Notes under the pieces: model-generated
Told to the model about the DNA's origin: nothing
The model's database searches: none
Seen by the model: the letters and a program-made list of their open reading frames with translations, nothing else
Part shown: piece after piece, positions 1 through 64,000 of the stretch
How positions within the stretch are numbered: position 1 is the first letter of the stretch
How the letters are laid out: the number at the start of each line of letters is the position of its first letter
Source: Leptotrichia shahii
Lineage (GTDB): Bacteria; Fusobacteriota; Fusobacteriia; Fusobacteriales; Leptotrichiaceae
Reading direction: 5' to 3'
Length of the DNA: 64,000 nt
Assembly: GCF_008327825.1 (NCBI RefSeq)
Contig: NZ_AP019827.1
Location: 186,001 to 250,000 of the forward strand
Position numbers and translations under genes: made by a program

Positions 1-573
1 CTGGATTTATTTGAAAAATATACGCCTTATGAATATACAAAAACTTTTTCAAAAATGATGTACGCTCTAGATCAAGGAAATATGCCTGAATTTGAAAAAA
101 TTATGGATGAAATTCCTAAAAAATATAATGATCCTGCGATAGTAGCATTGTCAAAAATTTTTGTGGCAAAGAATCCTGATGAAAAGCAGATGCTGACAGA
201 AAAAGTTCTAAAATTGCTAAAAGAAGAAAGTGAAAGAAGAAAAATAGGAGTTTCTGATGAAGAGTACCATCTTATGAAATTGACTTATTATTTAAATAAG
301 ATACGTAGATTATTTGATAATGGAGAAGTAAAACAGGCTGTTGCTGAATATCTGAATAATGTTGCAAATGATGATGTCAGTAACGAAATACGAAATTATA
401 ATCTTCGTGCGGAAGTAATACTTTATTTTAATGTTGTAATAATGAATGAGGAAATAAAGGAAGTCGTACTTAAAATAAACAATGGAGTAAAATTGGAAGA
501 TACCTGGATTGCTGACAAAATTCAAAAAGAAACTGAAAAGGATAAGGATTTCTTAGCAAAAATGGTAAATTAA
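1..573 (+). CDS. Hypothetical protein, 5' end outside window
   Basis: The reading frame is open from base 1, so the gene begins upstream of the window; the first internal ATG is at 55. About 190 residues are visible: a helical, Lys/Glu-rich protein with no recognised domain. Its C-terminal part (VKQAVAEYLNNVANDDVSNE, then a Glu/Leu/Tyr-rich helix) resembles the C-terminal part of the next gene's product (VGSAVKYYLDNVSTKDVSYE), so the two look like tandem paralogs. The next gene has a signal peptide, and this one probably does too, but that part is not visible. The 88-bp gap to the next gene suggests possible co-transcription. Function unknown. Confidence 0.75.
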   Translation: MDLFEKYTPYEYTKTFSKMMYALDQGNMPEFEKIMDEIPKKYNDPAIVALSKIFVAKNPDEKQMLTEKVLKLLKEESERRKIGVSDEEYHLMKLTYYLNKIRRLFDNGEVKQAVAEYLNNVANDDVSNEIRNYNLRAEVILYFNVVIMNEEIKEVVLKINNGVKLEDTWIADKIQKETEKDKDFLAKMVN

Positions 574-661
574 TACCGCTAAATAAGAGAACAGGAGTTC
601 CATGCCAGTATAAATAAACAAAATATTTAAATAAAATTTATATAAAAACAGGAGGAAATTT

Positions 662-1822
662 ATGAAAAAATTGTTTGTATTGTTGCCATTGCTGCTGTTT
701 TTTGGTTTAAATTCAAAATCACTAGCATATACACGGGCAGAGCTTATACAGGATAGGCTTTCTAAAATTGGAATAAAACAGGATATTATTGATGAAACCA
801 TAAAACTTGAGTACGATATTAAAGATGAAAAAAATTTTTTTACAGAAGATGGGAAGGAAAACGATGACCTTTTAAAATTAAAGGAAATTTATGAAAAAGA
901 CGAGAGAAATGAAACATTGGGAGCAACTATTGCTGGTGCATATATGATTGGAGAACAAAAGGATTTTAAAAAAGCAAGACAATATATGGATAAAATTTCA
1001 AAATATTCGTCAAAATTTGATAGATTGTCAAATGAATGGAGCTATTATAAACTAAAGGGCGATGAAAAACTTTCCAAAAAGTATTACGATCTTTTGAAAA
1101 GAAGTTATAAAGGAACTCCAGCTATGGATTTGATTGAAATATTAAATGATAATTTAGAGATGATTTCATTTCTTAATACATTGAGAGATTATCTAACTGA
1201 AGAAGATAACAATAGTAATAGTGAAGCAAATGATCTTCCAGATGGTTTTTTATACGACGAAAAAAATGGAATTATTCAAAATAAAGATGATAATGATTCA
1301 GATGAAGCGGAAAATACTGAAAAAGATAATCAGACTTATTCTGAAAGCATAAAAGAAATTCTTGATGATGGAAAAGATACCATAAAAAGTCAAAAAGAGG
1401 AAGTCAGTAAATATAAGCGAATAGTGGATTATTTTAAAATTGATAAAAACCAAAAGGAATTTGGTATTCCAAATGACTATGTAAGAGGATTTGAGTTAAA
1501 AATCGCAGAAATAGAGATAGCTAAAAATATGATGAATTATGGAGTGGGAAGTGCAGTAAAATATTATTTAGATAACGTTTCAACAAAGGATGTAAGTTAT
1601 GAAGATGTATACTTTAACGAGCAGTCAGAACTAGAACTTTATCTAGCTGTTGCCCAAATGCTTGCAATCGCTGATGAAAGTGTAGTAAACAAATATAGAA
1701 AGGATTTTGAAAATACAAGAGTAATTAAACTGTTGGATGAAGTTCTAAAAAATGAAAGAAAAAAAGAAAAGGATAAAATTGAAAATCCTGATAAAAATGG
1801 TAAAAGTCACATAAAAAGTTAA
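662..1822 (+). CDS. Hypothetical exported protein, paralog of preceding gene
   Basis: 386 residues. The start at 662 follows AGGAGG at 651-656. An N-terminal hydrophobic stretch (about residues 3-22, ending SLAYT) is a Sec signal peptide, so the mature protein is periplasmic or surface-located. The rest is charged and helical. Residues about 95-160 look like TPR-type helix pairs (AYMIGEQKDFKKARQYMDKI, then WSYYKLKGDEKLSKKYYDLL), followed by an acidic Asn/Asp-rich linker near residues 180-225. The last 120 residues match the upstream partial gene. It may be a solenoid scaffold or tetratricopeptide-like protein; function unknown. Confidence 0.8.
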   Translation: MKKLFVLLPLLLFFGLNSKSLAYTRAELIQDRLSKIGIKQDIIDETIKLEYDIKDEKNFFTEDGKENDDLLKLKEIYEKDERNETLGATIAGAYMIGEQKDFKKARQYMDKISKYSSKFDRLSNEWSYYKLKGDEKLSKKYYDLLKRSYKGTPAMDLIEILNDNLEMISFLNTLRDYLTEEDNNSNSEANDLPDGFLYDEKNGIIQNKDDNDSDEAENTEKDNQTYSESIKEILDDGKDTIKSQKEEVSKYKRIVDYFKIDKNQKEFGIPNDYVRGFELKIAEIEIAKNMMNYGVGSAVKYYLDNVSTKDVSYEDVYFNEQSELELYLAVAQMLAIADESVVNKYRKDFENTRVIKLLDEVLKNERKKEKDKIENPDKNGKSHIKS

Positions 1823-1904
1823 TTTTTAAAATTAGATTTGCTGAATAACATATATTGTTGTTAAGCAATCCATTTATATTTTATTATATTTTAATTTTCT
1901 AATC

Positions 1905-1937
1905 AAAAAAAAAAGAAGAAAAAGAAAAAGAAAAAGA
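1905..1937. repeat. A-rich GAAAAA hexanucleotide tract
   Basis: A purine-only tract: a run of about ten A, then GAAGAAAAAGAAAAAGAAAAAGA, which holds about three GAAAAA units. It lies about 70 bp upstream of the broken LprI-like gene. Such tracts are prone to slippage; whether this one affects transcription is unknown. Confidence 0.6.
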
Positions 1938-2005
1938 CTGTTATTGGTTAATTGTGATATAGTTAAATAAGAATAAAAAATTTTTAGAAAGGAAGTTGAA
2001 ATATT

Positions 2006-2413
2006 ATGAAAAAATAGATTTTAATTTTAACATTAATTGGAAGTTCAATGATTTTTGCAGGTTATAGAACTGATATGATTAGTAAAATGGAAGCAAAAGA
2101 AAAAAGAATTACATCTAATTATTATGGACAGGGTCCAACTGGAGAGGCACAAATGATGGATGAGGTTCAAAATGCTTGGGATAATGAATTAAACAAAGTC
2201 TATAAATTATTAATGTCAAAACTTTCATCTACACAAAAAACTAAACTTCGTAATGAAGAAAGAGAATGGTTAAAACGAAGAGAAAGAAAAGTTAATAGTG
2301 AAACTGAAGGTGGAACCGGAATGGGTTTTAGACTAGTATATTATTCTATAATGACTGAATGGACAAGAGATAGAGCAATAGAACTAGCTCGAAGATATGA
2401 TAATCTTAAATAA
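2006..2413 (+). pseudogene. LprI-like (DUF1311) secreted protein, interrupted by early TAG
   Basis: An ATG at 2006, preceded by AGGAAG at 1990-1995, starts MKK and then meets TAG at 2015-2017. The same frame continues as ILILTLIGSSMIFAGYRTDM and on to the stop at 2413. The intact homolog at 43060-43494 reads MKKLIIVVVSLMITISSFAG in the same place, so the TAG sits inside the signal peptide. The downstream part (WDNELNKVYKLLMSKLSSTQ, LRNEEREWLKRRE) is typical of the LprI/DUF1311 domain, known for a periplasmic lysozyme inhibitor. Translation could restart at ATG 2048, but that product lacks the positively charged start of the signal. Either a real loss-of-export mutation or a sequencing error. 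Confidence 0.8.
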
Positions 2414-2462
2414 TTTAATATTAAATTTTTTAAAAGTATGTAAAATTTTGAATTTACTAAGT

Positions 2463-2481
2463 AAGGGGTTATTGACCCCTT
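2463..2481 (+). terminator. Hairpin AAGGGG/CCCCTT after LprI-like gene
   Basis: A six-base G/C-rich stem AAGGGG...CCCCTT with a 7-base loop follows the LprI-like gene by about 50 bp and is followed by TATTATTTAT. It is a minimal form of the palindromic core found throughout this window. It probably ends the plus-strand transcript. Confidence 0.55.
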
Positions 2482-2490
2482 ATTATTTAT

Positions 2491-2527
2491 AAAAAAAAAC
2501 ACCTAAAATTTTTCTTCAGTTTAGGTG
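2491..2527 (-). terminator. Intrinsic terminator of the minus-strand DUF1304 gene
   Basis: CACCTAAA (2500-2507) pairs with TTTAGGTG (2520-2527). Read on the minus strand, the 8-bp stem is followed directly by nine T (the A run at 2491-2499). It lies just after the stop of the DUF1304 gene and is a classic rho-independent terminator. Confidence 0.85.
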
Positions 2528-2541
2528 CATCTTATATAAAT

Positions 2542-2919
2542 TTATGAAATTATTAATGGCAATAATAATAAAATAAAAGCTATTAATGCAGGAACTCCCT
2601 GTAATAAGAATATTTTTTTTGAAACTGTTACAGAACCATAGATTGCTGCACAGATAATACAAATCAGGAAGAAAATTGCAATTTGAAATTGAAATTCTCC
2701 GCTTTCGGTTAAACTCCACATTAATCCTGAGGCAAGAAAACCGTTGTATAGCCCTTGATTTGCCAGCATTTTTTTTACACGTTCATCTTTTAGAAAGTCT
2801 AGTTCCAATCCAAAGTTTTTTTGGATGGATTTGCTTTCATTTAGGTACATTTCAAGAATTAATATGTAATAATGTTCCATTGCCACGAATAGTATTAATA
2901 TGAATGCCAGTATGCTCAA
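2542..2919 (-). CDS. DUF1304 family membrane protein
   Basis: 125 residues with four predicted membrane segments (about 3-15, 58-70, 75-97 and 103-124). The motif NQGLYNGFLASGLMWSL in the middle is characteristic of the DUF1304 (YwnB-type) family of small inner-membrane proteins, whose function is not known. An AGGGAGAG ribosome-binding site lies just upstream on the minus strand. It follows map by about 50 bp on the same strand and may be the last gene of an adk-map-DUF1304 transcript, ended by the terminator at 2491-2527. Confidence 0.8.
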   Translation of the reverse strand: MSILAFILILFVAMEHYYILILEMYLNESKSIQKNFGLELDFLKDERVKKMLANQGLYNGFLASGLMWSLTESGEFQFQIAIFFLICIICAAIYGSVTVSKKIFLLQGVPALIAFILLLLPLIIS

Positions 2920-2967
2920 TTTGATTCTCTCCCTTCATTATATTTTTTATTTTTACATTTTTTTTCA

Positions 2968-3741
2968 TTAATCTCTTACACTTAAAATTACAGGCTTTCC
3001 ACCAATAATGGCAAAACTGTGTTCATATTGGGCTGAACGTTTTCCATCTTTTGTAACGGCAGTCCACATATCAGGCAATATTTTTACTTTATAAGTTCCG
3101 ACGTTTACCATTGGCTCAACTGTAATTACCATTCCATCTTCAATTTTAGCTCCAGTTCCAGCTTTTCCATAATTTGGGATAATTGGATCTTCGTGCATTT
3201 CCTTTCCAACTCCGTGTCCTGCAAAATCCCTTACAAGTGAGAATCCAAAACTTTCCACATATTCTTGAATAGCATGTCCAATGTCGCCAATTCTATTTCC
3301 AGCATGTGCAGCTTCAATTCCAATAGCTCTTGCCTTTTCAGTAACTTCCATCAACTTTTTAGAAGTTTCATCAATTTCTCCAACAGCATAAGTAATTGCA
3401 GAATCTCCAAAATATCCATCAAGTACTGTTACTGTGTCAATTGTTAGAATATCCCCTTCTTTTAAAATTTGCTTTTTGCTAGGGATACCGTGTACTACAA
3501 CTTCATTTACAGAAATACAAGTTGCAGCTGGATATGGAGGATATGGGCTTCCTATGTCATACCCTTTTGTTCCTGGTATTGCTCCTTGGCTTCTAATATA
3601 ATCTTCTGCTATTTGATCAAGTTCATAAGTGCTTATTCCAGCTTTTACATATTTTGGCAATACATCTTCAAAAAGTCTTGCAATTATTTCATTAGCTTTT
3701 TTTATTTTTTTAATTTCATCTAATGTTTTGTAAATTATCAT
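2968..3741 (-). CDS. map: Methionine aminopeptidase, type I
   Basis: 257 residues, the usual length of the short type I enzyme. It removes the initiator methionine from new proteins in the cytoplasm. The metal ligands of the pita-bread fold are visible: Asp102 (TIDTVTV), Asp113 (YFGDSA), His176 (AGHGVG), Glu209 (TVEPMV) and Glu240 (QYEHSF). The substrate-side His84 (VVVHGIP) is also present. It lies downstream of adk on the same strand; an adk-map order is common next to the spc ribosomal operon, but no ribosomal genes are in view. The 273-bp adk-map gap is filled by two small palindromic elements (A and C families). Confidence 0.97.
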   Translation of the reverse strand: MIIYKTLDEIKKIKKANEIIARLFEDVLPKYVKAGISTYELDQIAEDYIRSQGAIPGTKGYDIGSPYPPYPAATCISVNEVVVHGIPSKKQILKEGDILTIDTVTVLDGYFGDSAITYAVGEIDETSKKLMEVTEKARAIGIEAAHAGNRIGDIGHAIQEYVESFGFSLVRDFAGHGVGKEMHEDPIIPNYGKAGTGAKIEDGMVITVEPMVNVGTYKVKILPDMWTAVTKDGKRSAQYEHSFAIIGGKPVILSVRD

Positions 3742-3792
3742 TTTTTTCTTCTTTCTAAATTTCTTTTTTTAATTTAAATATTGATAACAATT

Positions 3793-3909
3793 TATACTAT
3801 TTCCCATTTTAAACAGTAAACTAATTATAAATTTCTTTACAAGAGGTCAAGCTCTCTTGTTAGCAAATAATATAAAATATAACTTCTATTTTTAAATGGG
3901 ATTTAGTAT
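3793..3909. mobile_element. A-family palindromic element (MITE-like), copy 1
   Basis: About 117 bp bounded by inverted ends TATACTATTTCCCATTT... and ...AAATGGGATTTAGTAT, with the core hairpin CAAGAGGTCAAGCTCTCTTG at 3840-3859. Another copy at 16710-16826 matches along nearly its whole length. It has no open frame. It lies in the adk-map gap immediately next to a C-family copy. The name 'A family' is used only in this annotation. Confidence 0.75.
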
Positions 3910-3924
3910 CAAAATCAATTCTAT

Positions 3925-4010
3925 TAGATATGCTCAACAACATATATTTTATTTGAACAAGGAATCAAGCTGCCTTGCTTTATAATATTTGTAGTTTTTG
4001 AACAAGGCTA
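3925..4010. mobile_element. C-family palindromic element, diverged copy
   Basis: About 86 bp with ends TAGATATGCTCAACAAC... and ...TTTTTGAACAAGGCTA, and a central hairpin CAAGGAATCAAGCTGCCTTG. It resembles the C-family element that splits the chorismate mutase gene (20010-20121), but is more diverged. It ends 5 bp from the adk stop codon. Confidence 0.55.
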
Positions 4011-4014
4011 TATT

Positions 4015-4644
4015 TTATTTTTCCAAAATATCAATTATATCTTTTGTAATTTCTTCTAGTTTTTTGGCACTATCTACGCTGTAAACTTTGTTTTGATTTT
4101 TGTAAAAATCCAATACTGGCGCTGTTTGTTCGTTATAAACTGCCAATCTTTTTTTAACTGTTTCTTCGTTATCATCTGCTCTTTGTTCCAAGTCTTCTGG
4201 ATTTTCGTCAACTGGCGGATTATATTTTATGTGGTAGATTTTACCAGTTTTTTTAGAAACTCTTCTTCCTGTAATTCTTTCAATAATTTCTTCATCACTT
4301 ACTTCAAGTGCAATTACTTTTTCAATTTCTCTATTTGATTTTGCTAAAATTTTGTCAAGTTCTTTGGCCTGAGCCACAGTTCTTGGAAATCCATCCAAAA
4401 TGAACCCTTTTTTACAGTCATCTTCTTTAAGTCTTGCTTCTACAAGTCCATTTACGATGTCGTCTGAAACCAATTTTCCTTCATCCATCAATTTTTTTGC
4501 TTCCAGTCCAAGTGGAGTTTTATTAGCAATTGCTGCTCTTAAAATATCTCCAGTTGAAATTTGAGGAATTTCATATTTTTTAATTAATTCTTTTGCTTGA
4601 GTCCCTTTCCCTGCTCCAGGTGCTCCAAATAATACTATATTCAT
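4015..4644 (-). CDS. adk: Adenylate kinase
   Basis: 209 residues. It interconverts ATP + AMP and 2 ADP in the cytoplasm. The P-loop GAPGAGKGT is at residues 7-15, followed by the AMP-binding region (STGDILRA) and DGFPRT. The LID domain (TGRRVSKKTGKIYHIKYNPP) is the long form but has no cysteines, so it lacks the zinc-binding four-Cys site of many Gram-positive enzymes. It is probably co-transcribed with map, although the interposed palindromic elements could attenuate read-through. Confidence 0.97.
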   Translation of the reverse strand: MNIVLFGAPGAGKGTQAKELIKKYEIPQISTGDILRAAIANKTPLGLEAKKLMDEGKLVSDDIVNGLVEARLKEDDCKKGFILDGFPRTVAQAKELDKILAKSNREIEKVIALEVSDEEIIERITGRRVSKKTGKIYHIKYNPPVDENPEDLEQRADDNEETVKKRLAVYNEQTAPVLDFYKNQNKVYSVDSAKKLEEITKDIIDILEK

Positions 4645-4775
4645 ATTATTATTATTCGATATTTAAAATATCGCTCCTTTCTAAATTATTTATCTATACT
4701 TAATTTTAACATTTTAATAGTTATTTTTCAATTTTCTTTTTCAATTTTTTTAAAAAATAATGAATTTAATTTGGA

Positions 4776-4814
4776 AATAAAAAATAACCGTTGTCTTTTA
4801 CAACAACGATTATT
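4776..4814 (-). terminator. Intrinsic terminator after basic peptide gene
   Basis: On the minus strand AATAATCGTTGT (4803-4814) pairs with ACAACGGTTATT (4783-4794). This is a 12-bp stem with one G-U pair, and it runs straight into a T-rich tail. It lies about 105 bp beyond the stop of the basic peptide gene and insulates it from adk. Confidence 0.8.
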
Positions 4815-4919
4815 TAAAGTTATTATTTTTTCTTATAGTAAGAATCCCGTTGTAAAAATAAATAAATCAATAAATAAAATTTTTGTTATATAATTATTTT
4901 ATACTTAATGTTTACTAAA

Positions 4920-5180
4920 TTATCTTCTTCTAGCAGCTCTTGCTCTAGCGGCAGCTCTTTGTCTACGTGTAGGTTCTTTTTTTACATATACGACTTTTGA
5001 ATTTTTCTTTTTAGGAACTTTCACGAAAATGTATCTTCTTCTAACTATTACTTTACGTGATGGCTCTTTTTTTACATATACGACTTTGTTGTTTCTTTTA
5101 GGTGCTGCAAAAGATGTAAGTGAGATTCCAATAACTCCAAAAATTAGAATCATTTTTTTAATAAGACTTCTTATATTCAT
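4920..5180 (-). CDS. Small, highly basic exported protein with internal repeat
   Basis: 86 residues. A Sec signal peptide (about 1-26, ending SLTSFAA) precedes a mature chain of about 60 residues dominated by Lys and Arg. Two near-identical segments, NNKVVYVKKEPSR and NSKVVYVKKEPTR, flank a central RRRYIFVKVPKKK; the tail is an Arg/Ala run (RRQRAAARARAARRR). The underlying DNA is also duplicated (around 4976-5000 and 5065-5090). No acidic residues apart from the repeated Glu are seen. It has its own terminator and no partner gene on its strand. Not recognised; binding to LPS, DNA or cell wall is plausible but unproven. Confidence 0.75.
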   Translation of the reverse strand: MNIRSLIKKMILIFGVIGISLTSFAAPKRNNKVVYVKKEPSRKVIVRRRYIFVKVPKKKNSKVVYVKKEPTRRQRAAARARAARRR

Positions 5181-5406
5181 TTTATCATCTTCCCTTCTTT
5201 AAAAATTATTTTTTAACAACATAAATTGTTATGCAATATTATAACACGTATCTATTAAAAAATATTGTAAAATTTATTTGAAATTTATGTTTAAAAAAAT
5301 TATTTTTTTTAGTGATTTTTTTTGAAAATCAAGTTATAATTAAACTAGGAAATATAAAAACTTGGAAAATGAAAATAATTTTATATATGATGTAGGAGGA
5401 AAAATT

Positions 5407-7197
5407 ATGAAAAAGTTACTTTTGTTAGGTTTAGTATTGTCATTACTGCCAGTGGTAAATTTAGAAGCAAAAACTAATAAAAAAGCAGCTGGAAAAAATT
5501 CTCGAAGTGTATTTGAATTGAATGTTGCTCATATCAACGATCATCATTCACATCTGGAAGAGGAGAAAATGCCTCTCAAACTGGATGGGAAGACAGTTAC
5601 GGTACACATTGGAGGATTACCTAGAGTGGGACAGGAAATTAAAAATTTCAGGAAAAATAATAAAAATACTCTTGTGGTTCATGCAGGTGATGCAGTAACA
5701 GGAACTCTTTATTATACGCTATTTGAAGGAAAAGCAGATGCCGAACTTATGAATGCGATTAATTTTGATGCCTATACTCTGGGAAATCATGAATTTGATG
5801 ATGGGAATAAAGTTTTAGGAGCATTTCTAGACGTTTTGAAAATACCAGTAGTTTCATCTAATGTAGTGCCTGACAAGGGAAGCATACTGGAAGGGAAATG
5901 GAAGCCTTATATTATAAAAAATATTGGTGGACAAAATGTGGGAATTATTGGGATAGATGTTGTGAAAAAAACGAAGGAGTCTTCTAGTCCAGGAGAAGAT
6001 ATTAAATTTTTAGATGAAGTTGAAACAGCTAGAAAATATGCAAAAGAACTTCAAGATAAGGGAATAAATAAAATAGTGCTGTTATCTCACGCAGGATATG
6101 AAAAAAATGTGGAAATTGGGCAAAAAGTTGATGGAATTGACTTGATTATATCAGGAGATACGCATTACTTGCTAGGAAAGGAATTTGAGCAGTTCGGATT
6201 AGTTCCTGAAGCTGACAGTTATCCTAAAAAAGTAAATTCACCTAATGGAAATCCTGTCTACATTGCAGAAGCGTGGAATTATTCATATTTGCTTGGTGAA
6301 ATGAAGGCAAAATTTGACAAGAATGGAGTAATTACAGAACTAACCCCTGCACCAAAACTGCTAATTGGAGATGACTTTTTTGAAGTGAAGGATGCTGATG
6401 GTAAAGCTGTTCAACTTGACGAAAAGGAAAAAGGCAAGATTTTAAATTCAATAAAAAATAATAAAAATATAGTTGCCATAAAAAATGATCCAGCTTTGTC
6501 AAAACTTCTAGAAAGATACCAAAAGGAAAAAACAGAACTTGGAAAACGTAAAATTGGTAAAATTACCGAAGAAATTCCAGGGGGTTCAGATAACAGAGTG
6601 CCAAGCGAACATAATAAAGACGGTTCATTCGCAACAACTCTTGTGGCAGAATCTGTTTTGTATAAATTGAGAAATACAGGAACTGGAAATGTTGATTTTG
6701 TAATTGGAAATGCAGGAAATGTAAGAATTACGCTAAATCCCGGAGATTTTTCATACGATTTGGCATATTCATTATTGCCGTTTACTTCAAACACAGTATT
6801 TATAACAGATGTTACAGGTGCAGAAGTAAAACAAATTTTGGAAGATGCAATTGACTATGTGTTAAATGGAGGATCAACAGGAGCTTTCCCTTATGGTGCA
6901 GGAATTAGATACGAAGCAACAAAGGAAGGGACTCTTGGAACAAGAGTAAAAAAAATAGAAGTATTTGACTTTAAAGCAAATAAATGGATACCAATTGACG
7001 CTAAAAAAACTTATATGTTGGCTGTAAATTCATATATTGCCAAAGGAAAAGACGGATATACAACATTAGGGAAAATTACTGCTCAAAAAAGAGGAAATGA
7101 TACTCATTTAAGCGATACAAAGATGTTTATTGATTATTTGAAGGAGAAAAAGGAAATTGGAAAGCCAAAATCTACAAATGTGATTTTTAAATATTAG
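5407..7197 (+). CDS. nadN: NAD nucleotidase / periplasmic 5'-nucleotidase (NadN-like)
   Basis: 596 residues from ATG 5407, chosen because TAGGAGGAAAAATT lies directly before it and a signal peptide (KKLLLLGLVLSLLPVVNLEA) follows. The ATG at 5362 would put 15 polar residues in front. Metallophosphatase motifs appear in order: HINDHHSHLE, HAGDAVTG, LGNHEFD, LLSHAGYEKN and ISGDTHYL. The C-terminal nucleotide-binding domain contains GNAGNVR and GSTGAFPYGAGIRYEA. The INDHHSHLE form and overall pattern match Haemophilus NadN, which splits external NAD to NMN, AMP and then nucleosides. Likely exported to supply nicotinamide riboside and adenosine. Confidence 0.88.
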   Translation: MKKLLLLGLVLSLLPVVNLEAKTNKKAAGKNSRSVFELNVAHINDHHSHLEEEKMPLKLDGKTVTVHIGGLPRVGQEIKNFRKNNKNTLVVHAGDAVTGTLYYTLFEGKADAELMNAINFDAYTLGNHEFDDGNKVLGAFLDVLKIPVVSSNVVPDKGSILEGKWKPYIIKNIGGQNVGIIGIDVVKKTKESSSPGEDIKFLDEVETARKYAKELQDKGINKIVLLSHAGYEKNVEIGQKVDGIDLIISGDTHYLLGKEFEQFGLVPEADSYPKKVNSPNGNPVYIAEAWNYSYLLGEMKAKFDKNGVITELTPAPKLLIGDDFFEVKDADGKAVQLDEKEKGKILNSIKNNKNIVAIKNDPALSKLLERYQKEKTELGKRKIGKITEEIPGGSDNRVPSEHNKDGSFATTLVAESVLYKLRNTGTGNVDFVIGNAGNVRITLNPGDFSYDLAYSLLPFTSNTVFITDVTGAEVKQILEDAIDYVLNGGSTGAFPYGAGIRYEATKEGTLGTRVKKIEVFDFKANKWIPIDAKKTYMLAVNSYIAKGKDGYTTLGKITAQKRGNDTHLSDTKMFIDYLKEKKEIGKPKSTNVIFKY

Positions 7198-7219
7198 GAT
7201 TAATTCAGGAAGTTGTAAA

Positions 7220-7250
7220 GATAAAAAACTTAGGTTATCGAACATATCTA
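7220..7250. repeat. C-family element, right-end remnant
   Basis: ATAAAAAACTTAGGTTATCGAACATATCTA matches the right end of the C-family element at 20010-20121 almost exactly, but no left half is present. It lies in the 100-bp gap between nadN and the MazG-like gene. Confidence 0.6.
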
Positions 7251-7301
7251 TTTTAAAAAATTAAAATAATCTAAATCTTTTTGAAAAAGGCAGGTAATTT
7301 T

Positions 7302-7724
7302 ATGATGAAAAATAATATTGAAGATATGACGCTTAAGGAAGTCCAGTATCTGATTAAAAGAATAGAAAAAGGGACTTTAGATGAAAGTAGAGATAAGGAA
7401 GAATCGCAGCCCAAAAAAGAAAATGGACAAAGATTAGTTTTAAAATTAATCGAAGAGTTTGGGGAACTGGCTGAAAATATTAGAAAAAATACGAGGTTTG
7501 ATGGACAAAATATAAAGGGGACGATTGAGGAGGAAGCATTTGATGTATTTTATTATATTATTGCGATTGCGAATTATTATGAAATTGATTTGGAAAAGAT
7601 CTTTTATATAAAAGATGAATTGAATAAAGTAAAATACGAAAGAGAATTTTCAATTTATGAAGCTCGGGAAAAGTGGAAAAATATTATAGAAAATAAAAAA
7701 AATAAAAAAGAAGAGGGAAAATAG
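7302..7724 (+). CDS. MazG-like nucleotide pyrophosphohydrolase
   Basis: 140 residues from ATG 7302, preceded by AAGGCAGGT. A TTG at 7281 could extend it by seven residues but has no ribosome-binding site. The core LIEEFGELAENIRKNTRF, followed by GTIEEEAFDVFYYIIAIANY, is the helical MazG/all-alpha NTP-PPase pattern with the EExxE...ExxD metal-binding acids. Such enzymes hydrolyse (d)NTPs or other nucleotides to monophosphate and pyrophosphate. It lies between two 5'-nucleotidase family genes (stop 5 bp before the next start), which suggests a role in nucleotide salvage or clean-up. The exact substrate is unknown. Confidence 0.8.
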   Translation: MMKNNIEDMTLKEVQYLIKRIEKGTLDESRDKEESQPKKENGQRLVLKLIEEFGELAENIRKNTRFDGQNIKGTIEEEAFDVFYYIIAIANYYEIDLEKIFYIKDELNKVKYEREFSIYEAREKWKNIIENKKNKKEEGK

Positions 7725-7729
7725 AAATT

Positions 7730-9388
7730 ATGTCAATGAAAAATATTGATACTTGTTTAGAAAATAAAAGAGAAGTGAATATAAAAATACTTGGAACAAG
7801 CGATGTGCATGGAAGAGTATTTGCTTGGAACTATGGGGCAGATGAGGAGGACAGGTCGGGTTCTTATGCACAAATTTCAACATTGGTAAAAAAAGTAAAA
7901 AAAGAGAATAAAAATATAATTTTAGTGGAAGTTGGAGATGCGATACAGGATAACTGGATAGAAAAATTTGCGATGGTTCCAAAGCATCCTGTTCCCCAGA
8001 TTTTAAATTATATGGGCTATGACATCTTTGTACCTGGAAATCACGAATTTAATTTTGGAATGCCAACTTTGTCAAATATTTTAAGAGATATGAAACTTAA
8101 TAAATTGACAGCTAATTTATATTACAATGAAAATGCTGAAAATGATACTAACTTTTCAAAAAATAAAAGAAGGTATTTAGATGCCTCTGTAATTATTGAA
8201 AGAGATGGCATAAAAATAGGAGTTATTGGATTATCAACTCCGATGTCTGCGCAGTTTGAAGAAGATACAGGCTACTTAAAGGATTTTTACTTTGTATCTC
8301 CTATAAATGAAACTAGAAGGCAAATAGAAAAATTAAAATCTGAAGGGGCAAATGCGATTGTCGTAGTTGCTCATATGGGAATTGAAAATGAAAATAACAT
8401 TCCAGAAACTGGAGTGAAAGATTTGGCAAATGCTGTACCTGAAATTGACGTAATTATTGCAGGACACATGCATCAAAATGTTCCAAAGAAAATAATTAAC
8501 GGTGTTTTAATTACAGAGCCTCATAGATACGGCACTTTTGTTTCAGAAGTCGATTTAAAATTTGAAATTGAAAATGCAAAAATCAGTTTAATAAGCAAAG
8601 ATTCGACAACTGTTCCTGTAAAAGATGAAGAGCCTGATCCAGAAATAGAAAAAATTTACAAGCCTTTTCACAACAGGCTTTGCAGAATTGCAAATGAAAA
8701 AGTAGGCGAAACATTGAATGACATGGTGCCAAAGAAAAAATATCATGGTATATCGGCAGCTTTTGCCAAAGACACTGGACTGTCTTCGTTTATAACGGAT
8801 GTAGAACTTTATTACAGTGGGGCAGACGTGGTTTCATTTGCATATAATTATGAAAATGTTAGGCTTAATAAGGGGGAAATTAGGAGAAAGGACATAGTTT
8901 ACAATTACAGATATGCAGGTGGAGATGTTACAATTTATAAAATGACAGGGAAGCAATTGAAAGATTATATGGAATGGGCTGCTGACTATTTTGACACGAT
9001 ACATTCTGGAGATACAGAGTATAGGTATAACAGTGAACGTGCAGGAAGAAAATATGTGACTTTTGATATTTTTGGGGGAGTGAAATATAAAATTGACTTG
9101 AGGAATGAGAAAGGTAATAAAATTACTAATTTAATGCTTGTAAATGGAAAAGAGATAACTTCTGAAATGGAACTGAAGGTTGGAATGAATGCTTACAGAT
9201 TTGAGCAGTTAGCGAGAAAAGGCGGAATTTTTGATGGGCAGAAAATCCCTGTATTATGGGCATCTAAGGAAGCAATTGGCGAAATTGATGGAACTATTCA
9301 AAATATGATGATTGATTATATAAAAAATGTGAAAAATGGCATAATAGAAGGGAAAAGTCATAATAATTGGGAAATTATAGGATTATAA
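7730..9388 (+). CDS. Bifunctional metallophosphatase/5'-nucleotidase family enzyme, no signal peptide
   Basis: 552 residues. Metallophosphatase motifs: LGTSDVHGR, VEVGDAIQDN, VPGNHEFNFG, VVAHMGIENE and IAGHMHQN. The C-terminal 5'-nucleotidase domain spans about residues 320-540. It resembles the CpdB/YfkN group (2',3'-cyclic phosphodiesterase/3'-nucleotidase or 5'-nucleotidase), but the N-terminus (SMKNIDTCLENKREVNIKIL) has no signal peptide, so the enzyme should be cytoplasmic, unlike its exported neighbour. It starts 5 bp after the MazG-like gene, so the two are co-transcribed. Substrate unresolved. Confidence 0.85.
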   Translation: MSMKNIDTCLENKREVNIKILGTSDVHGRVFAWNYGADEEDRSGSYAQISTLVKKVKKENKNIILVEVGDAIQDNWIEKFAMVPKHPVPQILNYMGYDIFVPGNHEFNFGMPTLSNILRDMKLNKLTANLYYNENAENDTNFSKNKRRYLDASVIIERDGIKIGVIGLSTPMSAQFEEDTGYLKDFYFVSPINETRRQIEKLKSEGANAIVVVAHMGIENENNIPETGVKDLANAVPEIDVIIAGHMHQNVPKKIINGVLITEPHRYGTFVSEVDLKFEIENAKISLISKDSTTVPVKDEEPDPEIEKIYKPFHNRLCRIANEKVGETLNDMVPKKKYHGISAAFAKDTGLSSFITDVELYYSGADVVSFAYNYENVRLNKGEIRRKDIVYNYRYAGGDVTIYKMTGKQLKDYMEWAADYFDTIHSGDTEYRYNSERAGRKYVTFDIFGGVKYKIDLRNEKGNKITNLMLVNGKEITSEMELKVGMNAYRFEQLARKGGIFDGQKIPVLWASKEAIGEIDGTIQNMMIDYIKNVKNGIIEGKSHNNWEIIGL

Positions 9389-9420
9389 TAAATTTTTTTA
9401 AAAGTTATATATAAAAAATA

Positions 9421-9579
9421 ATAGGCAATTGTAAAAGTAAAAGCGATAAATATTGAACAACAGCGGTATCTGTAATCGCAAGGGGTCAAGACCCCTTGTC
9501 AGGAAGCGGAGAAAAACAAGAAAAATCAATCATAAAAATACTGTGTTTATTGCGTTTTTAGACTTTTACAAATGACTAT
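9421..9579. mobile_element. D-family palindromic element (MITE-like), copy 1
   Basis: About 159 bp with inverted ends ATAGGCAATTGTAAAAGT... and ...ACTTTTACAAATGACTAT, and a perfect central palindrome CAAGGGGTCAAGACCCCTTG at 9479-9498. A second copy lies at 33973-34118 and a right-end remnant at 62411-62456. It fills most of the gap before tgt and has no coding capacity. Confidence 0.75.
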
Positions 9580-9597
9580 AATAAAAAATAAATTTAG

Positions 9598-10794
<1,197 letters not shown>

Positions 10795-10805
10795 GATAAA
10801 AAAAC

Positions 10806-10836
10806 TGCAGGGATAATAACCTTGCAATTTTTTATA
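10806..10836 (+). terminator. Probable terminator after tgt
   Basis: GCAGG and CCTTGC form a short hairpin with one bulge around an ATAATA loop, followed by AATTTTTTATAT. It lies 10 bp after the tgt stop codon. The stem is weak, so confidence is moderate. Confidence 0.5.
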
Positions 10837-11005
10837 TAATAAAACTGATTTACTATTTACTTTCTGACAAGGGGTCTTGACCCCTTGCTAAACAGAATTA
10901 TAAAAACTCCTTTGTTTTAATGGAGAATAGTATAAAATCGAACTCGAAAACTATGACCATTTTTTTCAAATCCTAAGTTTATATGATTTCAAATAAAAAA
11001 ATCCG
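10835..11005. mobile_element. B-family element interrupted by an A-like element
   Basis: The outer sequence is B-family: TATAATAAAACTGATTT on the left and AAAATCGAACTCGAAAACTATGACC...CCTAAGTTTATATGATTT on the right, as in the intact copy at 39341-39431. At 10851-10932 this is split by an A-like unit beginning TACTATTT, carrying the core CAAGGGGTCTTGACCCCTTG (10868-10887) and ending GGAGAATAGTA. The B sequence resumes exactly where it broke. The far right end is degraded and lacks the usual GAGTATA. Confidence 0.65.
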
Positions 11006-11296
11006 ATCTACCGTTCTAACTTAATTTTTGGTTGCCTGCAAAATGTTACAGGTGGTAGTCATATTTATAAACTGTACAGAATCCGTACAAAACTTAAAGT
11101 AGTCGTGATTTTCCTGAGACAATTTATAAAGGGATAACCCCATTAAAAAAAAGTAAAGCCCAAAAATTCGCTGTTAGTGGCGTATAGACCAGAAATATGA
11201 TAATATTTGAATTTTTTACATTAATCTAAGTAAAAACATTTATTATATTTTACTACAATATTATAACCGTTATATAAAAAAATGTCAAATATTCTT
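11006..11296. other. Non-coding stretch, nothing recognised
   Basis: About 290 bp between the repeat cluster and the Crp/Fnr gene. It contains small inverted repeats (CCTG...CAGG near 11037-11056) but no convincing open frame, tRNA or promoter, and no match to the element families described here. Confidence 0.5.
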
Positions 11297-11962
11297 TTAA
11301 AAAAATTTTGAAAAATTTACAAGGTATACGTTATTTTCAATTTTTTTTAAAACTTTCTTTTTGCATAAGTTTGAAATTTCCCTTGATAAGGCAGGTCTTG
11401 TTACTTCAAATTTTTTGGCTAGAGCTGAAATACTGGGGAAAAATTTTATTTTATCATCCTGAGCATTTTCTTTTATATAGCTAAGAACCTTTTCTTCAAT
11501 TGTCTTATGTGTAAAATTAAACCAGATGCGTTTTGATAAATATTGACTTTTATTTGAAATTTCACTTATAAAGTTAAGTAAAAGCCTTTTATCTGATTGG
11601 ATCAGATCCAGATATTTTTCCTTATCCAGAAAAAGAAATTCAGAATTTTCCAAAGTTATCAAATCAACAGGAAAAACATTATCTTTTCCAAATAAAAATG
11701 CAGAAGCCAGCACTTCCCCAGCCTTCATTTGATTTATAACAATTGTATCTCCGTTAAATTTCTGCATTTCTCCATGTGCTGTACCTTTTACAATAATAAT
11801 AATTTTTTTTAAAATATCTCCACGAAAAAATGCAATTTCATTTTTTTTATATTTTTTTATTTTAAAGTCAACTTTTGTTAGGCATTTTAAGATTTCATTG
11901 GGATTTAATCCTTTAAATAGCGAAACTTTTGTTAAAAAAAGTGATAGATCTTCTATTTTCAT
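11297..11962 (-). CDS. Crp/Fnr family transcription regulator
   Basis: 221 residues. The N-terminal cyclic-nucleotide-binding-like beta-roll covers about residues 8-125 (LFKGLNPNEILKCL, KAGEVLASAFLFG). A C-terminal winged helix-turn-helix follows (SISALAKKFEVTRPALSREI, about residues 176-196). No Fnr-type N-terminal cysteine cluster is seen, so it is not a [4Fe-4S] oxygen sensor of the E. coli FNR kind; the ligand is unknown. It is transcribed divergently from the small exported protein at 12161, with a 198-bp shared upstream region that may carry its operators. Confidence 0.88.
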   Translation of the reverse strand: MKIEDLSLFLTKVSLFKGLNPNEILKCLTKVDFKIKKYKKNEIAFFRGDILKKIIIIVKGTAHGEMQKFNGDTIVINQMKAGEVLASAFLFGKDNVFPVDLITLENSEFLFLDKEKYLDLIQSDKRLLLNFISEISNKSQYLSKRIWFNFTHKTIEEKVLSYIKENAQDDKIKFFPSISALAKKFEVTRPALSREISNLCKKKVLKKIENNVYLVNFSKFF

Positions 11963-12160
11963 TTTTTACCTTCTATTATTTTAAGTTTTTTTAGTTTGCA
12001 TATAAAATATTTTGTATATATTATCATTTTTGATTTATGATTTCAAGGAAAATTTTAAAGAAAAATATTTGGGTGTAAGCCAACTAAAAGACTATTCAAG
12101 TCAATAACTTAAGATTGCTGGTTATAATAATTATTAAAAGAAAAAAGGAGAAAATAATAA

Positions 12161-12655
12161 ATGGAAAAAAGTAAAAAGATAGTTATGGCAGTTTTGCTTG
12201 TAATGAGTATAGGTTGCATTGGAAATGCGAAAGCAGAAGATAAAATCGGAAAATTTAAAAATGTAAAAAGACCAGCTGTTACATCAAAAAATTCAAAGAG
12301 CAGTTCAAAAGAATTAAATAGTAAAGAATATGCAAAAGTTTTGGATAATTTTATGAAAAAGGCCGAGAAATATCTTGAAACAGGGGATAAGATACGGCTT
12401 GTGGATGATTATATAAATGATATTGAAAATGTGAAGGTTTCTAAAAAGGCACTGGAAGATAATTATGATGCTGATAAAGAGGCTTTTGGAATGGTTGAAG
12501 TGGCAATATTTATGAAAAGTTCATATTCAAGTGGAGAAAAGGCTAAAAAATTGACAGATGCCGATTATGAGAGAATACAGAAAAAATTTACTAATACAAG
12601 TAAATTTAAACAGTTGGAAGGATATGTGGAAATACAGCCATTACAAATTCAATAA
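12161..12655 (+). CDS. Hypothetical exported protein
   Basis: 164 residues. Signal peptide at about 1-25 (VMAVLLVMSIGCIGNAKAED), cleaved probably after AKA. The Cys within the hydrophobic stretch is not in a clear lipobox. The mature protein is Lys-rich and helical, with no domain recognised. An AAGGAG ribosome-binding site precedes ATG 12161, and a TATAAT at 12123-12128 could be its -10 box. A strong terminator follows at 12665, so it is a single-gene unit. It is divergent from the Crp/Fnr gene, which may regulate it. Confidence 0.7.
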   Translation: MEKSKKIVMAVLLVMSIGCIGNAKAEDKIGKFKNVKRPAVTSKNSKSSSKELNSKEYAKVLDNFMKKAEKYLETGDKIRLVDDYINDIENVKVSKKALEDNYDADKEAFGMVEVAIFMKSSYSSGEKAKKLTDADYERIQKKFTNTSKFKQLEGYVEIQPLQIQ

Positions 12656-12664
12656 TTTTAAGAA

Positions 12665-12712
12665 CTCAGGCAAACTTAGTTAAAAAAAATAAGTTGTCTG
12701 GGTTTTATTTTT
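12665..12712 (+). terminator. Intrinsic terminator after exported protein gene
   Basis: CTCAGGCAAACTTA and TAAGTTGTCTGGG form a long imperfect stem, followed by TTTTATTTTT. It lies 10 bp after the stop codon. Confidence 0.8.
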
Positions 12713-12825
12713 GTGGTAACATATAAATGAAATATAAATTATAGTGTATTTAAATTAAAAAATTAAATAATTTTTGGATTTAAGTATAATTTTGAAAATA
12801 TTATTTATGCAAAGGGGAAATTAAA

Positions 12826-13401
12826 ATGAATATGGAAGTAATTAAATTAAATGTAAAAAAATTTTTGGATGAAAAAAGATACGAACACGTGAAAAGAGTG
12901 ACAAAATGTGCTGTGGAGATGGCAAAAATTTATGGAGTTCCTGTGGAAAAAGTGGAGGCTTCAGCTTGGCTTCACGATGTGGCAAAATTTTTTGATTTGT
13001 CTGTTATGATTGACTTGACAAAGGGAAAATATCCTGAAGTAGCAGATAAAATGTCCCAATCAACAGCTGTGCTGCACGGCTTTGCAGGGGCTGAATTTGT
13101 ACGGCAAAATTATGAATTGTTTGGAATTGATGATGAGGAAATTTTGGATGGGATTAAATATCATACAATTGGATGCGAAAATATGAATACACTTGCAAAA
13201 ATTGTTTATCTTGCTGATGCGATAGAGGAAAAGAGAAGCTGGGAAGGTGTGGAAAAGGCTAGAGAATTGGCAAAAACAGATTTAGATGAGGCAATAAAAT
13301 TTGAAATTGAGGAAAAATTAAAGTATTTACTTGCGAAGGATTCTATCATTCATCCAAATGTTATAAAATTTAGAAATTCGATAATAGCTAATAAAATTTA
13401 G
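12826..13401 (+). CDS. yqeK: HD-domain hydrolase, YqeK-type symmetrical Ap4A hydrolase
   Basis: 191 residues. HD superfamily metal site: His of KRYEHVKR, then WLHDVAKFF, HGFAGAEFV and IKYHTIGCENM. This order is that of YqeK, which cleaves Ap4A symmetrically to two ADP. AGGGG upstream supports ATG 12826. It begins a compact run yqeK-rnr-smpB (gaps of 22 and 26 bp), linking an alarmone-degrading enzyme to RNA decay and ribosome rescue, probably one operon. Confidence 0.85.
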   Translation: MNMEVIKLNVKKFLDEKRYEHVKRVTKCAVEMAKIYGVPVEKVEASAWLHDVAKFFDLSVMIDLTKGKYPEVADKMSQSTAVLHGFAGAEFVRQNYELFGIDDEEILDGIKYHTIGCENMNTLAKIVYLADAIEEKRSWEGVEKARELAKTDLDEAIKFEIEEKLKYLLAKDSIIHPNVIKFRNSIIANKI

Positions 13402-13423
13402 AATAAAAAAATAGAGGTAAAAT

Positions 13424-15700
13424 ATGGGAAATAAAAAAAAGAAAGAAAGACATAGAAATATTGAAAATAATGATAAAGATTTTCACAAGGAAAAAAGATT
13501 TGGTAAAAAAAATTATAATGCTAAAAAGGAAAATCAGAAAACTCCCAAAATGGAACTTAAAGAAGAACGGGAATTGAAATATTTAAAGCAAGTTCTGTCA
13601 GAATATGAATTTACTTTTCAGGAAATATTGCAGCTTTTAGAATGGAGCCAGAAAAGACGGAAAATGTATAAGCAGCTTTTAAATGCTTGGGAAGAAAGTG
13701 GAGAAATTTATTTGAAAAGAAATGGGAAATATACTTTGCCCGAAAAAGAAGGCTTTGTAAAGGGGGAAATTTCCATTTCCAGCGGGAATTTTGGATTTCT
13801 TGATATTAATGGGCAGGCTAGTGTCTTTATTCCTGGAGCTTATTTAAATACAGCTATGAATGGAGATACTGTTTTAGTTCGTATTTTAAAGGAAAGTTCA
13901 GACAATAAAAAGCGGGAAGGTGAAGTTTATAAAGTTATAAAAAGAAATCGGGATGTCATTGTCGGAGTTTTTGAACATAACTTGAGTTTTGGATTTGTAC
14001 GTCCAAGAAATTCTCCAAAGGATATCTATATTCCAAAAAAATTAATAAAAGGTGCTAAAACTGGAGATTTAGTGGCTGTAAAAGTGGATTTCTGGGGAGA
14101 TGAGGAAAGAAAGCCTGAAGGCGGAATTGTGAGTATTCTAGGAAGTCCTAAAGATACAGAAGCACTTATTTCATCGTTGCTTTTAAATGAGGGAATTGAG
14201 GAGAAATTTCCAAATGAAGTTTTGCAGGAATTGGATAAAATAGATGAGAATTTTTCAGATGAACTTGAAAATCGTAAGGATTTACGGCATCTTGACATTA
14301 TCACAATTGATGGCTCTGATGCAAAGGATTTGGATGATGCAGTTTATGTGCAAAAAACGGAAGACGGATATAAACTTTTTGTAAGCATTGCCGATGTTTC
14401 TTACTACGTGCGGGAAAATACCGAACTTGATATAGAAGCATTAAAACGTGGAAATTCAATTTATCTTGTAGACAGGGTAATTCCTATGCTTCCACGAAAA
14501 TTGTCAAACAATCTTTGTTCACTTAATCCAAATGAAGATAAGCTGACTTTTACTGTGGAAATGGATTTAGATAAAAGGGGTAAAGTTATAAAAAATGATT
14601 TTTATAAATCAGTTATAAAATCAAAATACAGAATGACTTACGAAAATGTAAATACAATTCTGGAAAAAAATGAAGAATCAGAAGAATACAGAAATCTTTA
14701 TGACAAATATAGAAAAATTGATGATATGTTAAAAAACATGCTGGAACTTTCTAAAATTATTAGAAGCAATAAAAAAAGACGTGGGAGCATTGATTTTGAA
14801 TTGCCTGAGATAAAGGTAGTCTTGGATGAAAACAAGGCCGTGAAGGACATCGTATTGCGTTCTAGAGGGGAAGCAGAAAGAATCATTGAAGACTTTATGG
14901 TTATTGCAAACGAAACTGTGGTGGAAAAACTTTTCTGGGAGGAAATTCCTGCGATTTACAGGGTTCACGAAGATCCTGACAAGGCGAAAGTTCAGGCATT
15001 AAATGAAACCTTGATAAAATTTGGATATTCTCTGAAGGGATTGGAGGAAATTCATCCTGGAAAATTCCAGAATATTATTGAAAGAACGACAGGACTGCCT
15101 GAAGGCTACTTAATCCATAAATTAATTTTACGGGCAATGCAGCGTGCGAGATATGCCAACAAAAATCTAGGACATTTTGGACTGGCTTCTAAATATTATT
15201 TGCACTTTACGTCACCAATCCGTCGATATTCTGATTTAATTGTTCACAGAATGCTTGGACGTTCGATTGAAAAATTTATGAGTGAAAAGGAAAAGGCTAA
15301 ATATGGAGCTAATTTTGAAGCAATTGCGTCAAGTATTTCAAGAACTGAGAGAGTGGCGGACAAACTGGAAGAAGATAGCGTAAAAATCAAGTTAATTGAG
15401 TATATGCAGGATAAAATTGGACAGGTTTATGTTGCCAGACTTAGCGGAATGAATAAAAATAAAATATTTATGGAGCTGGAAAATCACATAGAAGTGGTTT
15501 ACAATGTTACAACAGCACGTGATAACTTCATTTACGATGAGGAAAACTTTAAAATTGTAGATAAAAGAAATAATGAATCCTATACTATGGGAAGTACAAT
15601 GAAAGTGAGCATTGTAAGTGCAAGTTATGCTAAGATGGAAATTGAGGTCATACCTTATGTGGAAGAAAAAGTAAAAATTGACGAAACTGAAGAAGAATAA
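13424..15700 (+). CDS. rnr: Ribonuclease R
   Basis: 758 residues, the usual length. A Lys-rich N-terminal tail (about 1-45), a winged-helix region, cold-shock OB domains (about 110-260), the RNB catalytic domain with ITIDGSDAKDLDDAVYV near residue 290 (acidic cluster that binds Mg), and a C-terminal S1 domain (about 665-745). It degrades structured RNA 3' to 5' and, with tmRNA-SmpB, clears non-stop mRNAs. smpB lies 26 bp downstream, as in many bacteria. GAGGT precedes the ATG. Confidence 0.96.
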   Translation: MGNKKKKERHRNIENNDKDFHKEKRFGKKNYNAKKENQKTPKMELKEERELKYLKQVLSEYEFTFQEILQLLEWSQKRRKMYKQLLNAWEESGEIYLKRNGKYTLPEKEGFVKGEISISSGNFGFLDINGQASVFIPGAYLNTAMNGDTVLVRILKESSDNKKREGEVYKVIKRNRDVIVGVFEHNLSFGFVRPRNSPKDIYIPKKLIKGAKTGDLVAVKVDFWGDEERKPEGGIVSILGSPKDTEALISSLLLNEGIEEKFPNEVLQELDKIDENFSDELENRKDLRHLDIITIDGSDAKDLDDAVYVQKTEDGYKLFVSIADVSYYVRENTELDIEALKRGNSIYLVDRVIPMLPRKLSNNLCSLNPNEDKLTFTVEMDLDKRGKVIKNDFYKSVIKSKYRMTYENVNTILEKNEESEEYRNLYDKYRKIDDMLKNMLELSKIIRSNKKRRGSIDFELPEIKVVLDENKAVKDIVLRSRGEAERIIEDFMVIANETVVEKLFWEEIPAIYRVHEDPDKAKVQALNETLIKFGYSLKGLEEIHPGKFQNIIERTTGLPEGYLIHKLILRAMQRARYANKNLGHFGLASKYYLHFTSPIRRYSDLIVHRMLGRSIEKFMSEKEKAKYGANFEAIASSISRTERVADKLEEDSVKIKLIEYMQDKIGQVYVARLSGMNKNKIFMELENHIEVVYNVTTARDNFIYDEENFKIVDKRNNESYTMGSTMKVSIVSASYAKMEIEVIPYVEEKVKIDETEEE

Positions 15701-15726
15701 AAAGCAAAATAGCAAAAGGAGGGAAA

Positions 15727-16176
15727 ATGCCAGTATTAGCTAGAAATAAAAAGGCTTTTCACGATTACTTCATAGAAGACAAGCTGGAAGCAGGGATTGA
15801 GCTTGTGGGAACGGAAGTGAAGTCGGCAAAGGCTGGAAAAGTCAGCATAAAAGAAAGTTTTATAAGAATTATACGAGATGAAATTTTTGTGATGAATATG
15901 CATATTACGCCTTATGAATTTGGGAATATTAACAATGTGGCAGAATCTCGTGTGAGAAAATTGCTTTTGAATAGACGTGAAATAAAAAAGTGGGGTGAAA
16001 AAATTAAAGAGCAGGGCTATACCATTGTTCCAATTTCAGTTTACACGAAGCAAAGGCTTGTAAAAATGGAAATAGGACTTGCAAAAGGGAAGAAAATGCA
16101 TGATAAAAGGGAATCGCTGAAAAGAAAAGATATTGAAAGAGATATGAAAAAATTACAGAAAAATTTTAGAAGATAA
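15727..16176 (+). CDS. smpB: SsrA (tmRNA)-binding protein
   Basis: 149 residues. It binds tmRNA and delivers it to stalled ribosomes. Conserved segments: GIELVGTEVKSAKAGKVSIK, the NINNVAESRVRKLLLNRREI region, and a basic C-terminal helix (KRKDIERDMKKLQKNFRR) that occupies the empty mRNA channel. GGAGGGAAA lies directly before ATG 15727. No ssrA gene itself was found in this window. Confidence 0.97.
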   Translation: MPVLARNKKAFHDYFIEDKLEAGIELVGTEVKSAKAGKVSIKESFIRIIRDEIFVMNMHITPYEFGNINNVAESRVRKLLLNRREIKKWGEKIKEQGYTIVPISVYTKQRLVKMEIGLAKGKKMHDKRESLKRKDIERDMKKLQKNFRR

Positions 16177-16179
16177 AAA

Positions 16180-16209
16180 TTGCATAAATTGATTAAAATT
16201 TAGTATAAT
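16180..16209 (+). promoter_or_regulatory. Likely sigma-70 promoter for the thioredoxin gene
   Basis: TTGCAT (16180-16185), 18 bp, then TATAAT (16204-16209), located between smpB and the thioredoxin gene, about 105 bp before its ATG. Confidence 0.5.
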
Positions 16210-16312
16210 AAACATATTCAGAAGTTATACGAATTTAAAATTTAACAAAAGAATGTGTTTGATATAAAAAAATGTCAAATAAAAAATATAAATTTAATAA
16301 AGGAGTGAAATT

Positions 16313-16630
16313 ATGAGTAAAATCATAAATTATGCTGGAGAAGATTTTGATAATGAAATAATTTTGCAAAATGGGCTTACACTTGTTGATTTTTTTGCCA
16401 TCTGGTGCGGACCTTGCCAAATGTTGGAAAAAGTTCTAGCGGAAGTGGCTAATGCTTCAGAATGTAAAATTGTCAAAGTTGATGTTGATGATTATCCAGA
16501 ATTTGGAGCGAAGTTTAAAATAAGAGGACTGCCTTTGCTTTTACTTTTTAAAGATGGACAAATTGTGGAAACTTTGAATGGTTTTCAGACTTTTGATGAA
16601 ATTATGGAAAAAATTAATTTACATAGTTAA
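16313..16630 (+). CDS. trxA: Thioredoxin
   Basis: 105 residues, single thioredoxin fold. Active site WCGPCQ (residues about 32-37; the usual final Lys is Gln), the conserved IRGLPLLLLFKDG cis-proline loop, and a C-terminal helix. There is no signal peptide, so it is a cytoplasmic disulfide reductase. AAAGGAG precedes ATG 16313. It has its own predicted promoter. No thioredoxin reductase gene is nearby. Confidence 0.9.
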   Translation: MSKIINYAGEDFDNEIILQNGLTLVDFFAIWCGPCQMLEKVLAEVANASECKIVKVDVDDYPEFGAKFKIRGLPLLLLFKDGQIVETLNGFQTFDEIMEKINLHS

Positions 16631-16709
16631 TTTTAAACTCGTTTTTATTTTGACAAGGGAAATTCTTTGTGACTAATTAAGATATTATTTTTATTTTTTT
16701 ATAAAAATT

Positions 16710-16826
16710 TATACTATTTTCCATTTAAACAGCAGAATAGTTATAAATTTCTTTGCAAGGGGTCTTGACCCCTTGTTAGAAAATAATATAAAATATAATT
16801 TCTATTTTTTAAACAGAGTTTAGTAT
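16710..16826. mobile_element. A-family palindromic element, copy 2
   Basis: About 117 bp, ends TATACTATTTTCCATTTAAAC... and ...TTTAAACAGAGTTTAGTAT, with the perfect core CAAGGGGTCTTGACCCCTTG at 16756-16775. It is collinear with copy 1 at 3793-3909. It lies between trxA and galE. Confidence 0.8.
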
Positions 16827-16891
16827 TAATGTAGTATTTTAAATTTTTTTGTATATGGAAATAAAAATTTTTAGAAGGAAGGGATATTTTT

Positions 16892-17917
16892 ATGAAAACT
16901 ATTTTAGTTCCAGGGGGAGCAGGATATATCGGTTGTCACACAGTTTTAGACTTGATAAAAAAAGGTTTTAATCCTATTATTGTAGATGACTTTAGTAATT
17001 CTAGTAAAAAAGTTATTACAATTTTAGAAGAACTTTCTGGAGAAAAAATAAATTTTTATGAGTTAGATATAAAAAATAAAGAAGGTTTACGAAAGATTTT
17101 TAGAGAAAATAAAATCGATGCTGTTATTAATTTTGCAGGATTTAAAGCAGTGGGAGAATCTGTAGAAAAACCGCTTATGTATTATGATAACAATTTATTT
17201 GGAATGGTTACTTTACTTGAAGTAATGAAAGAATTCAATGTAAAAAATATCGTATTTAGTTCGTCAGCCACTGTTTACGGTGTTTCTGAAAAAGTTCCTT
17301 TTGTGGAAACTGATCCGATGGGAGAAGTTACAAATCCTTATGGGCGTACAAAAGTAATAATCGAACATATTTTAATGGATTTGGCAAAATCTGACAATAC
17401 TTGGAATATTATTGCTCTTAGATATTTCAATCCATTAGGTGCTCATGAAAGCGGAAGAATTGGAGAAGATCCAAACGGAATTCCAAACAACCTTTCACCT
17501 TACATAACTCAAGTTGCGGTTGGAAAATTGGAAAAATTACATATTTTTGGAAATGATTACGACACTCCAGATGGAACTTGCATAAGAGATTTCATTCATG
17601 TAAATGATTTGGCGGCAGGACATTCAGCAGCATTAAATTATTTATTTAATAATGAAAATCTTGGTTTTGATGCGATAAATTTAGGAAGTGAAAAAGGTTA
17701 CAGTGTTCTTGAAATTTTAAGTAATTTTGAAAAAGCTGTTGGAAAAGAAATTCCTTATGTAATTGACGGAAGAAGAGCTGGAGATATTGCAGTTTGTTAC
17801 GCAGATGCCTCAAAAGCTAAAAAATTATTGAATTGGGAAGCGAAATATACAATTGAAGATATGTGCCGTGATTCTTGGAATTGGCAAAAGAAAAATCCAA
17901 ATGGATTTAAGGATTAA
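16892..17917 (+). CDS. galE: UDP-glucose 4-epimerase
   Basis: 341 residues. It interconverts UDP-glucose and UDP-galactose using bound NAD. Rossmann motif GGAGYIGCHTV at residues about 7-17, FSSSATVYG with the catalytic Ser/Thr, the YGRTK Tyr-Lys pair at about 149-153, and the substrate loop RYFNPLGAHESG. GAAGGAAGG precedes ATG 16892. It supplies galactose for surface polysaccharide or LPS as well as galactose catabolism; no other gal genes are nearby. Confidence 0.96.
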   Translation: MKTILVPGGAGYIGCHTVLDLIKKGFNPIIVDDFSNSSKKVITILEELSGEKINFYELDIKNKEGLRKIFRENKIDAVINFAGFKAVGESVEKPLMYYDNNLFGMVTLLEVMKEFNVKNIVFSSSATVYGVSEKVPFVETDPMGEVTNPYGRTKVIIEHILMDLAKSDNTWNIIALRYFNPLGAHESGRIGEDPNGIPNNLSPYITQVAVGKLEKLHIFGNDYDTPDGTCIRDFIHVNDLAAGHSAALNYLFNNENLGFDAINLGSEKGYSVLEILSNFEKAVGKEIPYVIDGRRAGDIAVCYADASKAKKLLNWEAKYTIEDMCRDSWNWQKKNPNGFKD

Positions 17918-17961
17918 TAATCATTGTAAAATATAAATAAAATTTTTTAGGAGGATATTTT

Positions 17962-18564
17962 ATGAAAAAATTATTTTTAGCGTTCATGTTATTAACGCCA
18001 GTTGCAATGGCATATGGAGAAAGAGATGAAATTATTATAAGCCCTATTTATGGTAAGCAAAAAAATAATAATGATAAAAATGCTCTTGTTAAAGGTGTTA
18101 CAGGAAGCGGTATTAAAATTTCCCTTGAAGAAAAAAGTGGAATCGATGATGATGTTGTAATAGGGATTGGAATGGGATTGACATATAATTCTTTGAAAGT
18201 TAAAGGAAAAGATATAAACAGCAATTCAGGAAGTTTAGTTTCAATTCCAGTTTATTTTATGATAGGAACAGGAACAGATAATGGAATCTATTCCAAATTT
18301 TCGTTTGGTGCATCACTTGCAGGCGGAAGTGTAAAATGGACTGATAAAAATGGTGGAAACGGAAGAATAAAAGCTATGCCGTTAAATGGATATGCTGCTT
18401 TGGGAATTGGAGTTCAAAAAAATAGATTTTCATTTGGATTAAATGTTGCTACAACACCAAGATTGAAAAGAGAATACTACAGTCCTGCTAAAAAATATAA
18501 AAGCAAGTTTACAGATGGAACGGTCTCATTAGAATTTGGTTATCAACCGAATTATAAAGATTAA
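17962..18564 (+). CDS. Small outer-membrane beta-barrel-like protein
   Basis: 200 residues with a clear signal peptide (KKLFLAFMLLTPVAMAYGE). The rest is rich in Gly, Ser and alternating aromatic/polar residues (VVIGIGMGLTYNSLKV, YSKFSFGASLAGGSVKW, NRFSFGLNVATTPRL), a pattern typical of transmembrane beta strands. It ends GTVSLEFGYQPNYKD. It looks like an eight-stranded OMP of unknown role. It is 44 bp after galE with its own TAGGAGG site. An exact family cannot be assigned. Confidence 0.65.
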   Translation: MKKLFLAFMLLTPVAMAYGERDEIIISPIYGKQKNNNDKNALVKGVTGSGIKISLEEKSGIDDDVVIGIGMGLTYNSLKVKGKDINSNSGSLVSIPVYFMIGTGTDNGIYSKFSFGASLAGGSVKWTDKNGGNGRIKAMPLNGYAALGIGVQKNRFSFGLNVATTPRLKREYYSPAKKYKSKFTDGTVSLEFGYQPNYKD

Positions 18565-18589
18565 AAATTTTAATTTGAAAGGATAAAAA

Positions 18590-19825
18590 ATGAACAACTT
18601 TGAAGAAAAATTAAATAAATATGCAGAAGTAATTGTAAAAATTGGTGCAAATGTGCAAAAAGGGCAGAAAGTATGGGTAAACTGCACAACTGACTCGTTG
18701 CCATTAGTTTATAAAGTTACGGAATTGGCTTATAAAGAGGGTGCGAGTGATGTTCATGTTAAATTGACAGATGATAAATTGTCAAGACTTCATGCTGAAT
18801 ATCAGTCAAAAGAAGTCTATTCATACATTCCTCAATGGGCGATTGACGAGAGAAATGATTATCTTGATAATAATGTAGTGTTTATCCATATTTTAAGCAG
18901 TTCTCCAAATTTATTTGCAGGAATTGATCCAGCAAAATTGGGAGCATTGGCAAAAAATGCTGGGGAAGCCTACAAACATTATAGAACATGTATTATGACA
19001 GATGTAAATTCATGGACAATTGCAAGTTATCCTTCAGCAGATTGGGCAAAACTTGTATTTCCTGATGAAATAGATGCTGATGCCGCACAGGAAAAATTGC
19101 TTGATGCGATATTGAAAACTGTAAGAGTTGATAAAGCTGATCCAGTTAAGGCTTGGGAGGAACATAGACAGAATTTAACTGAAAAAGCTGAATTTTTGAA
19201 TAGCAAAAATTTCGTGGCACTTCATTATACTTCAAAAGGAACTGACTTGACAGTTGGACTTCCTAAAAATCATATTTGGGTAGCGGCTGGAAGCGTGAAT
19301 GCGAAAGGAGCCGATTTCCTGCCTAATATGCCGACAGAGGAAGTGTTTACAGCTGGAGACAGAGATCGTGTGGATGGTTATGTTTCTAATAAAAAGCCGC
19401 TTTCGTATCAAGGAAATATTATTGATAATTTCAAATTGACTTTTAAAGACGGAAAAGTTGTAGATTTTGAAGCAGAGCAAGGATATGAGATTTTGAAGCA
19501 GCTGCTTGACACTGACGAAGGTTCGAGAAGGATAGGAGAAGTTGCTCTTGTGCCAAATGATTCGCCTATTTCAAATTCAGGGCTTCTTTATTATCAAACA
19601 TTATTTGACGAAAATGCCTCAAACCACTTAGCATTGGGTGCTGCATACCCAACTAATGTAAAAAATGGAACAAAAATGACAGAAGACGAATTAAAGGAAG
19701 CTCACATTAATCAATCAATTTCGCATGTTGATTTTATGATTGGTGATTCTGAAATGGATATTGACGGAATTTTAGAAGATGGAACGAGAATTCCTGTATT
19801 TAGAAAAGGAAATTGGGCTTTTTAA
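18590..19825 (+). CDS. Aminopeptidase, M29 family
   Basis: 411 residues, the standard length. M29 (AmpS/AmpT-like) enzymes are two-metal exopeptidases of the cytoplasm. Seen motifs: FLPNMPTEEVFTAGDRDRVD (metal-binding Glu and substrate loop), NHLALGAAYPTNV (metal-binding His), and HVDFMIGDSEMDIDG (His and Asp ligands near the C-terminus). GAAAGGA precedes ATG 18590. The chorismate mutase pseudogene follows after 25 bp, so they may once have been one transcript. Confidence 0.93.
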   Translation: MNNFEEKLNKYAEVIVKIGANVQKGQKVWVNCTTDSLPLVYKVTELAYKEGASDVHVKLTDDKLSRLHAEYQSKEVYSYIPQWAIDERNDYLDNNVVFIHILSSSPNLFAGIDPAKLGALAKNAGEAYKHYRTCIMTDVNSWTIASYPSADWAKLVFPDEIDADAAQEKLLDAILKTVRVDKADPVKAWEEHRQNLTEKAEFLNSKNFVALHYTSKGTDLTVGLPKNHIWVAAGSVNAKGADFLPNMPTEEVFTAGDRDRVDGYVSNKKPLSYQGNIIDNFKLTFKDGKVVDFEAEQGYEILKQLLDTDEGSRRIGEVALVPNDSPISNSGLLYYQTLFDENASNHLALGAAYPTNVKNGTKMTEDELKEAHINQSISHVDFMIGDSEMDIDGILEDGTRIPVFRKGNWAF

Positions 19826-19850
19826 ATTTTAGAATTTTGGAGATAATATC

Positions 19851-20247
19851 ATGAAATGTGACAGCTTGGAAGAAGTGAGAGAAAATATTGATAATATAGA
19901 TGATAAAATTATAAAATTAATTGCACAGCGTTCAGATTATGTAAAACAGGCTGCTTATTTTAAAAAGTCAAAAATAGATGTAAAAGCAGCTGATAGAGTT
20001 GAAAAATAATAGACCTGTTCGATAACTATACAAACTTAGAATTTAATAAAATAAATATCTTGAAGCAAGGGGTCTTGACCCCTTGTATAGATAAAAAAAC
20101 GTAGGTTATCGAACATATCTAATAAAAAAGGTCAGGAAAAAAGCTAAAATTTATGATAACAATCGAGATGTTGTGGAATTGATTTATAGAGAAATGATAA
20201 ATTATTTTATCAGTGAAGAAATGAAAATTTTTGAAAAAAATAAATAG
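19851..20247 (+). pseudogene. Chorismate mutase (AroQ type), split by a C-family element
   Basis: From ATG 19851 the frame encodes MKCDSLEEVRENIDNIDDKI and on to ADRVEK, then stops at 20007-20009. This is the first two-thirds of an AroQ chorismate mutase, with the conserved Arg of EEVRENID, the Arg of IAQRSDYV, and KAADRVEK. After a 112-bp palindromic element, the missing third helix resumes at about 20122 as IKKVRKKAKIYDNN...VELIYREMINYFISEE and ends at TAG 20245-20247. AroQ enzymes convert chorismate to prephenate. The split makes the enzyme non-functional unless the helices assemble from two peptides, which is unlikely. Confidence 0.85.
20010..20121. mobile_element. C-family palindromic element inserted in chorismate mutase gene
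   Basis: 112 bp with inverted ends TAGACCTGTTCGATAAC and GTTATCGAACATATCTA (15 of 17 bases match), and the perfect core CAAGGGGTCTTGACCCCTTG at 20066-20085. It encodes nothing. Flanks read ...AAAAATAA before and ATAAAAAAG after, so a short AT-rich target duplication is possible but not certain. It separates two parts of one conserved protein, showing that the element arrived by insertion. Confidence 0.85.
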
Positions 20248-20557
20248 TTAATAAAAAGGAACTGCTTTAATTGAACTGTATTTAATTTTTTTAGTCAGCG
20301 TAAATTTAAGGGGGTTCTTTTTTATATATTTTTGTAATATCATAAAAAAAACTAATAAAAATATAAAAAGTGTGATAAAATATATTATATATTTAAATTT
20401 TTTTTTGAAATTTAAACTCTTTTAAAATTATAAATAAATTAATCTAAATTATATATAATCAGGGTTTGAATGAAATAGTCAAAACTTTTAAATTTATCTT
20501 TTAAACAGATTTATTATAAAATTAATGAAAAAATAAACAGGAAAATGGAGGGAAAAT
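20248..20557. other. Intergenic region with B-family remnant before der
   Basis: AT-rich. A stretch at about 20459-20520 (AGGGTTTGAATGAAATAGTC..., ending ACAGATTTATTATAAAATTA) matches the interior and one end of B-family elements, but the other end is lost. No open frame is seen. The der ribosome-binding site GGAGGG is at 20547-20552. Confidence 0.5.
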
Positions 20558-21883
20558 ATGAAATATACAGTAGCAATTGTTGGTAGACCCAATGTGGGAA
20601 AATCAACGTTATTTAATAAGCTAGTGGGAGATCGGCTGTCTATTGTGAAGGATGAGCCGGGAGTTACTAGAGATAGGCTTTATCGTGAGATGGAGTGGAG
20701 CGGGAAAGAATTTATACTGGTGGATACTGGTGGGCTTGAGCCTCGAACTGAGGATTTTATGATGGCGAAAATTAAGCAGCAGGCACAAGTTGCGATTGAT
20801 GAAGCGGATGTAATTATATTTTTAGTTGATGGAAAAGCTGGGATTACTGGGCTTGATGAAGATGTGGCAACTGTACTTAGAAAACAGGATAAGAAAGTTG
20901 TTGTGGCTGTAAACAAAATTGATAATTATATGCGTGATCAGGAAAATATTTTTGAATTTTATGGGCTGGGATTTGAGGAGGTTATTGGAATTTCTGGGGA
21001 GCATAAGACAAATTTGGGAGATTTGCTGGATGCTGTAATTAACAAATTTGAAGATAAAAAGATAAAACAAACTGAAGATGGACTTAATATTGCTATTTTA
21101 GGAAGACCAAATGCTGGAAAATCTTCGCTTGTAAATAAACTTTTAAATGAAGAGCGTTCTATTGTAAGTGATATTGCGGGAACAACGAGAGATACGATTG
21201 ATTCCAGCTTGAAATATAATGGAGAAACTTATACTTTAATTGATACGGCGGGAATTCGTAGAAAGTCAAAAGTGGAAGATGATATTGAGTATTACAGTGT
21301 ATTACGTGCAATGAAATCTATAAAAAGGGCGAATGTGTGTGTGCTTATGCTGGATGCAACAGAGCTTTTGACAGATCAGGACAAGAGAATCGCTGGAATG
21401 ATTTATGAGGAAAGAAAACCGATTATTATTGCTATAAATAAATGGGATTTGATTGAAAAAGATAATAATAGTGTAAAGGAATTTACTGAACTTGTGAAGG
21501 CTGATCTGGCGTTTTTGGATTATGCGCCGATTGTTACGATTTCGGCATTGACTGGAAAAAGAACTTTGAATATTTTGGAGCAGGCTAAATTTATTAATGA
21601 AGAATATCATAAAAAGATAACTACTGGTCTTTTGAATCAAATTTTGTCAGAAATGATAGCACAAAATCCAGTTCCAACAAGAAAAGGACGGGCAGTAAAA
21701 ATAAATTATGCAACACAAGTGAACCAAGCACCGCCAAAATTTGTATTTTTTGCAAACAATCCAGAATTGATACATTTTTCTTATCAAAGATATATTGAAA
21801 ATAAATTAAGAGAATATTTTGGATTTGAAGGATGTCCGATTGACATTGTATTTAATAAAAAAAGTGAAAAGGATTTTGGATAA
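20558..21883 (+). CDS. der: Ribosome biogenesis GTPase Der (EngA)
   Basis: 441 residues with two tandem GTPase domains and a C-terminal KH-like domain. The first has GRPNVGKSTLFNKL (residues about 8-21), DTGGLE and NKID; the second has GRPNAGKSSLVNKLL (about 180-194), DTAGIRRKS and NKWD. The protein acts in assembly of the 50S subunit in the cytoplasm. GGAGGG precedes ATG 20558. It is followed after 84 bp by the AI-2E family gene. Confidence 0.98.
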   Translation: MKYTVAIVGRPNVGKSTLFNKLVGDRLSIVKDEPGVTRDRLYREMEWSGKEFILVDTGGLEPRTEDFMMAKIKQQAQVAIDEADVIIFLVDGKAGITGLDEDVATVLRKQDKKVVVAVNKIDNYMRDQENIFEFYGLGFEEVIGISGEHKTNLGDLLDAVINKFEDKKIKQTEDGLNIAILGRPNAGKSSLVNKLLNEERSIVSDIAGTTRDTIDSSLKYNGETYTLIDTAGIRRKSKVEDDIEYYSVLRAMKSIKRANVCVLMLDATELLTDQDKRIAGMIYEERKPIIIAINKWDLIEKDNNSVKEFTELVKADLAFLDYAPIVTISALTGKRTLNILEQAKFINEEYHKKITTGLLNQILSEMIAQNPVPTRKGRAVKINYATQVNQAPPKFVFFANNPELIHFSYQRYIENKLREYFGFEGCPIDIVFNKKSEKDFG

Positions 21884-21967
21884 ATTTATGCTATTCCTGT
21901 TTTAGATAGAAAATTTGATATATACTCAAACTAAATAGGGTTTAACATACATAGAAAGGAAAAGTGA

Positions 21968-23188
21968 ATGAAATTTTACGATGAAGAAAAACTGTTAAAA
22001 TTAAGAAATATTTTAATTGTAACTGTATTGGCACTTTTGGCACTTTTACTGTTTTTTAGAGTTTATGATAATTTTGCAAAACCGATAAGGCTTGTTACAA
22101 GTACGATTTTTCCGTTTATTTTATCGTTTATAATTGTATATTGCCTTATGCCTTTTATTGATATGATAAGTGAAAAGGACAAAAATGACAGTTTTTTAAA
22201 AAATAGTAAACTTGATGAGCTGGAAAAAGTGGAAAAGATGAATATAAGCGATTCAGAGAAAAGAAAAAAAATAGAGCTATTTAATGAAATTTCACAGAGT
22301 AATAAGAAAAAGCGAATTAAATTAAATCGTACATTTGCAATTTTGCTTGTACTGACTGTATTTTTTATCATTTTTCTTTATATTGTTTTGACAATTGTAC
22401 CGATATTTACAAAGCAAGTATCGAGTCTTATTGATTTTTTGCTAAAGAATCAGGGAAAACTTCAAAATAACTTTTTTGAATTTCTTGAAAGAAACAATAT
22501 TGACCTTAAAAGTTCTTTGATAAGTTCTAAGGATATAATTGTATCAAATGTTATAAAAGTATTAAGTTCAAGTTTTTCATTGATAAGCAGTACATTTAGC
22601 TTGTTGTTTATGACTCCTATTTTTACGATAATGCTTATTTTTAGTTATGACAATATTGAAAATGGAGTTAAGCGAGTATTGCGGAATATGGATAGGGAAG
22701 ATTTAATCATTCTTATAAAAAATATGGACGAAACAATTGGGAAATATATTCTTGTAACGGCACTTGACAGTATGATAGTTGGAGTTGTGTCATTTATAAT
22801 ATTTTATTTTTTGAAAATGGATTACAGTATGCTTTTTTCAGTAATTATAGGTTTTGGAAATGTGATTCCATTTATTGGACCGTTTATTGGATTGATTCCA
22901 GCTATACTTTATGCTTTTACAAAATCATTTAAATTAGTGATTTTTATTGTAGTGTTAATTACAATTGTACAAACTATAGAGGCGAATATTGTAAAACCTT
23001 GGCTTACTGGAAAATCTGTAGAAATGCATCCAATTACGACACTTCTGGTAGTTCTTATTGGAGGAGCGTTATTTGGAATTGGAGGAGCATTTATTGCAAT
23101 TCCTGTATATATCATTGTTAAATTAACTTTCCTATTTTTTTGGGAAAAATATACTGTAAATAATAAATTAAATGAAAAAAGGAAGTGA
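21968..23188 (+). CDS. AI-2E family transporter
   Basis: 406 residues, about eight membrane segments with a soluble region of about 60 charged residues (about 62-120) between the second and third, and the family's signature end (VIPFIGPFIGLIPAI, then KPWLTGKSVEMHP and FGIGGAFIAIPVY). The family includes exporters of AI-2, Na+(Li+)/H+ antiporters and proteins of unknown substrate, so no substrate is assigned. luxS lies about 19 kb away, not adjacent. The MarR gene starts 6 bp downstream, so the two are co-transcribed. Confidence 0.88.
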   Translation: MKFYDEEKLLKLRNILIVTVLALLALLLFFRVYDNFAKPIRLVTSTIFPFILSFIIVYCLMPFIDMISEKDKNDSFLKNSKLDELEKVEKMNISDSEKRKKIELFNEISQSNKKKRIKLNRTFAILLVLTVFFIIFLYIVLTIVPIFTKQVSSLIDFLLKNQGKLQNNFFEFLERNNIDLKSSLISSKDIIVSNVIKVLSSSFSLISSTFSLLFMTPIFTIMLIFSYDNIENGVKRVLRNMDREDLIILIKNMDETIGKYILVTALDSMIVGVVSFIIFYFLKMDYSMLFSVIIGFGNVIPFIGPFIGLIPAILYAFTKSFKLVIFIVVLITIVQTIEANIVKPWLTGKSVEMHPITTLLVVLIGGALFGIGGAFIAIPVYIIVKLTFLFFWEKYTVNNKLNEKRK

Positions 23189-23194
23189 AAATTT

Positions 23195-23680
23195 ATGGAT
23201 AATAAGGGAAAAATGGAAATTCAAAAATGTATTTATTTTTCAATTTCAAAAATGTTTAGAATAGTTAATAAAATAGCGGAAGAATCATTTGAAAAAATAG
23301 ATATTTATCCGACACATGGATTTTTGATGATTATATTAAAGGAAGAGGAAAACGGGCTTACAGTAAATCAGATATCTGAAACATTAGCAATAGCTCCATC
23401 GACAGTTACACGATTTGTGGATAAATTAATTGCTAAGGGATATGTGAAAAGGGAAAAATCTGGGAAAAATTCAATTACTAAAATAACTGCAGAAGGATTA
23501 AAAATAATACCTGACATTTATAAATCGTGGGATGGAATTTCAGAAAAAATAGAAGAAGTTATAGGAAATGAAGAATATTTAAGAAAAACTGGCGAAAGTT
23601 TTAAGGAATTTGCAGATGTGCTTGGAAAAGATAAAAAATATGATAAGATAAGTGAAGATTTTGATTTTTGGATTATATAA
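23195..23680 (+). CDS. MarR family transcription regulator
   Basis: 161 residues. A central winged helix-turn-helix (LTVNQISETLAIAPSTVTRF at about 50-70, wing KREKSGKNSITKIT) lies between dimerisation helices, as in MarR/SlyA. MarR proteins usually repress nearby transport or stress genes and release DNA on ligand binding. Being 6 bp behind the AI-2E permease, it may autoregulate that unit. The start at 23195 follows GGAAG at 23182-23186. Confidence 0.88.
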   Translation: MDNKGKMEIQKCIYFSISKMFRIVNKIAEESFEKIDIYPTHGFLMIILKEEENGLTVNQISETLAIAPSTVTRFVDKLIAKGYVKREKSGKNSITKITAEGLKIIPDIYKSWDGISEKIEEVIGNEEYLRKTGESFKEFADVLGKDKKYDKISEDFDFWII

Positions 23681-23692
23681 ATTAATTATATA

Positions 23693-23795
23693 ATACTAAA
23701 TCTCGTTTAAAAATAGAAGTTATATTTTATATGGGGGTATTCCTCCTTACAAGGAAATTTATAATCAGTCTGCTGTTAAAATGGGAGATAATATA
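23693..23795. mobile_element. A-family element, reverse orientation, decayed core
   Basis: About 103 bp, reading ATACTAAATCTCGTTTAAAAATAG... and ending ...GCTGTTAAAATGGGAGATAATATA. This is the reverse complement of copies at 3793 and 16710. The core is eroded to TATTCCTCCTTACAAGGAA. It lies between the MarR gene and the tpiA promoter. Confidence 0.65.
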
Positions 23796-23831
23796 AAAAA
23801 TATTCAAGGAAAAAAATTCGATGTATCAGCA

Positions 23832-23860
23832 TTGATAAAAAAGGTAATATATGGTAAAAT
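23832..23860 (+). promoter_or_regulatory. Sigma-70 promoter for tpiA
   Basis: TTGATA (23832-23837), 17-bp spacer, TAAAAT (23855-23860) with an extended TGG before the -10 box. About 40 bp upstream of the tpiA ATG. Confidence 0.65.
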
Positions 23861-23899
23861 AAAAGAAAATGTATTAAATAAATAATGGAGGAAAAAACT

Positions 23900-24667
23900 A
23901 TGAGAAAAGTAATAGTAGCTGGAAACTGGAAAATGAACAAAACTGCAAAAGAGGCTGCACAATTCTTCAATGAATTAAAACCTTTAGTAGCAGATGTAAA
24001 AAATGCAGGAATTGTAATTGGAGCACCTTTTACTGCATTAGAAACAGCAACTAGAGAAACTGCAGGAAGCAACATTGAAATCGCTGCTGAAAATATGAAC
24101 GCTAAAGAAAGCGGAGCATATACTGGAGAAGTTTCGCCATTGATGTTAAAGGATTTAGGTGTGGAATATGTAATTTTAGGACATTCTGAAAGAAGAGAAT
24201 ATTACCATGAAAATGATGAAATCATCAATGAAAAAGTAAAATCAGCATTGGCTCATGATTTAAAACCAATCTTATGTATTGGAGAAAAATTGGAAGAAAG
24301 AGAAGCTGGAACTACTAATGATGTTGTAAAAACTCAAATTGTTGGCGGATTAAAAGATGTTACAGCTGAACAAATGGCAAATGTTGTACTTGCTTATGAA
24401 CCAGTATGGGCAATTGGAACAGGTAAAACTGCAACTCCTGAACAAGCTCAAGAAGTTCACGCATTCATTAGAGGATTATTAACTGACTTATACGGAAAAG
24501 AAGTTGCAGAAAACGTAACAGTTCAATACGGTGGATCAATGAACGATGCAAATGCAGCTGACTTAATTGCTCAAACAGACATTGACGGTGGATTAGTAGG
24601 AGGAGCAAGTTTGATTCCTGAAAAATTCGCTGTAATAATAAAAGCTGGAGATGCAGCAGCTAAATAA
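23900..24667 (+). CDS. tpiA: Triose-phosphate isomerase
   Basis: 255 residues from ATG 23900; GGAGGAAAAAACT sits directly before this ATG, so the ATG at 23885 within the ribosome-binding region is not used. It interconverts dihydroxyacetone phosphate and glyceraldehyde 3-phosphate. Motifs: AGNWKMNKT (Asn/Lys), LGHSERREYY with the electrophilic His, AYEPVWAIGTGKTAT with the catalytic Glu, and the phosphate loop YGGSMNDANA. Codon use is strongly biased to a few codons, as in highly expressed genes such as eno. Confidence 0.98.
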   Translation: MRKVIVAGNWKMNKTAKEAAQFFNELKPLVADVKNAGIVIGAPFTALETATRETAGSNIEIAAENMNAKESGAYTGEVSPLMLKDLGVEYVILGHSERREYYHENDEIINEKVKSALAHDLKPILCIGEKLEEREAGTTNDVVKTQIVGGLKDVTAEQMANVVLAYEPVWAIGTGKTATPEQAQEVHAFIRGLLTDLYGKEVAENVTVQYGGSMNDANAADLIAQTDIDGGLVGGASLIPEKFAVIIKAGDAAAK

Positions 24668-24733
24668 TTGTTTTGAAAATAAAAAATAATTAGCTATTCT
24701 CTTGTTTTTTAGATTATAGGAGGAACTAATAAA

Positions 24734-24940
24734 GTGTTAGAAAATTTATTAATTGTAGCTTTAGTAATTTTATCAATCATTATGATAAGTGTAATTTTAC
24801 TACAGCCAGACAGAAGCCAAGGTTTAGCAAAAAGTTCTGCAAATATCTTGGATGAAGAAAAAGAAGGAATTGAAAAATTTACAGAAATCGTTGCAACATT
24901 ATTTCTAGTCGTTGCAATTTTATTCCAAATTGTAAGATAA
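24734..24940 (+). CDS. secG: Preprotein translocase subunit SecG
   Basis: 68 residues starting at GTG 24734 after AGGAGGA. There are two membrane segments (about 4-22 and 50-67), joined by the loop LLQPDRSQGLAKSSAN. The Leu-Leu-Gln and Gly motif is typical of SecG, which assists SecYEG translocation. It lies 66 bp after tpiA and is probably on the same transcript, ended by the terminator at 25001. It is shorter than E. coli SecG because it lacks the C-terminal tail. Confidence 0.93.
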   Translation: MLENLLIVALVILSIIMISVILLQPDRSQGLAKSSANILDEEKEGIEKFTEIVATLFLVVAILFQIVR

Positions 24941-25000
24941 ATAATTTTGAATATAAAATTTTAAAAAGTAAGTTTTTTTGATTTTTTGTAAAAATATTAA

Positions 25001-25036
25001 AATCACAGTTAAGAATATTGGCTGTGATTTTTTTTT
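25001..25036 (+). terminator. Intrinsic terminator after secG
   Basis: AATCACAG (25001-25008) pairs with CTGTGATT (25022-25029), followed by a run of T. Strong rho-independent terminator of the tpiA-secG unit. Confidence 0.9.
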
Positions 25037-25059
25037 CAGTTTTTTTCAGAAAAATGTTA

Positions 25060-25196
25060 TAATAATAAAAGATAATTTATAAAGTGAATTTTTGTCAATA
25101 AAAATTTTTTCTGTATTTTTTTGTTTTTTCATTTTTTAATGTAAAGGTGATCAGTTGTCATCCCCTTTACAATCCCCGCTTGTCTAAGCGTTTTTT
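25060..25196 (+). ncRNA. Candidate small RNA ending in an intrinsic terminator
   Basis: A TATAAT-like box at about 25058 (ATGTTATAATAATAA) lies between the secG terminator and a second hairpin region. GTAAAGGTGAT pairs, with one mismatch, with ATCCCCTTTAC (25141-25170). CGCTT/AAGCG (25177-25190) followed by six T then looks like an intrinsic terminator. No gene ends in front of it, because the secG transcript has already stopped. So a short transcript of about 110-140 nt is possible. There is no match to a known RNA family that I recognise; the -35 box is not clear. Confidence 0.35.
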
Positions 25197-25478
25197 GAAA
25201 TAGAATTGAAACTCGCTTTTTAATAAGGATTTTTTTTAAATTGTTTATAATTTAAAGGTTTGGAAAAAGCTCAAACAGTCAATTTTATTCTAAAAAATCA
25301 TGACAATTTAAAAGATATTTTAATTAATATAAATTTCAAGTAAAGTTTAAAAATATAAATGGGGTTATTAATTAAGTTATCTCTTTATGAAAATTAGAAA
25401 AAATTATTAAATAAAACATTAATTATAGAATTAAAATTTAAAAGGGGAAAATTTCAACATTAGGGAGGGAAGGATATT
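25197..25478. other. AT-rich leader before the nuclease operon, nothing recognised
   Basis: About 280 bp without an open frame or a clear element copy. The only feature supported is AGGGAGGGAAGG just before ATG 25479. Confidence 0.5.
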
Positions 25479-28352
25479 ATGGAAATTAACTACAAAAATA
25501 TTGGATCTGATTTAAAAGTTATATTGTTTGAGGAATTTAGGAAAAATGAAGATGTGCTTTTTGTATTTGAAAATTCGGCTTCGTTTTTTGAGATTAAAAG
25601 GGAGTTTTTACGAGATGAGGAGATACAGCAGGAATTAGGCATTTTTCAGAATTTCAAGATGATGAATAGCTATGATTTTTATGAAAATCTGTTTGTTACT
25701 GATAAAATTGTTGTGAAAGAGGAAAAGCAAGTTGTCCTGTTTTACAATTCGTTGGATGAAAAGTTGAAAAAGAGATTGGAAGTGTCGAGTTATTATGATA
25801 TTATCGACATTGCCTATAATTATTACAATTTGTTTGCGGAATTACAGGAACATAAGATTAATTTGGAAAAGGTTGAATTGGAAAAATGGCAGGAAGAATT
25901 GTTTGAGACGCTGAAAATGGTTGATAAAAAGGTGAAGGAAACTTGTCAGCTGAAGGGTCTGATTTTGCCATATATGCTTAGAAATGTGAAAAATATTTCG
26001 GATAATTTTTTGAAAAGATATAAAAAGATTTATTTTGTGAATAAAGTCAGATTTTCTCCGTTTGAAAAGGAACTTGTGGAAAAATTTGAGGAAAAAGGGA
26101 TAATTGTGGAAAATATTTTACAATTGTTGGAAAATGATTTTGATGAAAAAGAATTGAAAATATCTGAAGACTTTTCATTACCAGCGAAGGAAGTTTTTAA
26201 TGAAAAGAATATAAATATTGAAATTCATGAATTTGGCAGTAAATTTGGAGAATTGCTGGGGCTGGTTAGAAAATTGGAGAAAGTTGAGAAAGAGAATAAA
26301 AAGTCAAGCAGCAAAAATGAGATTCTAAAACAAAATTATCGGATTTTTGAAGCACAAGAAAATACAGAAGAGATGAAAAGTGATTATCAGCTTTTGAGAC
26401 AGAAAAAGATTTCTTCAAATTTGGAAATAACAATGAAGGATACGAAAATATACCGAATCTTGAATTTGATTTATAATTTGCTAGATAATATGAAGGAAAT
26501 TGAGAAAAAAGGCAAGGAAAAATTATTTTTATTTCGAGTGAAAGATTTTTATGATGCCTATAAGTCGAATGATTTGTTGAAGATTTTTGACTTGGAAGAG
26601 AGTTATTATGTTTTTCAGGATTTGGTTTCAAAAGATTATAAGTATATTTCAAAAGAGGAATTGGAGCGAATAAATCAAGAAGTTTTGGAAAAATTGGAAA
26701 AAGGAAACCAAAAGGAAAAATTTAAGGAAGTTTATAAACAAAGGATGATAGCTGTTGGTAAAATTATTAAATTTGTTGAAAAGCTGGAAGAGATCTATAA
26801 GTATAGGACATTGAAGGAATATAGCGATTATTTGGAAAAAATTTATTTGGATAATGAGGAGAAAGTGAAACAGGACAAGAATGTAAAAGACAAGTATTTT
26901 GAGGCTTTGTCAGAAATGGTTGTGCTGGAAGATTTTAGCTTTGACAATTTGTGGGATAAATTTTTTGATGAAAATGTTTCATCTAATTTATTGAAATTGT
27001 TTTTGAAATATTTGGATAAAAAATCAATTGGATTGAACTTGGAAGACAGTATTGAAGATGAATCTGAAGATACTTTTTCAATAAATTCCTTTGCAAATAT
27101 TTCTGAAAATGCGAAGGAAAATATAATTATTTTAAATTTACAGGATTCATTTCCAAAAGTGAAAATTCATAACTTTTTGTTTTCAAAAGTTCAGCGTGCG
27201 AAAATGGGTCTTCCTACAAGTGACGATAAAAAATTGATTGGAATATTTAAAATTTATCAAAATATTCTTGCAGCGAAAAATGTGTATTTGGCGTATGTTA
27301 AGGATTTGGAAAGCAATGTTGATTCGGCGAGTGTTATTGAGGAATTGAAGTTGAAGTATGGAATTGGAGTTATAAAAGGTGAGATAAGTGAAGCAGAAGA
27401 ACTTTTTTTTGCAAAGAAATATTTTTTGAAGGACAGAACAGAGAAATGGGTGCAAAAGGAAATTGGAGAGTTTATTCCATCGAAATTGGAGAAAAATTTT
27501 GAAAAAATAAAAAATGAAAAATTGAGTTTGGGATATTATTCATTTGAGAAAATGAGAGATTTTGAGTATGGATATTATTTGGAAAAAGCGATAGGTGAGC
27601 AGGAAGCTGAAGAAATTGAAGATGAAATAAATGTTAAGATTTTTGGAACGATAATTCATGCTTTTTATGAGAATGTTGTTATGGAGAATAAGGCAGCTTT
27701 GGAAAATAAAATTTTTAAGATTGATCGGGATCAGTTATCAGAAATTTTGAAAAGAGTTCTGAATTCATTTGATTACAAGGTTCCTAAGGAATATTTAGAA
27801 TTTTATAGAAAAGTTTCGTTTGAAGAAATTTTAAATTCGGCAGAGAAATATTTCATGGAATTTACTGAAAAATTGAAAGAGGAAGAGGATATCGAAATTC
27901 ATTTTGAGGAAAGAATAAAGCTCTCTTCAGAAAAAGAATTGTTTGAAAATGTGTTTGTTAATGGAGTTACGGATTTACATATAAAAACTAGTGATAAGGA
28001 TTATTTATTTGATTATAAATCTGGGAAATTGAAAGACAGTAAAAAAGGTTATAAAAATTATAAGGTTGACAAGGCATTGGAACAGTTGGATTATTATTCG
28101 TTAATGCTGGAAAATGATGGAGAGAAAAAAATTGAGAAAATAGTTGTTGATACTTGGGAAGGGAAATTGGTGTCAGATGAAAGAAATGAAGATAAGATAT
28201 TAACTAAAAAAACTGTTGAAGAAATTATTACAAGATATCAAACTGAAAAATATTATGATTTAGGGAATTTTAAAGATCCAAAAAATTATTTTTACAAAGA
28301 GTATAAAAATATTTGCAGAGGGGAGGATGAAGTAGGTGATGAGGAAGAATAA
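25479..28352 (+). CDS. AddB-like PD-(D/E)XK nuclease subunit
   Basis: 957 residues. The C-terminal quarter carries a RecB-family nuclease site: FGTIIHAFYENV (His, near residue 721), VNGVTDLHIK (Asp), DYLFDYKSGK (Asp-x-Lys, near 841) and QLDYYSLM. The N-terminal part resembles an inactive helicase fold and has no Walker A, as in AddB. It is shorter than typical AddB and lacks the four-cysteine iron-sulfur cluster; only one Cys remains near the C-terminus (KNICRGE). The next gene overlaps by 17 bp, giving an AddAB-type complex that resects double-strand breaks for recombination. Confidence 0.82.
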   Translation: MEINYKNIGSDLKVILFEEFRKNEDVLFVFENSASFFEIKREFLRDEEIQQELGIFQNFKMMNSYDFYENLFVTDKIVVKEEKQVVLFYNSLDEKLKKRLEVSSYYDIIDIAYNYYNLFAELQEHKINLEKVELEKWQEELFETLKMVDKKVKETCQLKGLILPYMLRNVKNISDNFLKRYKKIYFVNKVRFSPFEKELVEKFEEKGIIVENILQLLENDFDEKELKISEDFSLPAKEVFNEKNINIEIHEFGSKFGELLGLVRKLEKVEKENKKSSSKNEILKQNYRIFEAQENTEEMKSDYQLLRQKKISSNLEITMKDTKIYRILNLIYNLLDNMKEIEKKGKEKLFLFRVKDFYDAYKSNDLLKIFDLEESYYVFQDLVSKDYKYISKEELERINQEVLEKLEKGNQKEKFKEVYKQRMIAVGKIIKFVEKLEEIYKYRTLKEYSDYLEKIYLDNEEKVKQDKNVKDKYFEALSEMVVLEDFSFDNLWDKFFDENVSSNLLKLFLKYLDKKSIGLNLEDSIEDESEDTFSINSFANISENAKENIIILNLQDSFPKVKIHNFLFSKVQRAKMGLPTSDDKKLIGIFKIYQNILAAKNVYLAYVKDLESNVDSASVIEELKLKYGIGVIKGEISEAEELFFAKKYFLKDRTEKWVQKEIGEFIPSKLEKNFEKIKNEKLSLGYYSFEKMRDFEYGYYLEKAIGEQEAEEIEDEINVKIFGTIIHAFYENVVMENKAALENKIFKIDRDQLSEILKRVLNSFDYKVPKEYLEFYRKVSFEEILNSAEKYFMEFTEKLKEEEDIEIHFEERIKLSSEKELFENVFVNGVTDLHIKTSDKDYLFDYKSGKLKDSKKGYKNYKVDKALEQLDYYSLMLENDGEKKIEKIVVDTWEGKLVSDERNEDKILTKKTVEEIITRYQTEKYYDLGNFKDPKNYFYKEYKNICRGEDEVGDEEE

Positions 28353-31300
28353 TATAATTTTAAAGGCTAGTGCAGGAACAGGGAAAACATACAGATTGTC
28401 GCTAGAATTTATAGCTAACTTAATAAGAGGTGTTAATTATAAAAATATAGTTGTAATGACGTTTACAAAAAAGGCGACTGCTGAAATTAAAGAGAGAATT
28501 TATGATTTTTTGCATCAAATTGCTTTTAATGAAGGAAATGGGGCAGAATTAGAAAAAAACTTAAAAGAAATTTATAAATTTGATAATTTGAATAAAAAGG
28601 AATTGCAAAATATTTATTTTGAGATGATAAAAAATAAAGAGGATATTCGGATTTCCACGATAGATGGTTTTACGAATCAAATTTTTAAAAATGCGATTGC
28701 ACCGTATTTTAATACTTATAATTATGAAATTTTAGATAAGGAAACTGATGAATTTTATTCAAAAATCTTGATTAAAATTATTGAAAATAAGGAAATTTTT
28801 AAAGATTTTGAATTTATTATTGATGAAAAAAAAGAGAAGAAAAATATTAAAAAATATATGGAAATTATTGAAGAGATATTGGGGATGCAGTCTAATTTTG
28901 TTTTGGCTAAAGATTTTGAGATGCTGGAAAATGAAGAGAAAGTATCGTATAATTTTTTAAATAATCTAGATGATATTGTGGATACATTAAAAAAAGCACA
29001 TGATAAAAAGAAAAGTAAAAGCATATACAGAAAAAAGTATGAAAATTTCTTTTGTGAATATATAAAAATTTTAGAAAATCAAAAGTTAAATGAAAATGAA
29101 AAATTAAAAGAAAAAATAAAATTAGTTGAACAAAATGATGCTCTTTTAGTGATGGTTGAAGATAAAGAACCATATTGGATAAATGCTGTTGTAGGTGATA
29201 CTAAAAAAATAGATATGTCGGCTGAAAGGGAAAGTGCTGAAAAAAGTAAGGATCAATTAAAAGAGAGATTGTCTAAATATATCTATTTAACAAAAATTTT
29301 GCCATTAGACAAAAAATTAAAGAATATAGCCCAAATAATATTTAATATCGCTAAAAAAATAAAAATTTCTTCCAAAAGATTTACTTATAATGATATTCTA
29401 GTGTATACGTATGAATTTATTTTCAATAAAGATTTAAAATTTGTAAAAGATGATAAGGTAACGGAAGAATTTCTTGAATTAATTGGTGGAAAAATAGATA
29501 CGATTATGATTGATGAGTTTCAAGATACGAGTGTTTTACAATGGAAAATTTTGAAATTGCTGATGAATACTTCGGAAAATATTATTTGCGTTGGTGATGA
29601 GAAACAGAGTATTTATAGCTGGCGTGGCGGTGAGAAGGAGTTATTTGAGAAATTGGAGACGATAAACGAAGGAAATGTTCAGAATTTGAATAAATCGTAT
29701 AGAAGTTATAAGGCTATTATTGAAAATGTTAATAAAATCTTTAATGGTTATGATGCAAAATGGAATTATGCTGACTCAAATTACAGAGATGACAAAGAGT
29801 ACCAGAAGGGATATTTTGGATATTTTATTCAAGATACAAAAGAAGAAGCACCAAAAATTTATACGAAAATTATTGAAATGATAGAAAATGGTCAAATAAA
29901 AAATTTAGGAAAAAGTGCAATCATTTGTCGTACGAACACACACCTGAAAGAAATTGCGGATGTGCTGAATGAGGCAAAAATTCCGTATACGCTTGAAAGC
30001 AAAACAACAATTTTAGAGTATAAGCCAATTGTTCCGATGTATCAGCTAATTAAATTTTATGCATTTGATAATTTCAAATACCTGTTGGAATTTATGAGAA
30101 GTGATTTGATAGGTGGATTGAATAGCCATGTAAAATATTTGCTTGAAAATAAAAATGAGATTATTAAGTATATTAATGGAAATAGCTTTGAGAAGGTTAA
30201 TAAAAATTCAAAAATAATTAGTTTTAAAGAGTTTATTGATATGCAGGAAGATGAAAATACAAAAGAAGAACTTTTGAAATATAAAAGAATTAATATTCTA
30301 GAAAGAAATGGCTTGATTTTTGAGATAATTCTTGAAAAAGTTAAGGAATTGAGAGCATTGTCGATTGACTTGAATAATAAATATGAAAAGGAAAATTTTT
30401 CGAGAAAACTTGTTGAGAACTTTGAGATAACAAAATTTTATTCGACAAATAGTGATTTGAAGAATATTTTCATATTTTTTAACATTTTGAAGAAATACAG
30501 TAATTTGTATGAATTCATTACGTTTATTGAGGAAAGAAAGGACAATTTTAGACAGGTCAGCAGCAAGGATATTAATGCAATAAACTTGATGACGATTCAT
30601 GCTTCAAAGGGATTGGAATTTGATACGGTATTTTATTATAAGCGTAAATCAAATAAGGGAAATAACGATAAAGAAAATTTAAAAAGCTATTTAGATTTTG
30701 ATGAAAAATTTTCTGATGTGAAAAAATTTATATTATTGTTTTCAGGTTATGATAAGAAAATGATTAAAAATGATTTGAGTAAAATTATAGATAAAAATGC
30801 TCAAAAGGAAGAAATGGAAGAAATTAATAACGATTATGTCGCATTGACTCGTGCCAAGAAAAATTTGATATTGTTATTTGATGCTGAAATTACTGACAAA
30901 AATGGATATACAGATACTCTAGCAAAGAGAATGGTTGATGTCTACAGAGATGAAAATAGATACAAAATAGGTGAAATCGTAGAATCAGAAATTCCTGAAG
31001 AAACAACAGATACTTCAGATGTAAAAATTAGCAATAGTTTATTCAAAACATATTTTGACGATGATAAGTTTATTGTAAAAACATCGGTAAACACGTTGGA
31101 AAATGAGTTTAAGCGTAAAAAAGGTCTTGCAATGCACTATTATTTCGAGCATATTCTGAATGATTTAGAAAATGAGAAAAAGATAGCAAAATCTGCACTT
31201 TTGAGCCGATATGGGAATATGCTGGGGAAAAAAATTGTGGAAGAACTGATTGTCAGAATGGATAAATTTATTGAAAAGAATAGTGGTATTTATGATGAGA

Positions 31301-31533
31301 AATACAAAGTTTATACAGAATTTGAAATCTATGATTCTGATGGAAAGAAGCGTATTATTGATAGAATTAATATTGATGAGAATAACAGGAAAATTTATAT
31401 TTATGATTACAAGACTGGATTTGAGCCTGAAACGAAAAAAGAATATCAGGAGCAAATTGAGGAATATAAGAATATTTTAAGGGGAAAAGTTTCAGAGGAT
31501 TATGAAATTGATGTAAAATTATTGGAAGTTTAA
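28336..31533 (+). CDS. addA: AddA-like UvrD-family helicase-nuclease
   Basis: 1065 residues if GTG 28336 is used (9 bp after GGGAGG); ATG 28339 is the alternative. Superfamily 1A helicase motifs in order: ILKASAGTGKTYR (Walker A), MTFTKKATAEIKERI, TIDGFTN, MIDEFQDTSVLQ (Walker B, near 391), GDEKQSIYSWRGG, NKSYRS, MTIHASKGLEFDTV (near 751) and YVALTRAKKNL. The C-terminal nuclease domain has GLAMHYYFEHIL, IIDRINID, IYDYKTG (near 1021) and QIEEY. It overlaps the AddB-like gene, and the two should form one helicase-nuclease for break repair and foreign DNA degradation. Confidence 0.9.
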   Translation: MMRKNNIILKASAGTGKTYRLSLEFIANLIRGVNYKNIVVMTFTKKATAEIKERIYDFLHQIAFNEGNGAELEKNLKEIYKFDNLNKKELQNIYFEMIKNKEDIRISTIDGFTNQIFKNAIAPYFNTYNYEILDKETDEFYSKILIKIIENKEIFKDFEFIIDEKKEKKNIKKYMEIIEEILGMQSNFVLAKDFEMLENEEKVSYNFLNNLDDIVDTLKKAHDKKKSKSIYRKKYENFFCEYIKILENQKLNENEKLKEKIKLVEQNDALLVMVEDKEPYWINAVVGDTKKIDMSAERESAEKSKDQLKERLSKYIYLTKILPLDKKLKNIAQIIFNIAKKIKISSKRFTYNDILVYTYEFIFNKDLKFVKDDKVTEEFLELIGGKIDTIMIDEFQDTSVLQWKILKLLMNTSENIICVGDEKQSIYSWRGGEKELFEKLETINEGNVQNLNKSYRSYKAIIENVNKIFNGYDAKWNYADSNYRDDKEYQKGYFGYFIQDTKEEAPKIYTKIIEMIENGQIKNLGKSAIICRTNTHLKEIADVLNEAKIPYTLESKTTILEYKPIVPMYQLIKFYAFDNFKYLLEFMRSDLIGGLNSHVKYLLENKNEIIKYINGNSFEKVNKNSKIISFKEFIDMQEDENTKEELLKYKRINILERNGLIFEIILEKVKELRALSIDLNNKYEKENFSRKLVENFEITKFYSTNSDLKNIFIFFNILKKYSNLYEFITFIEERKDNFRQVSSKDINAINLMTIHASKGLEFDTVFYYKRKSNKGNNDKENLKSYLDFDEKFSDVKKFILLFSGYDKKMIKNDLSKIIDKNAQKEEMEEINNDYVALTRAKKNLILLFDAEITDKNGYTDTLAKRMVDVYRDENRYKIGEIVESEIPEETTDTSDVKISNSLFKTYFDDDKFIVKTSVNTLENEFKRKKGLAMHYYFEHILNDLENEKKIAKSALLSRYGNMLGKKIVEELIVRMDKFIEKNSGIYDEKYKVYTEFEIYDSDGKKRIIDRINIDENNRKIYIYDYKTGFEPETKKEYQEQIEEYKNILRGKVSEDYEIDVKLLEV

Positions 31534-31536
31534 AAA

Positions 31537-31639
31537 TATACTTGAACCCATTCAAAATTAAACTGTCAAAAATTATATAAACTTAGGATTTGAGTAAAAT
31601 AGTCATAGCTTTTGAAATTCAGTTTTAATTCTTACTATA
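31537..31639. mobile_element. B-family palindromic element directly after addA
   Basis: About 103 bp, from TATACTTGAACCCATT to TTCTTACTATA. It is the reverse-strand form of the copies at 39341-39431 and 43514-43621. It begins 3 bp after the addA stop codon. A degenerate core (CAAAGAACGAGAACTCTTG) follows at about 31663-31681 with the TTTAGAATAT flank also seen at 53070. Confidence 0.65.
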
Positions 31640-31731
31640 AATTATAAAAGTATTTGATTTAACAAAGAACGAGAACTCTTGCTTTAGAATATCTATTATT
31701 TTAAGTTTTTTTCAAAAAATGGCTTTTTCTA

Positions 31732-31760
31732 TTTCAAAAATAAGATTAATAGGTTATAAT
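31732..31760 (+). promoter_or_regulatory. Likely sigma-70 promoter for ppaC
   Basis: TTTCAA (31732-31737), 17 bp, TATAAT (31755-31760), 35 bp before the ppaC ATG. The -10 is perfect, the -35 moderate. Confidence 0.5.
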
Positions 31761-31794
31761 AATATAAAATGATTAAAATTTAGGAGGAAAAAAT

Positions 31795-32715
31795 ATGTCA
31801 ATATTAGTTTTTGGACACAAAAATCCAGATACAGATACAATTTGTTCGGCAATTGCTTATGCAGAACTAAAAAATAAATTGGGAAAAGATGTAAAGGCTG
31901 TAAGACTTGGAGAAATCAATGAAGAAACTAAATATGCCTTGAACTATTTTAAAGTTGAAAAGCCTGAATTGGTGGAAAATGTGGCTGGAAGGGAAATTAT
32001 TTTAGTAGACCATAATGAAAGAACCCAGACTGCTGATGGATTTGAAGAAGCAAAAGTTCTGGAATTGATTGATCATCACAGAATTTCAAACTTTAATGTG
32101 GATGAACCATTGTATGCAAGAGTAGAGCCTGTTGGGTGTACTGCAACTATTATTTTAAAATTATTTAAGGAAAATGGTCTTACACCAAGTAAAGAAACTG
32201 CTGGACTTATGTTAAGTGCCATTATTTCAGATACATTATTGTTCAAATCTCCAACTTGTACACAATGTGATGCGAAGGCTGGAAAGGAATTAGCTGAAAT
32301 TGCTGGAGTAGATTTAAAGGAATATGGACTTGAAATGTTAAAAGCTGGAACTGCACTTGGAGATAAATCTGAAGCGGAACTTCTTAATATGGATATGAAA
32401 ATCTTTGAGATTGACGGTACAAAAATTGGTGTGGCACAAGTTAATACTGTAAATGAAGCAGAAGTTTTGGAAAGAAAAGAAAAATTATTAGCTGAAATTG
32501 ATAACATTATTGCAAAAGAAGGGCTAAAGTTCTTTATGCTTGCAATTACAAATATTTTGACAAATGATTCTGCTGCTTTAATTTCTGGTGATGGAAATGA
32601 TGTTGTTGAAAAGGCATTTGGAGAAAAAGTTGACAGTAATTTAGTAACTTTAAAAGGTGTAGTTTCAAGAAAGAAACAAATTATTCCGCCATTGACAAAA
32701 GTGATTCAAGGATAA
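31795..32715 (+). CDS. ppaC: Manganese-dependent inorganic pyrophosphatase (family II)
   Basis: 306 residues, DHH superfamily. It hydrolyses pyrophosphate to two phosphates in the cytoplasm. Metal ligands: FGHKNPDTDTICSAI (His and two Asp), VDHNERTQ, LIDHHRISN; the substrate-binding end has SRKKQIIPPLTK. No CBS or DRTGG insert is present, so it is the simple unregulated form. AGGAGGAAAAAAT precedes ATG 31795. Confidence 0.97.
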   Translation: MSILVFGHKNPDTDTICSAIAYAELKNKLGKDVKAVRLGEINEETKYALNYFKVEKPELVENVAGREIILVDHNERTQTADGFEEAKVLELIDHHRISNFNVDEPLYARVEPVGCTATIILKLFKENGLTPSKETAGLMLSAIISDTLLFKSPTCTQCDAKAGKELAEIAGVDLKEYGLEMLKAGTALGDKSEAELLNMDMKIFEIDGTKIGVAQVNTVNEAEVLERKEKLLAEIDNIIAKEGLKFFMLAITNILTNDSAALISGDGNDVVEKAFGEKVDSNLVTLKGVVSRKKQIIPPLTKVIQG

Positions 32716-32747
32716 ATTTACAAAAATAAAAAATAAGGATTTTAAAA

Positions 32748-33101
32748 ATGGCAATAATAAAATTTAAAAAAAGGGAAGAGCTAAAAATCTTGTTTGCGAT
32801 AAAACTTCCTATGATAATTTCTGAACTTTATAAAGAAGCTAGAAATAAAAGGGAAGCAAATGAAATAATAAGAAATTCCCTTAATATGAAAAAAAATAGA
32901 GTAATTAACACATTGGAGCTGGTTGACGGATTTGGAAACCAGTTTTCCGTCCTTGTAATTTATGATAATATTATGGAAGAAAAGGAGCTTCTAAAATATA
33001 ATCTAGATGTTGAAAAAATTGATTTTAGAATTTTAGAATTTGACTTTAATAACAAAATTGAAGTTGAAGATACGATAAAATATATAAAAAGGGCACATTA
33101 G
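32748..33101 (+). CDS. Hypothetical protein
   Basis: 117 residues, cytoplasmic (no signal or membrane segment). It has a helical N-terminus (REELKILFAIKLPMIISELY) and an alternating hydrophobic C-terminal half (VDGFGNQFSVLVIYDNIMEE) that could form a small beta sheet. No family recognised. It starts 32 bp after ppaC, preceded by TAAGGA, and is likely co-transcribed. Confidence 0.65.
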   Translation: MAIIKFKKREELKILFAIKLPMIISELYKEARNKREANEIIRNSLNMKKNRVINTLELVDGFGNQFSVLVIYDNIMEEKELLKYNLDVEKIDFRILEFDFNNKIEVEDTIKYIKRAH

Positions 33102-33127
33102 CTTTTTGGCAGTTATATAAATTTTAG

Positions 33128-33147
33128 CAAGAGTTCAAGACTCCTTG
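33128..33147. repeat. Isolated core-like palindrome
   Basis: CAAGAGTTCAAGACTCCTTG, a slightly imperfect form of the shared palindromic core, with TTATG following. It lies 27 bp after the hypothetical gene without recognisable element arms and may serve as its terminator. Confidence 0.5.
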
Positions 33148-33248
33148 TTATGAAGTAAATCTAAGATTAGTTTATAATTTTAATTACAAGTATAAAGTCG
33201 ATAATTAAAGCATTAGTGTAATTTAAAATAAAAAAGTGAGGGAAAATA

Positions 33249-33890
33249 ATGAAGAAAATAGCAATATTGGTTAGTGTGTTAATGATTATGATAGTCAACA
33301 CTGTAAATGCCAAAGGAAGTAGGAATCAGCAAAATAAAGAAAATAAAAAATTTGAAAAGATAATGAAGGATTTTCAGATGGAAGCTGTAATGAAAACCAC
33401 AAAAGGAGATATCGCATTTTTTCTATATCCTGAAGCAGCTCCTAAAAATGTTGCAAATTTTGTATTTTTGGCAAAAAATGATTTTTACAATGGACTGAAA
33501 TTTTTTAGAGTTGTTCCAAATGGGCTTGTTCAGGGAGGAGATTCTGCTGAAAATGGAACTGGAACAACAGGATACCTTATTCCAGATGAGAAAAAGAAAT
33601 GGCTAACTTTTGATGTGGAAGGAATCTTAGCGATGTCAAATTCAGGTCCAGATACCAACAGCAGTCAGTTTTTCATTACTATGCAAGCAATGAAAGAATT
33701 AAATGGAAAATATACAATTATTGGCGGAATAAAATCTCGTGAAGATTTAAATGTATTGAGAACTTTAAGAGAGGATGACAAAGTATTAAACATTGATATT
33801 AAAGGAAAGAAAATAGACAAGTTCTTAGATTATTTTCCTGATGAAGTCAGTGAATGGGAATCAAAATTAAAAAAAATGTCAAATCAATAA
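33249..33890 (+). CDS. Exported cyclophilin-type peptidyl-prolyl isomerase
   Basis: 213 residues. Signal peptide at about 1-21 (AILVSVLMIMIVNTVNAKG), then a cyclophilin domain: KTTKGDIAFFLYPEAAPKNV, FFRVVPNGLVQGGD, ILAMSNSGPDTNSSQFFIT and NGKYTIIGGI. The Arg of FFRVV and the QFFIT motif form the active site. It should assist folding of periplasmic or outer-membrane proteins. About 30 C-terminal residues extend past the core. GAGGG precedes ATG 33249. Confidence 0.92.
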   Translation: MKKIAILVSVLMIMIVNTVNAKGSRNQQNKENKKFEKIMKDFQMEAVMKTTKGDIAFFLYPEAAPKNVANFVFLAKNDFYNGLKFFRVVPNGLVQGGDSAENGTGTTGYLIPDEKKKWLTFDVEGILAMSNSGPDTNSSQFFITMQAMKELNGKYTIIGGIKSREDLNVLRTLREDDKVLNIDIKGKKIDKFLDYFPDEVSEWESKLKKMSNQ

Positions 33891-33972
33891 AAATATTTAA
33901 ATTTTTAATTTTAGCTGAAAATTCTTGATATATGAAAAAAAACGTGCTAAAATTCTAGAGTAAATTAAAATA

Positions 33973-34118
33973 ATGGGCAATTGTAAAAATGAAAGCAAAG
34001 CAGTATTTATAATTATAAGGGATTAAGACTTCTTGTCAAAGAATAGAGAAAAATAATAAATCTAAAAACTTAAAAATGCTGTGTTTATTAGAATTTTATA
34101 TTTTTACAAATAGTCAAA
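33973..34118. mobile_element. D-family palindromic element, copy 2
   Basis: About 146 bp, from GGGCAATTGTAAAAATGAAAGC to GCTGTGTTTATTAG...TTTTTACAAATAGTCA, collinear with the copy at 9421-9579. The core is eroded to AAGGGATTAAGACTTCTTG. Confidence 0.65.
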
Positions 34119-34142
34119 TTAAAATAACAAAAGGAGAACGAA

Positions 34143-35003
34143 ATGAACGCATTAAGGAACTTATTAAAAAGTGAAAAGTTAAGTTTACCTCAATATTTTG
34201 AAGAAGCATACAAACTTTTTAACGAAATGATCAGAAATGATAATAAAGATATGATAATCATTATGGTTTTATCATTAATTTCAGTACTGTTTAACAAAAT
34301 TCAATCAGTAGGCTTTATTGGAACTTTAGTATCATTTGCTACTTTAATTAGAATATGGATTTTTTATAGAAAAGTTGTTTTTAAAATTGAAGGGAAAAAA
34401 TACGAAGCAGGTGATACGGCTATAGTAAAATCATTTATATTGCTTGGAATCGCTATATTGGCAGGATTTTTGCTAGCTCTTCTTTTGCTTCCATATATAG
34501 GTGGAATAGTGGGAATGGCATTATATAGTAGAAGAGGTATTGGAGTTTTAGCGGCTATAATTATTCCAATTGTTATCCTAATAGCTGTTTTTATTGTTGT
34601 AACACTATTCATATTGTATTTTATACCTGCATATATGTCTAGAAGAGGAAGTATTGGTGAAACATTTAAATACAATCTTTTTCTTTGTCAAGGAAATAGA
34701 CTTAGAATGTTTTTACCTTTGGTCATTTTAGCTGTTATAGGACTTTTAATAGGGATTATATTGGGATTTTTAGGAACTATAGGAACTATTATAGGAGCAC
34801 TCATAAGTTCAGTTATTAATATATTCCAAGTAATAATTATTTCAATAATTTATTTGAATGTAGAATATAATACTGAAATTCCTTCAGAATTTTATTTTGC
34901 TAGAGAAAATTATAAAAATGAAGCAAATAAAGCGGCAGATGAAAGTAAAGGAATAGAATATATATCGTCATTAGAAGAAAAGAAAGATGATGAAAATAAT
35001 TAA
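34143..35003 (+). CDS. Polytopic membrane protein of unknown function
   Basis: 286 residues with about six hydrophobic segments (near 40-55, 60-75, 97-125, 137-165, 192-215 and 220-240) and an acidic, Lys/Glu-rich cytoplasmic tail (YISSLEEKKDDENN). A charged N-terminus (about 1-35) has no signal peptide. The layout resembles DUF4013/DUF975-type membrane proteins, but I cannot assign a family. GGAGAACG precedes ATG 34143. It has its own terminator at 35027. Confidence 0.7.
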   Translation: MNALRNLLKSEKLSLPQYFEEAYKLFNEMIRNDNKDMIIIMVLSLISVLFNKIQSVGFIGTLVSFATLIRIWIFYRKVVFKIEGKKYEAGDTAIVKSFILLGIAILAGFLLALLLLPYIGGIVGMALYSRRGIGVLAAIIIPIVILIAVFIVVTLFILYFIPAYMSRRGSIGETFKYNLFLCQGNRLRMFLPLVILAVIGLLIGIILGFLGTIGTIIGALISSVINIFQVIIISIIYLNVEYNTEIPSEFYFARENYKNEANKAADESKGIEYISSLEEKKDDENN

Positions 35004-35026
35004 TAAAAAAAATATTTAATTTTATG

Positions 35027-35072
35027 AAAAAACTGTTTTAGCTATGTAACAATGGCTCAAGGCAGTTTTTTT
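35027..35072 (+). terminator. Intrinsic terminator after membrane protein gene
   Basis: AAAAAACTG pairs with CAGTTTTTTT around a loop that contains a second small stem (AGCT/GGCT). T-rich tail. 24 bp past the stop codon. Confidence 0.75.
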
Positions 35073-35115
35073 CTTTAGTTGTTATTTTTATATTGTTTTC
35101 AAAGATGACAGAGTA

Positions 35116-35334
35116 ATACTAAACTCTAGTTAAAAATAGGAGTTATATTTTTATTATTTGCTAACAAGGATTCTTGACCCTTGCAAAAAGATTTTTAGTA
35201 AAACTGATTTAAAATTGAATTCAAAAGTTATGGCTATTTTACTCAAACCATAAGTTTATATGGTTTTTAATGGCTTAATTTTGAATGGGTTTGAGTATAT
35301 AACCAGTCCGCTGTTTAAATGGAAAATAGTATAA
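35116..35334. mobile_element. A-family element with a nested B-family element
   Basis: The outer A element (reverse orientation) starts ATACTAAACTCTAGTTAAAAATAGG, has a core-like CAAGGATTCTTGACCCTTG, breaks off at ...AAGATTTTTA, and resumes as TATAACCAGTCCGCTGTTTAAATGG, ending AATAGTATA. Between (about 35195-35299) lies a full B element, from GTAAAACTGATTTAAAATTG to GGGTTTGAGTATA. The join is consistent with insertion at a TA. This is the mirror case of 10835-11005, where an A-like unit sits in a B element. Confidence 0.75.
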
Positions 35335-35380
35335 ATTATTTAGAGATATAATTTTTACTTTGTCCTCAAAGACAAAAAAT

Positions 35381-35409
35381 TTGAAACATTTTGTCACTTG
35401 TGATATAAT
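35381..35409 (+). promoter_or_regulatory. Sigma-70 promoter upstream of lptD
   Basis: TTGAAA (35381-35386), exactly 17 bp, TATAAT (35404-35409) with the extended TGTGA before the -10 box, the same arrangement as the eno promoter. The lptD ATG is 195 bp downstream, implying a long leader of about 190 nt in which I see no recognised riboswitch. Confidence 0.6.
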
Positions 35410-35603
35410 GAAAACAATAATTAAGTATGTCAAATACGAGTGATTTTGAACTGTGATAACAAGGAAATTAAGAATATTTGGAATAAATAAAAAGGGCTAA
35501 AAGGCTAATAAATTTTATTATGAAAGGTTCAAAAACATAGAGGTATGATATAATTTTAGTGACTGATAAGATATTATATAATAAAGAATAAAAGGTTGAA
35601 GAA

Positions 35604-38600
35604 ATGAAAAGGATGAAAAAATATAAAGTATTGTTTATTTTGCTGTTTTATATCATACTTTTTGGCAAGCTGAATGCTGCTGGGGAAGTAATAGATTTGG
35701 AAACAGAAAAATCTAAAATAAATCTGGAAACGGAAGAAATAGAAACAGAAGGTAATGTTACTGTAAAATATGGAGATTATACGATAAATGCTGATAAACT
35801 AAAAAAAATCGCTAAAAGAAATATTCTCTCGGGTTCTGGAAATGTTGAATTTTCTCAAGGTTCTCAAATTATAAAGGCTGATAACCTTATTTTTGATATG
35901 GATACAAAATTAGCAAAAATATTTAATTCAGAAAGCTATGATACTAATTTAAAATTACGTTATGGTGGTGAAGAAACTTTAAGTTTAGGAAATAAATTAA
36001 TTTTTATAAAAAACGGATGGTTTACTACAAGTCCTTATGAAAATCCGAGTTATAAAGTAAATGCAGATGAACTAGAAATTTATCCAAATAGAAAAGCTAT
36101 TGCAAGAAATATTGGTCTTTTTGCAGGAGGAAAAACTTGGTTTAAACTGCCATATTATGTAACTTCTCTAAAGCCGTCAACTCAAAGGGCTACATTATTT
36201 CCTTATGTTGGGATGGATAGTGACAGAGGACTTTTTGGAATTATGGGATTTGATTATGATCTAGGTCCACTTGCACAGGGATTTGTTGATTTTGAGCTAA
36301 GTACAAAGGAAAAGTTAGCTTTAAAAATTTCAAATGATTATTCTTTTTGGGGAAATAATTCTGGAAATATATTTGTAAACAGAGTTGTCGTGCCAATTGG
36401 AAATCATAAAAAGGAATGGGATTTCAAGTGGAATCATAAAGTTGTAAACGTGCCAAAAAAAGCCAAAGAAGATAGAAAATTTTATGATGCAGGTTATGGA
36501 ATCTGGAATTTGAATTATCAAAATATTACAACCAATTTAATGTATGCAGTTGATGGTGCAAAATTAAAGGACGACTATACTGCGTTTGTAGATAAATATA
36601 GACATATTGGTTTCTGGGATATGAATATCAATCAGGAACTTGGTCAGAATGGAGAATTTAACGTAAAATATTACTGGACGCAGGATAAACATGCGTTAAA
36701 AGCATTGACTGATATAAATGACAAGATTATGGATGATGATAATCTTGATCCACGTAGAACAGATGTTGATCTGTATAAGAGCATAAAATATACAAATGGT
36801 AATAAAGATGTGGAAATAACATTAGATAATGAGGATTTTCGTGATATTAATCCCGGGTATATTGGAGATTTGAATTCATATAGAAAAAAAAGAAATTATG
36901 GAATTGACTTTAAAGGTCCAAAAATAAGATTTGACTATCTTAATTCAGATAAGGATGAATATGGTGAACTTTTAGGAGTGCGTGACCGTAGTGACGATAA
37001 GACAATTCATTGGGTTCAGAATGTTGCTTATGATAAGAGAAAGGAATGGGGATTAACATTTGGAAATTATTATCCATTTAGAGAAAGTGACTTTTTTGGG
37101 TATCAGCCCCGTACTGGTTATCAAAATTTGACGAATACGCTGTATTTTGGAGCACAGGCAAAACAAGTTGAGTTGATAAAAAAAGAATATGAATATGATT
37201 ACACAAGAGACAATGAAAATTATAATTCCTTATTTCTTAATTCTGCAACAACTGATGAAAGCCGTATTTATAAAGTTTATGAGGATAATGAAACAATACG
37301 TCGTCCTAAAAAAATTATTTATGAAAAGTATAGATCACAAAGGTTTAATATGGGAAATGACAGAATTGATATTCCTTTAAGAAATTCATTTATTGGGTAT
37401 AATTTAGCATTTGAAAATCGTGATTATAGTAGCTTGCCAGTACCTGAATTTAGAAATGGGCGTAAAGTAGAAGATCTGAATTCAAAAACAGGATATAAAG
37501 TTGCAAGGGATGCAAGTGGAAATTCTATAAAACAAAGTCCCTCGATGAGAATTTTTACATTAGACACAAGGTTATTTACAACATTTTTCGATAATACCTC
37601 CCAAAATAATAATAAATATGATGTAAAAGTTACGAATGATGCAACAGTCAGTTTTCAGCGGACAAATGCTGACAGTGCAACTTATGGAGGGTATGACGTT
37701 GTAGAAATCCCAACAAATGCACTTGGACTTAGAAATGATTTTAATTATCATATAGGAAATGTAACATTTAACTATAATTTAACAATGAGAGATGACAGGC
37801 ATTTTAAGGATCACTGGTTAAAAAATAGATATGTGAGAAATTACTTTAAAGCTGATATTGCAAATAAACGTTTTGTAAGTCTTAATTTTGAAAATAATGA
37901 TGAATACGAATTTAAGGATTTTAAATCTAGAAGGGATTTTAATAGAGAAATTCAATATGGATATGTATCAGATGCTGGAGATAACTTTTTGTATAAATTT
38001 TCTGATAAAAATAAACAGCTATTTCCGTACAATACTAGCCTTGGTTGGAATCAAAAAGTATACAAGGAATCTTTGAAGGAAAGAAGTTTTGGAGCCAATT
38101 TTAATGAATGGGGACTTGAATATACGAATACATTAAATAAAGCGAATGATATTTATGGAAATGTTGCAACGTTTGGATATCCAGCATTAAAATTAAAAAC
38201 AAACTATCATAAGCTGGGATTTGTCTATGATACTTCAAAAATGAAAAATAAAAAATTTGAGTCAGACCATTATTTTAGAGTAAATCTTGGATTTGGTAAA
38301 AAAGTATATAGGGATTTGAATAATACTCCAATTGTTACTTCAGATGACAGATATATACGTGGAAATGATTATACTACGATTGGATTTTTGTATAAATATG
38401 AAAATAATGCAAAACCTAGATATGCTGCTGATTTGAACAAAAAAGAAAAAGATAAGGAAGCAGAAATTATAAAATCAGAAAACCAGATTAAAGATATAAA
38501 TATGGTAAAAAATTCAAATACACGGGAATTTTCTATTAATAATGCCAATAAATCCAATATAGATAATATTGTTGTAAATAGTGATAATAGGCTATTTTTA

Positions 38601-39287
38601 AGTAGTGAAGAGGAAGAAGCATATAAGAGTTATGTGGAGGAGGAGAATTATCGTCAGAATAAATTTAGCTTGAATGATTTTAATGCTAAACTTCAAAGTT
38701 TGAGAAGTAATAAAAAATATTTTCAAATTGGTATGGATATACAAATAGATGGTTCTGATGCAGCTAATCCTAGTGGAATGAACGGATTTGATAAAATTAA
38801 CGACTTGACCTTTAAAGTTGAGGCAGGATATCTGGAAAAAATGTTTGTAAGATATGCTTTTATAATGGAAAGACCAGACAGAATATATCGTAATAATTCT
38901 ACCCGTAATAGTACTTTTGATTTTAGAAAGCATGAATTTGAAGGGAAATATATGTTTTCACGAGATCCAGATAAGCCATGGTGGGTTGGAGGAAAGATAC
39001 AATATGTACAAAATGGAGCACCCAAATCTTCCGATCCTGAAATCTATGAAAGTTCATGGTATGCTAAAAAAGTTAATAAATTAACTTTAGGAATGGCAAC
39101 ATTGACGCATAGATTTGAAAATGTTGAATGGGAAATTGGAGCAGGGATGAAATGGGATAAACCTAATAATAAAAAATTAGGATATTATCCAGTAGTTTCA
39201 TTAAAATTTGGAGTAACTCCTTTCCCAGAAAAGAATGTTCAGTTTAATTATTCTGGAAAAGGATTTGAATTTGGAGCAGGATTATAG
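35604..39287 (+). CDS. lptD: LPS-assembly outer membrane protein LptD
   Basis: 1227 residues, much longer than the roughly 780 of E. coli. Signal peptide at about 1-25 (FILLFYIILFGKLNAAG), then an LptA/OstA-type beta-jellyroll (IETEGNVTVKYGDYTINADK, GSGNVEFSQGSQIIKADNL), then a large beta-barrel domain, ending FEFGAGL. LptD inserts LPS into the outer leaflet together with the lipoprotein LptE. It has no cysteines, so the disulfides that control E. coli LptD are absent. A charged insert at about 944-1036 (NKKEKDKEAEIIKSENQ...) probably forms a loop. No lptE is adjacent. Confidence 0.88.
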   Translation: MKRMKKYKVLFILLFYIILFGKLNAAGEVIDLETEKSKINLETEEIETEGNVTVKYGDYTINADKLKKIAKRNILSGSGNVEFSQGSQIIKADNLIFDMDTKLAKIFNSESYDTNLKLRYGGEETLSLGNKLIFIKNGWFTTSPYENPSYKVNADELEIYPNRKAIARNIGLFAGGKTWFKLPYYVTSLKPSTQRATLFPYVGMDSDRGLFGIMGFDYDLGPLAQGFVDFELSTKEKLALKISNDYSFWGNNSGNIFVNRVVVPIGNHKKEWDFKWNHKVVNVPKKAKEDRKFYDAGYGIWNLNYQNITTNLMYAVDGAKLKDDYTAFVDKYRHIGFWDMNINQELGQNGEFNVKYYWTQDKHALKALTDINDKIMDDDNLDPRRTDVDLYKSIKYTNGNKDVEITLDNEDFRDINPGYIGDLNSYRKKRNYGIDFKGPKIRFDYLNSDKDEYGELLGVRDRSDDKTIHWVQNVAYDKRKEWGLTFGNYYPFRESDFFGYQPRTGYQNLTNTLYFGAQAKQVELIKKEYEYDYTRDNENYNSLFLNSATTDESRIYKVYEDNETIRRPKKIIYEKYRSQRFNMGNDRIDIPLRNSFIGYNLAFENRDYSSLPVPEFRNGRKVEDLNSKTGYKVARDASGNSIKQSPSMRIFTLDTRLFTTFFDNTSQNNNKYDVKVTNDATVSFQRTNADSATYGGYDVVEIPTNALGLRNDFNYHIGNVTFNYNLTMRDDRHFKDHWLKNRYVRNYFKADIANKRFVSLNFENNDEYEFKDFKSRRDFNREIQYGYVSDAGDNFLYKFSDKNKQLFPYNTSLGWNQKVYKESLKERSFGANFNEWGLEYTNTLNKANDIYGNVATFGYPALKLKTNYHKLGFVYDTSKMKNKKFESDHYFRVNLGFGKKVYRDLNNTPIVTSDDRYIRGNDYTTIGFLYKYENNAKPRYAADLNKKEKDKEAEIIKSENQIKDINMVKNSNTREFSINNANKSNIDNIVVNSDNRLFLSSEEEEAYKSYVEEENYRQNKFSLNDFNAKLQSLRSNKKYFQIGMDIQIDGSDAANPSGMNGFDKINDLTFKVEAGYLEKMFVRYAFIMERPDRIYRNNSTRNSTFDFRKHEFEGKYMFSRDPDKPWWVGGKIQYVQNGAPKSSDPEIYESSWYAKKVNKLTLGMATLTHRFENVEWEIGAGMKWDKPNNKKLGYYPVVSLKFGVTPFPEKNVQFNYSGKGFEFGAGL

Positions 39288-39312
39288 CTAGTATAATTAT
39301 TACGTTGTTTAA

Positions 39313-39332
39313 CAAGGGACCTTAGTTCCTTG
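39313..39332. repeat. Core-like palindrome after lptD
   Basis: CAAGGGACCTTAGTTCCTTG is a variant of the shared core, lying 25 bp after the lptD stop and directly before a B-family element. Probably ends the lptD transcript. Confidence 0.5.
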
Positions 39333-39340
39333 TTTTTTAG

Positions 39341-39431
39341 TATAGCAAAACTGATTTAAAATCGAACTGGAAAGCTATGAGTATTTTACTCAATCCCTAA
39401 GTTTATATAATTTTAAATAGGTTCGAGTATA
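39341..39431. mobile_element. B-family palindromic element, intact copy
   Basis: 91 bp with ends TATAGCAAAACTGATTTAAA and ATAGGTTCGAGTATA; the interior AAAGCTATGAGTATTTTACTCAATCCCTAAG is conserved in other copies. It contains a short internal stem (GAGTATTTTACTC). This is the clearest B-family copy and serves as reference for the nested ones. Confidence 0.75.
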
Positions 39432-39499
39432 AAATCAAAATAAGGGGCTATGTTTCTTATTAAGGTTATTGACTTTGAATATAGTTGATTGCCGAATGT

Positions 39500-39545
39500 A
39501 AAAAAAACGCCAATTACCATATATAGTATAGGTATTTTGGCGTAA
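39500..39545 (-). terminator. Intrinsic terminator of the OmpA-like gene
   Basis: ACGCCAATTACC pairs (one bulge) with GGTATTTTGGCGT. On the minus strand the stem is followed by eight T. It lies about 20 bp beyond the stop codon at 39565. Confidence 0.85.
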
Positions 39546-39564
39546 TTTGATAATCGCATGGATA

Positions 39565-40086
39565 TTAATTTATAAATTGAATTTCAATACGTCTATTTGC
39601 AGTTCTTCCTTCTTCCGTATCATTTGAAGCAATTGGATTGCTATCTCCCTTTCCTTTTGTTTCGATAATTTTTTCAGGAGGAAGTCCAAGTTCAATTAAT
39701 TTTTCTTCAACACTTTCAGCTCTTCTTAAAGATAATTCTTTGTTATATTCTTTAGTTCCTTTAGAATCAGTATATCCAGTAATTGAAATTTTATAATTTT
39801 TAGATTCAATATAATCTTTTAATTTTTCTAATACAGGATTATATTCTTCCTTTATTGTAGCACTATTAAAGTCAAATTTTAATTTGCTTGTATCCAATAC
39901 GACAACACTGGGATCATTTTCACTTTTTGATATTTCCAGATTATCTATATTTGTCCCGTCAACTTCGACTGCAGTTGATCTCATCGTATTGTCACGAAGA
40001 TTTGACGTCGTAATTTTTTTAGCTGTAGTTGGAGCTGAAACCAATAATACAGATAACATTGCTGTTATTTTAGATTTTTTTTCCAT
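39565..40086 (-). CDS. OmpA-family peptidoglycan-binding protein
   Basis: 173 residues. N-terminal signal-like stretch (ITAMLSVLLVSAPTTA, about 7-22), then a C-terminal OmpA domain: FDFNSATIKEEYNPVLEKL, ITGYTDSKGTKEYNKELS with the Asp that contacts diaminopimelate/ornithine, LRRAESVEEKLIELG and EEGRTANRRIEIQF. It lacks a beta-barrel and lipobox, so it should be a soluble periplasmic protein that ties to peptidoglycan. AGGAAGAGAGG precedes the ATG. It is divergent from hslO, with a 424-bp gap. Confidence 0.85.
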   Translation of the reverse strand: MEKKSKITAMLSVLLVSAPTTAKKITTSNLRDNTMRSTAVEVDGTNIDNLEISKSENDPSVVVLDTSKLKFDFNSATIKEEYNPVLEKLKDYIESKNYKISITGYTDSKGTKEYNKELSLRRAESVEEKLIELGLPPEKIIETKGKGDSNPIASNDTEEGRTANRRIEIQFIN

Positions 40087-40295
40087 ATTAAACCTCTCTT
40101 CCTTTTTAATTTTTTTTGCAATATATTAAATTTTAAAAACCTGATTTTTTTTGTAATTTTTAGTAATTAAATAAAAAAGTATAAATATATTTAAATTATA
40201 CTTTCCTTTATTTAGTATAGCACATTTTTTTAATTTTCATAGATTTTTTAGTAAAAATTTATAAAAAGGAAAAATGAATTGCCTTTTTTTTGTAT

Positions 40296-40310
40296 AGAAT
40301 ATGATATTCT
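40296..40310. promoter_or_regulatory. Perfect 7-1-7 inverted repeat, candidate operator
   Basis: AGAATAT-G-ATATTCT, extendable by one T/A pair on each side. It lies between the divergent ompA-like and hslO genes, 210 bp and 200 bp from their starts. The 7-1-7 architecture is that of Fur/PerR-type boxes, but the sequence does not match a classic consensus. Confidence 0.4.
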
Positions 40311-40368
40311 AGTAATGTGATTTTAAAGATACGCTGGAATATATTTAAAATCAGATTTATAAAAATTA

Positions 40369-40484
40369 ATACTATTTCTATTTAAATAATAAATTCATTA
40401 TGAGTTCTTTATCTATCAAATAAGCGAAATTTAGGAAGAAATTCCTGTTTTTATAAGTGGAAAAGGCTTATCAGAATATAGTAT
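40369..40484. mobile_element. Degenerate A-family element
   Basis: Starts ATACTATTTCTATTTAAATAATAAATTCATTATGAGTTCTTT and ends ATATAGTAT. The outer ends and left arm match the A family; the core is gone. Together with the palindrome at 40296 it makes up most of the 424-bp gap between ompA-like and hslO genes. Confidence 0.45.
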
Positions 40485-40510
40485 TAAAATAAAAGAAGGA
40501 TGTAAAAAAT

Positions 40511-41443
40511 ATGGAAAAATCAAAAATAATTAGAGGAACAAGTAAATGTGCAAGATTTTTTGTCTGTGATACTACAGAACTTGTAAAAGAGGCAAAGAAA
40601 GTACACGGACTTGATCCAATAGCAGCAACTGTTTTTGGGAAACTATTGACAGTAACGGCTATGATGGGAAAAGATTTAAAGAATGAAAAGGATTTGATAT
40701 CAGTTAGAATAAATGGGGATGGACCTTATGGAAATATGATTGCAACTGGGAATATGAAAGGAGAAGTAAAGGGATACATTGGAAATCCAGAGGAAAAATT
40801 TCATCAAATTATAGATGAAAATGGTAATTTTATAAAGGATGAAACTGGACAAATCAGATTTATTGGAAATGGAACAATGCAGGTTATAAAGGACTTGGGA
40901 TTACGTGATCCATTTTCTGGTGTTACCAAAATAAATGAAGAGGATATCGCTGATATAGTTGCCCATTATTTTCTTTTGTCTGAACAAATAAAGTCAGTTG
41001 TTGCACTAGGGGTGAAATTAGATGAAAATGGCGAAGTGAAAAGGGCTGGCGGTTATTTAATCCAGTTGTTGCCAGGAGTGGAAGATGGATTTATTGACAA
41101 ATTGGAAAATAAATTGCAGCAAATTAGAACAATTACTGAACTTTTAGAAGGTGGAATGAGCCTTGAACAGATTGTAGAATTACTTTATGAGGATATTTCA
41201 GCATTTGAAAAAGAAACTGATGTCGATGGTGCTCATAAAAAGATTTATGTGGAAGATTTTGAAATTTTGGAAGAATCAGACTTGGAATATAAGTGTAATT
41301 GCACAAGGGATAAATTTTACAAAGGATTAATTACACTTGGAAAAGATGAAATTAATAAGATTTTGGAAGAAGAAGGAAAGATCGAGACAGAATGTCATTT
41401 TTGCAGAAAAAAATATGAATTTACGAAAAAGGATTTTACTTGA
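40511..41443 (+). CDS. hslO: Redox-regulated chaperone Hsp33
   Basis: 310 residues. It holds unfolded proteins during oxidative stress and is switched on by disulfide formation. The C-terminal redox zinc centre is complete: KCNCTRDK (C-x-C) and ECHFCRKK (C-x-x-C). The N-terminal domain has FVCDTTELVKEA and the GDGPYGNMIATG loop. GAAGGATG precedes ATG 40511. ddl follows after about 33 bp, so both may share a transcript. Confidence 0.96.
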   Translation: MEKSKIIRGTSKCARFFVCDTTELVKEAKKVHGLDPIAATVFGKLLTVTAMMGKDLKNEKDLISVRINGDGPYGNMIATGNMKGEVKGYIGNPEEKFHQIIDENGNFIKDETGQIRFIGNGTMQVIKDLGLRDPFSGVTKINEEDIADIVAHYFLLSEQIKSVVALGVKLDENGEVKRAGGYLIQLLPGVEDGFIDKLENKLQQIRTITELLEGGMSLEQIVELLYEDISAFEKETDVDGAHKKIYVEDFEILEESDLEYKCNCTRDKFYKGLITLGKDEINKILEEEGKIETECHFCRKKYEFTKKDFT

Positions 41444-41476
41444 AATTAATTATAAACTAAGAAGGAGATGAAAAGA

Positions 41477-42403
41477 ATGTCAAAATTAAGAGTAGGTGTA
41501 ATACGTGGGGGAGTTTCGACAGAAAGAGAAGTGTCGCTAAAAACAGGAAGTGAAATTGTAGCAAATTTAAATAGAGATAAATATGAAGTTTTTGATATTG
41601 TAATTGATACTGAAAAGGAAGTTTATGAAAAAATAAAAGACTTGAATTTAGATTTTGCTTACATTGCTTTACATGGTGTGTTTGGAGAAGATGGAAGAAT
41701 ACAGGCAATTTTGCAAAGTTTGGGGATTGCTTATAGTGGGCCTGGAGTAATGTCAAGTGCAGTTTGTATGGATAAGGAATTTTCAAAAAGAATTGTGTCT
41801 GAATATGGAGTTAGAATTGCAAAATGGAAAAGTGTTCGTATAGGAGAAACAGTTGATTTTGAAACATTGAAAAAAGAATTAGGAAATCATCTTATAGTAA
41901 AACCGAATAATGGTGGTTCAAGTATTGGAGTAAGTTTTGTGGAAACTGAAGAGGAATTGAAAAAAGGGTTAGAACTTGTATTTGGAATGGATAAAGAGGC
42001 TTTAATTGAAGAAGTATTGCATGGAGTGGAAATAAGTGTGCCAGTAATTGGTGGAAAAGTTTTCCCAACAATAAGAATCGAAGCTCTTGCTGGAGATTAC
42101 TTTGATTATGAATCAAAATATGCAAAAGGTGGAGCAAAAGAATACGTATTCGAATTTCCAGAAAAAGTACAAGCTGAAATTAACAAATTTGCACAAGATA
42201 GCTACTATGGATTAAAATGTGAAGGATTTGCAAGAATTGACTTTATGGTAGTAAACGAAGAAACACCATATTTTATGGAAGTAAACACATCACCAGGAAT
42301 GACAGCTGCAAGTTTATTGCCAAAAAGTACAGCTTCAAAAGGATACAGCTACTCAGAAACACTAGATCTATTAATTGAATCTTCGTTAAAAGTGGAAAGA
42401 TAA
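41477..42403 (+). CDS. ddl: D-alanine--D-alanine ligase
   Basis: 308 residues from ATG 41477, 9 bp after AAGGAG; an ATG at 41468 overlaps the ribosome-binding site and is less likely. It makes D-Ala-D-Ala for peptidoglycan. ATP-grasp motifs: GGVSTEREVSLKTG, ALHGVFGEDGRIQAIL, KPNNGGSSIGVSF, ARIDFMVV and MEVNTSPGMTAASLLPK. It is the short Ddl form. It ends at a core-type terminator (42426). Confidence 0.97.
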   Translation: MSKLRVGVIRGGVSTEREVSLKTGSEIVANLNRDKYEVFDIVIDTEKEVYEKIKDLNLDFAYIALHGVFGEDGRIQAILQSLGIAYSGPGVMSSAVCMDKEFSKRIVSEYGVRIAKWKSVRIGETVDFETLKKELGNHLIVKPNNGGSSIGVSFVETEEELKKGLELVFGMDKEALIEEVLHGVEISVPVIGGKVFPTIRIEALAGDYFDYESKYAKGGAKEYVFEFPEKVQAEINKFAQDSYYGLKCEGFARIDFMVVNEETPYFMEVNTSPGMTAASLLPKSTASKGYSYSETLDLLIESSLKVER

Positions 42404-42425
42404 ATTATAGTAAATATTGTTAAAA

Positions 42426-42445
42426 CAAGGGGTTTTATCCCCTTG
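42426..42445 (+). terminator. Core palindrome acting as terminator between ddl and luxS
   Basis: CAAGGGGTTTTATCCCCTTG, an 8-bp stem with a 4-base loop, followed by TTATTAAAT. It is the shared core without any element arms, 23 bp after the ddl stop codon. Confidence 0.65.
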
Positions 42446-42479
42446 TTATTAAATATATCAAAAATATGGAGGAGAAAAT

Positions 42480-42959
42480 ATGGAAAGAATAGCAAGTTTT
42501 ACAGTAGATCATAAAAAATTAAACAGAGGAATTTATGTGTCAAGAATTGATGAAATTAACGGAAATTACATCACAACTTTTGATGTGAGAATGAAGCTGC
42601 CGAATAGAGAGCCAGTAATAAATATCGCAGAACTTCACACAATGGAACATTTAGGAGCAACATTTTTAAGAAATCATCCAACTTGGAGAGATGAAGTTGT
42701 ATATTTTGGACCAATGGGTTGCAGAACAGGATTTTATGTAATTTTAAAAGGAAAACTAGAATCAAAGGACATCGTTGACTTAATGAAAGAACTTTACAAA
42801 TTTATGGCAGAATTTAAAGGAGAAATCCCAGGAGCAACTGCAATTGAATGTGGAAATTATTTGGATCAAAACTTGGCGATGGCTAATTTTGAATCAAAAA
42901 GATTTTTGGAAGAAACTTTGGAGAATTTACGAGAAGAAAATTTAAATTATCCTGAGTAG
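42480..42959 (+). CDS. luxS: S-ribosylhomocysteine lyase (AI-2 synthase)
   Basis: 159 residues. It splits S-ribosylhomocysteine to homocysteine and DPD, the AI-2 precursor, in the activated methyl cycle. The metal site is intact: His53 and His57 (ELHTMEHLGATFL) and Cys124 (IECGNYLDQNL); Cys81 (GPMGCRTGFY) is the catalytic cysteine. ATGGAGGAG precedes ATG 42480. It is flanked by a terminator upstream, so it is probably monocistronic. No mtn (pfs) or lsr genes are nearby. Confidence 0.97.
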   Translation: MERIASFTVDHKKLNRGIYVSRIDEINGNYITTFDVRMKLPNREPVINIAELHTMEHLGATFLRNHPTWRDEVVYFGPMGCRTGFYVILKGKLESKDIVDLMKELYKFMAEFKGEIPGATAIECGNYLDQNLAMANFESKRFLEETLENLREENLNYPE

Positions 42960-43059
42960 AATATGAACATTTGAATGTGTTCTAAAATATGCTGAATAAT
43001 TTATTTGAATTTCTATATTTTTGAAAATGACAATTAGAAAGTAAAAAGGAGAGATTTTT

Positions 43060-43494
43060 ATGAAAAAACTAATAATTGTAGTTGTAAGTTTAATGATTAC
43101 AATTAGCAGCTTTGCTGGTTATACGAATGATATGATTAATAGAATGGAAACTAAAGAGAAAAGTGTAGAGGAGTCCTTTGGAGGAAGCAATGTTGAAATG
43201 AAAGAAGCGGCTGTGGTTGTTTTTAAGGGATGGGATGAGGAATTAAATAAAGTTTATGAATTGTTAATGTCAAAATTGTCAAAAAAAGAACAATTGAAAC
43301 TCAGAAATGAAGAAAGAGCATGGATAAAAAGAAAAGAAAAAATGGCAAAAGAAACGGCAGATAAGTTTTGTGGAACTGTAAATGGAGAAAAACTTTGTGG
43401 AACAGCCTACGGTCTGGAATACACACAATCATTAATAAAATTGACTAAAGAAAGGGCAATTGAATTATCTAAAAGATATGAAAAACTGAAATAG
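43060..43494 (+). CDS. LprI-like (DUF1311) exported protein
   Basis: 144 residues, intact homolog of the broken gene at 2006-2413. Signal peptide MKKLIIVVVSLMITISSFAG, then the LprI/DUF1311 core: WDEELNKVYELLMSKLSKKE, LRNEERAWIKRKEK, and a C-terminal helix (LTKERAIELSKRYEKL). Two cysteines (KFCGTV, KLCGTA), absent from the other copy, could form a disulfide. The family includes the mycobacterial lysozyme inhibitor LprI; here a role in protecting the wall from host lysozyme is possible but inferred. AAAGGAGAG precedes ATG 43060. Confidence 0.82.
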   Translation: MKKLIIVVVSLMITISSFAGYTNDMINRMETKEKSVEESFGGSNVEMKEAAVVVFKGWDEELNKVYELLMSKLSKKEQLKLRNEERAWIKRKEKMAKETADKFCGTVNGEKLCGTAYGLEYTQSLIKLTKERAIELSKRYEKLK

Positions 43495-43513
43495 GTTTGG
43501 ATAAGAAAATTTA

Positions 43514-43621
43514 TATACAGTAAAACTGCTTTAAAACTGAACCTAAAATTTATGACTATTGTACTCAAACCCTAAATTCATATAATTTTTAATAGTTTTA
43601 TTTTAAAAGAGTTTCAGCATA
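43514..43621. mobile_element. B-family palindromic element
   Basis: About 108 bp, TATACAGTAAAACTGCTTTAAAAC... to ...AAAGAGTTTCAGCATA, with the conserved interior TTATGACTATTGTACTCAAACCCTAAATTCATATAAT. It lies between the LprI-like gene and the next exported protein. Confidence 0.7.
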
Positions 43622-43673
43622 TTTAGAATTTGATAAAACAAATATCCATTGTTGTTTGTAAAAAAGGAGCTTT

Positions 43674-44363
43674 ATGAAAAAAGTAATGATTTTATTTTTG
43701 GTTATTTTTTCGTTAAGTTTTTCATTTGAATTAAAAAAAGAAAATTTTAAAATTACAAAAAATAAGAGTTTAAAATTATCAGAAGAGGAAATGAAAAATC
43801 AAAGTGAAAAAGTTGTTGAAGTTTTTAATAAAGAAATTTCTGATAAGATAGAAAGTAAAAATAAGGTAATAAAATATTCGGAAAATACTAATTTGGAAAC
43901 TGGCAAAAAAAATTTTAAAGTGAATATGCCAAATGTTTTGATGAATAACAAAGTTTATGAAAAAACAATTTATGAAATTGAAAATATTAATTTTATTTCA
44001 AAAAACAAAGTAGAGATAATTTATATTGAAAAATCTCCGAATATTTTTGAAATTATGTTCTCTGAAGAATTTAACAAAAAACTTGAAGATAAAGTTTCAA
44101 AAGAATTGGGTTATAAATTAGATAAGGAAAAAATTCAAAAATTGTCCAATGAAGAAAAATTGAAAGCAAATGTAATAATTATGTCTGAATCTCAAAATGA
44201 AATGATAAAAAGATTGGATAATAACCAATTTGAATATGAAACTGAAAAGAGAAAAATGATTTTGGAAAAAAATCAGAAAAAATGGGAATATAAAGATGAA
44301 GAAACATTAGAAAGTGATGGTTTTGATATTTTTGATTCTATGTTTGAAAATTTTGGAAAATAA
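43674..44363 (+). CDS. Hypothetical exported protein
   Basis: 229 residues. Signal peptide (VMILFLVIFSLSFSFE), then a Lys/Glu/Asn-rich protein. The central segment YEIENINFISKNKVEIIYIE and the C-terminal KKWEYKDEE recall the following gene (YSIKKIEYISNNIVNLDLEI and KEWMFHRIV), so the two are distant tandem paralogs. The fold may be of the NTF2/DUF4878-like type, where an alternating beta segment ends with a Trp-containing strand, but I cannot confirm it. AAAGGAGC precedes ATG 43674. Confidence 0.7.
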   Translation: MKKVMILFLVIFSLSFSFELKKENFKITKNKSLKLSEEEMKNQSEKVVEVFNKEISDKIESKNKVIKYSENTNLETGKKNFKVNMPNVLMNNKVYEKTIYEIENINFISKNKVEIIYIEKSPNIFEIMFSEEFNKKLEDKVSKELGYKLDKEKIQKLSNEEKLKANVIIMSESQNEMIKRLDNNQFEYETEKRKMILEKNQKKWEYKDEETLESDGFDIFDSMFENFGK

Positions 44364-44392
44364 TGTGAATAAATTAGAAGAGGTATGAGTAA

Positions 44393-44995
44393 ATGAAGAA
44401 GATATTAATATTATTTTTACTAACAGTAAATCTTGGATTTTCTGCAAATTATAAGGTGGAAGTTAAGCCAAATGTGAAAATTCAACAGTCAGAAATTGAG
44501 AAAAATAATGCAGGGATAGAAAAGGCTTTTGAAAAATTTGTAGAAAAACAGAAGGCTGCGGGCATTAGAGAGGCAGAATTGACTACACAAAGCAGTCAAA
44601 GACTTGGAATGGCTTTAACTGATGGGATGGCAAAACAGCTTGTTTATAATACACAATATTCTATAAAAAAAATTGAATATATTTCAAACAACATTGTTAA
44701 TTTAGATCTTGAAATAAAAATTCCTGTATTAGATAGTAGAAACTTTAGTGAAGATGAAATGATGAGAGAGATTTCTAAGAGGTTTAAAGAAAGAACTGGA
44801 AAATCAATAGAAATTTTAAAAACTACACCAAAAAAAAATATAAAACCTGAGTGGGTTTCAACATTATTCCAACTAATGAGTGATTTTACAATAGAAAAAG
44901 TTAAAACTACAAAAATATTTACTTATCAGAATGTAACAATAAGTTTGAAAAAAGTAAATAAAGAATGGATGTTTCATAGAATTGTAAAACAATAA
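44393..44995 (+). CDS. Hypothetical exported protein, paralog of preceding gene
   Basis: 200 residues. Signal peptide (ILILFLLTVNLGFSAN). The body has NAGIEKAFEKFVEKQKAAGI, then the segment shared with the upstream gene (YSIKKIEYISNNIVNLDLEI) and a final TISLKKVNKEWMFHRIVKQ. It is 29 bp behind the preceding gene and likely in the same transcript. The AGAGG before ATG 44393 is adequate. Function unknown. Confidence 0.7.
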   Translation: MKKILILFLLTVNLGFSANYKVEVKPNVKIQQSEIEKNNAGIEKAFEKFVEKQKAAGIREAELTTQSSQRLGMALTDGMAKQLVYNTQYSIKKIEYISNNIVNLDLEIKIPVLDSRNFSEDEMMREISKRFKERTGKSIEILKTTPKKNIKPEWVSTLFQLMSDFTIEKVKTTKIFTYQNVTISLKKVNKEWMFHRIVKQ

Positions 44996-45067
44996 AATAA
45001 AAAAAATTAAATTTTAGAAAGGAAATGAAGTTATTTTAAAATTTTGGAATAACTTTATCTTGTTAAA

Positions 45068-45832
45068 ATGAGTAAAATAATTGATACGCATACGCACATT
45101 TATGATAAACAGTTTGAAAGTGATTTTGATGATGTAATGAAAAGGATTGAAGACGAGCTGGAAGGGATTGTGAGCATTGGATTTGATTTGGAAAGTTCAC
45201 TTAAAAGCATTGAACTTGCGAATAGATATTCGTTTGTGAATGCGGTAATTGGAGTTCATCCTGTGGATATAAAAAAATATAATGATGAAGTGGAAAAAGA
45301 ACTTGAAAGATTGGCATTGACTGAGAAAAAGGTTGTTGCAATTGGGGAAATTGGGTTAGACTATCATTGGATGGAAGATCCAAAAGATGTTCAGATTGCT
45401 GGATTTAGAAAGCAGATGGAACTTGCTGAAAGGGTAAAAAAGCCAGTTGTTATTCATACGAGAGAGGCTTTGCAGGATACACTTGATGTTTTGAAGGATT
45501 ATAAAAATGTTGGCGGGATTTTGCATTGCTATCCAGGTTCTTTGGAAGCGGCAAAGCCGTTTTTAGAAAGGTATTACTTGGGAATTGGTGGTACTTTGAC
45601 GTTTAAAAATAATAAAAAGACGAAGGAGCTTGTGAGAGAACTGCCTTTGGAAAAAATTGTTCTGGAAACAGATTGTCCGTATTTGACACCTGTTCCTTTC
45701 CGTGGAAAAAGAAATGAGCCGATTTATACAAAATATGTGGCAGAAGAAGTGGCTAGAATTAAGGAAATTTCGGTGGAAGAAGTTATAAAAGTGACTACGG
45801 GAAATGCGAAGAAAATTTATGGGATGAAATAA
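45068..45832 (+). CDS. tatD: TatD family metal-dependent hydrolase
   Basis: 254 residues, TIM-barrel amidohydrolase fold. Metal ligands: IDTHTHIYD, GVHPVD, GEIGLDYHW (Glu), VIHTREA (His), LHCYPGS (His) and LETDCPYLTP (Asp). TatD enzymes are reported as 3'-5' exonucleases or DNases; substrate not settled. The start has little ribosome-binding sequence (TATCTTGTTAAA before ATG 45068). The only good AAAGGAAATG is at about 45018, 40 bp upstream, so the start deserves checking. The next gene begins 13 bp later. Confidence 0.9.
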   Translation: MSKIIDTHTHIYDKQFESDFDDVMKRIEDELEGIVSIGFDLESSLKSIELANRYSFVNAVIGVHPVDIKKYNDEVEKELERLALTEKKVVAIGEIGLDYHWMEDPKDVQIAGFRKQMELAERVKKPVVIHTREALQDTLDVLKDYKNVGGILHCYPGSLEAAKPFLERYYLGIGGTLTFKNNKKTKELVRELPLEKIVLETDCPYLTPVPFRGKRNEPIYTKYVAEEVARIKEISVEEVIKVTTGNAKKIYGMK

Positions 45833-45845
45833 AAAGGAGTGATAA

Positions 45846-47747
45846 GTGAAGAAAATAAGATTTTTAATAATTCTTGCAAGTATAATTTTAAATATAAATA
45901 TATTTGGGGCAAAGCTAGTTTACACTGATAAAAAAACAGAGGTATCTGATTACGATGTAAAAGAAAGTTTAGTAAAATATCAAAAAAATGAGTATAAAAA
46001 AGGTAAAACTTACTATGCTATAACTGATAATACAACAGGTTACGATAATTGGGAAGAGGAAGTTGGGGGCGAGATGCCACCAACGTATCTTCCTAAAAAT
46101 TGGAAAAAAATAGGGAAACATCCGTTGAAAGATCAGGAAGGTGAGGATCATACAACACTTGCAACGAAAACTTTTCTTGAAACAACGGGATTTGATCTGA
46201 ACCAAGTAATAAATTATGGTGCTGAAAATGAATGGAATATGTTAGAAGGAATATTTTCGTATAGTACAAGTACGCCATATTATTCTCAATATTTACTGAC
46301 AGATAATGCGTGGTATTTTGGAAATGTAATAAATGAAACGCTTTTAAATAATTATATGCCTAGACTTGCTACAACAAATACAGATGACAGAAATTTATTA
46401 ATAATTGCCCTTCCAAATGCCCAGAAAAATGAAAATGATTCTGATGCTGAAGTGTTGCTTAATGATGCAACTGCAAAATTCCCTCTGTATAGCGATGAAG
46501 TTGCAAAATTATTTAGAAGTCAGAGAATAATGGTTGATGCTGCAAATTGTTTTACTTATGGGAAAAAGGATATAACTAATCTCGTTTTACTAAATGAAAG
46601 TTATAGAGGTAAAAAAATATCGGATTTTTCAAGCAAATGTACAATGTCACAAAAAAATTATGAAATTGGATCTGATGCACTTTATGCACGTGGAAATACA
46701 GTAGTAGCACTTGGAAATATATACAGTGAAGTGGAAGATTCAAATAGATTTGGAACAAGTTTTGCAACACCTAGAACGGCTGGATATGCAGCGATTATTT
46801 TGAATAAATTTAAGGGGTTGACTTATCATCAGGTTAAAGAAATTCTTTTGACAACATCTTATCGTGAAAAAGATAGGCTTGATAATCAGATGGGCTGGGG
46901 AATTGTTGATATAAGAAAGGCGCTTAATGGTCCAACAAATTTGAATGCAGGACTGATTGAAGAAAATAAATTTTATACTGGGATGTATGACAAGATTTTT
47001 AATAAAAAAAGTAATGACATTTATTTTTGGGCAGAACCTGAAACTGATTGGGTCTGGACTAATGATATAGACAGTGGACTAAGTGACAAGCCAAGCGGGA
47101 CATCAACTTATATTATGGCCTTGGATAAAGATGACGACAGTATAACAGGAAGAGTGACGATACAAAATTATTTACCAAGTGAAGAAAATTTTTATAAAGA
47201 AACTAGTAAATATGTGCCAGGACTTAGAAAAGCTGGAAAGCATAAATTGACTATAACTGGGGATTTGCTTTATGGGGGAGAAACTCAAGTGCTGGAAGGG
47301 ACGCTAAAACTTACTGGAAATATACCTGACAGTACAATAGTTGTCTATGAAGGGGCGACTCTAGAACTTTGTGGAAATGCAAATAAAGTTGTACTTGCCG
47401 GCGGAGAAATTGAAGCATGTCAGAGTGCTAAATATACGCTTGTGAATGAAGACAGAGAAGATATTATTATAAACAATAGAAAAGTAATTGATATTCCAAA
47501 ACTTTTTTATTTTACTCAAAGCGATAAAATTGAAACTAATAATTTTAAGAATTATGACAAATATAATAAATTTTTAAATAAACATTATAATCATATAAAA
47601 AGTGATTATGATTTTGGTGAAATGCCTGAAAATGAGTTCTTTGGCGGGAAAAATCAAGTTTATGCACATGATTATTCTTACAAGCTAACTGGTAATTGGG
47701 ATTTTACTGATACGTATGAATTTTATAAGTATATGACAGGAAAATAA
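45846..47747 (+). CDS. Subtilisin-like (S8) passenger protein without a beta-barrel
   Basis: 633 residues from GTG 45846 after AAAGGAGTGATAA. Signal peptide at about 1-21 (IILASIILNINIFG). The serine motif is clear, FGTSFATPRTAGYAAIIL with Ser305, followed by GWGIVDIRKALNGP, as in autotransporter subtilases. The Asp and His motifs are weak: AITDNTTG (Asp61) and DHTTLA (His102) are the best candidates. After residue 450 come passenger-type strands (GGETQVLEGTLKLTGNIPDS, GATLELCGN). No C-terminal autotransporter barrel follows; the protein stops at a simple-repeat tract. Secreted, truncated, or degenerate protease. Confidence 0.72.
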   Translation: MKKIRFLIILASIILNINIFGAKLVYTDKKTEVSDYDVKESLVKYQKNEYKKGKTYYAITDNTTGYDNWEEEVGGEMPPTYLPKNWKKIGKHPLKDQEGEDHTTLATKTFLETTGFDLNQVINYGAENEWNMLEGIFSYSTSTPYYSQYLLTDNAWYFGNVINETLLNNYMPRLATTNTDDRNLLIIALPNAQKNENDSDAEVLLNDATAKFPLYSDEVAKLFRSQRIMVDAANCFTYGKKDITNLVLLNESYRGKKISDFSSKCTMSQKNYEIGSDALYARGNTVVALGNIYSEVEDSNRFGTSFATPRTAGYAAIILNKFKGLTYHQVKEILLTTSYREKDRLDNQMGWGIVDIRKALNGPTNLNAGLIEENKFYTGMYDKIFNKKSNDIYFWAEPETDWVWTNDIDSGLSDKPSGTSTYIMALDKDDDSITGRVTIQNYLPSEENFYKETSKYVPGLRKAGKHKLTITGDLLYGGETQVLEGTLKLTGNIPDSTIVVYEGATLELCGNANKVVLAGGEIEACQSAKYTLVNEDREDIIINNRKVIDIPKLFYFTQSDKIETNNFKNYDKYNKFLNKHYNHIKSDYDFGEMPENEFFGGKNQVYAHDYSYKLTGNWDFTDTYEFYKYMTGK

Positions 47748-47792
47748 ATAAAATAAATAAATAAATAAATAAATAAATATATATATATATAT
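47741..47792. repeat. Simple repeat: (AAAT)n followed by (AT)n
   Basis: About nine AAAT units from 47741 to 47779, then about seven AT units to 47792. The TAA stop of the subtilisin-like gene (47745-47747) lies inside the first units. Slippage here would change the C-terminal frame only by a few residues. Confidence 0.85.
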
Positions 47793-47924
47793 TTTAATAT
47801 AAACTGAAACATTAGTAGCAACCATAAAATGAAAATTATTTATGAAAAGATTAGTAATAATATTTTTATTTATCTAATTTTAATAAATTTTATCAAATTT
47901 TTTTCAAAAAATTGAAATTTTATT

Positions 47925-47953
47925 TTGAAAATCGGAACACATTGTGATATAAT
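47925..47953 (+). promoter_or_regulatory. Sigma-70 promoter for eno
   Basis: TTGAAA (47925-47930), 17 bp, TATAAT (47948-47953), with TGTGA before the -10. It lies about 48 bp upstream of the enolase ATG and fits a strongly expressed glycolytic gene. Confidence 0.7.
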
Positions 47954-47995
47954 TAGAGTTGAGAAATGTTATAATAAATAAATTTATGGAGGTAA

Positions 47996-49312
<1,317 letters not shown>

Positions 49313-49344
49313 TTAATATAAAAATTATGTTATTATAAATTTGC

Positions 49345-49415
49345 AGGGTAGGGACAGACCGAAGAGCTTGGTAAATATATAAAAAATATATAATTTCCAA
49401 GAAGTTCCCTTTTCA
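49345..49415 (+). ncRNA. Structured RNA element behind eno (terminator or cis-RNA)
   Basis: Outer stem AGGGAC (49350-49355) with GTTCCCT (49404-49410, one bulge), an unpaired AGACCGAAGAG, then a long inner stem CTTGGTAAATATAT with ATATATAATTTCCAAG. TTTTC follows the outer stem. It could simply be the eno terminator, but the bulged, two-level architecture with a conserved-looking purine-rich internal loop is unlike the other terminators here. No known family recognised. Confidence 0.4.
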
Positions 49416-49450
49416 ATATTATTTTTTATATATTTAATTTATATAAAAAA

Positions 49451-49479
49451 TTGACAATTATTGTTAAATGATATATAAT
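49451..49479 (+). promoter_or_regulatory. Consensus sigma-70 promoter for the fadA pair, overlapping an inverted repeat
   Basis: TTGACA (49451-49456), 17 bp, TATAAT (49474-49479): a perfect consensus. The -35 box is part of a near-perfect 8-1-8 inverted repeat TTGACAAT-T-ATTGTTAA (49451-49467, one mismatch), a possible repressor site. About 45 bp upstream of the first FadA-family ATG. Confidence 0.75.
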
Positions 49480-49523
49480 ATATAAAGATAATTAAAATAG
49501 ATAACTAATTAGGAGGCAAAAAC

Positions 49524-49958
49524 ATGAAAAAAGTTGGAATTTTATTTGTACTTTTGAGTGCTCTATCATTTTCAGCTAATTCTGCCAAAACTGTAAAATC
49601 TACAAAAACAAAAACTACAAAAACAGTAACAACTCAAACAGTAACTGGTAGATTTAATCAATTAGAAGCAGAATACGAAAGATTGGTAAATATGGAGAAC
49701 CAAGAGTATAATAAATTAAAAGAAAATGCTGATGCTGCAGCAACTACATTAGCTGAAAAAGAAGCTCAAAAAGCTCAAATTGAAGAAAGAATCGCAAAAA
49801 TTGAAGCAGCAGCAGATTCAAAAGCATTCAAAGCTCAATATTCTGATTTAGCAAAACAATATAAAGCTGTAGTTAAAGCATTAGATTCAGAAATCAAATC
49901 TTTAAGAACAAAAGTTGAGAATTTTGATGCCATTAAATCTCTAAAAGGAGATCAATAA
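49524..49958 (+). CDS. FadA-family adhesin-like protein 1
   Basis: 144 residues. Signal peptide at about 1-21 (VGILFVLLSALSFSANSA), a Thr/Lys-rich linker, then a helical hairpin: FNQLEAEYERLVNMENQEYN, EKEAQKAQIEERIAKIEAA, YSDLAKQYKAVVKALDSEI and the end VENFDAIKSLKGDQ. These match FadA of Fusobacterium nucleatum, a helical-hairpin adhesin that binds cadherins and polymerises. AGGAGGCA precedes ATG 49524. It is the first gene of a two-gene unit with a very strong promoter. Confidence 0.85.
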   Translation: MKKVGILFVLLSALSFSANSAKTVKSTKTKTTKTVTTQTVTGRFNQLEAEYERLVNMENQEYNKLKENADAAATTLAEKEAQKAQIEERIAKIEAAADSKAFKAQYSDLAKQYKAVVKALDSEIKSLRTKVENFDAIKSLKGDQ

Positions 49959-49970
49959 AAATAAAAAATG

Positions 49971-50037
49971 AAAGGAGATACGAGAGATAAAAGTATAGAT
50001 AAGAAGTAATTTATATTTAATTCTCGTAGATTAAAGT
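49971..50037 (+). promoter_or_regulatory. Hairpin separating ribosome-binding site from second fadA start
   Basis: AAAGGAG at 49971-49977 is 60 bp before ATG 50038 and no other good Shine-Dalgarno is closer (only TTAAAG). Immediately after it TACGAGA (49979-49985) pairs with TCTCGTA (50022-50028). Folding this 34-base-loop hairpin would bring the AAAGGAG about 10 bases from the ATG. A 13-codon open frame (ATG 49969 to TAA 50010) also overlaps the site. Confidence 0.45.
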
Positions 50038-50442
50038 ATGAAAAAGAAATTAGCAGTATTATTAGGAGTATTAGTATTAAGTAGTGTTTCATTTGCAGCA
50101 CCTGCAAAATCTACAAAACCATCAGGTGGATCAATTGAAAGCAGCTTAAGTAACTTAGAAAATCAATTAGAAAAATTACAACAAATGGAAGATGCAAAAT
50201 ATAGAGAGCAAGAAGCTCAAGCAAATGCAGCATCTCAAAGATTAGAAAATTATACAGCAATGCAAGCTAAAATTGACGAAAGACTTGCTGAAATTGAAGC
50301 AAATGAAGACACTAGCATCTTCGGAAAAGAATTCAAAGCTAAGGCTGCTGAATATAGAAACTTAAGAAATCAATTAGACAAAGAAATTGCTAAAGAACAA
50401 CAAATTATTAGTAACTTTGAAGTAATTAAATCTTTAAGATAG
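50038..50442 (+). CDS. FadA-family adhesin-like protein 2
   Basis: 134 residues. Signal peptide at about 1-21 (LAVLLGVLVLSSVSFAA), then the FadA helical hairpin: SLSNLENQLEKLQQMEDAKY, REQEAQANAASQRLEN, AKIDERLAEIEAN, AAEYRNLRNQLDKEIAKEQQ and the conserved end IISNFEVIKSLR. It is a paralog of the preceding gene, 80 bp downstream. FadA proteins form surface filaments important in binding host cells; function here is inferred from the family. The translation start lacks a close ribosome-binding site (see hairpin at 49971). Confidence 0.87.
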   Translation: MKKKLAVLLGVLVLSSVSFAAPAKSTKPSGGSIESSLSNLENQLEKLQQMEDAKYREQEAQANAASQRLENYTAMQAKIDERLAEIEANEDTSIFGKEFKAKAAEYRNLRNQLDKEIAKEQQIISNFEVIKSLR

Positions 50443-50465
50443 TAAATAGATTTAATATAAAAAAG

Positions 50466-50501
50466 ATGCTTTTACAAGTTATTTGGAAAGGCATTTTTTT
50501 T
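50466..50501 (+). terminator. Intrinsic terminator of the fadA unit
   Basis: ATGCTTTT pairs with GAAAGGCAT (one G-T pair), followed by eight T. It lies about 25 bp after the second FadA stop codon. Confidence 0.75.
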
Positions 50502-50530
50502 GTATAAAAAAATTTTGAAGGGTGATTACT

Positions 50531-51421
50531 ATGAAAGAAAAAATGAAATTACGAGGAATGTTGTTAGCAGGTTTAGCTTCAAGTTTATGGTCTATATCAG
50601 GAATTTCTGGAGAAATTTTATTTGAAAAATATAACTTTTCATCAGATTGGCTGGTGTCAACAAGGACATTAATTTCTGGAATATTGCTTTTTATGGTGGT
50701 CATTTTTATTGAGAAAAAATCTATTTTAAAGCCATTGAAAAATAAAAAGGATTTTATTGGAATAATTTTATTTGGAACTGCAGGAATGTATTTGGTTCAA
50801 TATACATATTTTAAGACAATTGAATTAAGCAATGTTTCATTTGCAACAATTTTACAGTTTACAGCACCGTTTTTTATATTTATTTATGAATCTATAAAAA
50901 ATAAAAAAGTTCCAGCTGTTTCAACAGTGATTTTACTTTTTATGACGGTTTTAGGAGTTGTATTTATAGCTACAAAGGGGAAAGTTTCAAGTTTGTCTGT
51001 TTCGCCAGAGGCATTATTGCTTGGACTTATTTCAGCAATTATGATTGCTTTTTATTCAATTTATCCCAAAAAACTTTTGAAAAAATATGGAAGTATAACA
51101 GTAGTTGGATGGGGAATGATAGTAGGGAGCATAATTTCAAATATTGTTTATCCAATCTGGAAAATACAAGGAGATGTAAATCTAAAATCTATTATTCAAG
51201 TAATAATTGTAGTAATTTTAGGAACTTCCCTTGCATATTTAATCTACATTGCAAGTTTAAATTACATTTCCTCTTCTCTTGCAGGAATTTTAACAGCTTT
51301 TGAGCCTGTGCTTGCGGCAATCTTGTCAGTAATTATTTTTGGATTGAGATTTTCTTTCGTTGAATTAATTGGATTTGTACTGGTTTTTATTTCAATTTTT
51401 ATTTTGGAAAAAAGATTGTGA
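50531..51421 (+). CDS. EamA/DMT family permease
   Basis: 296 residues from ATG 50531, preceded by GAAGGGTGATT; GTG 50522 would overlap the ribosome-binding site. Ten hydrophobic segments in two EamA repeats (LAGLASSLWSISGISGEIL in the first; LLLGLISAIMIAFYSIYPK in the second), the pattern of the drug/metabolite exporter superfamily (10 TM RhaT/EamA type). Substrate unknown. It stands alone between a terminator and a B-family element. Confidence 0.88.
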   Translation: MKEKMKLRGMLLAGLASSLWSISGISGEILFEKYNFSSDWLVSTRTLISGILLFMVVIFIEKKSILKPLKNKKDFIGIILFGTAGMYLVQYTYFKTIELSNVSFATILQFTAPFFIFIYESIKNKKVPAVSTVILLFMTVLGVVFIATKGKVSSLSVSPEALLLGLISAIMIAFYSIYPKKLLKKYGSITVVGWGMIVGSIISNIVYPIWKIQGDVNLKSIIQVIIVVILGTSLAYLIYIASLNYISSSLAGILTAFEPVLAAILSVIIFGLRFSFVELIGFVLVFISIFILEKRL

Positions 51422-51448
51422 TGTAAAGATTTGTTATGAATTTTGAAT

Positions 51449-51554
51449 TATACTTGAATCCATTTAAAATTGAACTATTAAAAATTATATGAATTTAGAG
51501 TTTGAGCAAAATATCCATAGCTTTTTAGTTCAGTTTTAAATAAGTTTTGCTATA
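51449..51554. mobile_element. B-family palindromic element
   Basis: About 106 bp, TATACTTGAATCCATTTAAAATTG... to ...AGTTTTGCTATA, collinear with 31537-31639. It starts 27 bp after the permease stop. Confidence 0.7.
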
Positions 51555-51632
51555 AATTAAAAATTATTTTACAAGGAGTATTAATTAGTTTTAATATTAT
51601 AATTTAAATTATAGCTACAAATATTATTTAAC

Positions 51633-51690
51633 AAGGGGTCTTGGCCCCTTGTTTTAAGAAAATATAACTTTTATTTTTAAATTTTAAAAA
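51633..51690. repeat. Core palindrome with A-family right arm
   Basis: CAAGGGGTCTTGGCCCCTTG (51633-51652) followed by TTTTAAGAAAATATAACTTTTATTTTTAAATTT, which matches the right arm of A-family copies. The left arm is not clear. It ends close to the stop of the minus-strand M24 gene and may terminate both strands. Confidence 0.55.
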
Positions 51691-51695
51691 TATTT

Positions 51696-52772
51696 TTAAG
51701 ATAGGATAATTAATTCCTTGTTACTCTTATTTAATACTTCTCTTCCATCTTTTTTGACTACGACATCATCTTCAATTCTGACTCCGCCCCATCCATCAAA
51801 ATAAAGTCCGGGTTCAGAGGTAACTACCATGTTTTCCTTTAATTCAATCTGAGAAGCAGAAGATAAATAAGGCAATTCGTGAATTTCAGCACCAATTCCG
51901 TGTCCCAATCCGTGTCCAAAATATTCGCCATATCCCTTTTCATTAAAGAAATTTCTAACAGTTTTGTCAACTTCATCTGACATTATACCTTCTTTTATTG
52001 TGTTGATTCCCAATAATTGGGCTTCTAGAACCATATTATAAATTTCTTTATGTTTTTCTGTAATATTGTTTCCATAGTAAACAGTTCTTGTTATATCTGA
52101 GACATATCCTTCATAATATGCTCCAAAATCCATTGTGATAAATTCTTCTTTTTGAATTTTTTTATCAGAAGCTACTCCATGTGGCATAGCTGAACGATAA
52201 CCGCTGGCAAAAATTGTTGTGAATGAACGGTCATCTGCTCCTAATTTTCTTTGAATATATTCCATATATGAAGAGACTTCCTTTTCAGAAACACCTTCCT
52301 TTATGATTTTTAAGGCTTCTGAAAATGCCACATCACTAATTTCTACCGCTTTTTTGATAAGAGCAATTTCTTCGTTAGATTTTACCATTCTTTCCATTAC
52401 AAGTTTATTTCCAACAGGGGCTAATTCGACTTTAAAAATCTCTTTAATTGTTTGATAAAGCGAGAATGAAACATTAATATCTTCAAATCCGACATTTTTT
52501 AGTCCAAATTTCTTTATATATTCTCCAACTGTCTGAAGCGAACCACGTGAAACTTCAACAAATTCAAATCCCATTTCAGTAACTTCTCTAGTAGCTTGTG
52601 TTTTATATCTAAAATCCGAAAAGAAAAAATTTCCATATTTTGTCGCAAGAGCAACTCCAGTAGTTCCAGTAAATCCAGTAAAATATCGAAGATTATACAA
52701 ATCTGTAATAAATAGTCCATCAATATTCAGTTCATTTAAGATTCTTGATAATTTTTCAGTTCTTTTTTCCAT
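51696..52772 (-). CDS. Xaa-Pro aminopeptidase-like M24 peptidase
   Basis: 358 residues. An N-terminal creatinase-type domain (about 1-125) precedes the pita-bread M24 domain. The five metal ligands are visible: MDFGAYYEGYVSDITRT (two Asp), GHGLGHGIGAEIHE (His), VTSEPGLYF (Glu) and GVRIEDDVVV (Glu). It removes N-terminal residues before proline or splits Xaa-Pro dipeptides in the cytoplasm. AGAGGG precedes the minus-strand ATG. It resembles YqhT/PepP-type enzymes of Gram-positives in length. Confidence 0.93.
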   Translation of the reverse strand: MEKRTEKLSRILNELNIDGLFITDLYNLRYFTGFTGTTGVALATKYGNFFFSDFRYKTQATREVTEMGFEFVEVSRGSLQTVGEYIKKFGLKNVGFEDINVSFSLYQTIKEIFKVELAPVGNKLVMERMVKSNEEIALIKKAVEISDVAFSEALKIIKEGVSEKEVSSYMEYIQRKLGADDRSFTTIFASGYRSAMPHGVASDKKIQKEEFITMDFGAYYEGYVSDITRTVYYGNNITEKHKEIYNMVLEAQLLGINTIKEGIMSDEVDKTVRNFFNEKGYGEYFGHGLGHGIGAEIHELPYLSSASQIELKENMVVTSEPGLYFDGWGGVRIEDDVVVKKDGREVLNKSNKELIILS

Positions 52773-52861
52773 ATTTTTCCCTCTTTTGCATTAAAATTTT
52801 TTACTTTTAAAGTGTAACATAAATTAGAAGTTTTTTCTATTTATTTTTTTACTTTTTCTTT

Positions 52862-52956
52862 TTCATTCACATTTAAATAGTGAATTAATTATGAATTTTT
52901 GGCAAAAGTTCAAAATAGCAAGTAGTCTAATTTTGTTTTTTAAATGAGATTTAGTA
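52862..52956. mobile_element. Degenerate A-family element
   Basis: CATTTAAATAGTGAATTAATTATGAATTTTT on the left and TTTTTTAAATGAGATTTAGTA on the right match A-family arms; the core is reduced to GCAAAAGTTCAAAATAGCAAG. It lies upstream of the M24 gene in a 414-bp gap with the C-family copy at 53016. Confidence 0.5.
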
Positions 52957-53015
52957 GTTCATAATTTATCTGAATTTGTGAAAATAGTTTAAAGTAAAAA
53001 TAAAAAATAGCCAAA

Positions 53016-53113
53016 AAGATTTGTTCGATAACTTAATTTTTTTATTTAACAAGGGGTTAAGCCCCCTTGCTTTAGAATATTTATTTTATTAAATTTCAAA
53101 TTGAACAAGTCTA
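53016..53113. mobile_element. C-family palindromic element
   Basis: About 98 bp, starting AAAGATTTGTTCGATAAC and ending AAATTGAACAAGTCTA, with core CAAGGGGTTAAGCCCCCTTG at 53050-53069. It is the same family as the element splitting the chorismate mutase gene. It sits just past the stop of the FadL-like gene (read on the minus strand). Confidence 0.65.
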
Positions 53114-53186
53114 ATGACTAATTTTTATTTTATAATGGATTATGATTTTTGCGATTATTATCATAAAGATTAAAGAAGTTTAGATT

Positions 53187-54479
53187 TTAAAATTTATGTG
53201 TGTATCCAATTGTGAATACATTTACGTTTTTATCATATTTTACTTTTGATTTATCAATAGTAACTCCTGGAAGGGAAGTTTTCTCACGTTTTCCGTTGGA
53301 AGAATTATAGTTTACATGTGCTAGTCCAAATTTCCATTCTGAAGATTCTGTTGGTTTATAAGTAAGACCAGTTGCGTAAATTTGAGAATTTATCGCATAT
53401 TCTACATCAGAGAATGATTCTTTTTTGGCTCCAGTGTCTGCATAGTTGAATCCGGCATGCCAAGTAAATTTATCATTAATTCTATAGTCTGCTCCAAAGT
53501 TTACTTCATATCCGTCATTATATTTAAATCTGTCTATTTTTGCGGCTTTGTTGAAATAATGTGTATATCCGCCAGAAAAAGTCCATTTGTTTACATCTTT
53601 TGAAACTCCTAATGCCAAAACTCCTGGCAAGTCACGTCTTAAATTAACTCCATCTGCATATTCTGGATAGAAGAATGAAATTCCTAAAGGTCGTCCTGCA
53701 AGAAGCATTTTATTATTTTCCTGAGCTTTTGACTTAAATTTTAATTTTACAGGTGTTTCATATTTTACTGCAAAATTTAAAGTATCAGTAGGTCTGTAGT
53801 CAAATCCGATGATTCCTCCAATTCCTTGGGCATTACGTTTTGAGTTCATTGATAAATAATTTTTGTTAAGACCGATAGCTGCTCCTACAAGTGGATTATA
53901 ACTGTATTGTGCTTCCCCATCTAATTTTCTGTGAGCATAAACGTATTTAAGACCGCCTGACATTGAGAAAGTATCGTTGAATTTATAGGCACTTCCGAGC
54001 ATTAGCTGATAGTAACGGTTTTGTCCTGTAAAACGGTTTTTTACAACTTTCGCTCCGAGCTTTCCTCCAGTAATATTGTTAAAAGTTTCTCCAGCCAGTT
54101 CAATTCCAGCAACTCCATCGTTATAACGAAGAGTAGCTCCGCCTGCAATAACGCTTAGATTTCCAAAAAATGAGTAATTATTTTTTTTGTATAAAAGATT
54201 AAATGAAGGTGCTCCTGCATATCTATGTGATTTTAATTTTTTCCCATTTAATGTCATTGATTCATCAATCATTGAATTTTGTAAATTTGCATTAATATAA
54301 GTTCCATCATCTAAAAAAGCAGTTCCTGCTGGATTATAAAAGGCACCTTCTACAGAAATTTGTCCTGTTTGAGATGGATTTTGAAAGTATGAGGCTGAAT
54401 TATTTGATAAATAATCAATACTTGCTGCATTTGAAAAAATTGCAGTTAAAACTGATAGAATGGCTATTTTTAATTTCAT
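53187..54479 (-). CDS. FadL/OmpP1/TodX-type outer membrane transporter
   Basis: 430 residues. Signal peptide at about 1-18 (IAILSVLTAIFSNAA), then SIDYLSNNSASYFQNPSQTG and the family's NPAGTAF motif. The long beta-barrel ends FTIGYTHKF with the terminal Phe that is recognised by BamA. FadL-type channels pass long-chain fatty acids or other hydrophobic molecules across the outer membrane. AAGGAGAAAAAAT precedes the minus-strand ATG. Substrate unknown. It has its own 536-bp upstream region. Confidence 0.9.
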   Translation of the reverse strand: MKLKIAILSVLTAIFSNAASIDYLSNNSASYFQNPSQTGQISVEGAFYNPAGTAFLDDGTYINANLQNSMIDESMTLNGKKLKSHRYAGAPSFNLLYKKNNYSFFGNLSVIAGGATLRYNDGVAGIELAGETFNNITGGKLGAKVVKNRFTGQNRYYQLMLGSAYKFNDTFSMSGGLKYVYAHRKLDGEAQYSYNPLVGAAIGLNKNYLSMNSKRNAQGIGGIIGFDYRPTDTLNFAVKYETPVKLKFKSKAQENNKMLLAGRPLGISFFYPEYADGVNLRRDLPGVLALGVSKDVNKWTFSGGYTHYFNKAAKIDRFKYNDGYEVNFGADYRINDKFTWHAGFNYADTGAKKESFSDVEYAINSQIYATGLTYKPTESSEWKFGLAHVNYNSSNGKREKTSLPGVTIDKSKVKYDKNVNVFTIGYTHKF

Positions 54480-55015
54480 AATTTTTTCTCCTTATTTTTA
54501 ATTTCTGTTTTTTCATTTTGTTGTAGTTATTTATAAAATTTAAATAATATACATTTTTAAATTTTAATTTTTTTTAAATTTTTTATAAGAAATTTATAAA
54601 TGTTGCTATTATTTTATTTTTATAACTTCTACTTTTAAAATTTATCATTTTTATTAATATATTTATTTGATAAAATTTTAAGTACAGATAATATAACATG
54701 TGTTATATAAAAAGTCAATAAATTTATTTTGATAATAAAAGTTTTTTTGACCAATATGTCGAGCAATTTATTTTATTCAATAATTTAAGTCAAGAGAATG
54801 AGTCATATAATTGAGTTTAATTTTTTCTAAGCGAAAAAAACATATATAATAATAGATTTTTATGTAAATTTATGATAAAATAAAAAAGATGTTTTCTCTT
54901 GAACATAAATTTTGAAAATACAAGAAAAGATAAAGAAAGCATAGATGGAAATTAGGACAATGAAAATAATTATCCTTTTCAAAAAAAACAGAGAAGAGGA
55001 GGTAAAAAACGTGAG
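54480..55015. other. Divergent intergenic region between fadL-like gene and tamB
   Basis: 536 bp, very AT-rich, no element of the A-D families and no open frame. It holds an 8-2-8 inverted repeat (54691-54708) and a TATAAT at 54845-54850 that may serve tamB (no good -35). A GAGGAGG ribosome-binding site ends at 55002, 13 bases before the tamB ATG, slightly long. Confidence 0.5.
54691..54708. promoter_or_regulatory. 8-2-8 inverted repeat, candidate operator
   Basis: ATATAACA-TG-TGTTATAT is a perfect inverted repeat with a two-base centre, 212 bp before the FadL-like start and 308 bp before tamB. Confidence 0.4.
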
Positions 55016-58000
55016 ATGAAATACATAAAGAGATCTTTGATTGTATTTATTTTTCTTCTAATGTCTTTATTTGCGTTAAAGTTTTATATTTCGACAAAAA
55101 ACTTTAGGGGCGTACTGACTTCAATTTTGAAGAGCAGCGGACTGAACGTTGAATTTAGGGCTGTCAAGTTAATCGGGTTTAGTAAAATTCAAATTGACAA
55201 CTTGAAAGTTAAAGATCTTAAGGGAAATGTAGTTATTGATGCTAAAAAAACTACGGCTGGAATAAGTCTTCTTATGCCGACAAGGCTTAATAGAATTGAC
55301 GTGTATAATGGAACTGTAAATTTAGAACGTAGAAAAAATGAAGATTATAATATTCTTCATGTAATAAAAACAGATCCTAAAAAGCCAAAGACATTTGATC
55401 CAACAAGTAGAATCGGAAAACTTCATATTCACAATACAGTTTTAAATTATACAGATGTAACTTATACTAAAAAAATAAGTAAAACATTGAAAAAAGTGAA
55501 TGGAAGATTGGAAACATCAAAATCTCGTGGTTTCTCACTTGTTGCAAAAGGTTCTGGAAATAAAAGCCAAGATGGGAAAACTGAAGTGTTAAAGATTGAA
55601 TTAAAAAGCCTTATGAAATCTAAGCAATCAATTTATTCAATGTTTGATAAAATAAAAAACAGCGATGAAAGAAGAAAAGAATTTCGTCTGAATTTTGGTT
55701 TTGAAAATGTTGGAATAACTGAAGAACTGGGACAATATGTACCTCTTGATATGATAAAGGTAAAAGGCGGAACACTTACAGGTGTATTAAAATTAGAACA
55801 CGATAAAATCAAAAAGGCAATGCAAGTTTTAGGAAGTTTGAAAATTAAAAATGGAAAATTGACTTATGTTGATTTTGATGGTGATATTGAAGATGTTAAT
55901 GCTGTTATTGATTTGAAAAAAGATAAGATCACAGTAAATGCAAATACCAAGTTAAGTGAAAGTCCAGTAACTTTGACATTGGCGTATTTTATACAAAATC
56001 AAAAACTGAACTTAAAACTGGTTACAGATAAACTTCCATTTGAGCAAATTGCACGGTATAAAATAATTAAAGGTTCAAAAATTTCAGCTGAAGGTGCGGT
56101 TACAGGAAATCTTGAAGTAAATGTCGATACAAAAAATAAAAAGACAGCACTTACTGGGAAATTTTCTTCAGATAACATAAATATTTCAAATTATAATTTT
56201 CAAAATATAAAAACTTCTATGAAAATTGCAGATGAAAAACTGACTTTAACTGATACATCTTTCTTATTTAATGAAGAATTTTCAGGATTTAAAGTAAATG
56301 AAGATGTTAAAGTCGGAAAATTTGAATATGATCTGAAAAAGAAAACTGGTACAGGAAATTATGTATTAAGCAACCTTGGTTCTGATTTTGACATTAAAAA
56401 AATTACTGGAAGTGCTAAAATATCGCCGAAAAATATCATAACAGGTACGGTGAGATCCAATGTTCTAAAAGGTAGATATACAGTAAATCCAAAAGCACAG
56501 ACAGTTGCAGTAAATGCAAGAAGTAACGGTTATTTTACTGTAAATTATAGTAGCAAGGCTTATAAAATCAGTCCTGATGTTGACAATCTAGTTGTGAAGT
56601 TTAACAGTAAAAATATACTTCGTTCTGGAATAATTAAGGCAAGAGTAAAAGATTTATCAGTTCCTTTTATAAAAGCTATAAAGGTCAAGGTAAGAATTCG
56701 TAATGGAAATTACAGAATAAGCGGAACAGCTGGAATGAAAGGTGGGGGAGTATTAAATATAAGCGGAACAACAACTTCCAATATGAAACATTCATACTCC
56801 CTTAATTTGCCAAAAGAAGTTGATATTGCAAAGTTGTTAAGGGCTAATGGATACAACTTTAACGGGCTGGATAAGGCAAAATTGCCTGCAACTGCAGAAG
56901 CCAGGATTAATGGTGTAAATAATAAGTTTTCTGGAACTTATGAAATCCATAGCCCTTATGGTGAATATCTGGGAAAGTATAAAAATTTACATGTTAATGG
57001 TAAAATTAATGATTTGACAAATTTGGATATGACAGTCAATGCAAAGGTAAAAGAACTGCAGTTTGAAAATCAGCGTTTGAGAAATGTAACAGCTAATCTT
57101 GGAATAAAGGATAATGCTGTTAATATCGCAAGTATAAGAAATGAAAACCTGAATGCAAGTGGTACATATAACATCAAATCTGGTAAAATAGATATAACTG
57201 CAGGATTAAAAAATTATATGTTCACTAATAATAATTTGCCCTCTAAAATGAATGTAAAAATTGGAACATTAAATGCTAATTTGACAGGAACGGCAGATAA
57301 ACTTTCTGGAAATTATGAACTTTATAGTCCTTATGGGGAATATGTAGTGGAATACGAGAAATTGCATGCCAATGGCAAAATCAATAATTTATTAAATCTA
57401 GATCTGACAGCTAACGCAAAAATGGATGAATTATGGCTTAATTATCAGCGTTTAAAGGATGTAACAGCTAATCTCGGAATAAAAGATAATGTTGTTAATA
57501 TCGCAAGTATAAGAAATGAAAACCTGAATGCAAGTGGTAAATATAACATTAAATCTGGTAACATGGATATAAATGCAGCATTAAAAGATTATATGCTTTA
57601 TGACACTTCTCCATATAAAGTGAATTTAAAAGTTAAAAATTTGGATGCAAATTTAACAGGAACAGTAGATAAACTTTCTGGAAGTATAATAATGCCATCT
57701 GCACCAACAACAATAAAATCAACTTATGTAGGTGATACAAACGCATCAATTAGTATAAAGGATGGGATTATGAGATTTGACGATGTGACTTTACGTGAAA
57801 ATAAACTAAATGGAACTTATGATCTTAAAACTGGAATTTCAGATATTGAGCTTAGTTTAAATGAGCCAGATATTCCAAAACTTTTGGATATGAAAGAGTT
57901 GACATTTGGAACGAAGTCAAATCTTAAGCTTAAGGGAAATTTAAATAATTTTAACTTGGAAGGACAGTTAGCTTTAAATAATATGAGTCTTAAAAGTTAT

Positions 58001-59992
58001 AAAATTCCGCATATTGTTGCAGATATTAAATATTCTAATGGAACTACAGATAAATTGTTTAAGTATGGAACATTTGATTTGCAAAAGTTGAGATTTATTG
58101 GAGATAATCAGGAAACATTATTTGAAACACAGACTAAATTTGATTTAGCAAATGTAAATATTGATTATCAGTTGGAAAAACAAAAATTTTCGCTTGATTC
58201 GATACAGGACTTAAAAGATAAGGGATATAGTGGAGATATAGATTTTGGATTCTTTTATCGTGGAAGTTTTGAGAAATTTATAACTGGAGTTAAGATAAAG
58301 TCAGATTCAGTTAAACTTAGTGGATTTCCTGTGAAAAATGTGGATATTGATTTACAAGCTGATGAAAAAGCTTTAAATATTGGACAATTTTATTTAGAAT
58401 ATGAAAAAAATCCACTTCTTGTAAATGGATATGTCCAATTTATACCAGTAAAGTATAATGTTTCTATGTTAGCAAAAGACTTTAACTTGGATTTCTTAGG
58501 GATTAATAAAGATATAGAGCAAGCAAGTGGAGTTGCGAATATAGATGCGATTTTCTCAAATGAAGCTACAACAGGTCATATTTTGTTGAATAACTTTAAT
58601 TATAAAACAAAGGATAAATTGACGCTTATAGATAACGTGAATACTGATATTAATCTTAAAAATAATAAACTTATAGTAAATAGGCTAGATGGTGGATATA
58701 ATGGAGGAACTTTTAAAGTAACAGGAGATTTGGATGTTCCAACTATTCCTAATGATTTTATGAAGACAAAGCGTCTGGAACTTGGAAAATTTGAATTGAA
58801 TGCAAACCTTAACAATGTAGGACTTCATTATGGAACGGGAATAGATTTCGCACTTAGTGGAAATGCAATATTTACAGAAAACAGATTGTTTGGAGATCTT
58901 GTTGTGAATAATGCTCAAATACGTGAGATTCCAAATTTTAATTCATCAAATTCAGAAAATGCTGAAATGGAAAACTCAGAACAGCAGAAGAAAAAAGAAC
59001 AAGATAAAACAATTGTAGAAGGAATTGTAGAAGAGGTAATTGACAAAATATTAAAGCAGTATACAGTTGAATTAAATGTTCAAGCTGGTGACAATGTAAA
59101 AATTAATATTCCAAATGTAAGCATTGTGAGAAATATAAAAGGGACAGTAAAAGGTTCATCTGAAATTACTTATGCTGATAGTCAAATTGGAATAGATGGA
59201 GAGTATGGAATTACAAAAGGTTCTTTTTCTGTAAATGGTAATGATTTTAAAATTGAAGGGGCAGAGATAAGATTTGTTCCATCTATTAATGGCCTAACAG
59301 CGTCTGTATCAGATCCATTTGTGATTTTTGATGCTAGTACAGTAGTAAATGGTGATAGGATTGAAATAAGTGTAAATGGAAATATAAGTAATCCTGAGAT
59401 TAGATTTACATCTTCTTCTGGAAAAACTAGAGAAGAAATAATATCATTACTTGCATTTAATACTGTAATTGGAAATAGTGATAAGCCTGGTGAAAATAAG
59501 GATAATTCAGCCGATGGAGTAGTAGTGGCAGGATCCTTAGTCAATACTGCATTAAATGAACTGTTTCTTTCATCAGTAACTGGTAAAATAAAAGATGTAT
59601 TAGGAATATCAAAATTCAATGTTTCTACGAATGTTGACCGTTCAAATAAAACAGGAGAATATAGTGCGGCGACAACGCTTACACTGCAGAATAATTTATA
59701 CAAGGATAGATTATTTTGGAATGCTTCAGTTAAATTTCCATATCAGACTTCAAAAAACGATGAAAAAAATCCAATTGGATATAATGCGTGGTTAAGTTAT
59801 GGTGTTTCAAATGGATTAGATTTAAGAATCGGAGGAGAAAGTCTGAAAAGATCTAGTTCTAGTACGAATATGAGTAACGGTGCAAAGATAAATTATTATT
59901 TTGGAGTCGATTTTTCAACGAAAGCTGATACATTTGGAGATCTTTTAAAAAAGATATTTAGGAAGAAAAAATTAGATACACTAAAAAAATAG
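55016..59992 (+). CDS. tamB: TamB, translocation and assembly module protein
   Basis: 1658 residues. A single N-terminal membrane anchor (SLIVFIFLLMSLFALKFYI) holds a long beta-helical periplasmic protein, and the DUF490 domain is at the C-terminus (AGSLVNTALNELFLSSVTGK onward). TamB-type bridges carry lipids or outer-membrane proteins between membranes. There is a recent internal tandem duplication: residues about 638-763 and 763-888 are nearly the same (period 125 residues, 375 bp). It starts 13 bp after the Shine-Dalgarno. bamA follows 8 bp after the stop. Most diderms pair TamB with TamA; here the partner in view is BamA. Confidence 0.93.
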   Translation: MKYIKRSLIVFIFLLMSLFALKFYISTKNFRGVLTSILKSSGLNVEFRAVKLIGFSKIQIDNLKVKDLKGNVVIDAKKTTAGISLLMPTRLNRIDVYNGTVNLERRKNEDYNILHVIKTDPKKPKTFDPTSRIGKLHIHNTVLNYTDVTYTKKISKTLKKVNGRLETSKSRGFSLVAKGSGNKSQDGKTEVLKIELKSLMKSKQSIYSMFDKIKNSDERRKEFRLNFGFENVGITEELGQYVPLDMIKVKGGTLTGVLKLEHDKIKKAMQVLGSLKIKNGKLTYVDFDGDIEDVNAVIDLKKDKITVNANTKLSESPVTLTLAYFIQNQKLNLKLVTDKLPFEQIARYKIIKGSKISAEGAVTGNLEVNVDTKNKKTALTGKFSSDNINISNYNFQNIKTSMKIADEKLTLTDTSFLFNEEFSGFKVNEDVKVGKFEYDLKKKTGTGNYVLSNLGSDFDIKKITGSAKISPKNIITGTVRSNVLKGRYTVNPKAQTVAVNARSNGYFTVNYSSKAYKISPDVDNLVVKFNSKNILRSGIIKARVKDLSVPFIKAIKVKVRIRNGNYRISGTAGMKGGGVLNISGTTTSNMKHSYSLNLPKEVDIAKLLRANGYNFNGLDKAKLPATAEARINGVNNKFSGTYEIHSPYGEYLGKYKNLHVNGKINDLTNLDMTVNAKVKELQFENQRLRNVTANLGIKDNAVNIASIRNENLNASGTYNIKSGKIDITAGLKNYMFTNNNLPSKMNVKIGTLNANLTGTADKLSGNYELYSPYGEYVVEYEKLHANGKINNLLNLDLTANAKMDELWLNYQRLKDVTANLGIKDNVVNIASIRNENLNASGKYNIKSGNMDINAALKDYMLYDTSPYKVNLKVKNLDANLTGTVDKLSGSIIMPSAPTTIKSTYVGDTNASISIKDGIMRFDDVTLRENKLNGTYDLKTGISDIELSLNEPDIPKLLDMKELTFGTKSNLKLKGNLNNFNLEGQLALNNMSLKSYKIPHIVADIKYSNGTTDKLFKYGTFDLQKLRFIGDNQETLFETQTKFDLANVNIDYQLEKQKFSLDSIQDLKDKGYSGDIDFGFFYRGSFEKFITGVKIKSDSVKLSGFPVKNVDIDLQADEKALNIGQFYLEYEKNPLLVNGYVQFIPVKYNVSMLAKDFNLDFLGINKDIEQASGVANIDAIFSNEATTGHILLNNFNYKTKDKLTLIDNVNTDINLKNNKLIVNRLDGGYNGGTFKVTGDLDVPTIPNDFMKTKRLELGKFELNANLNNVGLHYGTGIDFALSGNAIFTENRLFGDLVVNNAQIREIPNFNSSNSENAEMENSEQQKKKEQDKTIVEGIVEEVIDKILKQYTVELNVQAGDNVKINIPNVSIVRNIKGTVKGSSEITYADSQIGIDGEYGITKGSFSVNGNDFKIEGAEIRFVPSINGLTASVSDPFVIFDASTVVNGDRIEISVNGNISNPEIRFTSSSGKTREEIISLLAFNTVIGNSDKPGENKDNSADGVVVAGSLVNTALNELFLSSVTGKIKDVLGISKFNVSTNVDRSNKTGEYSAATTLTLQNNLYKDRLFWNASVKFPYQTSKNDEKNPIGYNAWLSYGVSNGLDLRIGGESLKRSSSSTNMSNGAKINYYFGVDFSTKADTFGDLLKKIFRKKKLDTLKK
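56930..57680 (+). repeat. Internal 375-bp tandem duplication in tamB
   Basis: Two consecutive copies with a period of exactly 375 bp: AGCCCTTATGGTGAATAT at 56951 matches AGTCCTTATGGGGAATAT at 57326, and AGCTAATCTTGGAATAAA at 57091 matches 57466. Blocks of nearly 80 bp around 57091 and 57466 differ at only a few positions. Confidence 0.9.
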
Positions 59993-60000
59993 GAGGAAAA

Positions 60001-62331
60001 ATGTCAAAACAAAGAGTAAGAAATAAAATTTATGCTTTGATCATTACGGTGACATTATTTATGTCTGTAAATAATTTATCGGAAGCTGAAGAAAAAAGCA
60101 CAGTAGCTGGAATGGAATTGGCGGATAATGCAGGTAGAATATCTAGCCGTGAAGAGTTAGATAACGATGATAGAATTTCAGACATTAAAAGCAGATATAC
60201 TACTGAAGAAGTAGAACTTGGTAATGAATTATCGAGTAAAAAGGCTAAAAAAAATAGAAGAAATTCAGCACGTCAAGCAGCAAAAGGAAAAGGTAAAACA
60301 AATAATGTATTTGAAGCAGATAGAGAAACAAAACATGATTTAAAAGTTGGTTCGATTGAATTTTCAAATTTAAAAGAGTTATCTCCAGATTTGTTATTGT
60401 CAAAAATACCTGTAAAATCAGGGGATAGCTATACTAATAAAAAACTTAGTGATATTTATCTTTCACTTAAAAGACTGGGATACATCTCGGAAGCAAATGT
60501 TTATCCCAAAATTCGTGGAAATACTGTAAATATAATGGTTGAAGTTGCAGAAGTTGAAAATGCTTCAGCAATTATTCAAAGAAAACAAATGCAAGAAGAG
60601 ATGAAAAAAGAGACAGAATATACTGTAGCAAGTATTGATATTGAAGGATTGCAAACTCGTAGAAAAGAAGAATATCTAAAGAATTTGCCAATTAAGCCAG
60701 GAGATATTTTCGTACCGCAAAAGGCAGTTGATGGAGCACAAAAAATATTTGACTCTGGATATTTTTCAACAGTTGAACCAAAAATTGACAGAAAAGCGGA
60801 TAATACTGTTTCAATAGTTTATGAAGTAAAAGAAAATCCAGCTATTCAAAGTATAAGTTTTGAAGGAAATACACTGTATAAAGATGCTGAGTTAGAAAAA
60901 GCTTTAGGCATAAAAAAAGGTGAAATTTTAAACGGTAATTTATTGAATCCTGATAAGAATGGAATAATAAAGTTATACAATAAGGATGGATATTCTGTTG
61001 CAAGAATTGAGTCAATAAACGTTTCAAATGAAGGGGATATAAAAATAGGATTGTCTGAAGGAGTTGTTGATTCTGTAGAATTTGAAAAGGCGCCTTCTAG
61101 AAAGGATAATGAAAGACAGTCTGAAAAACGTTCTGTCTTAAGAACAAAACCTTATATATTTGAGAGAGTTCAAAAAATAAAACCTGGACAAATTTTTCAA
61201 ACTAAAAATATAAAGGATACGGTAGAAGAACTTTACAGAACAGGAATGTTTACTTCAATAGAGCCAGTTCTTGAAGGAAAAGAGGATGATCCAAATGCAA
61301 GAGTTGTAAAATTACTTGTAGAAGAACGTCCAACTACTACAATTAATGGAAGTATTTCTTATGGAACTTCTGTTGGTTTAGTAGGGGAACTTAAACTAGC
61401 AGATTCAAACTTCTTGGGAAAAGGTCAAGATGCCGCAATTACTTTATCAGCTTCAAATAAAGGAGATAAAACATTTGATATTAGCTGGTTTGATCCTTGG
61501 ATAAGAGGAACTGAACGTGTTCAAGCAGGAGGAACAATTTACTGGAATGTATCAGTTGATGACAATGCTGATCCAGATGAAGTGGAAAAAGTTAAAAAAA
61601 TTGGTACTCGTTGGACAATTGGTAAAGGACTTAATAGCGATCTTTATGTAAGATTGGCAGCAAGATACGATCATTATGAAGAATTATTCTCAAATAAAAA
61701 AGTAAATGATAAATATAATTTGCTTGCAGTAGGGCCATCATTAATTTATGATACAAGAAATAATCAATATAGTCCTACAAAAGGAATTTATTCAATATTT
61801 TCTTATGAAAGAGGAGAACTTATAAATGATCCTAGAAAGTATGATCAGTTTGAAGCCGATTTAAGAGCTTATCATCCAACATTCTTTGGTGATAAAAATG
61901 TAATGGCGTATAGAGTAGCTTGGGGATCAACAGGAAGCGGAACACCGGAAGCATTGAGATTTAGCATAGGTGGAGCTGAATCAATTCGTGGATATGATTA
62001 TAGTGCATTTGATGGATATGATAAATTTCATGCAACTATTGAAAATAGAACAAAAATCAATGACACGTTGCAGCTAGTAGCATTCTTTGATATAGGAAAT
62101 GCTTGGCAAAAGGAGTCAAAAGATCCTATTACTGGTAAAAAAATCTATAAACCAAATAGAAAAGATGCTCATGACTTTAAAGATCTTAAAAAAGGTTATG
62201 GAGTTGGGGTAAGATTGAATACGCCAATTGGACCGTTAAGATTTGATTATGGTTGGCCTATGGATCCAGAGAAAAAAGGTGAGAAAAAAGATAAAGGTAA
62301 ATTTTACTTTAGCTTTGGACAATCATTCTAG
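60001..62331 (+). CDS. bamA: Outer membrane protein assembly factor BamA
   Basis: 776 residues. Signal peptide (YALIITVTLFMSVNNLSEAE), then an unusual Lys/Arg-rich linker (about 75-105, SSKKAKKNRRNSARQAAKGK). I count four POTRA repeats (VGSIEFSNLKELSPDLLLSK; VASIDIEGLQTRRKEEYLKN; IQSISFEGNTLYKDAELEKA; VEFEKA...RVQKIKPGQIFQTKNI), where E. coli has five. The Omp85 barrel has the RGYDYSAFDG lid motif (VRGF/Y type) and ends FYFSFGQSF. It folds outer-membrane proteins. It begins 8 bp after tamB with AGGAGGAAAA, so both are made from one mRNA. Confidence 0.96.
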   Translation: MSKQRVRNKIYALIITVTLFMSVNNLSEAEEKSTVAGMELADNAGRISSREELDNDDRISDIKSRYTTEEVELGNELSSKKAKKNRRNSARQAAKGKGKTNNVFEADRETKHDLKVGSIEFSNLKELSPDLLLSKIPVKSGDSYTNKKLSDIYLSLKRLGYISEANVYPKIRGNTVNIMVEVAEVENASAIIQRKQMQEEMKKETEYTVASIDIEGLQTRRKEEYLKNLPIKPGDIFVPQKAVDGAQKIFDSGYFSTVEPKIDRKADNTVSIVYEVKENPAIQSISFEGNTLYKDAELEKALGIKKGEILNGNLLNPDKNGIIKLYNKDGYSVARIESINVSNEGDIKIGLSEGVVDSVEFEKAPSRKDNERQSEKRSVLRTKPYIFERVQKIKPGQIFQTKNIKDTVEELYRTGMFTSIEPVLEGKEDDPNARVVKLLVEERPTTTINGSISYGTSVGLVGELKLADSNFLGKGQDAAITLSASNKGDKTFDISWFDPWIRGTERVQAGGTIYWNVSVDDNADPDEVEKVKKIGTRWTIGKGLNSDLYVRLAARYDHYEELFSNKKVNDKYNLLAVGPSLIYDTRNNQYSPTKGIYSIFSYERGELINDPRKYDQFEADLRAYHPTFFGDKNVMAYRVAWGSTGSGTPEALRFSIGGAESIRGYDYSAFDGYDKFHATIENRTKINDTLQLVAFFDIGNAWQKESKDPITGKKIYKPNRKDAHDFKDLKKGYGVGVRLNTPIGPLRFDYGWPMDPEKKGEKKDKGKFYFSFGQSF

Positions 62332-62366
62332 TTTTTCAAATAAATAAAAAATAAAAATAGTTAAAG

Positions 62367-62395
62367 AGGGATGATTAATTTCATCCCTATAATTT
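62367..62395 (+). terminator. Hairpin after bamA
   Basis: AGGGATGA pairs with TCATCCCT around TTAATT, followed by ATAATTTTAT. Good 8-bp stem, weak T tail. It probably weakens read-through into lpxD. Confidence 0.6.
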
Positions 62396-62410
62396 TATAA
62401 AAGTTCTGTA

Positions 62411-62456
62411 AAAATACAGTGTTTGTCGTAATTTTTAGACTTTTACAGATGGCTAA
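62411..62456. repeat. D-family element, right-end remnant
   Basis: AAAAATACAGTGTTTGTCGT and TTTTTAGACTTTTACAGATGGCTA match the right arm of the D element at 9421-9579. The left arm and core are missing. It lies before the lpxD start, and makes the frame upstream of ATG 62485 look open. Confidence 0.6.
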
Positions 62457-62484
62457 AAGAAAAATAAATAAGGAGATGTTCAAA

Positions 62485-63504
62485 ATGTATGATATAAAAG
62501 AAATAGCAAGATTAGTTAGTGGAAAAATAAATGGAAATGAAAATTTGGTCTTAAAGAAATTATCGCCGTTTTTTTATGCGACAGAAGATGAACTGACTTT
62601 CGCAGCAGATGAAAAAATGTTAAAAAATATTGAAAAATGTAATGCTGGGGCAATAGTTGTTCCGCCATTGAAAAATTTGCCAAAAGATAGAACGTATATT
62701 ATAGTTGAAAAAAATCCGAGAGAACTGATGCCGATTTTATTAAATTATTTTAAGCCAAAAATAAAGCCGTTTGAAAAAGCAATAGAAGATTCGGCATTAA
62801 TAGATGAAACAGCGAATGTTTCAAGAATTAACACTTATATTGGACATAATGTGAAAATTGGTAAAAATGTTGTAATCTATCCAAATGTTTCGATTTTTGA
62901 AGGAACAGAAATCGGAGAAGGAACGATTGTTTATTCAAATGTTACTATTAGGGAATTTTCTAAGATTGGTAAAAAATGTATTTTTCAACCAGGAGCTGTT
63001 ATCGGGTCTGATGGGTTTGGTTATATAAAAGTAAAAGGCGATAATGTAAAGATAGATCAGATTGGAAATGTTATATTGGAAGATGAAGTTGAAATTGGAG
63101 CAAATACTTGTATTGATAGAGGAGCTATTGGTGATACAATTGTAAAAAAAGGTACAAAGATTGATAATTTAGTTCACATTGGTCATAATGATGTGATTGG
63201 TTCTAATTGTTTTATTATTGCACAAGTTGGAATTTCTGGAAGTGTGGAAGTGGGAGATAATTCAATACTTGCAGGACAAGTTGGAGTAGCAGGACATCTT
63301 AAAATCGGAAACAATGTGGTAATTGCGGCAAAATCAGGTGTTACAAATGATGTGCCGGATGGAAAGAAAATGTCAGGTTATCCGTTAAGAGAGCATATGG
63401 AAGATTTGAGAGTGAAAATGTCAATGGGGAAAGTGCCTGAACTTGTAAAACGAGTGAAAAAACTTGAAAAAAATATTAATACAAAATTTGAGGATAAAAA
63501 ATAA
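62485..63504 (+). CDS. lpxD: UDP-3-O-acylglucosamine N-acyltransferase
   Basis: 339 residues from ATG 62485, 8 bp after AAGGAGATG; the frame stays open upstream to 62419 only through the D-element remnant. LpxD adds the second acyl chain in lipid A synthesis at the inner membrane. An N-terminal UDP-binding domain (about 1-95) precedes a left-handed parallel beta-helix of hexapeptide repeats (IGHNVKIGKNVVIYPNVSI, VEIGANTCIDRGAIGDT, LVHIGHNDVIGSNC with the catalytic His). A C-terminal helix follows. Its place after tamB-bamA ties LPS synthesis to envelope assembly. Confidence 0.96.
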   Translation: MYDIKEIARLVSGKINGNENLVLKKLSPFFYATEDELTFAADEKMLKNIEKCNAGAIVVPPLKNLPKDRTYIIVEKNPRELMPILLNYFKPKIKPFEKAIEDSALIDETANVSRINTYIGHNVKIGKNVVIYPNVSIFEGTEIGEGTIVYSNVTIREFSKIGKKCIFQPGAVIGSDGFGYIKVKGDNVKIDQIGNVILEDEVEIGANTCIDRGAIGDTIVKKGTKIDNLVHIGHNDVIGSNCFIIAQVGISGSVEVGDNSILAGQVGVAGHLKIGNNVVIAAKSGVTNDVPDGKKMSGYPLREHMEDLRVKMSMGKVPELVKRVKKLEKNINTKFEDKK

Positions 63505-63613
63505 AAGATGACTTTTCTATCGAAATTTTAAAACTTCCTTGACTTATTAATTCAAATGATGTAGAATAAATAATAAAGAACAAAGAGATTATATAAAGAG
63601 AAGGGAGTTATAG

Positions 63614-64000
63614 ATGAAAAAATTACTGTTAGGGATATTTATGCTTTTATGCCTAGTTAGCTGTGGATCAGGGCCTAACGACACAGTTTCAAAATTTATT
63701 AATAATATAAAGGCTGGCAAGCCGAGAGAAGCGGCAAAATATGCTATTGATGATAGTTTTGAAGGAGATTTAGAAATAACATATAATAATAAAACTCAGG
63801 AATTACTTTTTAAAACATTGTTAAAAAATCTTGAATATAAAATAGTTGGAACAGAAAAGCAGGATAATGACACTACTATTGTAACTGTAGAAGTAACAAA
63901 TTTAGATGTACAAAAAGTATTTTTACAAGTTTTCCAAAAAATGTCACAAGAAGTTTTTACAAATAAAGATTCTAAGTCACTTTCAGTTGAAGAAAGATTT
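63614..64000 (+). CDS. Lipoprotein, 3' end outside window
   Basis: 129 codons are visible, open to the window end. Start ATG 63614 follows AAGGGAG. The N-terminus MKKLLLGIFMLLCLVSCGSG is a lipoprotein signal with the LVSC lipobox (Cys17). The region after it (NDTVSKFINNIKAGKPREAA, KLL- and Glu-rich segments, VGTEKQDNDTTIVTVEVTNL) resembles the N-terminal part of DUF4878/NTF2-like lipoproteins, but the family cannot be confirmed from the fragment. It should be anchored in the inner or outer membrane; no Asp at +2 is present, so outer membrane is possible. Confidence 0.75.
   Translation, partial: MKKLLLGIFMLLCLVSCGSGPNDTVSKFINNIKAGKPREAAKYAIDDSFEGDLEITYNNKTQELLFKTLLKNLEYKIVGTEKQDNDTTIVTVEVTNLDVQKVFLQVFQKMSQEVFTNKDSKSLSVEERF

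What the first reader, a model, noticed from the sequence alone, without database searches (positions are those of the whole stretch)
19851..20247. Chorismate mutase gene caught in the act of being split by a small palindromic element
Two conserved parts of an AroQ-type chorismate mutase (up to ADRVEK, and from IKKVRKKAK to the stop) are separated by 112 bp that carry a 17-base terminal inverted repeat and a perfect 20-base central palindrome. Removing the insert restores the order of the conserved protein, with about one codon left unresolved. This proves that the non-coding repeat family can insert, and it points to loss of an aromatic amino-acid step in this strain.
Basis: partly seen in the sequence, partly recalled or inferred. 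Interest (0 to 1): 0.85.

Follow-up and report, generated by a model that had tools for sequence, protein, structure and literature searches.

The report
Transposon copy in a dying gene
A 110-base miniature transposon has landed in a small, dispensable chorismate-mutase-like gene of a Leptotrichia bacterium; the jump is real and its exact footprint is defined by uninterrupted relatives, but the gene was probably already broken and the cell keeps another intact chorismate mutase.

Summary
Window 19851-20247 is one chorismate-mutase-fold gene, interrupted at 20011-20120 by a 110-bp MITE flanked by a 3-bp target duplication (AAT). Six species of the genus carry this gene after the same M29 aminopeptidase gene; three are intact and show the empty site. 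The MITE has at least 40 copies in this genome and occurs in all 13 genus genomes. Its ends match a 902-bp two-ORF IS5-family element found in relatives but not detected in this genome. Two more empty sites, and a matching base on both sides of 36/41 copies, fix the duplication at 3 bp.

Much of the interpretation does not hold. (1) Chorismate mutase is not lost: an intact mutase/prephenate dehydratase fusion is present here and in every genus genome searched. (2) The split gene is clade-specific, closest to PchB, and independently broken in two of the other five species that have it. (3) The MITE may not have killed it: the allele also lacks one A just before the insert, which alone creates a stop, and the tail has drifted far more (10/127) than the MITE (1/110). 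A passenger landing in an already dead gene is the better reading (about 65%).

A new MITE family of a known kind; interest is modest.

The parts
19851..20009 (+). Upstream piece of the CM/PchB-fold gene, 52 codons, ending in TAA (20007-20009) just before the element
   Evidence: 98% identical to residues 1-52 of the intact G006 gene
20002..20006 (+). Run of five A where relatives have six (three intact genes and two others aligned); a -1 lesion that alone makes the stop
   Evidence: alignment
20008..20010 (+). Left copy of the 3-bp target duplication, AAT
20011..20120 (+). MITE, 110 bp, AGACCTG...ATATCT, one substitution from the family consensus
20011..20026 (+). Left terminal inverted repeat, identical over 16 bp to the end of the 902-bp IS in G006
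20105..20120 (-). Right terminal inverted repeat, 14 of 16 complementary to the left
20066..20085 (.). Central hairpin CAAGGGGTC-TT-GACCCCTTG
   Evidence: sequence; fold
20121..20123 (+). Right copy of the target duplication, AAT
20122..20247 (+). Downstream piece of the gene (41 codons and stop), drifting: 10 private changes in 127 aligned bases running into the 3' flank
18590..19825 (+). M29 aminopeptidase gene, the conserved upstream neighbour in all six species with the gene

Best explanation
A 110-bp non-autonomous transposon (MITE) of an IS5-family (ISL2-like) insertion sequence was inserted, by a transposase acting in trans, into a small stand-alone CM-fold gene (AroQ/PchB type), duplicating the 3-bp target AAT. 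Shown: the insertion, the element ends, the target duplication, the empty site in relatives, copies elsewhere, a matching autonomous element in congeners, and an intact second chorismate mutase. Inferred: that the transposase came in trans from an IS no longer detected in this genome. Also inferred (about 65%): the gene was already inactivated by loss of one A in an A6 run, so the MITE is a late passenger rather than the cause.
For: Intact gene at the same place, after the M29 gene, in G006, G007 and G011 with the empty site. 40 copies in the own genome and copies in all 13 genus genomes, many at least 97% identical across species. The middle base of the ANT flanks matches in 36/41 copies, about 19 expected, p 5e-8. 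Two other empty sites fit ATT: L010 vs G011/G012, and L005 vs G011 with one mismatch beside it. The 902-bp IS in G006 has the same 16-bp end and IS5-type DDE domains in two ORFs; related copies in G002 are flanked by AAT/AAT. No relative of its ORFA in the own genome. Second chorismate mutase. Passenger order: MITE 1/110 vs tail 10/127 private changes, p 0.012; tail vs upstream part 4/182, p 0.025.
Against: The duplication is tiny and AT-rich, so one copy alone would not prove it. The relatives differ from the window by the missing A as well as by the insert, so no strain seen has the exact pre-insertion allele. The order of the lesions rests on few substitutions and assumes the MITE went in as the family consensus. 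Two of four complete IS copies have unlike flanks (ATT/AAT). No transposase of this IS was found in the own genome, so present mobility is not shown.
Confidence: 0.9

Rival explanations
1. The MITE insertion itself killed a working gene, and the missing A came later.
For: The insert adds 113 bp and separates the third helix from the rest, so it would inactivate the gene alone; the element is young (1 change in 110). The upstream part shows little drift (4/182).
Against: The tail has 10 private changes in 127 bases against 1 in 110 in the element (p 0.012); with constraint until a recent insertion about 4 would be expected (P of 10 or more 0.007).
Confidence: 0.3
2. The element is a Tc1/IS630-type MITE with a TA duplication (my own first reading of the flanks).
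For: Nearly all copies are flanked by TA on both sides.
Against: The empty sites show a 3-bp duplication with A and T belonging to the element ends; no DDE_3 transposase locus carries these ends, while DDE_Tnp_1 loci do.
Confidence: 0.02
3. The insert is tolerated: read through in frame like a Rickettsia palindromic element, or removed, so the enzyme is still made.
For: MITE-borne open frames exist elsewhere (a 229-aa open frame through one copy).
Against: Here the frame stops at TAA before the element and net 112 bp shifts the frame; the tail drifts.
Confidence: 0.02
4. Assembly or sequencing artefact.
For: One of the two lesions is a single A in a homopolymer, a common error type.
Against: The insert has a proper duplication, a full family of copies and unique flanks; the genome is 2 contigs, 99.96% complete. 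The reading does not depend on the A for the loss of the tail.
Confidence: 0.02

Closest known systems
IS5-family elements of the ISL2 group (ISDge6 of Deinococcus geothermalis, PMC7674623; ISCaa2/ISCaa3 of Amoebophilus, PMC3196728)
   Same: ISDge6 ends begin AGACCtGCTGCG and it makes a 3-bp direct repeat (TCA); ISCaa2/3 are about 0.9 kb with two ORFs and a predicted frameshift, as in the 902-bp Leptotrichia element.
   Different: The window copy is a 110-bp derivative without a transposase; the target here is AWT in an AT-rich host. Group placement by transposase phylogeny was not done.
IS5-derived MITEs of prokaryotes (e.g. a 140-bp MITE with 3-bp repeats in Methanosarcina acetivorans, PMC3852290)
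   Same: Short, non-coding, ends shared with an IS5-family element, tens of copies, 3-bp duplication.
   Different: Different sequence and host; here the autonomous partner was found in congeners, not in the same genome.
Rickettsia palindromic elements (PMC10969869)
   Same: A palindromic element of 110-150 bp inside a protein gene.
   Different: RPEs often keep the reading frame and are translated; this one lies behind a stop and shifts the frame.
PchB, isochorismate-pyruvate lyase of Pseudomonas (PDB 2H9D)
   Same: Best match of the intact gene product in NCBIfam and in the PDB; valine at the place of PchB Val55, the residue tied to lyase activity (PMC12329711).
   Different: Below the NCBIfam cut-off (77 of 126 bits); the active-site Gln aligns with Glu; the only chorismate-binding enzyme found in this genome is TrpE-like, so a source of isochorismate is not evident.

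Membership tests
MITE | Short, no transposase, terminal inverted repeats | tested here: met
   110 bp, TIR 14/16, no transposase ORF
MITE | Many dispersed copies with different flanks | tested here: met
   40 matches in the own genome, present in all 13 genus genomes
MITE | Target-site duplication and empty sites | tested here: met
   3 bp, ANT; three empty sites
MITE | Ends shared with an autonomous element | tested here: met
   16/16 with the 902-bp IS in G006, similar elements in G002 and G012; none found in the own genome
MITE | Mobilisation in trans | not testable with these tools
   needs a transposition assay
IS5 family | IS5-type DDE transposase in the partner element | tested here: met
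   PF13359 61.4 bits and PF01609 47.1 bits, both over cut-off; NF033581 (IS5) is the best NCBIfam model but each ORF alone is below its whole-protein cut-off
IS5 family, ISL2 group | 3-bp duplication and ends starting AGACC, as in ISDge6 | tested here: met
IS5 family, ISL2 group | Transposase groups with ISL2 in a tree | not tested
   no reference set of IS5 groups at hand
IS630/Tc1-mariner | TA duplication | tested here: not met
   empty sites show 3 bp
IS630/Tc1-mariner | DDE_3 transposase carrying these ends | tested here: not met
Rickettsia-type palindromic element in proteins | Reading frame kept through the insert | tested here: not met
   stop before the element; net 112 bp
AroQ-fold (Pfam CM_2) | Family score over cut-off in the intact orthologue | tested here: met
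   67.0 bits, cut-off 27
Housekeeping chorismate mutase | Glu at the place of PchB Val55; chorismate mutase equivalog cut-off | tested here: not met
   Val (Ile in G011); no chorismate mutase equivalog cut-off reached
Isochorismate-pyruvate lyase (PchB) | Equivalog PRK07075 cut-off | tested here: not met
   77 of 126 bits, although it is the best family

The most novel reading that the evidence does not exclude
The truncated 52-codon upstream piece, with its own start and ribosome-binding region, is still translated and kept under selection as a short helical peptide while only the tail decays, so that the stop and the MITE redefined the gene rather than ended it.
Probability: 0.05. Interest if true: 0.5.

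Novelty: new member of a known kind. Interest (0 to 1): 0.25.

Why it matters
It defines, with ends, target footprint and parent element, a MITE family spread through the genus; no description of one in Leptotrichia turned up in the paper library. It also shows a small metabolic gene decaying independently in three of six species, with one case where a mobile element looks like a passenger rather than the killer. It does not change the predicted ability of this strain to make prephenate.

Tried and rejected
A TA-only (IS630/mariner) or 5-bp TAWTA duplication was my first reading of the flanks; the empty sites rejected both, and DDE_3 loci lack the ends. Isolated end motifs in the own genome were fetched to look for an autonomous copy; none had a transposase nearby, and an ORFA search found none in the own genome. 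The MITE was not found in plasmids and its first 25 bases not in viral contigs. No second dedicated isochorismate synthase was found, so lyase activity stays unproven. No structure was predicted: the fold is settled by sequence.

Full report
What is there. The window is bases 186001-250000 of the main contig of a 2.16-Mb genome. A same-genus genome (G005) gives the same partial match to the IS protein (same coordinates, residues and 70% identity) as a contig titled Leptotrichia sp. oral taxon 879, so the genus is Leptotrichia (inference). At 19851 a gene starts just after an M29 aminopeptidase gene. It reads 52 codons and stops (TAA, 20007-20009). Its continuation lies at 20122-20247. Both parts match the two halves of one 94-aa protein of relatives, which is a CM_2 (AroQ-fold) protein.

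The insert. Between them is a 110-bp element, 20011-20120, with 16-bp terminal inverted repeats (14 matching) and a central hairpin. 40 matches exist in this genome, in both orientations and different contexts. All 13 genomes of the genus have matches (40 here, 39 in G011, 42 in G012, 26 in G001, 13 in G009, fewer elsewhere), many at least 97% identical across species. The window copy is one substitution away from the consensus.

The footprint. Flanks looked at first like a TA duplication. Counting over 41 distinct copies showed that TA is fixed on both sides, and that only the third base out is coupled: the same base on both sides in 36 of 41, about 19 expected. Empty sites settled it. For copy L010 the related genomes G011 and G012 read GAAAATTAA-ATT-AAG where this genome has the element with ATT on both sides. 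For copy L005 the G011 site shows the same logic, with one mismatch next to it. The element therefore begins with A and ends with T and duplicates 3 bp, A-N-T. At the gene in question the duplicated triplet is AAT (20008-20010 and 20121-20123).

The empty site and a second lesion. G006, G007 and G011 have the intact gene in the same place. G009 and G012 also have it, each with its own damage: a single-base deletion in G009, and a single-base plus a 24-base deletion in G012. None has the element here. All five show AATAATAAAAAA at the site, where the window has one A fewer before the first TAATA. The missing A puts TAA directly after the lysine codon, so that lesion alone ends the protein.

Which came first. 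Counting changes private to this genome (the other five agreeing), the part upstream has 4 in 182 aligned bases, the downstream part 10 in 127, and the MITE differs from its consensus at 1 in 110. Downstream against MITE p = 0.012; against upstream p = 0.025; against the same region in the other species p = 8e-5. Amino-acid changes follow the same pattern: 1 upstream, 10 downstream against G006. If the gene had been constrained until a recent insertion, about 4 changes would be expected in the tail (P of 10 or more = 0.007). The simplest account is that the frameshift came first, the tail drifted, and the MITE arrived recently. The numbers are small and the tests share data, so I hold this at about 65%.

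The parent element. DDE_3 (IS630) loci in the genus lack the ends. Several DDE_Tnp_1 loci have them: in G006 a 902-bp element, AGACCTGTTCGATAACC at both ends, with two ORFs (149 and 122 aa) in different frames, carrying HTH_Tnp_4, DDE_Tnp_4 and DDE_Tnp_1 domains and best matched by an IS5-family model. Similar 890-901-bp elements lie in G002 and G012. Two in G002 are flanked by AAT on both sides; those in G006 and G012 have ATT and AAT. The element was not found in the own genome. ISDge6, listed as ISL2-like, has ends beginning AGACC and a 3-bp repeat, and two-ORF elements of about 915 bp are known in that group. I call it IS5-family, ISL2-like, with the group not tested by phylogeny.

What the gene was. 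The intact protein scores best against isochorismate lyase (77 bits, cut-off 126) and its PDB matches are all PchB. Position 50 is Val (Ile in G011), aligned with PchB Val55, which a directed-evolution study ties to lyase activity, Glu being usual in mutases. The alignment of paper and chain numbering, offset by one, is my reading. Arg10, Arg27, Lys38 and Arg49 are kept; the active-site Gln aligns with Glu. The only chorismate-binding enzyme found in the own genome is TrpE-like, so isochorismate supply is not evident. Mutase or lyase cannot be decided here. In 33 genomes of the family only the six species have this gene; other matches are the bifunctional enzymes.

Is a step lost? No. A 394-aa chorismate mutase/prephenate dehydratase fusion with an intact CM_2 domain and open frame is present in this genome, and a fusion-sized match in all 13 genus genomes. 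Seven of the 13 have no stand-alone gene at all.

Verdict. A well-supported MITE insertion with a clean empty-site comparison; ordinary in kind, with a modest twist about who killed the gene.

Noticed in passing
L003 (G000:C1:2103587-2103697) against L156, L157, L158, L179: Another MITE copy lies where relatives continue the start of a small gene (reverse strand, apparently a helix-turn-helix regulator), so it may be a second insertion at a gene's 5' end.
   Followed up: partly
L071, frame from about 1514 (G000:C1:1566525 copy): A 229-aa open frame runs through a MITE copy close to a shikimate-dehydrogenase-like ORF; MITE-derived peptide sequence may be fused to a protein there.
   Followed up: no
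window 7234-7248 (-) and 53018-53032 (+): Two lone MITE-end motifs in the window without a full partner end, probably decayed copies.
   Followed up: partly
flank of L006 (query bases 1222-1318): A second short AT-rich intergenic repeat gave dozens of matches in G011 and G012, unrelated to this MITE.
   Followed up: no
G012:C1:708265-708376 and G000 copy L005: The same MITE insertion is shared by G000 and G012 while G011 has the empty site, so some insertions predate species splits.
   Followed up: partly
G005 genome: Many fragments of the parent IS5-like element in this draft genome (14 partial ORFA matches), suggesting high past activity there.
   Followed up: no
L233 (G007), M29 aminopeptidase gene: The first half of the gene is much more diverged than the second, as if recombined from another lineage.
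   Followed up: no
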